The notes below the pieces were generated by a model. The model saw only the letters and a program-made list of their open reading frames with translations. It did no database searches and was not told where the DNA came from. DNA of 35,769 bases from contig FN649730.1 in the NCBI GenBank assembly GCA_000310025.1, positions 1,434,222-1,469,990 of the forward strand. The letters run 5' to 3'. How positions within the stretch are numbered: position 1 is the stretch's first letter; the number at the start of each line of letters is the position of its first letter. Below are positions 1-35,769 of this stretch, in pieces. Both the position numbers and the translations under genes were made by a program. Source of the DNA: Ectocarpus siliculosus. Taxonomy: Eukaryota; Sar; Phaeophyceae; Ectocarpales; Ectocarpaceae.

Positions 1-586
1 ATGAGACAAGAAGTAATCCGCGATATCAAAGTTTGAGATCGATCACTTTATCAACACAGGAGACACGTGATGCCAAAGCTCAACATCGACCCTGCCTTGC
101 ATCCACACAGTAGGGGTTCAGCACGTTGGCTTGAGGCCGCCAGCTTTCGCACAGAACCGAGCGAAAAGCACCGAAAGGTGTTGGCGAGCCGCATGGAGAA
201 TGAGAGCTTAGTCTACCCAGGAACCACCATTGTGAGGAGGTCTTCTCCAATTGGTGCGTACACATGCCCGGCAGTAGAAGGGGCATTTCAAGAAGAGCAG
301 TCCTACAGCTGGCCGTGAGTTCTACCCGCCAGCGCTTTTAAAGATTCCCCGAAGCAACGGTCGATCCTTATTGGTGTGGTGTTAGTGACCGGAACACATA
401 CACCACATAACACCACAGAAGATGACGACTCGTGATTGGGGTGCTTGGCCATTCCGAAAGGAAAACGCGACTGCCTACAAAAAACAGAAGAAAAAAAAAC
501 GGCAACGGGCGTTTTGCGAATGGACTTGAGGAAGGGTTGGCTTCTCTCCTTTCCGCTGACGCGAGACGTGCCAGGGCGGTGCTTAC
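1..586 (-). other. NCSTN: Presumed nicastrin intron reaching the left edge
   Basis: Exon 9 of nicastrin ends at 587 with a good donor (ACG before GTAAGC). Between there and position 1 I recognise none of the expected following nicastrin sequence on the minus strand. Short open frames occur on both strands but carry no family signature, so I read this stretch as intron. Confidence 0.5.
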
Positions 587-3500
587 CGTATCTCTGGCGT
601 CCGCGTGGTCATGGTAGTGAGGGCAGGAGAAAGTCTCGTCGTACCCGCACAGGACGAAACCAGACTGCTCTGGGTCCGCCTGCAAAAGGAATCATCAACG
701 AGAAGCGACCGTAGCAGCAGGAAAATATCTAAATGAGAAACGATCAATTTCATGTTCGACGGCTTTGAATTATGGTACCACAACGTTACCAACTTACAGC
801 CTCTTGCAGGAAACACCAATCCCCTGGTTTACCAGGGTCCCAGAAGAAAGACGACGACAACAGTTTCATTCTCCGTGTATACCGGTGAGAACTTGAAACT
901 TCACTCCCTCCCCTCCCAAACGAAACCTTGCAGAGCAAGCAGAGCAAGCAGGGCATAATGTGCGACCGGACCCATCTGGGCACCTCAACCACACAGGCAC
1001 GAACCACAACGCCGTGCCAAAACCTCGTGATTTTCCCCCGTTAGTCCTTCCACCTGCCGCCAGGAAGCGCACCAGCCGCTGGGCAGCGGACAGACGCACA
1101 CCTGCATCATTTCGTCACCATACCCATACTATACGGTACCTCGCCTTACCTTACGGCACCTTGCCCGACGTTACCGCACGTATTATTACCGTCAACATTA
1201 CCGTTACCGTACCGCACCTTGACAAAGGCCGTAAGGGGCGAGGGGGGAAGCTCTGTCCTGGTCGAGTTTGTCAAAACAATGCCTCCCCCGGGGGACAGCT
1301 CCGACACGACCCCTGTGTCTACCGACGACGCTCCGGGAGAGGGGTGGACCCACAGCGTCGATTCGGGCAAGCACCCAACCTTGACCCACGCCAAACCAAG
1401 TGGGGCAAGAGGAAGGAGCGAAATGATGATGAATCGAGCGGGACGGCCTCGAATTACGGAGCAAGGTTTAAGCCGCTGGAAGAAACGCCTTCAGTTTCTG
1501 TCGCGCTCAGGCCAGCATCGTAGACCGAGTGCCCGACGGATCAACTAGGAGAGGGAACTAACAAATTTATTCCCAAAAGTCTTTGGCGTGGGTTGTAGAT
1601 GAGTACTTCAGCACGCTATCCAAGTTGTGATGTACTGCAAGCGAATCGAGCTCAGCACGATTTGCATTTTCTTCCGCTTCCAGCACTCAAGCGATCATCT
1701 GGCTTGTGTCACACGCCCCGTGATAAAAAGAAGTGTTGTTGATCGAAACCGGACGACAACTTAAAGATGCAGGGGAAGAGAGGTCTCAGGGGAATAACTC
1801 GAAAAATTACTATGTATGCCAGCTGATGTCGGTGTATAAAGAACACCTTAACAGTCTATCGCAGAGAAATAACTACGATCGGTATCCCAACCCGTTTCTT
1901 CCGCTTCAAAGATAGGCGTGTACCTGTATGAAGACTTTGCTCAAAACTAGCAGAAACAACACCAACCACCACAGCAACAACAACAACATTTCAGACACCA
2001 CTGAAGCCCCCCACCTGGTCGACCGAAACGACATGGGCAGGCTTGCCGAGCTTCTGGAACTCCAGGCTGGGGTACAGGGGATCCAGGCACGCCTCTTGTC
2101 CGGTGGGGGACACTGTCGGATCGACCCTGTTGAGACACGAAATGCCTTCCCCGCGCCAGTCCTGAACGAAGCGGCGGGATCCCGTGAAGCCGTACGCTTC
2201 GCCCTGGAGTATGGTGTCCGAGTGAAAGAGACAAAAAAGAACGACTGTAAGGGACAAAAATCAAGTCAAGGGAGAAAGCTCCTGAAACAACGACATCAAG
2301 GAGGGGAAAGGTTCCGAAAGACAAAACAGCGACCGCGAGGGATGAAAATCGTCATCAATTCGAGGGAGAAAGGTTCAGAAAGACAGAATGACGACTGCAA
2401 GGGACGAATACCGTCAATAAGTCAAGGGGGGGGAAGACAACGGGAGGAAGGTCCTGATGAAACTATCATTTGGTCGACAGCAGGTAAGGCAAATAAACTG
2501 ATGCTGTCGACCATAGACAACACCGAAGCGAGGAAAAGGGAGAAAGGACAAGCGTAACACCAGTGAACATGCACGATTTCGACCAACAATGTGTGACAAA
2601 AAAAAAAAATGCCCAAAACTCATGTGTCGTGTCTCGAACCGGTACTATTTCTGTGATTGTATGATTTCCTACAAGACAAAAACAAGACAACAAAAAAATG
2701 ATATCGGAACAAGCGTGCCTGGAATGCCACGAAGACTATCTGCCTCGGCAGAGCCGAGAAATCTACACTTCCGGATCTTCCGGCTGTCCCGAGGCTCTCT
2801 GCGGCAGAGAGTAGTGCCACCAGGCCGGACACTGCAGAATTAGCCCCTGTGAATGGGCCCAGGGCAAAGCGGGGAAAAATAGGCAACACGAAAAGCAGGA
2901 TAGAGAGAAAGAGAGAAGTGTCGGGTCTTGGACGTTGTTGCGGAGGGTGTCGAACCAATTAGGTCATGATATAGCTATTGGAGCAAACGGCACTAGTGCT
3001 GTGAGCACTGATTTGAAGTGAAGACAAAAAAAAAAAAAGAAGAAGCTGAAAGCACACCCTCAACGCCATGAGCAAGCAAGAGCTCTCACACCACCACCAG
3101 CGTCGCCACCACCAATACCACCACCATATACCCTAAACAACAACAACAACAACAACGGCAACAACAATATCACCCTAATTGACGCACAGCCATGGTACTG
3201 ACCAGGGGCCCGATCGTGGAACATTGAGGTCGAGTCCATGCCCGACACAGCCAGTACCGTCTGCCGACCCCCCAGCCCCGCACCCCCGACCGACGCCCAC
3301 GAGCTCTGCCCTCCCAGCGGCTTGCACTGTGGGGATCTGTCGCCGTTGATGTCCGTCCACCCCAAACACTCCTGAGGGTTACGTTGTTGTTAAAGCGCGG
3401 CGGTTGCTGTTTGTTCTCAGTGTTAGATCTTGCAAGCGTGGGTGGTCGTTGTCAGTGTTGGTGTTGATCCGGGAGCTTCTGTCGTCACGTCTTCGTAGTG

Positions 3501-3635
3501 CATCTGCAATTCCCGCACTGATCACCGTGGTCGAGAAGCGACGCCGCCCAAATGCCACAAACCACAGGCAAGGAGCTCCAACAACAAAGCACGCAGCTGT
3601 AGAAACACACACACACACACACATCAACAGTGCAG

Positions 3636-3667
<32 letters not shown>

Positions 3668-4927
3668 CACCTGGCTGTTAAGGTCCATCGCTGACCCGCC
3701 AAAGTAAAACGCCATCCGCGCCTTGTGCAAGGGGTAACGCCAGCTAGGCCCCCCTGAAAACAAACGGCAACGGGACAAAAGGACACACAGCACCATGTCA
3801 ACCACAGATAGAGGCAAGTTGTCGTACAACGAATTGCGTGTGGTGTCGGCCGCGAGCGTGCGCGCGCAGAGGGGTCTCTACGTGCGTGTTGTAACCAGCG
3901 GAAAACATTTTAAATAGGCAAAGGCCGCCGGCCAGCTCTGACAGAAGAAAACATTCCTCAACGGGGGAAATAGCACCGGAAGCAGCAGCACGGTCGGCCG
4001 GAAACAGCTGTGAACTGCTCTCCTGAAGCTCGAGGATAAACAAGATCATTGACCTGGGTTGTGGATTTTCCTAGCGGGGTGGTCGCCATCTCATCAATCC
4101 CGCCTGCTCCGACACCAATGCCGGTGCGACTGTGACCCGTCACGCGCCAAAAAAGAAAAGTTGCAACGTGATTGCGGTCCCTACCGGCCCACTCACCCAC
4201 GTTGCCGTTCGACACGGCACGAGCTCGAACGTCGTCGGAGCTGCCCCCCGCCACCAGCACCATCGGGAAATCGAACGACTCCATCAACAGCCCGTCCCCT
4301 CCGGAGTTCCACGGGTATGAGGCGTCCACGTCGAAGGCCGCCGAGGGGGTAGAATCACCCTACGAATTCCACCGCACGCGAAAGGGTTGGGGGTGTGCTC
4401 ATGAAAAGGCATGCCGTAGTCGTTACAGACCAATGAGGGCGCATCCCTGGAATCCAGGGACGGAGCGATTTCGCGGGCCCAGACTAAGATTTACAAGGAT
4501 GAGCCAGAAGCGAAAGCGTTGGGAGGCAACAAAAAAAAAAAAGACATGGTTTCATGTATGCACCCTCGTCGTCTTGGAGTAAAACCAGCTTTCGAAAATC
4601 GGTCCAGGGGGTGTGGTATCTCGCGCCATGCTACCGACAGTACAGGGCTTTCATAGCGCACCTCCTCCGTCCGCTCGAAAAATGAAAGCCTCCCAGCCTT
4701 GCACGACAACTCCTTGAAAGCCGAGCAGGTCAACTGGAACACCCCACCCGACTCACATCGCGCAACTACTCGCAGGAAAATTGGGAAGGGCACGGGCGTT
4801 TCTACACACCGGACACCGAAAAGCCCGGTCTTTCCCCCATTACTGATCGTGTCGGGGCAAAGGGTTTTCGTCAGTACCATTAACGTACGGGAGGAAACAC
4901 AAACAACACCTGGGCGCAGCACTGGAT

Positions 4928-4971
<44 letters not shown>

Positions 4972-6075
4972 CTTCACATTAAAACCCGTTCCGGTCTCCG
5001 CTCGGTACCTTGTCACATCGGTACTGGTCCAACTGACGCGGACGCCTTCCGTGGTCACAGACCGACTACTAAAAAAACGGGTACACGTTTCTAGAAACCG
5101 GAGAAACCGGATAGTGTACACAAAGAATACACCCGCCGCTACAACGTCATGTGGCCATACGAAGAAATCGAAGAAACCGGATAACGACACAACCGCGGAA
5201 TCAACAACGTCATGCGGCCATACCTGAGGGGTCTTCACGTCTGGATTGCTGCGCACCACGTTTCCTTGCGCCAAAGAATGCGCTGGGGACGCCGCCGCAC
5301 GACCACCACCGGCCGATTCCAGCACCAGCACCCCGCCCAGCAAGCCCGTTGCGGACAGCCGGTGCAGGATAGTCCGGTTGAAAAACGCATCCGGTAGCAC
5401 CGCCATCAGCCCGTCCCCCATCCCCTCCATCGCCTCTGCCGACCCCTCTTGTGGAAGGAGACCCTCTTCTTCCCGTTGGGCGTCCTTGCGGAAACTCGAG
5501 AGACCCCGCGCCTTGAAAACAAGGGGAACGGGTTTGATGGAAAGGTAGGGTTGTCGGAGGACGGGTAACGTCAGGGCGGCCATTCTACGATGGAGAGTCA
5601 AAAGAGAGCTACTTAGCTGTTTATTGGACGAATATGCTCATCTCGGTGTCGTCGTTCTGCGTCCGCAAGCTTGTTCGATGTCGGGCTTAACCCTCGCATG
5701 ACGACCAAAAGCCAGCACCTACCAATGACAAACTTCAACACCACATCACCAGCAAAACAACCACTATTAACTATTTACCTCAATGTCTTGCAGCGCTCTC
5801 TCGCTGTCGACCAGAAACAGGGGCCCCGCTACCCCCTCCCGCCCCCGAGTCCGACAGCCGACGTCCCCCGAAGCGTGAAACAGGCGGACGCACGGCGCGT
5901 GGCCCAAGCCGGGCGAAAACCCACCCGTCCACGCCTCCGACCGGGTCGATAACAAAGCGATACATGCAAGGAGCAGGGCGGCGGCGGAGGAAGGGTTCTT
6001 CCCAGCGGCAGGCCCTCCTGCTGCCGCCACCGCTGGAGAAAACCGCGAGGTTAAAGGGTAGGGAAAGACGAACAC
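587..6075 (-). CDS. NCSTN: Nicastrin, gamma-secretase subunit (3' end beyond left edge)
   Basis: Nicastrin is the large glycosylated subunit of the intramembrane protease gamma-secretase. Exons on the minus strand: about 6032(or 6075)-5779, 5511-5224, 4359-4197, 3753-3671, 3326-3203, 2846-2719, 2203-2015, 1379-1218, 679-587. Each adjoining pair has compatible phase. Exon 1 has a hydrophobic secretion signal (core SSAAALLLACIALL) then APCVRLF...GC, the N-terminal Cys pair. Exon 3 has YPWNSGGDGL and FDFPMVLV. Exon 5 has CKPLGGQSSW, exons 5-6 APG-ANSAVSGLVALL, exons 6-7 FVAFQ-GEAYGFTGSRR (animal FFQGE..DYIGS region), exon 8 LPPSPLTAF, exon 9 GFVLCGYDE and HYHDHADARDT. About 500 of the usual ~700 residues are here; the rest of the lumenal domain and the C-terminal TM helix are off the left end. 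No in-frame ATG is seen in exon 1; a strong acceptor at 6033 suggests a short upstream exon. The identity comes from motif order and is firm; the 5' end is not. Confidence 0.9.
2229..2430. repeat. Degenerate minisatellite in nicastrin intron 6
   Basis: Three imperfect copies of a purine-rich unit lie at about 2229-2285, 2310-2372 and 2374-2430. They share elements such as AGACAnAAnnnCGAC, AAGGGACnAA and TCAAGGG/GAGGGAGAAAGG. They explain the open frames seen here; nothing suggests coding. Confidence 0.6.
2717..2719 (-). other. GC 5' splice site of nicastrin intron 6
   Basis: On the minus strand exon 6 ends ...TTCCAG and the next bases are GCACGC, so the donor is GC rather than GT. Joining here to the acceptor at 2204 (CCAG before GGCGAAGCG) is in phase 0 and restores the conserved FVAFQ-GE junction. 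The only nearby GT donor (TTC before GTGGCA) would delete VAFQ. GC-AG introns are a known minor class of spliceosomal intron. Confidence 0.7.
3605..3664. repeat. (CA)n and A29 tract next to a nicastrin 5' splice site
   Basis: A (CA)n run at 3605-3623 is followed by 29 consecutive A at 3636-3664. On the coding (minus) strand the exon 4 donor at 3670 reads GTGTAC followed at once by T29, then a short spacer and (TG)n. U-rich sequence just inside a 5' splice site is the kind of element TIA1-type factors bind in other eukaryotes; any function here is inference. Confidence 0.8.
4550..4640. repeat. Dispersed repeat copy 1 (matches 16665-16745)
   Basis: Plus-strand blocks here recur almost unchanged in intron 1 of the proteasome gene: CATGTATGCACCCTCGTCGT versus CATGCATCCTCTTCGTCGT, then TTGGAGTAA, GCTTTCGAAAATCGGT, CAGGGGGTGTGGTATCT and ACCGACAG. 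Both copies are intronic and in unrelated genes, which suggests a small mobile or dispersed element. No coding capacity or terminal repeats were identified. Confidence 0.7.
4928..4970. repeat. (TTG)n microsatellite, nicastrin intron 2
   Basis: A nearly perfect run of about 14 TTG units lies in the intron between nicastrin exons at 5224 and 4359. It generates poly-Cys and poly-Thr reading frames that are not genes. Confidence 0.9.
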
Positions 6076-7052
6076 GTGTGATGTTGACGTTGATACCGAC
6101 GTACGAGCTGTGTCACAAGGTGCGCCGCGGCAGTGGCCTAACGCGTGTTTCCCTCTCTGGTTTTAACGCCATGCACGCCATGCTCTAGGTCTTGTCTCTT
6201 GAATCATAGTTTGGTTGTGCTAAACGGGTGGGGGGAAACATCTGACATGTTGGCCACCTTCCTGCGTTCCTGGCGTTGGGCATGTTTGTGTGTGCAAGGT
6301 TTGCTGATGAGTGTACGAGAATGTAAATGCTGCGTGCTCATTGTACCACAAGCGATATCCTACACGAGCAGCCAACGGGTTGCGTGCTAGGGGTAGAGCG
6401 ACCAGCCATCAACCGGTGAACAGCAGCAGCTACGTACTATTCTCGACTGCTTTCACTCCACTTTGGTATGGTAGTCTATGCATATATATGTACAAGCAGG
6501 AGTACTTGCACCTCACAGCAATACAACTTTGTATCATTGATCACAGCTGTCCATGTCTCACGTTTTCTTCTCCTGGGGCCTGCCGAAGCAGTCCAACACC
6601 ACGAAACTGCGGCAAGCATCCTCTTCGCGCGCGTTGCACTCCCTATCCTCGTCGCACTCCCCCTGGCCCTTGGCTGCACAGCCTCTGACCCTCAGGCAAC
6701 GAACAACAGCTAGCAGACACTAATTACGCCGCATGCCGACTTTATCTCCCCGCAATCCTTGCGCGCTTGTTGTGCTTTTATGTTGCCCACTCTCTACAGA
6801 TGGCCTCGGTCCGAGCACTTCCTGGAGAAGTCTTGAGGGAGTATTCGGAACTCTAGCGGCCACGCCCGAACGAGAGAGAGAAAGAGACTATCGGCACCTC
6901 ACCACTGCCAAGCACATGCGAGCGCCCAAGCGCCCAAGGTGGGGACACACTGCTGGGAATCACATCCGCTGTTGTACTGCGGAGCCCCCCTTCACATCGC
7001 ACCGCACGCTGTGCACCGCCCGTGCTCGGCTCCACCACCAGCCAGCAGGACC
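6076..7052. promoter_or_regulatory. Divergent intergenic region, nicastrin / PPR
   Basis: These ~980 bases separate the 5' end of nicastrin (minus) from the first ATG of the PPR gene (plus), so they should hold both promoters and both 5' UTRs, perhaps a short first nicastrin exon. I recognise no protein family and no convincing TATA box in the expected place. The region contains short purine runs such as GAGAGAGAAAGAGA near 6874. Confidence 0.4.
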
Positions 7053-10000
7053 ATGATCGCGCTGGCAACGGGAAGAAGCTGCAGCTTTGCTCTTTCTGGT
7101 GGGTCGTCCTCGGTCAGGGCCATAGTTTCGCACTCATGGGCACAAAGCAATGGCGGGAGCACGTCAAATACAACTCGGCGAGGAAAGTGTGGAGTAGAAC
7201 GCAGAGTTCCTCACCCACACGGCCCGAGCATCAGCACCGTTAGCAGCAGCGGCACTGGCAGCAATACCACTATCTCCGGTCCAAGAAACGCCAACACTAG
7301 CAGAAATATCGAGCATGTAAAGGCTTCTTTGGGCGCTTCCTCGCCCCCATCACCGCCGAGAACACCGTTAGCTAGCACGGGGTGCTCCACTTCACCTAGC
7401 AGGTACCCAACACATGTGCGGCTGCAGCGCGTGTTAGGTGTGTGATTCACTTGATGCAAACTCTGTGTGTGTTGTGGAAGGTGTGCTGATACTTGGGGGC
7501 TGTGTCATGTCATGCTGGGGAAAGGTCATGTCGTGAAACTGTAGGCACTCCACCCGAGGCGGTACACAAGCTCCGCCCTTCCGTGGAATGGGGAACAGGT
7601 ACACCCTGGATCCAAATGTCATCATGTACCAAGATGTGCCGTACAGTCACTCACCTTCGGCGGTACCCTCCGTCCTGGCGATGCATCTCAGAGAGGCATC
7701 AGGCCGGCAACCGCCGACGGCACCGCAGAAGCCTCCCCGGGGAGAGCAGGAGAGGCCTCCCGCCAAGCACATCCGCGATCTTCGGCGCCAGCAACGGCTC
7801 AAGGAAGAGCGAGCGGAGGAGGTCGGTCTGCCGATCCCTCCGCCTGTCACCGGGAAGGGCGGGAAGGGAAAGCTGATATTTCCGCAGTCCGACTCCTACC
7901 TATTCGTGCTTCACATACGGCAGCTCACCCAGGACAGGTGTGTTTCGAGGGTTCAAGCTGTTCGACACACTTTGTTTGGACATCATGCAATGCTGGGCAA
8001 GCACTAGCAAGGACGTTTCTAACGAAGCGGTGTGCTTGCTGCATGTCGTCCTGTGGGTGGGGTGAGCGTGGGCATTCACTTGGCCGCAACAGGCTGCATT
8101 TTTCTGCGAAGCAGCAATGCGGCATGTGACATATGCTCTAATAACCTTGCGTTTTCGTGTAGACTGGCAAGCCCCCTTCGGCTTGCACTTCGTAGATTTC
8201 TGTAGCCCGTCTAATGTCGGTTTATGATACCCTTGCAACCAAGGACATCGGGTGCTTCTCAAGACACTATATCTTGTGCGTGCTTCTGTCGGGGGCTGCG
8301 ACTACTGAAACAACAGGAACCTCTCCGGTGTTCTGTCCGCCCTGAGCATCGCCGAGCGGAAGGAGGGAGGGGTCGATGTCCACGGGTACAACGCCTGCAT
8401 CGGGGGCATGGCGAAGGCCAAGCGCTGGGCGGATGCGCTCTCGCTCCTGAGCCGGATGAGGGCGGCAGGCGTCGCTCCGAACACGCACTGCTACTCCAAC
8501 GCCATCCTGGTGAGCGTCGCTTGCGTACCTGTTATGTTGTTGTTGTTGTTGTTGCTGTTGTTGTTGTTGCTGTTGTTGTTGTTGTCCTTGATCGGTGTTG
8601 TTGTTGTTGGTGTTGTTGTTCTTGATCGGTGCTGTTGATGTTGCTGCTTCTGTTGCCCTTGCTGTTGTTGGCGTTGTCGTTTACGCCGCGGTTTTGTGCC
8701 TCCATCCTCCCCGAAACCCTTGTTTGCTCACCCGTCATTCCGGATACCCCCCCGTTGCCCTTATGAACACTCCAACACGCACACCTGCCCAATTCTGCGC
8801 AGGCGTGCTGCCGTTGCGGGGAATACCACCACGCCCCCCTTTTGCGCAGGGAGATGGCTGTGGCCGGCGTTCCGCAGACGCTGACGTGCTACCGCCTCGA
8901 GCTGGAGCATTTCGGCAACAAAGGACGGTGGGGCTCGGCCCTGCGGCTGCTGTCCGAGTTGAAAGAGGCCGGCCTCACCCCGGACGCGAAGGTGACCGCT
9001 GCTGCTGCTGCTGTTACTGTCACTGCTGATGTTGTGGTTGCTTCTGCTGCTCTTTTTGTTGCTGCTGCTGCTATTTTTGTTGCTGCCGCAATTTGTGTTG
9101 CTGCTGCTACTGTTGCTGTTGTTGTTGCTGCTGCTGCTCTTGCCTTTATTGTTTGGTGGTGATGCTGTCTTCAAATTTGCAACAGTTCGGATCTCCTCTC
9201 ATTGCCGGCGCCTGACATCCGTAATGGTCAGCGCGGACGCCTTCCGTGGTTACGGACCAGCTACCCCAAGTATGGTGGCACAAGATTTGAAAGATGAAAG
9301 AGAAATTTCAGTGCCATGGCAATCAATGCAAGCATATGCAGCTCACATGCATGCAACCAAAGGAATTTCCCCAATCAGGCAGAGTTTGCAGCAGGTGGCG
9401 TTTCGGACCACGTCGATCAATAGTGAAGACCGAACACAGAAGAGGTTTCGACAATCAAGTTGCACGGTCGGTTTCCCGAACCCTCGCGGTGCGCCAGGTG
9501 TACAACGGAGTGCTCGACGCGTTCGCGCAGTCGAAGGAATGGGCAAGGGCCAAGGACGTCCTGCGAGAGATGGCGAGCGCCGGGCACGAGCTCCACGCCC
9601 GGAGCTACCGAGGGGTTATCGTCTCCGCCGCCAACGCGGGGGAGTGGCGCGTGGCCTGGCGAACCTTCCGCGAGATGAACGCCCTGGGCGTGGAGAGGAG
9701 CTCGCGCAGCCCCGCGATCTTCAACTCGGTGACGGCCGCGTGTGGGGCGGCCGGAAGATGGGAAGAGGCGTTGGTCGCCCTCCGGCTGACCGCGCGGGGA
9801 GGCATGGCGCCGACCTTCATCGCGTACAACGCGACGCTGGGGGCGCTCGGCAAAGCCGGGCAGTGGAAGCACGCACGGCGGCTGCTGAAAGACATGCAGC
9901 AGCGGGCGTCGTCGCCGTCCACGGGGGGAGGGGACAGCAGCGACAGCAATCCCGGACTGAGGGAAAGACGGGCGCGGGGCTTGGCTAGGACATCACCGCG

Positions 10001-10565
10001 GGAGGAGCGTCTCCGACCCCCCGACGTCTACAGCTACACCTCGGTGATCGATGCCTGCGCCAAGTCCGGGGAGCGCGACCGCGCCCTGAAGGTCCTCGAG
10101 GACATGCGCCGCGCGCAGGTGCACCCCAGCCTGGTGACCTATAACACCCTCATCCTGGCATGCGGCGCCGGCGACTCCGAGACGCCGCTGGGCGGCAGCG
10201 ATTGGCGGCGCGCCCTCTCGTTCGTGGAGGAGATGGTCAGCTCCGAGGTGAAGCCGGACGTCTACACGCTCACCGCGGCGGTGGCCGCGTGCGAGGCGGG
10301 CGGGGAGTGGGGCGAGGCGGCGGCGTACCTGAAGGGGCTGCGGGGGGGCGCGGGGAAGGACCGGTGGGCCCGGAACGGGGTGGTGGCGCAGCTGACGATC
10401 CTCGCCTGCGGCAAGGCGAACGACTGGAAGGGCGGCCTGCAGGTGGTGAGGGAGATGGAGAGGCTGGGAGTTCGACCGAAGGTGGACGTCTTCAACGCCC
10501 TGATCGAGGCCCTTGGCGTGGGACCGCAACAGCCAAAACGGGACCGGCGACTGCACTGCGTCTAG
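7053..10565 (+). CDS. P-class pentatricopeptide repeat (PPR) protein
   Basis: PPR proteins are helical-repeat RNA-binding proteins that usually act on organelle transcripts (processing, stability, translation). Exons: 7053-7402, 7545-7937, 8317-8509, 8803-8991, 9498-10565. Phases match (2/2/0/0) and the sum is 731 codons, 730 aa. The first ~235 residues are Ser/Gly/Arg-rich and low complexity, which would fit organelle targeting. About 11-12 repeats of ~35 residues follow, for example HGYNACIGGMAKAKRW, THCYSNAIL-ACCRCGEY (joined across intron 3), VYNGVLDAFAQSKEWARAKD, DVYSYTSVIDACAKSGERDR and LVTYNTLILACGAG. A low-complexity Ser/Arg linker (about residues 510-545) splits the array. No E, DYW or SMR domain is visible. 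The last repeat is cut after FNALIEALG and the protein ends 14 residues later; a possible donor (GGC before GTGGGA, ~10518) means a further exon cannot be excluded. The 7053 start is an inference. Confidence 0.88.
8531..8690. repeat. (GTT/GCT)n array in PPR intron 3
   Basis: A long, interrupted TTG/CTG trinucleotide array lies just after the exon 3 donor (8510). It includes two copies of CTTGATCGGTG about 39 bases apart, showing that larger blocks were duplicated. It produces long Val/Leu and Cys frames that should not be annotated as proteins. Confidence 0.85.
8998..9162. repeat. (GCT/GTT)n array in PPR intron 4
   Basis: A second trinucleotide array begins six bases after the exon 4 donor (8992). 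All three frames stay open (poly-Ala/Val, poly-Leu), giving spurious open frames up to several hundred residues. Removing it as intron joins two PPR motifs exactly in register. Confidence 0.85.
9228..9262. repeat. Short dispersed repeat shared with nicastrin intron 2
   Basis: The 18-base block GCGGACGCCTTCCGTGGT occurs here in PPR intron 4 and again near 5038-5055 in nicastrin intron 2, with similar flanks (GTCnnnGC before, CAC/TACnGACC after). The two loci are unrelated genes on opposite strands, so this is probably a fragment of a dispersed element. Confidence 0.6.
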
Positions 10566-11648
10566 GTGTCCTCGTGTGCGCCAGCAGTTATTTCGCGGTT
10601 CGATTATCTCTGCAAGCATGGAATTCTGGCCGAGTTGGACGTGTTTGGTGGCACTTGAAATCCCACCTTGATTTCGTCGTGGATGAGCAGGTGGGGGCAT
10701 GGTTGTTTTGAACACATGGGTGTGAGTGCCATCAAAGGAGTATGGCGAGACAGACTTGTTTGCGGTGGCGGTTCTCTGAAGGAGATCTCAGCTCTCATAG
10801 TTTCCCACGATGAGAGCAAAATTTAGACACCTGTTTCTTTCTCTATCCGTGGTGAAAATCTTGCAAGGGCATGGTAACTATGTCCGCCTTGGGGGCCACA
10901 TTCAAATCGCCCTGCATGCCTATATGGCCACGCTTTCAAAGTGTAGGGAAGCGATGATGTGATGAAGCCAACGCATACGCGCAACTGCTGCCGCCTAGCT
11001 GACCGGGCTTTCTCGCACGACAAAGCGATGTTATGCAGGACCCGCCGCGGCGGCAATGCCTCGCCGGGCGCTCTTGCCATGCTCTACGGCATAACCCGAA
11101 AGCGCTTGCATCATCGTCTGTTGAGGCTTGACTCTCCGCTTTCGCGCTCTTCGTTTAGCCGAAACCCAGAGTGGCACACTGCGTTTTTCCCGCTAGCAAA
11201 AGGGTAGCGGGGAATCCCATCGCTCTGCTCTGCCCAGCCCTGGCTGCCACGCGTAAGTCGAACCAAAAATAAGGCCTCACCACCAATCGCTAGAACGATG
11301 TGTAACATTTCGCCATGGTAAAACACTGAAGATCGCCTCCCCCAAGAACGGCGAGCTTTCGGCCGCCGTCCTCCCAATACCACGAAATACTACGTTGTCC
11401 GACGATGAAAAGCTTTGGAGATGAAGGATTGAATTCCCCGGGCACTACGATCAGAACTACCTTGGTCTACGAAACACACAGACAGTCCTAATCAAGCGCG
11501 AGAAATTTCGCAGTCAGCCTGTCTCGATGTACAATCTCACGTGTGCAATCTGAAAGAGTCATTATGAAATCAAGTGAACTTCGTATTGTCTAGCTGCTGT
11601 CTCACAAGTGTATCTCGGGGAAGTCCCATCAACAATCGAGCGCGAGAA
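10566..11648. other. Convergent intergenic region, PPR / IspF
   Basis: This ~1.1-kb stretch lies between the PPR stop codon (plus) and the IspF stop codon (minus) and should contain both 3' UTRs. Short open frames occur on both strands but I see no domain, splice logic or repeat structure that would support a gene. Confidence 0.5.
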
Positions 11649-14397
11649 TCACGGGACTTTCTCCAGCAAGACCACGACGTGGCAGGCCATCGCTCGCCCT
11701 TCCCCCACGGAGTCCACCTTCTCGTGGGTCCTCGCCTTGACGTTCACGCGCCCGAGAGACGTGCGCAGCAGCCGCACGATGTTGTCTCGCATCAACGGCT
11801 TGATGTCCATCACCTGGACCCCGGCCGTTTGATTTTTGGCACGCAACGCGGAAAGGGAAAACGCTTTAACAAGGTGGCGATTCGTTGAACGCTGCCGCTC
11901 TGTGCGTGTTGCGTTGGCTCGGGTCATCAGCTTGATGCTCATCACTTGGGATTGAATCATATGCAGGCATAGCGCTCCTCGTTTGCGGCACATGACCCAT
12001 GGCGAAAACCCGGCGTCGGTTGTGGTTGGTTCTCGAAGCGCGCGGTAGGCAAAATTGTGAACTAATTCCAAGACCTCCGACAGCAGCCCCGCATCCAATG
12101 GGCAGCATGCCACCGCTCAACAACATAGCCGCCTATACAGGTCGATTTTTTTGTGCTTGAGCTTACGGACGAAACACAGCCAACCGCGAAAAACGACGAA
12201 GACAGGTAGGATTTGATCTGTCGGGACATTAGTAACATGAAACGTGACCAAACGCCGGCATCAAAGTTCCGTCCGGACAAGTCGTTTGATTTTTTACCCC
12301 TGTCGCCGCACAAGTCGCACTGGCTTGGCTTCCCCATCAAGGTGAAAATTCACACGGTCTAGACAATGTCAAGCTTGAAATCATGTCCTCAGAAAGGTTG
12401 GATTTCCGCAAGAAAGACGGGTTTCGAATGGTCACGGGTCGGTCCACGTGAGCAACAGGTCAGCAGCAGCAGGAGAGGCGGCGACGAGTGTACGATGAAG
12501 GAAAGAAAAGAACAGAAATAAACATTTTGCACGTACCTTCGGTTTCTGAAGGATCAGCGTAACGTCGACGTTACCCACTCGGAACCCCCTTTGATTCGGC
12601 GGCGGCGGCAGCAGCAGTAACAGCAGGTATGTTTATGTTCAACGGCGATGGCAACAAAGGCGACGAAAAAAAGCAGGAGGGTGAGTAGGGACGGGGAGGC
12701 TGGTGATCCAAAGACACAAAGTACTACAGAGTGGATATATTCTTTCGAGCTGGGAAGATATGAATCGTGCACATTCAAACATGCCGATACGGATATTGTT
12801 TGTAAGCGCCAAAGGCAAACGGCGTAACGAGCTTGACGAGCCCGGGTACGATTCGAACGCCGACGACAAAACACCCAAGGCCTTGGAACATGAGCACCAC
12901 ACAACCATATACAAAAGCCCGTGTCTGCTGGCAAGGTTTGGGGGGGGGGATGAAACGACACCTCCGTTGCAGTACAACACCATACCCCGGCCTGCTGCCC
13001 AACATGCTCCACGCATCAACGCGCACAACGAAAGCAAGAACTCACGAAACGCGACTCGGCGAACGGAAACAGGAGACCGTCTACAGATCGGTCCTTGGGA
13101 GTGCACAAGGATAGATGAAGCGTACCTTTCGTCCATCCTTCGGTAGGCCTCCTCCATGAAAATACTCGAGTCAGCGCCAGACCAATCCGGGTCGTTGTCG
13201 GGGAAAAGTTGACCGATGTCTGGTAACCCAAGAGCGCCTGTATCGGGGACGATGGCAAAACACCAAAGGGGTATTAACCGTTCGGTTTAGGCATGTACCA
13301 AAGAGAGATACAGTAAAGAACATGTCGCCTCGTCAAGTACATCGCTGGCAACACAACGACATTTGTGTTCCGTGACACAAGGGAAACACTTCTGCAGGCA
13401 CCTGTAAGACCAAACTCCTCAACATTCACCCCTGTACCTTTCACGGGGTCAGACCTTCGCGTCGTCGACAGGGCACATGCAGCCCCGTTCCACCCATCGA
13501 GCCTTCCACACATACGTACCGTTCGCTATACATGCAAAAGATAGCCACCCCACAAACGATACTACGGTCCAACCAGTTTTCCTGCTATAAAAAGCGTCCT
13601 TAAGCCGGGAAAGTGTCCTTAAGGTGAATACCCCTCCGTATGTTGTACATTCTGCGAGCCACCATGGCTGAAAAAAAGTTGTCCTTAACCAAGGGAGGTT
13701 CCTCAATCTTGGTGTCCTTACGCGAGGCACGACTGTACTACCTAGCAAACCACCCACAATACGACAACACACCCACAATACAACACCATACCACGCCCGA
13801 CGACAGCTGTTGTGGAAGCCAAAAAAATTCCCCCGGGGGGGTGTGATCTTGCGTTGCATGCCGCACCCCCGACCTGTCGTGCAGCCTCTCACCCAAGATG
13901 GCATCTACGACGCTGTGGTAGATCACGTCCCCGTCCGAGTGCGCGTCGGCGCCGAGCTCGTACGGAATGTTGACCCCTCCGATGACGAGCTCCTTCCCCT
14001 CAACCAAGCGGTGGATATCGAACCCGTGGCCAATCAGCATGGCGGGTTCCTGTGGTACAAGATTGGTTTGCGATGGCGTGCGGGCACGCACAAGATCCGC
14101 GTTATTTCCGCCACAGAGGTGAGTCGATGCGTGCGATGGAAGACACTCCGGAAAAAAGATAACTTTACGTATCGAGGCATGTAACCAACGTACCAACCTA
14201 CCAAAGGAGCATCCCATCAGCCGCAAACCGCTTCACGATGATTCGGTCACCTCCAAGTCCGGTGCACTCATGGAAGGAGCCCTGCCGGCTCGCCCTCCCC
14301 CTCGCGCGGGTGCTCCTCTCCTCGCCGACAGCAGTGGTGCGCGGTGTTGCCTCCCCCTGCCGAAAATCCGCGGATTGTTCGATGCAAAAGAGACGAC
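11649..14397 (-). CDS. ispF: 2-C-methyl-D-erythritol 2,4-cyclodiphosphate synthase, probably plastidial
   Basis: IspF converts CDP-methylerythritol 2-phosphate to the cyclic diphosphate in the MEP isoprenoid pathway, which in algae is in the plastid. Minus-strand exons: tentative 14397-14251, then 14049-13893, 13237-13126, 12588-12537, 11813-11649. Phases agree (0/1/2/0). From the Met at 14040 the enzyme core is 158 aa, the bacterial length. GHGFDIHRL supplies the metal ligands Asp8 and His10, and DVIYHS supplies His42, at the same numbering as E. coli. [16 protein letters not shown], the Ser/Glu loop, [17 protein letters not shown] and [16 protein letters not shown] follow. The tentative first exon is open, Arg/Ala/Gly-rich ([15 protein letters not shown]) and joins in phase 0 through GTGACC...CACAG; it suits a transit peptide but has an ATG only near its 3' end (14271). 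That ATG would give a 7-residue leader with no targeting signal, so a further upstream exon is likely. Confidence 0.93.
11921..11950 (-). pseudogene. Decayed partial copy of the start of IspF's last exon
   Basis: On the minus strand CCCAAGTGATGAGCATCAAG then CTGATGACCCGAG closely resembles the real acceptor and exon start 120 bases downstream (TCCAGGTGATGGACATCAAG then CCGTTGATGCGAG). The copy has a three-base deletion and an altered acceptor and lies inside intron 3. I read it as a relic of a small local duplication. Confidence 0.5.
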
Positions 14398-15920
14398 CTC
14401 GTGTCAACACCATCAGGGGGGTAGTTCTCAACCGCCCATGCAAAAGCTTATGGGCCCGAACGTGGTCAGTTCTTTCCTGCGGGTGTGTATGGGCAACGGG
14501 GTACGGTTTCGGCCAGTTCTTGGGGGAAATCGCTGTTTGTCTCGACACAGACCGGCAAACGCCGGAAACCGGGTTTGAGGGCTAATCCTAAGGTTTCCGG
14601 ACTTTAGATAACCGCACCGGCCTCTGCCGCCAGAGAAAGGAAGCTAACCACATCTTTCTTTTTTGAAACCGCCACTTTCCTCGCCGCGACGATAAAGGTT
14701 ATACAGCTCGTTCGAGGGTGAGAGTCGGCCTCGAAGACCTGTCAATATCTTGGGTGCACGACGGCCGACAACAGCTCATTTGAGCTTCCGCGCGCGCGCG
14801 AGAGAGAGAGAGCGATACGCGATATGAGCGCACTGTTGGTTTTCGAACGCATTCTCACAGATCTCAGCGTGATCAAGCATCACCGATGATGCGTCGACTA
14901 CTGCTGTAGGTGAGTACATCAAAGCTCAACGCTGAAACCAAGATACCTCCCGTGATGCAACGCCGACGGGGGGCGCCCATGCGCCTCTGTCAATGTTAGG
15001 CAAGGGTGCATTGGCTGCAAACACGGCATCACTGAGCACAAACTCTCAATCAACAAGCTCCAGCAGCAATGCAGCTCGATGGCCCACCAGTGCAAGGAGA
15101 AACCAGTCACAGATGGACATCTTGTGCAATCGCGGATAGGTGTCGTGGTTCAGTAAAGAACAAGTAACCGGCGAGACTACTGTGAGGTAAACTCAAACTT
15201 GCAGCGTAAACAGACCTGAGGACCGGCATTTTGCCATAACAATCTACGAGCTACCGTTTCCGCTCATCGGTACATCTGCAGAATATACAACCTTGACCCG
15301 GAGGCAAGGAAATTGAACAGGGTCGGGTTGGCAACAGGACTACCTACAGCATGCAGCGGCTCGAGAGCCGGACATACCTCTGGGGTATCATGAGCGCATA
15401 CCAACGTCTGTGATCAATTTGAACGTGTCGGTTCATCACCTGCTGAAGGAAGCTGCCGCCAAATGTTGGTGCCCAGGCACAACAAAAGCGGAAGCATGGC
15501 CAATGCTAGCCAGCGCCACGAGAATTGCTGCAACGCCCATCCTTCTGCACGTGTGTAGCGGCGGTGGTGGATCGATCCGTGGACCGATCAACCCCATGGG
15601 GGGATTTGCAGTGGGTGCCTAGCAAAACCAAAAACATTCCGCGGAGCCCCGCGGTGGGATCTCGCGAGAACACGAGCGAGCGAGGCAAACCCTGGTAGCC
15701 TGCTTTCCGACGACAGCGCAGCACCTGCAACGGAAACACAGAGAAACCTGAAGGGTTGATATCAACGCTTGTGTTGAAAAGGAACGGCGAAAGCTTTGTA
15801 GAGTTGCAACCCGAGGACAGTGCTCCACACAGCCCGCGAAGAACAGCAGAGAGGGCTATCGAGCTCAGCACCTGGACGTTCACAACAACCGCACCCTACC
15901 TCCACAGCAGGTAGATAAAA
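14398..15920. promoter_or_regulatory. Divergent intergenic region, IspF / proteasome beta-2
   Basis: These ~1.5 kb separate the 5' ends of IspF (minus) and the proteasome gene (plus) and should contain both promoters, and probably the first IspF exon. An alternating (CG)n(AG)n tract lies at 14789-14812. I recognise no coding sequence in the remainder; the short open frames have no family signature. Confidence 0.4.
14789..14812. repeat. (CG)n(AG)n simple repeat
   Basis: CG dinucleotides run directly into AG dinucleotides in the region between two divergent genes. GA-rich tracts are common in core promoters of many eukaryotes; a role here is only a possibility. Confidence 0.8.
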
Positions 15921-18900
15921 ATGTCGGAGCTCAGCAACGTGGCGGGAGCAGGGCAGAGCGTCCCCGCCGACCTTCGAGAGGAGGTCCTGTCCGCCTCGAC
16001 AACAAACGCCGGAGGAGGCGGGTTCGACTTCGAAAATCACCACCGCAACGCCCGCATCGCGGCAGAGCTCGCCAAGTCGGGCAAGGAGGGGACCTTGCCC
16101 CGCGCAAAGCTCACGGGAACGACGATCTGCGGGTGCATCTACAAGGGAGGCGTTGTCCTGGGCGCGGACACGCGCGCGACCGGCGGGACGGAGGTCGTGG
16201 ACAAGAACTGCGAGAAAATCCACTACCTGGCGCCGAACATCTACTGCTGCGGCGCCGGCACCGCCGCCGACACGGAGAAGACTACCGAGATGATTTCGGG
16301 CCAGGTACGTGTAAATCGATCGATGCGGCTGTGTGTCTGTGGGGTGCATCGTGAGTTGTGCGTGTGCAAGGCGTTATGGCTGTTTCTGCTGAGCGTTTCC
16401 ATGAGCTGGCATGATGGTGCAGTAATATCTCACCGTGGCTTGTTGTTACCCAGGTAGGTATGTTTGGTCGACCGCAAAATGCAAAATGCCAGTGATTTCC
16501 GCAGAGGGAGGACAGGCATACCGCCGTACATGTAGGTGACACAAGATATCACGCCCCCTGGACCGATTTTCGAAGTCGATTTCTCCACAGCAGATATAGT
16601 AACAGCGCCGAAAACAGCGGCATCGAACCCGCCTTTTCGGTAGGTTTCCGAAAACTTATCGTTTCAATCATGCATCCTCTTCGTCGTGGAGTAATCGAGC
16701 TTTGAAAATCGGTTCAGGGTGTGGTATCTTGTGTCACCGACAGCACGCCTGCACAGTGTACTATTTATGCGTGGGGTTCGGCGCTGTCAACGGGTGCACT
16801 GATCCGACCTCATCACGGAAATGTTAGCGGCCAGGCAAAAACTGCCCGCGGAACCCTGGTGCAATCGTGAACACCTTGTCTATGTAAGAATACACCAATA
16901 ATATTATCACAGCACATAGAAAATAACGTACTTGCTGGCCGCTTAATGCTCAGGTTTCGCGCCGTGCGCAGATAACTGCAGTTGTTCAAGAGTACACCAA
17001 TATTCAAGCATCACAGCGCACAGAAAATGATTCCTGGTACTGCTGACGGCTGATGCCCAGGCTGTGCGCCGTGGGCAGATGACGATAGCAGTAGTAGGTA
17101 GCGCGGGACATGCTCTGACGGCTATACATCATCACTTCCAAATCACCGTAAAGTCTCGTTTCCTGGACCCCGCGTTGGTGGTCCCACTGACCCTCTCGCG
17201 TACGCTTGTGCAATTCTGTATTCGCCCTTGGGACAGCTGGACTTGCTGCGTCTGTCCACGGGGACCCAGTCTCGAGTCGTGACCGCGTGCACCATGCTCA
17301 AGCGCATGCTCTTCCGCTACCAGGTAAAAGCGGTGGATGTTGATTCGTCGAAGCGGGTTCTCATTATTGGATTTTTTCCCCCCTTCCCTTGTAACATCGT
17401 TGCCTTGCCTTGTCTTTCTTCTGTATTTCGTTCTTTGCCATGACATTTGCGGAGTCCTGTGCAAACTTGTTGAAATCTGCAAGCACGGCCTGGTGACGAC
17501 GGAAACATGAATGTTGGACCGCCACCTTACATGACATTACTGATCTCTACGACACAGTGAACCACTTCCTCCCCCGCTTCAAGACCAAAAGAGTCTATAC
17601 ATTCCCTTGCGCGACCTCTCTCCTCCCCTGTTGCTCCATGTTATCCGTACACCCACACACGCATTGTCCCCGCCTGCTCTCTGTTTACCTTGCGCTGTGT
17701 AGGGGTACGTGTCGGCAGCGCTAGTCCTGGGCGGCGTTGACGTGACGGGGCCGCACTTGTACAACATCTACCCCCACGGTAGCTCGGACAAGCTGCCATA
17801 TCTCACCATGGGGTCGGGATCGCTCGCAGCCATGTCGGTAAGCACCTTTCGGTGGGTGGGTGGGAGTGGCGGGGGTATCGTTCGCCTCAACGTTCGCAAG
17901 TGTTTCTAAGATAGCAGTACTCTCGTGATCAAGAACAGTCGACGTTAGCTTCGGATTTGCGTGCGTGCTATTTTGCGAAGCGCTCGTGGCACCGTCGAAT
18001 AAGTCGACAATGTTGCAAGGCATTTGATGACGAGCGAGAGAAAGAAAGTTGTTGTTAGAACAGCAGTACATTTCTGGATATATGTGTTTTCTGTTTTTCA
18101 TGAGCAAAAGACGATCCGTTGACTGAGAAGGTTCAAGATTGCTACTTCTGCTATCAACATCGCACGTTTATTTTGCTCTAACAAGTGGATGGACAATAAC
18201 CGATGGGCTTGCTTTGTTTGCCTCGATAGTCGTCTACGAAGGCATTTTTTGTGCTCTATTTTTGGTGTGTTGCGTATCCCTTTTTCGTTTTGAAGTTAGG
18301 CTTTAACTCGGCCGATGTTGGTGCGGTGGAATTGACAACATCATCGCAACTCGGATAAACATGAAGTTGTCACCTCAGATAAACATAAAGCTATGCATAT
18401 TATCATGAAGTATTCGTACAAGTAGTGACTACCGCTGGAGAACATCCAATTTCTGGTGGTGTCCTCTCCCTCGACCGACCATCCTCTCGTGCATCGCGCT
18501 TGCAAAAACGAACGCCTCAGGTGTTCGAAACAGGGTTTAAGGAGGACATGGAGGAGGCAGAGGCGGTGGAGCTCGTGAAGCAGGCCATCATGGCGGGCGT
18601 GTTCAACGATCTTGGCTCGGGTAGCAACGTGGACGTAACGGTCATTAGGCCCGGGGGGGAGACCGCCATGTGAGATGACCCGGTGCTTTGTTCTTGCCGT
18701 TTGTGCACTCTGGAGTGTTTGTTTCTTTGCGTTTTTTTTGTTTTCTTTCTGCTACACGACAAAATTATATCGCTTTTCTGCCATAAAACTCAAAACTGGT
18801 TCCGCCGCGACCGTGACCACTCGGTTGGGCATTGTCTTCGTCTTTGTAGCGCAGTGTTGACTCTCTTTTAATTTTGCGAAAACATACAGAATCACCCCCA

Positions 18901-19639
18901 TTGAAGCCACCCTGTACCACCCCCTTGTCTCCTTGTCCACCGCAGCTTCCGGGGGTTGGAAAAGCCGAACGAGGTGTCGGAGCTCAGGAAGACGGTGGAG
19001 CGCCCGGCGGCGATCAAGGTGAGAAAAGAAGGTGGTTACAACATCTTGTTGGCGTTGTGTTTCAACTCCGTCTGACCTTGCTGCCTCTGTGGCGCTTCCA
19101 GATTCTTGTTTGTTTTTTTTTGTCACGAGGGCAAGTTTCACCCTGTTTTCAGCCTGGAAGTTCCGCGTTATTGTAATTCCCACGCAGGAGCTCAACACGG
19201 GAGTTGCGGTTATTTGTGGCGGGGGCACATTAGGCCCGTGAGTTTTCCCGCCAGCCCGAAAGACACACGTGCCACTCGTTGCTGCCGGCATGGTACACCC
19301 ATACGAACCTGGTTTTATCTCCTCTCTGACCCTGACTATCGGATTCCTTGCTGTGCAACTGAAAACCTTCCCTTTTATATAAAACGTACAGCAGCTGCCG
19401 CTTTGGAATTGAAAGTCGACACCCCGGGCTGTATGCTGGTGCACGCATCCAACTCTCGCAGCATGTCCTGAGATTGTCAAGCGCGTGATGCCCTCACCGG
19501 CCTGACCCACTTCCCCGACCCCTACCTTGTCATTTTTTTCCAGGTACCGAAGGGGGCAACCGAGATCCTAGCGTCCAAGTTCCAGCCGCTGTCGTCTCTG
19601 GTTACCGTGGAAGACGCGCCGCAGCCCATGGAAATCTAG
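15921..19639 (+). CDS. PSMB7: 20S proteasome subunit beta-2 (PSMB7/PUP1 type)
   Basis: This is the catalytic beta subunit with trypsin-like activity in the 20S core. Exons: 15921-16304, 17237-17323, 17703-17837, 18521-18669, 18946-19018, 19544-19639; all borders are GT-AG, phases match and the total is 307 aa. A 66-residue propeptide precedes KLTGTTICG; the mature N-terminal nucleophile is Thr67. Asp83 (GADTRAT) and Lys99 (NCEKIHYL) sit exactly at mature positions 17 and 33, so the active site is complete. Other landmarks are [64 protein letters not shown] and [12 protein letters not shown]. The C-terminal arm (about 60 residues) keeps a recognisable PxKGATEIL strand but is divergent, as this tail usually is. 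The start context is AAAATGT. The propeptide is longer than in animals. Confidence 0.97.
16665..16745. repeat. Dispersed repeat copy 2 (matches 4550-4640)
   Basis: Second copy of the repeat in nicastrin intron 2, here inside intron 1 of the proteasome gene. The shared blocks (CTTCGTCGT, TGGAGTAA, GAGCTTTGAAAATCGGTTCAG, GTGTGGTATCT, ACCGACAG) keep their order and orientation relative to the plus strand. Confidence 0.7.
16886..17081. repeat. Imperfect tandem duplication in proteasome intron 1
   Basis: About 16886-16971 and 16988-17081 are two diverged copies. Both contain AnTACACCAATAnT, ATCACAGCnCAnAGAAAAT, a GCTG.CnGCTnATGC block, CAGG, then GCGCCGTGnGCAGAT. Neither is coding. Confidence 0.6.
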
Positions 19640-21174
19640 TGTGATATTTTTTGTTGTTGTTTGTTTTCTCGGTGACGACCATGCGTCCTGGGGGGGGGCG
19701 GGGGGCTAGGTCCCACATCGCTTCAGAGGAGCAAGCTAATACTGCTCCACACTGTTGCCGTAGATGGGTGATAGGGTGGGTGGCGTCGCAACGGTGGTGT
19801 TCGCCATTTTTTCTGGGTTCTCACTTTTTGTGGAGGCTCGCGGTTTGTCGATGCTGGGCAAGGCCACCGAGACAGCAGGCACGATGTCGATCGTTGTTTC
19901 GTTGGCGATCAAGAGCTGAGGGAGTGTTGCCGGCGCTTTGATGGTTGAGTTGTCGCTCTCCCAAGACGGGTCTCGGTTTGCGGGATAGGATTGATTCCCT
20001 TTGTCGGAAAAACGTCCGCTTCGTTCCATCCTTGCTTTGTTTTGGCAAGGTGTGGCCGGGATAATACGATCGGAATCCAGAAACCAACCAATCCAAAGAA
20101 GTTTCGCTTTTTGACGCTCTCAGCGAACGGAACCGTGTTCTGCGGCAGCAACACAAATAGTGACTGCTAAGGCGACGTCGTCCAGGAATTGATGGACGAA
20201 ATGACGTCAATCAAGTTGTGGCACGTTTCTCGTCGACGAAAGACTAGACACCAACGATTGAACCGAGGAAGGAACAAACAGGGTGAATTTGTCTAATCAC
20301 CAAGCAAGGCCGCGTGAAGAGGCAACCTGTCTTGTAGGGTGAAATTGAATCAGTGCTCGCTCGCGCACAAGGGGTGTCACATGCTCGTTATTAATACTGT
20401 GTGACGAAGGCCCCGCTCTAGAGAACGATGTGGGTACGTCATGGTAAGCAGCTGTTTCCTCTCTATCTAATTGACGCGATGGGGGTCACCAGCTGTGAGA
20501 AAATCGTCGTAGTGTTCGACCAAACGTCGTTGTCGAAGTGCCTTTTTCGTGACGCTGTTCGGTCATCAACTTGCAACAAGGCATGTCGCGTCTACGGTAG
20601 ACGCGCATGTCCGAGCGATACGCTTACTGCTGTGTTTAATGAAGGACGTCGCAATCTCTGTCCTATAACGACCTCAGCCTTTCCAAACACATTGGAGAAA
20701 TTCCGAACTTCCAACCACACTGCTGTGTGCATCTGAAAAGAAAGGCGGTTCGACTACTTGTACAGTAACTATAGATGTACTGTACTCAAGCAGGGGAGGG
20801 CCTTTTGAACCCTAGGCCGATACGTGGGTGTTTTCGTGCTGTATGTAGCGTGGTTGTTTACGTGTTTATTTGGATACGAGTGCTGAACAGCAGTTGCCGA
20901 ATCAGGATGTACACAACAACCCTACCGTGTATATTATAAGATAATGGATTGCTGGTTGTTGGGGGCACCGCAGAATTTAGCAAAAGAGACCTCCAGTATT
21001 CACGGTGCCCCTTGGGATGTTCCGCATTCGCACGATTGCGCCGCACCACCGCACAGCATCACAGCATCACTGCTACACTCGCTGGGGCTGCTGTAGGTGC
21101 AGTACACTACACTGCCTCTCTTGCGGGCTGCCTCCAGCTACCGCCATTTGGATCCCTCCCAGTGCCTAGGTACG
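19640..21174. other. Intergenic region, proteasome beta-2 to SAAL1-like gene
   Basis: The two flanking genes point the same way, so this holds the proteasome 3' UTR and the promoter of the next gene. Several frames of 80-130 codons are open on the minus strand between 19736 and 20210, but they lack a recognisable domain and splice logic, and I do not call them. No repeat structure stands out. Confidence 0.4.
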
Positions 21175-24100
21175 ATGGATGTTATGCATGAAGACGGCGG
21201 AGGCAACCTTTACAACGAAGGAGACCCATCGGTGAGGCTGCGAAGAGGTTGGGAACATGCTGATTTCGCTACTGTTTTAGTATGCCTATACTCTGGCTGT
21301 GGTATCTGCGCGCCCAGCGTCACAACCACCGTTTGGAACGCATTCGTTCGCCCGAGTCTCCACTCCTGGGGTTTGCGTGTGTTGGAGGAGAGTACTTGGG
21401 AGGACCGCGGGCCCGAGGAACTTGACTGTGTGCGTCGTGCTCTGGGAAAGCTGCTGGAATATTTGAATTGGCCGCTCGTAAAAAAAGCCGGTGTACGCGA
21501 GTGCATGGGAGGACAACGATTGCTACACTCTCGCACCCGTTGTCACGTTACGGGTCCTTCCACCACTACCCACCCTCTTCCGCGCTTCCCCCAGGACGAA
21601 AACGCCTCCATAATCCGACTGCTCAGGATCTTCCTTGGCGCTGCGGTCGGAGACCAAGACGACGACAACACGCCCCCTTCGGCGCCGCCCTCCCTCCCCG
21701 ACAGCACAAGTGCGCCACCATTGCCTGCAACTTCACCAAAAGCACCGCCGCTTGGCCAAAGCCCTCTCACAGGAAAGCCAGACCCATGCTTGTCGGGAGG
21801 CGATTGTCTTGGCCGAAACAGCCCCAAGTTATTAGGCCAGCCGCCAAAACTACAGCGCACGGCCGAATCGGAGACCGACATGGCGTCAGTACCTGACGCG
21901 CGCGAGCAGGCGGGCTGCGCGCTGTGGGACATGTCCGCGGAGGAGAGAAACGCCTCTGCCATGTGCTCCGCGGGCTTGGTCGCTGTTTCGTGCGCTGTTC
22001 TCCGCCAGTGTGCGAACGCGATAGTCAGCGCTGCCGCGGAAGCGCGAGCCGGGGGCCTGTCCTCGTCGAAGAGTCTGATGCCTGCCGAGGCGAAAGAAGC
22101 AGCTATGGCGGTGGCACCCCCCTTGCCGCCGAGGGAACAGGTGGAAAGGCTGCGCGAGGTCACGTGTGGGCTATTGGCGAACGTTTTCTCCCACCGGGGC
22201 CTTCGGTGAGATCCAATCTCTCGGCGTTTTGTAGCGCGCGGTTTATTCAACACCGCCGCTTAGGTGCCTTTCTGCTAGCGAGCATGCCAACTGGTTCAGT
22301 CAAACCTGGTGCAGAGTTGACAGCCCTTTTTTTATGCGTGCGGGTGCGGTGTGGTTGTGTTGTTGATAGCGACGATCAGGGAACCACAGGAAGATGACAC
22401 ATTTGCGCAAGTTCAGAAAGCCGTTTCCGTTTTCGCGAAAAAGGAAACGAACATCCGCGGGTGCGCGCTGCAATACTTGTTTACGGCCTCGAAGGCAACG
22501 ACGCCTGTCTGATCAGCGACACAGCACCAATGCGTTCAGTCACTCTCGCCGCTGTTGGGCTTTCTTGCCCGCCCCGCTCTTTTCCTACCACGGCCCGGAC
22601 AAAAATCCTTGTTCGGGAAGCTCTGCCGTATTTCTTTGGAAGACCCATAGCCGACGGACATGCGCTGCGTCCCTGCTTTTCTTTGCTTTGCTGCCGGTTT
22701 TACTCACTCTGGAAGAGTAAAAATGCCGCCCGGTAGTGCTGTCATTTTCCTCGGAACCTCGTGACTCCAAGGTGTGCCCGCAAGGTTTCGCGACGTCTTT
22801 TCTCCGCGCCTGAGCACGAGTAAGCACATGTTGTACGTGTCCCCCCGGGCCGTTCGCGCAAGCTGCACCCCGTCGGGGTCTCTCGCTACCGGGAAACGAG
22901 TATCATACAAGCCGGGTATCGCCATACTTCTAGATTCAACTACGGCGCGGAAAAAAAGAGCAAGCTGCGGCGTAAGCAGGGGCGCCAATCTCGTTTTTGT
23001 CTTCATGAGCCGTTTAAGTTTTCGGCAGCCACGAGCACGCAGGGAATAACATGAACACAATCACCACTACCCACCACCACCAACAACAGCAGCAGCATCG
23101 AAAGCAGCTACAGCCACGGCTACAGCTACAGCCACGGCTACAGCTACAGCTTCAACGCCACGAACAAAACTCCTTGAACATATTGCGCCTCCAGTCAGCA
23201 GATCGCCGGGGACCTCGCCCTCGGACAGGAGCTCCTCGGGGCCTTCCACTCCACGGACGACCCCGCTTGTCTCACGGAACTTCTTCGGCTATTTTCTACC
23301 GCCGCGCTCATGAAATCTACGGAGAGCGCCTATGACGCCCATGCAGCGGGGAGCACCAACGATCCCGTCGGCGATGGCAGAGCTGCAACAACGGTCTCGC
23401 CGGAGCCAAATCGTAGCGGCGAGATTCACGGTGAGGGTCACACGGGGGCGGGGGCTTTGCGGATGGTAGCCGGGGCAGCAGGAGCAGCTGAGGCTGCATC
23501 GGGGCCAGTGGAGCTTTCCTCCGAGCCTGCCGTCGGCGATAATCGGACCGCGGTTACTTCGGCTGCGAGGGAGAGAAACGAAGCCGAAGCCACAGCAGTG
23601 TCGGCATCAGCGCCGAACACGGAAGGCGCAGCGTTGGCGATAGCGGCGCGGGGGTCAGCAGGGCTTGCCTCCGGGATAGCAGCGGGGGAGACCCTCGAGC
23701 GGCTAGCGTTCTTCTTGGGGAACTCTTTGGAGGAGAGGCTCCTGGCGTGGGTGAGACACTGGGCGGGGCGTCTTGCTAGCGTGGTTCGTTCGAGTCTCGA
23801 TGCTAAGCTGTAGATCTGACGCCCTCTGCTGCTTGCTCGTTATGCCCCTGAACGCTCAACATACGTAGCTTGGGCAATGGAAGTGAAATTTGCTTTGTTT
23901 TCGCGCCCCTTCATGCCTGCCGTATTTGACGTCACCCCCTCCAAAGGCGTGCTCATTGACTTATTCGCTGATGTACCGGCACGGCGATGCGGTCATACGT
24001 CCTCTTATCGAGGTATTCGGGCTGGAGAAATCTCTGTGTTCTCTCCTCCAATCCCGCAGCGGCGACCTTGCATACGAGAAGGTGAGTTGAGTTCTCTCGT

Positions 24101-25520
24101 GTTTGATTTCCTCTCCGCTTGCCGTTGTTGTTGATGTTGTCATTGTTGCCCGGGCTGACGTTGTGTTTGGCTGCTGTGGTTGGTGTCGTCATTTTTGCAA
24201 GTTGGCGGCAACTAATCTTTCACTAACCAACTTGCGTGGCAATCAATGGCCAAATCATCGAAGCTCGCTAGCACTAGCAGCCTGTTCCCCTGACACGGAT
24301 CGAGACTCATGTCCCTAATAGAATCGATAGTGATACGCCTACCCACCGAAGCAGCCCTGGCCTCAGTCAAACCCCAGCCCACGCAGCACGGAAGACCCGC
24401 CTCGGGGCAAGAATCAGTGCAGAGTAATGTTTTACCACAACCCGCCTCCTGAGCCATTCCTCATGGAACCCACTCCCACCCTCCCTATGAACCATTTCAC
24501 CCAAAATGCGCTGTTCCTGGAATCAGCTGGGGGGCACGGAGACCGGGTTTGACGCTCTCCTGCGGTGTCTTGAAGTTCTTACTACAAGCAAAGTCTCGGG
24601 TGTCGGACCTCCCCCATCTCCTGCAGCAGCCGAGCCACCGGTGGTCGTCGAACCGCCTGCCTTAAGGCAAGCGTCAGGAGAACTATCACAGCAGCAGCAG
24701 CATGATGAACAGCCCCGAAAAAGACGAAAGCTGGCGGAGGAGGGTACGGCGGAAGGACCGACAAACGGAGGCGAGAATTGCGAAGCGGTGTGTGAAGTCC
24801 AACCCGAGACGTCGAAGACAAGGCCATCTCTTGGTCGAGGCGAGATGAGAGGACGGGTGATTAGGGGGCTAGTATCCGCGCTCACCCCTTGGGAACATTC
24901 ACGCCGCAGCCAGAAGGCGGCGTTGCTGGTGCTCGGTAACATTCTTGAGAATGCTATCGAAGAAGACGCTGGTGCTGTCGGAGGCGTCAAATCTACGGAA
25001 GGGGCCAGGAGTGCGTCTGAGTCCTGCGCTGTGGAGTTGGACAGGGGGTTGGCTGCGTTGGCTGCGGGGGGGGCAGGGGAGTGGGCGGAAGACGGCGAGA
25101 GGGACCCAGCTGCCGCTGTGGAGAGGTGGGGAATTCATGTCAAGCTTAAGCTTTTTCCAGACAACAACGTATCGGCAGAGTTTCTCGAACAACTTCTGCA
25201 GCCCTCGTTGCCTGAAACCATGGGCAGAGAGACAGGAAGGCAAGAAAACGAGACGAAGACGACTCACTGACATATCATACACGTCCTGTGTGAAGCTTTC
25301 ATGCGAGGTGGCCACTTACGTGTAGAACCCGTTTCCGTTCCCCAACTTCAGGGTGGGGAAGAATAGGCGCGAGTTTGTGGAGAGCGTTCAGAAGTTGGTC
25401 CACAGTGATGATCCGGTGACGTCGGCAAACGAAGAAGACGGACTGGGAGAGGATCTTCTGGAAGCCGTGGAGGCCGTCAGAAAAATCCTCGAGGAATCCG
25501 GAGACGGCGGCGGGGGGTAG
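21175..25520 (+). CDS. Probable SAAL1-family (armadillo-like) protein
   Basis: SAAL1 proteins are poorly understood eukaryotic proteins with armadillo-like helical repeats; the human one is linked to cell proliferation. Proposed exons: 21175-21492, 21595-22205, 23195-23750, 23947-24081, 24527-~25168 (or 25125), 25326-25520 (or from 25352). Several segments follow the order expected for SAAL1: ALWDMSAEER, LREVTCGLLANVFSHRGLR, GQELLGAFHSTDDPACLTEL, then ERLLAW-ACSLTYSLM, IRPLIEVFG, GFDALLRCLEVLTTSK, SQKAALLVLGNILENA and a Phe-rich C-terminal helix pair. The join of REVTCG... to QQIAGDL... across the 989-nt intron completes one repeat, phase 2. An acidic/Pro-rich insert lies near residues 125-190 and RKRRK (~24719-24733) could be a nuclear signal. 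Total about 818 aa, longer than human SAAL1. The family call rests on motif order from memory; a generic HEAT/ARM protein is the alternative. The last splice is ambiguous. Confidence 0.6.
21493..21594 (+). other. Optional 102-nt intron (exitron-like) in SAAL1-like gene
   Basis: The first exon reads open through this stretch, but it has a phase-0 donor (GGT before GTACGC) and a pyrimidine-rich acceptor (CGCTTCCCCCAG before GACGAA). It is exactly 34 codons with no in-frame stop, so both spliced and retained forms stay in frame. The encoded segment is Ser/Thr/Pro/His-rich and interrupts two helical segments, which favours intron. Confidence 0.5.
23096..23160. repeat. CAG-CTA-CAG-CCA-CGG tandem repeat before an acceptor
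   Basis: Hexamer-like units (CTACAG, CCACGG) repeat several times within the SAAL1-like intron 2, 35-100 bases upstream of the acceptor at 23194. The array contains many AG dinucleotides, so the acceptor choice just downstream could be leaky. Confidence 0.7.
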
Positions 25521-26940
25521 AACGTGAAGTTTTGATTCTGAAGGTTATTCGTCGTTTTTCGACTTTGAATGCTGTCGGGAGCTGCTACCGCAATGGTTCA
25601 TCCCTCCGATGCCCGAGTTGCGTTGGAGATGACTATGCATACAAGCCTGAGGTGTGTTTGGCCACGCGGGTACGGAAGATCAGCCTAGGCGGGTAGCATT
25701 GCCGTGCACACCACCAGATGTGCTTGGGATATTCTTATGTCACCTTTGGGAGATGCGGACAATAGCATCCAAGATGTGTTTGAAAGGAGACATGATCAAG
25801 GAAAGTCTCCTGTGTGAGTGACGCTTCCCTCCGTACGCGCATGGCTTGCCTCCCGGCTGCACAAAACTGAAAAACACAAGTATTTAATAACTCGATCGGT
25901 GTCACAATCGGCAATCAACGTACAGGGTCAACAAATACCGCGGGCACAACACTCATCTCCAACTCGGAAACAACGGCAAAGCCGATGCAGTGATCTCGCG
26001 GAGCGTCAGGCTAGCAATCCGTAACCTCTGTCATGTATGTGGCCCTGGTGGAATGAAGCACCGAACCGACAATCGGACGCGCCTGCATCGCTTGCATCAT
26101 TCAGGCCAGTCCTGATGGTTGTCAACGGCAAGCTTTATACCTCTCGGCCTTCTCAAAGAGGTGTCTCGGAGGAACGATATGAGCGAGTTTCGTACACCGG
26201 TCATCTCACATTGAGACGGAAGGCGGGTAGAGATGGATGTAGATAACTACATTGGTTTCGAACCGGCGATTCGAGGGCAGCAATCACATCTGCTAACTTC
26301 ATGCTGGACAGCACGACCATGGCTCTGTGCTGGGTGATCTTCTCAATACCTTGACTCTGATCACCGTTGTGCTTCCAACTACTTCTACTGCAGGCACTTG
26401 AGATGTTGGTGGCATCTCGACGAGGTGCCGGGTCCATATTCATCAAGCCTTCAGCTCTTTGGATGGCAAGTGCACCTCTCATTCCTTACGGTCGTGTGTC
26501 AAGTCGAAACTTTGGACATCTCCTTTGAAAATATTTTTTGCTATCGCTTGAGCGAACCCGTCATGTCTCAACCTCCGAGGAACCACAACAGACAACATTA
26601 TATTTATATGACCGATGATGACCCATTCTACAACTTGTCTACCCAAGCTTTCGGTTATGAAAACGTCAAAGGACTATGTAAATAGCAAACAAGAAAGCGC
26701 GCAGGCATAACTTTCCAACAAGCAAGCAGCAGAGCTCTTCGAAGCTTTTCACGAAGAAAACGACCACAACCCTGGACCAAATATTCCGTTGTCGACGCTT
26801 GAACGTTTTCGCCAATCGAAGCTAAATTTTTCCTCGGGGAAACGAAAACAATAAATCAAAGAACAATTTCCTCTGCGACACCCAGTTGTGAAAAGGAAAC
26901 GACGCCAACTGCCAGAAACGTCTATCGTCACAATAATATC
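25521..26940. other. No gene recognised
   Basis: This region follows the SAAL1-like stop codon and should begin with its 3' UTR. Both strands carry only short open frames without family signatures or convincing splice pairs. It is AT-richer than the flanking genes, as expected for non-coding DNA here. Confidence 0.4.
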
Positions 26941-26970
26941 TCAAACAATCTAGCCGGACAAGCCTTCCAG

Positions 26971-27905
26971 CCGGCATGGCCCATCAACACAGGACGCCCC
27001 CTTCCCGCACTCTCGTCTGAAATATTTTCGCTGAATGGAGATGGACTTCCGTCTGCAACTGGCTGCGGTTCAGGTGGTAAGGTAGCCGGTGTCGGTGCTG
27101 GGACGAATAAAATATCATTCCCGCCGTCCAGAATGGAAGCAACCCTTTCCATGATCTTGAGGTTGAGTTTATAACTTCCAAACACAGCGGAAGCAGAGAG
27201 CGGACAGTGCAGAGCAAAGCCGGAGGGCATACGAAAATCTGGGCGCCAAATGAAGCTGGAGAGTTGAAAGCAAGCGGCGCCTCACAGGCAGTGCTATTAC
27301 GGCCTCTAGTTGACCTTTGTTGCCATCGATCGCCGTTGTAGGGCGGAACTGAAGATTGATGCAATTTCAGAGCTATCCTTGTCTTCTCCGCGAGAAGATT
27401 TTGGTCCAGTACTGCTGTAAGTACCTCGGAAAACTAAAGGCAAAAGAACGGCGCTCATGCAAGAGCTAAAACCTACCATCAAGCAGTAATTTGTTGGGTT
27501 ACCCCGCAAAGGAAAATAAACGAGTCTCGAGTACGAAAAGGGGTTCTTCACCCTCTTAACCGTGTCTCAGGACTAAGGCTCTATAAACTGCGCTTCATAG
27601 AAATTGAGTGCGCTGCTCACAGTGCAATCTATGTACACTGGCCAGGTCTTCTGAGTTGTTCACTTTGTCACCTTGCCGCGCCATCATTTGGGACCGCGGG
27701 GGGCTCCACACCTCCCCTATCGCCTGCGGCTCCTCCATTCCCTGCTGCTCCAGGTGCGGTGCTTGGACCTTGGGAAGCGACAATTGAATCTTCCGCAGGC
27801 GCCTGTCTTTCGCTTGGAACACCAGCTGTCCTTGCTGGAGTCGGTGTTGCCGGGGTCACGGCCGTATTAGCGTTATTCCTTGTGTGCTATAGCCGGAGAT
27901 GGTAA
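26971..27905 (+). CDS. Possible last exons of a single-pass membrane protein
   Basis: An open stretch at 27754-27905, preceded by a long pyrimidine tract and CCAG, encodes 49 residues ending with a clear transmembrane segment (PAVLAGVGVAGVTAVLALFL, then VCYSRRW) and a stop. This is the layout of a type I surface protein: ectodomain, one helix, short basic tail. Upstream, 26971-27076 (between CCAG and GTAAGG; PAWPINTGRPLPALSSEIFS, then GDGLPSATGCGSG) ends in phase 1, matching the phase-1 start of the TM exon. I do not recognise the family, no Met was found, and the opposite strand is also open here, so this is only a candidate. Confidence 0.28.
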
Positions 27906-28530
27906 CAACATTGAGCATAGGTTCGGTGCGGGAATCAGTATGTTGACTTCTACAAGAAGAGCAGCAGCATTCGTTCACATGTCAGGTGTATCGACGACAA
28001 ACACTACGGAAGGCTGAATGTCCTCTGACCCGTGCGTACAATTGTTTGGTGCCGAAATTGGGGCAAGCATCGGTTGACAAATCGTGCACTGAACACATGC
28101 ATACAATGGGGGAAACTTATCCAATGATTGGTACCGCCACCCTGGATGAATGTACTTTTTCGAACGAATGCAGGTTGCTGTATCGTTGAACATGTTGCGT
28201 TGTTCAGCATGTCGTGGTGGCCGAGCAGGTACGACAGCGCAGCTTTGGTCTGTCTCAAAGTTTCGGCTCGTGAGGGATCGAGCGGGGGGGGGGCGTACTG
28301 ATATCTTGCATACCATAACGGCTACACCATTGACCAGGGGTCCTCGGGAGGACGTTCCCACAGGACCCATCACCGATGGTCAATCGCTCCTCCCTACCGA
28401 TATAACTCCCTTTTCAGCCCACTTCCTATGCCCCAACTGGCTCATGTCTGCTCTTGGTGATGCCATGCCTCAAACGTCCCTATAATCTCTCTTTCTTTTC
28501 GTACAACAACGGTGGGCAGGGATACTCACG

Positions 28531-28548
28531 ACGTACTACGTAGTACGT
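28531..28548. repeat. Perfect 18-bp palindrome
   Basis: ACGTACTACGTAGTACGT is identical to its reverse complement with no spacer. It has tandem ACGT cores at its ends and TACGTA in the centre. ACGT is the core of bZIP binding sites, but nothing nearby shows that it acts as one. Confidence 0.85.
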
Positions 28549-29267
28549 TCCTGCGCGAGTAGTTGCTGACCATGCCATCCGAAATGTAGCATGATTCCTA
28601 CTCCTAACAAAGACCTCGACCACGTTTGGGTTGGCCATCGACAACTTCTCAAGGGCCAAACATTTTCTGTCCGGGGGACCCTGTGGGGTCTGTCTCCGTC
28701 TCCAGGCGTCCGCCGCCCAAGTCGCGCCGAACCCGCGCCAAATGCACAGGAGGCACATTTTATACCCCCAGGTAAAAATAGATTATTAATTATAGAATCA
28801 GGCGCCAGCGTCGAGCACACGCAAAACGAAAATGTGTCGCCCGAGTGTCACGCTAACGCTATGCCGTTGGCAACTCGCACCGCGGAATAGTCTAGCAATC
28901 TTGTTTGCAGTGCCTCCAACAAAACCATCGTTAATATCCAGCGTAAAAACGTCATTGGCAATTCCATCGAGCACCTTTCGATTCGATCCCCGACAGGTCC
29001 AACCTTGGTTTAAAACAGCCACTCACCGATACCTAATCGCCCTTTTTTCGTGGGCGCTAAATCAACATATACCGTTTTCGTCCAGTGGTATACTATAGGC
29101 CGAAGGCATTCTAACAAAACGAGGGATACTTGTTTGTCTTCGAGCGCACCATGCGCGTATCGGGCGACGGCTCGTGTCGAACGACTAGCAAATGGCCATC
29201 ATGACAACAGCTCCTTTCACATTGAAATGGCCTCCGACCCGATCTTACAAACAAACACACCTATTTC

Positions 29268-29330
29268 CCCGCCTCCGGAGTGCCTACAGCGGCTTGACCG
29301 CATACACTGTTTTTTCCCGCCTCCGGAGTG
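29268..29330. repeat. Direct repeat, 48-bp spacing
   Basis: CCCGCCTCCGGAGTG occurs at 29268-29282 and 29316-29330. Each copy contains the palindrome CTCCGGAG and is preceded by T-rich sequence. Confidence 0.7.
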
Positions 29331-29655
29331 TCAAAAGCTCAACCCTTAAATCTCTTTGAACAACGCCCAAGTGCAACTACAAAGTACCCTACAAGCGCCA
29401 TGCAATGCCTTAGCGAAGGAGGGGTTAGGGCCATCCAACTCCGCATGTATTGAGAAACCATCGCTTTCTTCACGAAACGAATCGATCAATAAATAACGCG
29501 CGCCAATCAACTTTACGACTGGCTTACCACCACCAACTACAAGCCGAGATAACCCAAGAGGGTTGTAAAAGCGTCGACGAATCGTCGCGAACTACGGACG
29601 TTCGATGTGACTCAGTCCGCTCGAGATAGGCCGGCGGGATACGCCGGCGGGTGCC

Positions 29656-32600
29656 CTAGGCGTGGTTGTGGGCTGCGGCGAACACGGTATCCAGGGGGCC
29701 CTTGACCAGATCTGCGTGGAGGTTGGTCGACGGTGTGTTGGCATCCGGGAAATATGTCAAAAATTTTCGTAAGGTTGTTTTATTGCCAAACAACAGGGAA
29801 ACCTCCTGTTGTCCGCCTGATGGTATTAGTCTTGTTCAGCATTTTCGCAACATTTACGCCAAAATATCGAGGTTTTGATGAGCGAAATATATACAAGTTG
29901 CCTCAGGACGTTTGGCCCCTACCGGGTTTTCGTCATTGACATGTACGACCCCTTACGTTTTGGATTCAAATCAAAGCAAAAAGTCGCAGGCAGTACTATC
30001 GTGCTGGTATTGTCATAGGGTGCCGAAACGCCACTGCGAAAACTTCGCCGGGAGCGTTTACTCACAGTCGTTCTGCGCCCCACGGATAGCAGCCATTCCC
30101 TGCATGATGGGGTGGCCGTTGGCGTCAAGAGTGGGGTTCTGCGTCTCGCCGAGGATACCCGTGGCGTCGGCACGCAGGTCAATGTGGTCGACGGAGAGGT
30201 TCATCTGCCAGGTGAGGTGATCCGGGATATCGAAGCTGTCCGTCGGGTCACGCGTGGCAAGCTGGTGCAGACGACCATGGCTGAGGCGGATCTTGCCCTT
30301 CGGGGTCAAGATTTGGAACGACGTGTGTTCCGAGTCGTGCTCGAGCAAACCAGCCGAGCCGTTTTCCGTTGCGCCCACAACGTACTCCGTGCACTCGGCC
30401 ATGTTCGTCGCGGTAGGGTCACCAAGGATCCAGTCGGACATCTCCTCCAGCTGCGAAACAGAGGAAAGCCTTCGGCCGCCGCGAGCGTACTCTTGTCTCT
30501 TGAGCTCCCAATATTGTTCAAACCCGAACGACCTGAAACGACCCACAAACGCGCCGTTGTTGTTAAGGGCGAGAGGTTACACCAGGGCTTTGATTTGAGC
30601 ATCCTGAACTAGGAGTGCTTCCATTCACCTGCAGCTCAGTCAGATGTTGTCGGCGGGTCAGAATTAGACTAGCGGTCGCAAATGACCTGCATGACCAATC
30701 TAGGTCATGAATAGCCTACCTGCAAGCACCAGGAAGGTTGACCGCAGATAGTGCCACATTGGGTCCGAGCTCGACCTCGCCAGGCGATAGCAGAGTTACT
30801 TCACCGTCGAGCTCCACGGTAAGAGCGCCGTCCGCCAGACAAGGTGCGACTTCCACGGGACAGGCACTGTCCAGGCTGTGGGGGTCCGTGACCGTGATGA
30901 CAATGGTGTGCTTCAATCCCGCATCGCCCATTGTCGTGATTCCCAGTCCGGTGATGTACGTGATCTCGGGCACGGATGGAACAGGGGACGTCACGCGCAT
31001 GTTGAGGTGGATGTGTGGCATGTCCGAGACGACCGCGTACCAGCCTTCGTCTTCCCCTGTGAAGTCGAACTTTTGGCCGCGGAAGCCCGTCATGTGAGGG
31101 TCACCTGGAAAATGAGAGAAGCAAAAAGCACGTTCTTGTATTCGCGGCACTCCGACACGCGACACGAACAAACACCGTGTGTTTCAGCAATCCCCAGCGG
31201 TTTCCTCGTCCGCTCAGTTGACAACAATCGAGTCCGCGACACGTTCTTGACCGGAACAGGTAACCCTGGAATGGATGCATCGGCTTCAAATCAATCTGCA
31301 TCATTCAGCGCGACCAGGGTGATCCTGCTGGCTGATCTGGTGCGATCATGGAAGGATTTTCTACAAAGATTGTGCATCGGATGGGTTCCTCACCGCAGGC
31401 GCCTGTGCCATCGATTGATACTTTGCAGGTGTTGTCCTCCTCACAACATACGTATCCATCAGCGCAGTCGTCATCACTCGCGCAAACTGTACGTGTCGGC
31501 ATCACACGTTAAATCCAAGAAGAGGGGAGGTCAGCGAGAGACAACGCAAAAAGAACGAAGAAACTGCGCCGGTAGACACCGGCGATAAATATCGCCGTTT
31601 TTTTTCTCTGCTGGTGCAAAAGATGGGGGAATTTGGGGCCAGTTCACGACCAAAGGCAAAATGGTGGATTTTTCCCAGCCAGCCAACAGCAATAGCCACA
31701 CCAAATCAAACAGAATACCCTAACGGTGGTGCGGAAGTCACGTCTCGAGGACCGACTCCTGCAATCCCTCAGGCCTGCAGGGGTACCGATCCGTCCAGAC
31801 GAAGGAAACAATACATTCACCATCCGAAAAACGACGCAATCCCGTGGGATACAGCGTGACTGACACTCGTCGTGTGAATCACTTCAATCATGGAAGCCTA
31901 TCAACAGCACCACGCACCGTAGCACGGCGAGTTGACGTCGAGGCAATTGTAGCCGCCAGTGCCGCAGGGATAGTCGCCCTGGGTGCAGCCGAGCGGAAGA
32001 CAAGAAAAGGACATATCATCGGGTTGAACACTCGCTTTGCAAAAGTCGAGGATGCCATGACTACGAGGTAGGCCTGTTGTTTATCGCGTGACAATCATCA
32101 CTAGGCCTTTTGAACATCGACGCAAAGCTCAACACACGCAAAACACCCTTCGACATGATCGACACTCGCGGTAGCCCTCACATCATCCACACAGTCGCAG
32201 GAGCAACAATCTCCCCCGTCATATTGGCAGTCCTCGTTATTGTTCTCTGCGAGCGAGTCAAGAAATGAGCGAACACGGCGGGTCGCATTGGCAGTTGGTG
32301 CATTGTCGTACATACTTATCATGTATACCCCTCCGCTTGTCACATAATAAGGTCGGTTGGCTCCAAAGCAAGCAACCAAACGGTCTACATGATAAACTTT
32401 GTTCACAGAGGGGATGATTGTTGGGGCTATCGCTTGGCCAAGCACCATGCACCTCACGTATCCCACTCTTTCACCACCCATCGTACATGCCGCCCCGCTA
32501 TCGCTACTATCGAGTGTGTCATGGGATCGCCCTGAGGGTCGCACGCCAAGCAATTTCGGCGTGGCGAGCAAGGAGTACAGTGGCGTGTCTTGGGACCCAA

Positions 32601-35600
32601 CCTGTAGAGCACCCTTACGTAACCAAAGCAATGTACTCCGGGGTATGACATGTTGTATACCCACACAGGTGCAGAACAAGGGAATGCTAAGAATCAGCCC
32701 TGCGAGCAAGAAAGGGGGAAGGCCCGCCACATCGAACCCTGTACATTGGTTCCTCGTTATTTTCAACCGGTATGTATGCACTCTCGTTGTACTTACTCCC
32801 TTGAAGACGGAGGGGGGTGGCGCTTCCAGTAGTAGAGGTACACAGAGGTTCACAGTACAATCCTCACCAGATATCAACAACAACCAATGTATGTACACAC
32901 TCCAAACATCCGCGGTGATGGGCTTGGATACACGGTAGGAGCGACACTTCAAAACGCTCCAAGGTACGGCCTACACATGAGCGTGGTCACCGCCTGCGCC
33001 GTCGCCAGGGATCATCAAGTTTCGCTGGCGAAAGCGTGTGTAGCTCACCTGCGTTACAGTTGCCGTCCGCCGCTAAGTTGGCGCTGGCTGAGCACTGGGG
33101 TTCACCTGCAAGCCCCAACGACGTGCGATCAGGGGGTTTCCGGGCGTACCGAGGAATATAGGGGATCGAGCCGCGAGAGGAATCCAGCAAACCCCGTCAG
33201 TGACAAGTATTTTGTTCGCCCTCTTACGTCCATATCATCAACAGGGAATAGTTTCGTCACGCTGAATTACTCACAATTGCAGTTCCATCACAACTCTTAG
33301 AGGAGCTCCATGTGGTACTCAAGAGAAGGAGAGAGACGTCTGCGCCCTAGGGAAATACAGCCAAGCCGACGAGCTAAACCACACCGAGACAAGAAGGAAC
33401 GCCCTACATAACCGTGCCACTTCGCAAGGACCCGAATCCTACAACGCGTGTACCCGAAGGGGTACCGGTCCCTTCCAGACGAAGGAATCACAAACATTCC
33501 CAGTTTATTGATGCGATGCAATCTCGTGGGATGCAGTACGACCCACACTTGTCTTGTGGATTTCTCCACTGTGGAGACCTCTCTACAGCGCACGCACCGT
33601 AGCATTCCGACATCATGTCGAGACAATCGTAGCCGCCAACGCCGCAGGTGACGTCGTCCCCCTGGGTCTGCATACAGTCGAACGAGAAGCAAGAGGAGGT
33701 GATGACAATGGTTTGAACACGCGATTTACGGACATCGACAATGCAACACTGGTTGTAGGATGCGAAATTGTGGTCACATTCTTGCCTTTAGTATCGTGAA
33801 TACACCACCCATCGACATCAACCACTCAACAATGGAAAAGGTCAACACGCGGGGGGTCATTTCTAACAACGACATTCGCGCTCGCGATAGCCCTCACCTC
33901 CTCGCAGTCGCACTGGCAACAATCCCCTCCATCAAACTCGCAATCCGCGATGTTGTTCTCTGCGAGCGAGTCAGTAACAGAACAGTCAGAAGCGGGTGGT
34001 CGCATCCGGACGCGATGCTCTACACTATGCTCCCCGCATGTCACATGGTCAGCTCCATTAGCTCCGAAAGAAACAACCGGGTCACCGGACAATATCGAGA
34101 GTGATGCAACGTTAACGGGGGTCACCTCGTTTACATTGCTGGGTAAGGAGACGTGCTCCATCTAGCCCTGAGTACTTTCAACGTATCGCCGTAACATCAC
34201 AGAAACTGGACGAAATGCTACACGTCTTCTCATAAAAGGGCATATTTCACCCTATTTAGAAGTGCACCTCCCTACCGTAGCATCACTCTCGACTGGGTTC
34301 TACGGGAGTATGCTTGCCCTGCGGCACACCACTACAGCCCATCGTGAGCGTCCCCACTGTCACTACCTCCCGGTGTGTGTGATGTAATCGACCGGAACAC
34401 TGTACGTGAAGCCCTTCGGACACGAATGAGTATAGGGACGTGCGACACAGCTTTAATGGCAGACCTCCGGAATGTGTTCGGGGGCCAACGTGGTAGAGGA
34501 AGCTTACAGGAAGCCGAAGTCATGATGCACACCCACACGATGCGGAACCAGTGTACGCTGAGCGCAGCACGTGTGCCGAACGGTCATGTTGAGAAGGATG
34601 CATGGTTACATGGGACATGCAGCGCGCAGTCTCAGCGACTTATGCACGAATTGAAGATTAGCGTGGTTACCCGCTGCGCCATCGGCAGGGTTCACCAAAC
34701 TTCTGCAGCAGGGAACACATGTCGATAACTCACCTGAGTCACACCAGCCGTTGGATATGCGGGTGGGCGAGGCACCGCACGAGGGATCACCTGCAAGCGT
34801 TAAGCCGAGTACGATCGGGGGGTTGCTTGGCTTACCGAACTCAAGCGGGTCGTGCCGCGAGACCCATCACAGAAAGCCCTAAGGTATCGAATATAGAAAC
34901 CATCCCCTCTCGACGCTGATCTGTCCCATCTCGTACGTGCATGTAAGCTGTCCCATACAACCTTGAATGCACGGCTCCATGACTCCGTCACACTTCGTGG
35001 AGTCTCTGACTGACGGTAGGTACTGCGGGCAAGAGAGAGACCGCTCTCGCCCGGCGAAGTGCAGGCCAACCAACACGCAAAGTCAGACCAAATCAAGAGA
35101 GACTACCCTCAAGCGCTTTGCATGTCGGGTCTCAAGCACCGAGGCCTACAAACGCTTTGAACAATGGCCGCCCAGGGGTACCGTTCCGTCCAGAGGGAGG
35201 CAAGACACAAATACCCGATGAGGTAATGCGACGAATCTCGTGGGATGCAGCGCGACCCATGTAAAACTGACTTCGTGGATTTCTTCGACAGTTGGGGCCA
35301 CTCTGGAGTTCTACCCACCGTAGCACGACGAGTTGACGTCGAGGCAATTGTAGCCGCTAGTGCCGCAGGGATAGCCGCCCTGGGTGCAGCCGAGCGGAAG
35401 ACCAGAAGAGGATATATCATCGGGTTGAACACTCGCTTTGCAAAAGTCGAGGATGCCATGGTGAGAATAGACTACGAGGTGGGCCTGTTGCTTATCGCGT
35501 GACAATCATCACTACAGTAGAACTTTGAACATCGACGCAAAGCTCAACACACGCAAAATACCCTTCGACATGATCGACACTCGCGGTAGCCCTCACATCA

Positions 35601-35661
35601 TACACACAGTCGCAGGAGCAACAATCTCCCCCGTCGTATTGGCAGTCCTCGTTATTGTTCT
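29656..35661 (-). CDS. Secreted LNR (Lin-12/Notch repeat) protein with GDPH/vWD-like C-terminus (5' end beyond right edge)
   Basis: Minus-strand exons: 35661-35597, 35379-35319, 34790-34734, 33959-33898, 33661-33598, 33105-33049, 32246-32182, 31978-31918, 31486-31394, 31104-30720, 30532-30066, 29711-29656. All phases match, giving 496 residues here. Each LNR is split by an intron: first half DPSCGASPTRISNGWCDS or EPQCSASANLAADGNCNA, second half ENN..DC.(Y/F)DGGDCC.CDC with the Ca-binding N/D residues. Each is followed by a Cys motif, G(D/G)..CG..GY(N/D)CLD..S.CY. Then come CASDDDCADGYVCC...NTCK (Cys-rich), GDPHMTGFRGQKFDFTGEDE, and a C-terminal region (FEQYWELKRQ, LGETQNPTLDANGHP). GDPH/FDFTG resembles the start of vWD and plant root-cap domains. 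Secretion is inferred from the Cys content. Ligand and partner are unknown. A further 48-nt exon (35009-34962, RDSTKCDGVMEPCIQ) also fits in phase. The signal peptide should lie right of the window. Confidence 0.85.
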
Positions 35662-35769
35662 CTGCGAGCGAGTCAAGAAACGAGCGAACATGGCGGTCTC
35701 TCGTTCATCACGCACTTCTTGTCGCGGGTGTCAAAAACATCCGTCGTGCAGCCGTTCAAGCATATTTCG
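31780..35769 (-). repeat. Tandem array of ~1.7-kb LNR gene units (about 2.4 copies)
   Basis: Equivalent landmarks recur at regular spacing. LNR second-half exons end at 32182, 33898 and 35597 (1716 and 1699 apart). Cys-motif exons end at 31918, 33598 and 35319 (1680 and 1721 apart). LNR first-half exons end at 33049 and 34734 (1685 apart). Intronic sequence is also shared, for example GTACCGnTCCnTCCAGA near 31782, 33461 and 35178, and GCGTGGTnACC near 32981 and 34661. The copies are clearly diverged, and units 1 and 3 resemble each other more than unit 2 does. The array is cut by the right edge. Confidence 0.85.
34962..35009 (-). CDS. Possible additional small exon of the LNR gene
   Basis: Between the unit-3 Cys-motif exon and the unit-2 LNR exon, a 48-nt stretch flanked by TCAG and GTTGTA starts and ends in phase 1, so it can be included or skipped without changing the frame. 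It encodes RDSTKCDGVMEPCIQ. A related string (TRDKKCVMNE) lies near the right edge at about 35700-35730. Only RNA evidence can show whether it is used. Confidence 0.35.

What the first reader, a model, noticed from the sequence alone, without database searches (positions are those of the whole stretch)
31780..35769. Tandem genomic duplication of a phase-compatible LNR module
Seen: two-exon LNRs plus a Cys-motif exon recur about every 1.7 kb, introns included. The exon-3-to-exon-1 borders are all phase 1, so each unit can be gained or lost in frame. Known: LNRs occur in Notch-type receptors and some secreted proteins. Inferred: an evolving extracellular recognition protein whose repeat number may vary between individuals, possibly with alternative exon use. 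This is my best candidate for an undescribed system in the window.
Basis: partly seen in the sequence, partly recalled or inferred. Interest (0 to 1): 0.8.

Follow-up and report, generated by a model that had tools for sequence, protein, structure and literature searches.

The report
Seaweed gene with tandem LNR modules
This stretch is most of a gene, in a genome that looks like a brown seaweed's, for a secreted cysteine-rich protein whose three-exon building block has been copied in tandem, introns included; it belongs to a large family of similar genes in the same genome, so the design is real but not a lone new system.

Summary
Observation confirmed and extended. On the minus strand, about every 1.7 kb, exons A|B (a split LNR) and C (Cys motif) recur. 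The gap-free stretch holds B1-C1, A2-B2-C2 and A3-B3-C3. B0-C0-A1 lie past a run of 1,952 N, and the first LNR exon and a signal-peptide-like exon 11-12 kb further. C-to-A borders are phase 1 (3 of 3, one outside the window). The joined model (16 exons, 580 aa, no stop) ends in a domain that Pfam does not recognise. Units alternate (0 like 2, 1 like 3), so a two-unit block was duplicated; intron divergence is mosaic. The nearest paralog has two units, by eye.

It is one gene of a family: the DGGDCC pattern occurs 156 times in this genome (3 in the reversed control), with 83 of the 100 listed sites in clusters, and the C-terminal exons have dozens of matches. Diversifying recognition is not supported: three duplicated sibling arrays are under purifying selection (omega 0.11-0.22), and recent unit copies here look neutral (about 0.86). 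LNR expansions are published for a copepod and noted in stramenopiles; my searches found no account of this exon cassette. Variation between individuals is untested.

The parts
35597..35661 (-). exon B1: second half of LNR 1 (ENNNEDCQYDGGDCCSCDCVYD), phase 1 in, 0 out; its exon A1 lies beyond the N run
35319..35379 (-). exon C1: Cys motif GGYPCGTSGYNCLDVNSSCY, phase 0 in, 1 out
34734..34790 (-). exon A2: first half of LNR 2 (GDPSCGASPTRISNGWCDS); 5' part nearer A1/A3, 3' part nearer A0
33898..33959 (-). exon B2
33598..33661 (-). exon C2 (two possible acceptors 6 nt apart, both in frame)
33049..33105 (-). exon A3
32182..32246 (-). exon B3
31918..31978 (-). exon C3 (last Cys motif, phase 1 out)
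31394..31486 (-). exon D: small Cys module VCASDDDCADGYVCCEEDNTC (weak WAP/granulin resemblance, below cut-off), phase 1-1
30720..31104 (-). exon E: first part of C-terminal domain, begins GDPHMTGFRGQKFDF; 65 matches in own genome (pieces of one gene count apart)
30058..30532 (-). exon F: second part of C-terminal domain, ends GILGETQNP...IRGAQNDCE and stop TAA 30058-30060, or is spliced after 30066 (ACT|GTGAGT, also present in the 4 nearest paralogs); end unresolved

Best explanation
The window holds 11 of 16 exons (the 3' four fifths of the coding sequence) of a gene for a secreted, disulfide-rich modular protein, probably of a brown alga: signal peptide, four modules of about 60 aa (an LNR with four of its six usual Cys, plus a six-Cys tail), a small Cys module and a family-specific C-terminal domain. 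Shown: anatomy, frame, phases, tandem two-unit duplication, mosaic divergence, a large same-genome family. Inferred: the LNRs bind calcium through the intact DGGD motif and act as rigid adhesive or spacing beads in the cell wall or matrix, held through the C-terminal domain. Also inferred: unit number changes by unequal crossing-over in the long homologous introns, tolerated because the A+B+C cassette is phase 1-1, while gene conversion keeps alternate units alike. Tandem growth therefore tunes length or avidity rather than creating new specificities.
For: No stop in a 16-exon joined model, all 15 junctions GT-AG with matching phases. Hydropathy 1.67 in the first residues, next highest 19-residue window 1.13. 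LNR by Pfam and by weak alignment to NOTCH3 LNRs (E 0.004-0.006), where the second and fourth Cys are absent here. Alternation: B0/B2 59 of 62, B1/B3 63 of 65, C0/C2 60 of 64, C1/C3 58 of 61, A1/A3 54 of 57, against 0.69-0.77 for the other B and C pairs. In the 0/2 pair, intron A-B has 99/667 mismatches against 21/727 in introns B-C and C-A, Fisher 3.5e-16. E and F against L003: omega 0.22 and 0.24; unit pairs of unlike type 0.27-0.64. Nearest paralog L003 has two units, by eye the same A|B intron, and the D-E-F tail. In sibling LNR arrays 31 of 34 DGGD exons begin in phase 1 by a nearest-AG rule.
Against: No transcript. The model crosses 1,952 N and an insertion of about 10.8 kb in the A0-B0 intron. 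Both edges of the N run differ from the expected intron, so the join of unit 0 and A1 to the rest is not proven. A0 and A2 are only 19 of 25 alike, barely above A0 with A1 or A3 (18 of 25). Recent unit copies evolve neutrally, which also fits relaxed constraint. Calcium binding, location and avidity were not tested. The E-exon fold was unusable (pLDDT 35.7).
Confidence: 0.68

Rival explanations
1. A fast-evolving recognition protein: unit number and sequence diversify under selection, as proposed for LRR-ROCO genes of brown algae.
For: Modular phase-compatible exons, recent duplication, unit number 4 against 2 in the nearest paralog; recent block pairs carry 11.5 non-synonymous against 3.5 synonymous changes, and units 1-3 alone give omega 2.03 on one synonymous change; exon-shuffled LRRs under diversifying selection are reported in brown algae (PMC11378527, passages).
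Against: The 11.5:3.5 ratio is what neutrality predicts (binomial P 0.53-1.0). Three sibling array pairs are constrained (omega 0.11-0.22). No individuals compared.
Confidence: 0.15
2. A decaying gene or assembly artefact: units relaxed after duplication, with unit 0 added by a wrong scaffold join of two haplotypes.
For: N run between A1 and B1 with unexpected flanks, large insertion in the A0-B0 intron, neutral recent pairs.
Against: B1C1 and B3C3 lie in one gap-free stretch 3.4 kb apart, so the duplication does not depend on the join. No stop or broken splice site in any exon of the model. No place other than this locus matches E above 83% identity, so no second allele of the 3' end was seen.
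Confidence: 0.12
3. A Notch-like signalling receptor whose LNRs guard a protease site.
For: LNRs in tandem, extracellular.
Against: No second hydrophobic segment in the model; PF00066 is the only Pfam family found at E up to 1.
Confidence: 0.03

Closest known systems
LNR (Lin-12/Notch repeat) domain, PF00066; LNRs of NOTCH3 and of pappalysins
   Same: DGxCD...NN...C..DGGDC core; Pfam matches, weak phmmer matches to NOTCH3 (E 0.004) and pappalysins (E 0.13)
   Different: Second and fourth of the six usual Cys are missing; each LNR is followed by a CCxCxC...CGxGGYxCLD...C tail; the LNR is split by a phase-1 intron; no Notch partner domains
LNR-domain gene burst of the copepod Oithona nana (PMC8301441, passages including part of the abstract)
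   Different: An animal; partner domains are proteases, lectins and others; the paper calls the amplification scenario undetermined, whereas here the exon cassette and its phases are visible
Notch-domain genes of stramenopiles: Ectocarpus (16 in gamete transcripts; PMC3879662, passage), Saprolegnia (15; PMC3681718, passages), Chaetoceros tenuissimus (more than in compared algae; PMC8613185, passage)
   Same: Same domain, same wide lineage, many genes
   Different: Those passages give numbers or relative abundance; they describe no exon-module structure or C-terminal domain
Exon-shuffled LRR-ROCO genes of brown algae (PMC11378527, passages; Zambounis 2012 known only from its citation there)
   Same: Repeat encoded by phase-symmetric exons, duplicated in tandem in brown algae
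   Different: LRR, one 72-bp exon in phase 2, GTPase partner; here LNR, three exons, phase 1-1, secreted

Membership tests
LNR domain (PF00066) | Score above Pfam's curated cut-off | tested here: met
   Whole protein 42.3 bits; single units 27.9, 23.1, 23.5, 19.0 against 21.2, so 3 of 4 pass alone; unit 3 joined to exon D gave no hit
LNR domain (PF00066) | Six Cys in three disulfides | tested here: not met
   Four Cys in the LNR core; second and fourth absent in the alignment to NOTCH3. The pairing C1-C5, C2-C4, C3-C6 is recalled, not from a call
LNR domain (PF00066) | Calcium-binding DGGD motif | tested here: met
   DGGDC present in 4 of 4 units; that it binds calcium is recalled for LNRs and not tested here
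Notch receptor | EGF repeats, heterodimerisation domain, membrane segment, ankyrin repeats (list recalled) | tested here: not met
   Only PF00066 found; no second hydrophobic segment
Exon-shuffled repeat genes of brown algae | Phase-symmetric repeat exons duplicated in tandem | tested here: met
   A+B+C is phase 1-1 in units 1-3; unit 0 enters in phase 0
Exon-shuffled repeat genes of brown algae | Diversifying selection on repeats | tested here: not met
   Recent block pairs omega 0.75 and 1.13, about 0.86 pooled; few sites, so weak power
Exon-shuffled repeat genes of brown algae | Splice variants with different repeat sets | not testable with these tools
   No RNA data held
von Willebrand D domain (C-terminal domain E/F) | Pfam match | tested here: not met
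   No Pfam family at E up to 1 for the E/F region of this gene or of 3 relatives; the GDPH resemblance is recalled only

The most novel reading that the evidence does not exclude
Brown algae carry a third exon-shuffled repertoire beside LRR-ROCO and NB-TPR, and an extracellular one: dozens of LNR-array genes, built from phase 1-1 cassettes with at least three intron layouts and more than one C-terminal partner, whose unit numbers turn over by unequal crossing-over and differ between individuals, serving adhesion or self/non-self recognition in the wall.
Probability: 0.22. Interest if true: 0.75.

Novelty: new variant of a known kind. Interest (0 to 1): 0.45.

Why it matters
Multicellularity arose separately in brown algae, and their wall and surface proteins are little known (recalled). 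A large family of secreted LNR-array genes that grow by whole-cassette duplication gives a ready place to ask how such proteins lengthen, and whether this feeds adhesion or recognition. It also shows the animal rule of phase-1 extracellular modules (recalled) at work in a distant lineage.

Tried and rejected
E and F as a von Willebrand D or root-cap domain: no Pfam match, no PDB match at E up to 1; the fold of exon E from one sequence was useless. I did not fold the LNR module, because a spliced protein is not a plain translation of the window.

First gene draft: the E-F junction was wrong and gave two stops; an acceptor further upstream mended the model, and the frame it gives is matched over its whole length by four paralogs.

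Diversifying selection: tested by NG86 on unit pairs and on three duplicated sibling arrays (a fourth pair, C9, gave no usable pair, and the cross comparison C11-C9 gave omega 0.26); not supported. In the sibling test only modules caught by one pattern were compared: C27 3, C11 4, C17 1.

First LNR exon A0 (25 nt): accepted because 50459-50555 matches 34657-34751 at 83% and its frame joins the signal-peptide exon. A2 as a crossover chimera: its 5' flank matches A1/A3 (115/185, 102/174) better than A0 (59/143), its 3' part matches A0 (92/124) better than A1/A3 (74/125, 79/125); equally, A0 may have been re-capped. Left open.

I saw no clear target-site duplication at the ends of the 10.8-kb insertion, by eye. 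A C24 array tail that looked like a discoidin domain to me has no Pfam match. An extra exon after F, at about 29656-29750, was considered but I saw no acceptor.

Literature: nine searches combined brown algae, Ectocarpus, stramenopile or oomycete with Notch, LNR, LIN-12, exon shuffling or tandem duplication. No listing or passage described these cassettes. PMC8307928 and PMC12629598, searched for terms only, hold no mention of Notch. The library holds open-licence papers only; Le Bail (etoile) and Zambounis 2012 were not held.

Full report
What was checked. The window lies at G000:C5:1434222-1469990 in a 189-Mb genome of 492 contigs. EsV-1-7 Cys motifs are hugely expanded there (880 candidates; 150 were scored and all 150 pass the cut-off). 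From recalled knowledge that points to a brown alga; the species is not known.

Anatomy. The gene reads on the minus strand. Window coordinates are extended past 35769 by L001 (35770-45769) and L002 (45770-55769); add 1434221 for contig C5. The bases 35770-37721 are N, a gap or a withheld stretch. Exons in order: signal peptide 50941-50852, A0 50562-50538, B0 39020-38959, C0 38722-38659, A1 38143-38087, [N], B1 35661-35597, C1 35379-35319, A2 34790-34734, B2 33959-33898, C2 33661-33598, A3 33105-33049, B3 32246-32182, C3 31978-31918, D 31486-31394, E 31104-30720, F 30532 to about 30058. So the gap-free window stretch has two complete cassettes and one that lacks A. All 15 junctions are GT-AG and in phase; the joined protein is 580 aa without a stop, with 54 Cys. 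The signal peptide was judged by eye and hydropathy, with no predictor. The end is unsettled: a stop follows exon F's last codons here and in L003, but a donor-like GTGAGT stands at that place in this gene and in L003; L004-L006 also have GTGAGT there.

The unit. A+B encode an LNR, C a Cys tail: GEPQCSASANLAADGNCNA|ENNNEDCQYDGGDCCSCDCVDD|GDYPCGTGGYNCLDVNSPCY. Phases are A-B 1 and B-C 0 (4 of 4) and C-A 1 (3 of 3); A0 enters in phase 0. By Pfam 3 of 4 units pass alone and the fourth is just below; joined to exon D, unit 3 gave no hit. Against NOTCH3 the second and fourth Cys are missing, which in the recalled pairing are partners. Exon A (57 nt) or B+C (126 nt) could be skipped in frame; B or C alone could not (lengths).

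How it grew. Like units alternate: 0 with 2 and 1 with 3 (B and C identities 0.94-0.97 within like pairs, 0.69-0.77 between; A1/A3 0.95; A0/A2 only 0.76 over 25 nt). So a two-unit block was duplicated. In the 0/2 pair the A-B intron differs at 99 of 667 sites, B-C at 3 of 236 and C-A at 18 of 491 (first against the other two, Fisher 3.5e-16); the part of the next A-B intron that aligns differs at 21 of 175. I read this as gene conversion over the B-to-A stretch; separate exchanges would also fit. Exon A2 and its flanks are mosaic between A0 and A1/A3 types. The first A-B intron holds an insertion of about 10.8 kb (39698 and 50459 match the adjoining 34641 and 34657).

Selection. NG86 on whole units: unlike pairs 0.27, 0.30, 0.61 and 0.64; like pairs 0-2 0.43 and 1-3 2.03, the last on one synonymous change. 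Recent blocks: B0C0A1/B2C2A3 Sd 2.5, Nd 7.5 (0.75); B1C1/B3C3 Sd 1, Nd 4 (1.13); about 0.86 pooled by me. In the printed translations no Cys differs between like units, but with so few changes that is not significant by my estimate. Sibling duplicates: C27 0.11, C11 0.22, C17 0.15; summed Sd 15, Nd 9, far from neutral (P 2e-5), and different from the window's pairs at P 0.02-0.05. E and F are constrained against the four nearest paralogs (0.18-0.30).

The family. E gives 65 and F 66 matches in the genome at E up to 0.01 (this locus included, pieces of one gene count apart). Of the nearest four, L003 (83% in E) has, by eye, two LNR units with the same A|B intron but another B|C intron and C fused to A; in L004-L006 I saw no LNR within the fetched 10 kb but another N-terminal Cys region, then D-E-F. 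The motif DGGDCC, as a degenerate DNA pattern, occurs 156 times against 3 in the reversed control. Only 100 places were listed; 83 of them fall in 21 clusters of two or more and 69 in 14 clusters of three or more, with mean spacings from 0.4 to 5.6 kb. Arrays I read in part: C24 with nine such sites, C39, C27, C11, C9, C10, C17. By a nearest-AG rule, 31 of 34 DGGD exons begin in phase 1 (before the script stopped). So phase-compatible LNR cassettes are a common design here, with at least three intron layouts (by eye).

What is known. LNR expansion is published for Oithona nana, including LNR-like forms without two Cys (PMC8301441); Notch-domain genes are counted or noted for Ectocarpus gametes (PMC3879662), Saprolegnia (PMC3681718) and a diatom (PMC8613185). 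Exon-shuffled LRRs are published for brown algae (PMC11378527). I saw passages of these papers, not whole texts. My nine searches found no account of LNR cassettes like these.

Verdict. It is a new variant of a known kind: an LNR-array gene in a large family. Shown: structure, duplication history, constraint on the C-terminal exons and older units. Inferred: secretion to the wall, calcium-stiffened modules, length or avidity as the trait. Not shown: expression, unit-number polymorphism, recognition.

Noticed in passing
G000 contig C39, 148-365 kb: Five clusters of DGGDCC sites (7, 2, 8, 6 and 6) on a 475-kb contig before the listing was cut off: a super-cluster of LNR-array genes.
   Followed up: partly
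L007 and L008 near 3526, L010 near 3557, L009 near 2845 (sense orientation): Relatives with KCDYTTQGCLCTC or similar where DGGD would stand: a degenerate LNR that may have lost its calcium site.
   Followed up: no
L004, L005, L006 upstream of exon D: Close paralogs in E/F carry another N-terminal Cys region (ACECGGPT...HNGGDGYC in L004; no Pfam family over its cut-off) where LNRs would stand, as if N-terminal modules were swapped onto one tail.
   Followed up: partly
39698-50459 in extended coordinates (L001/L002): About 10.8 kb inserted in the first A-B intron; holds repeats shared with 52-55 kb.
   Followed up: partly
35697-35769 and L001 1953-2142: Both edges of the 1,952-N run differ from the expected intron; a DNA search found the window-side 73 nt nowhere else in the genome.
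   Followed up: partly
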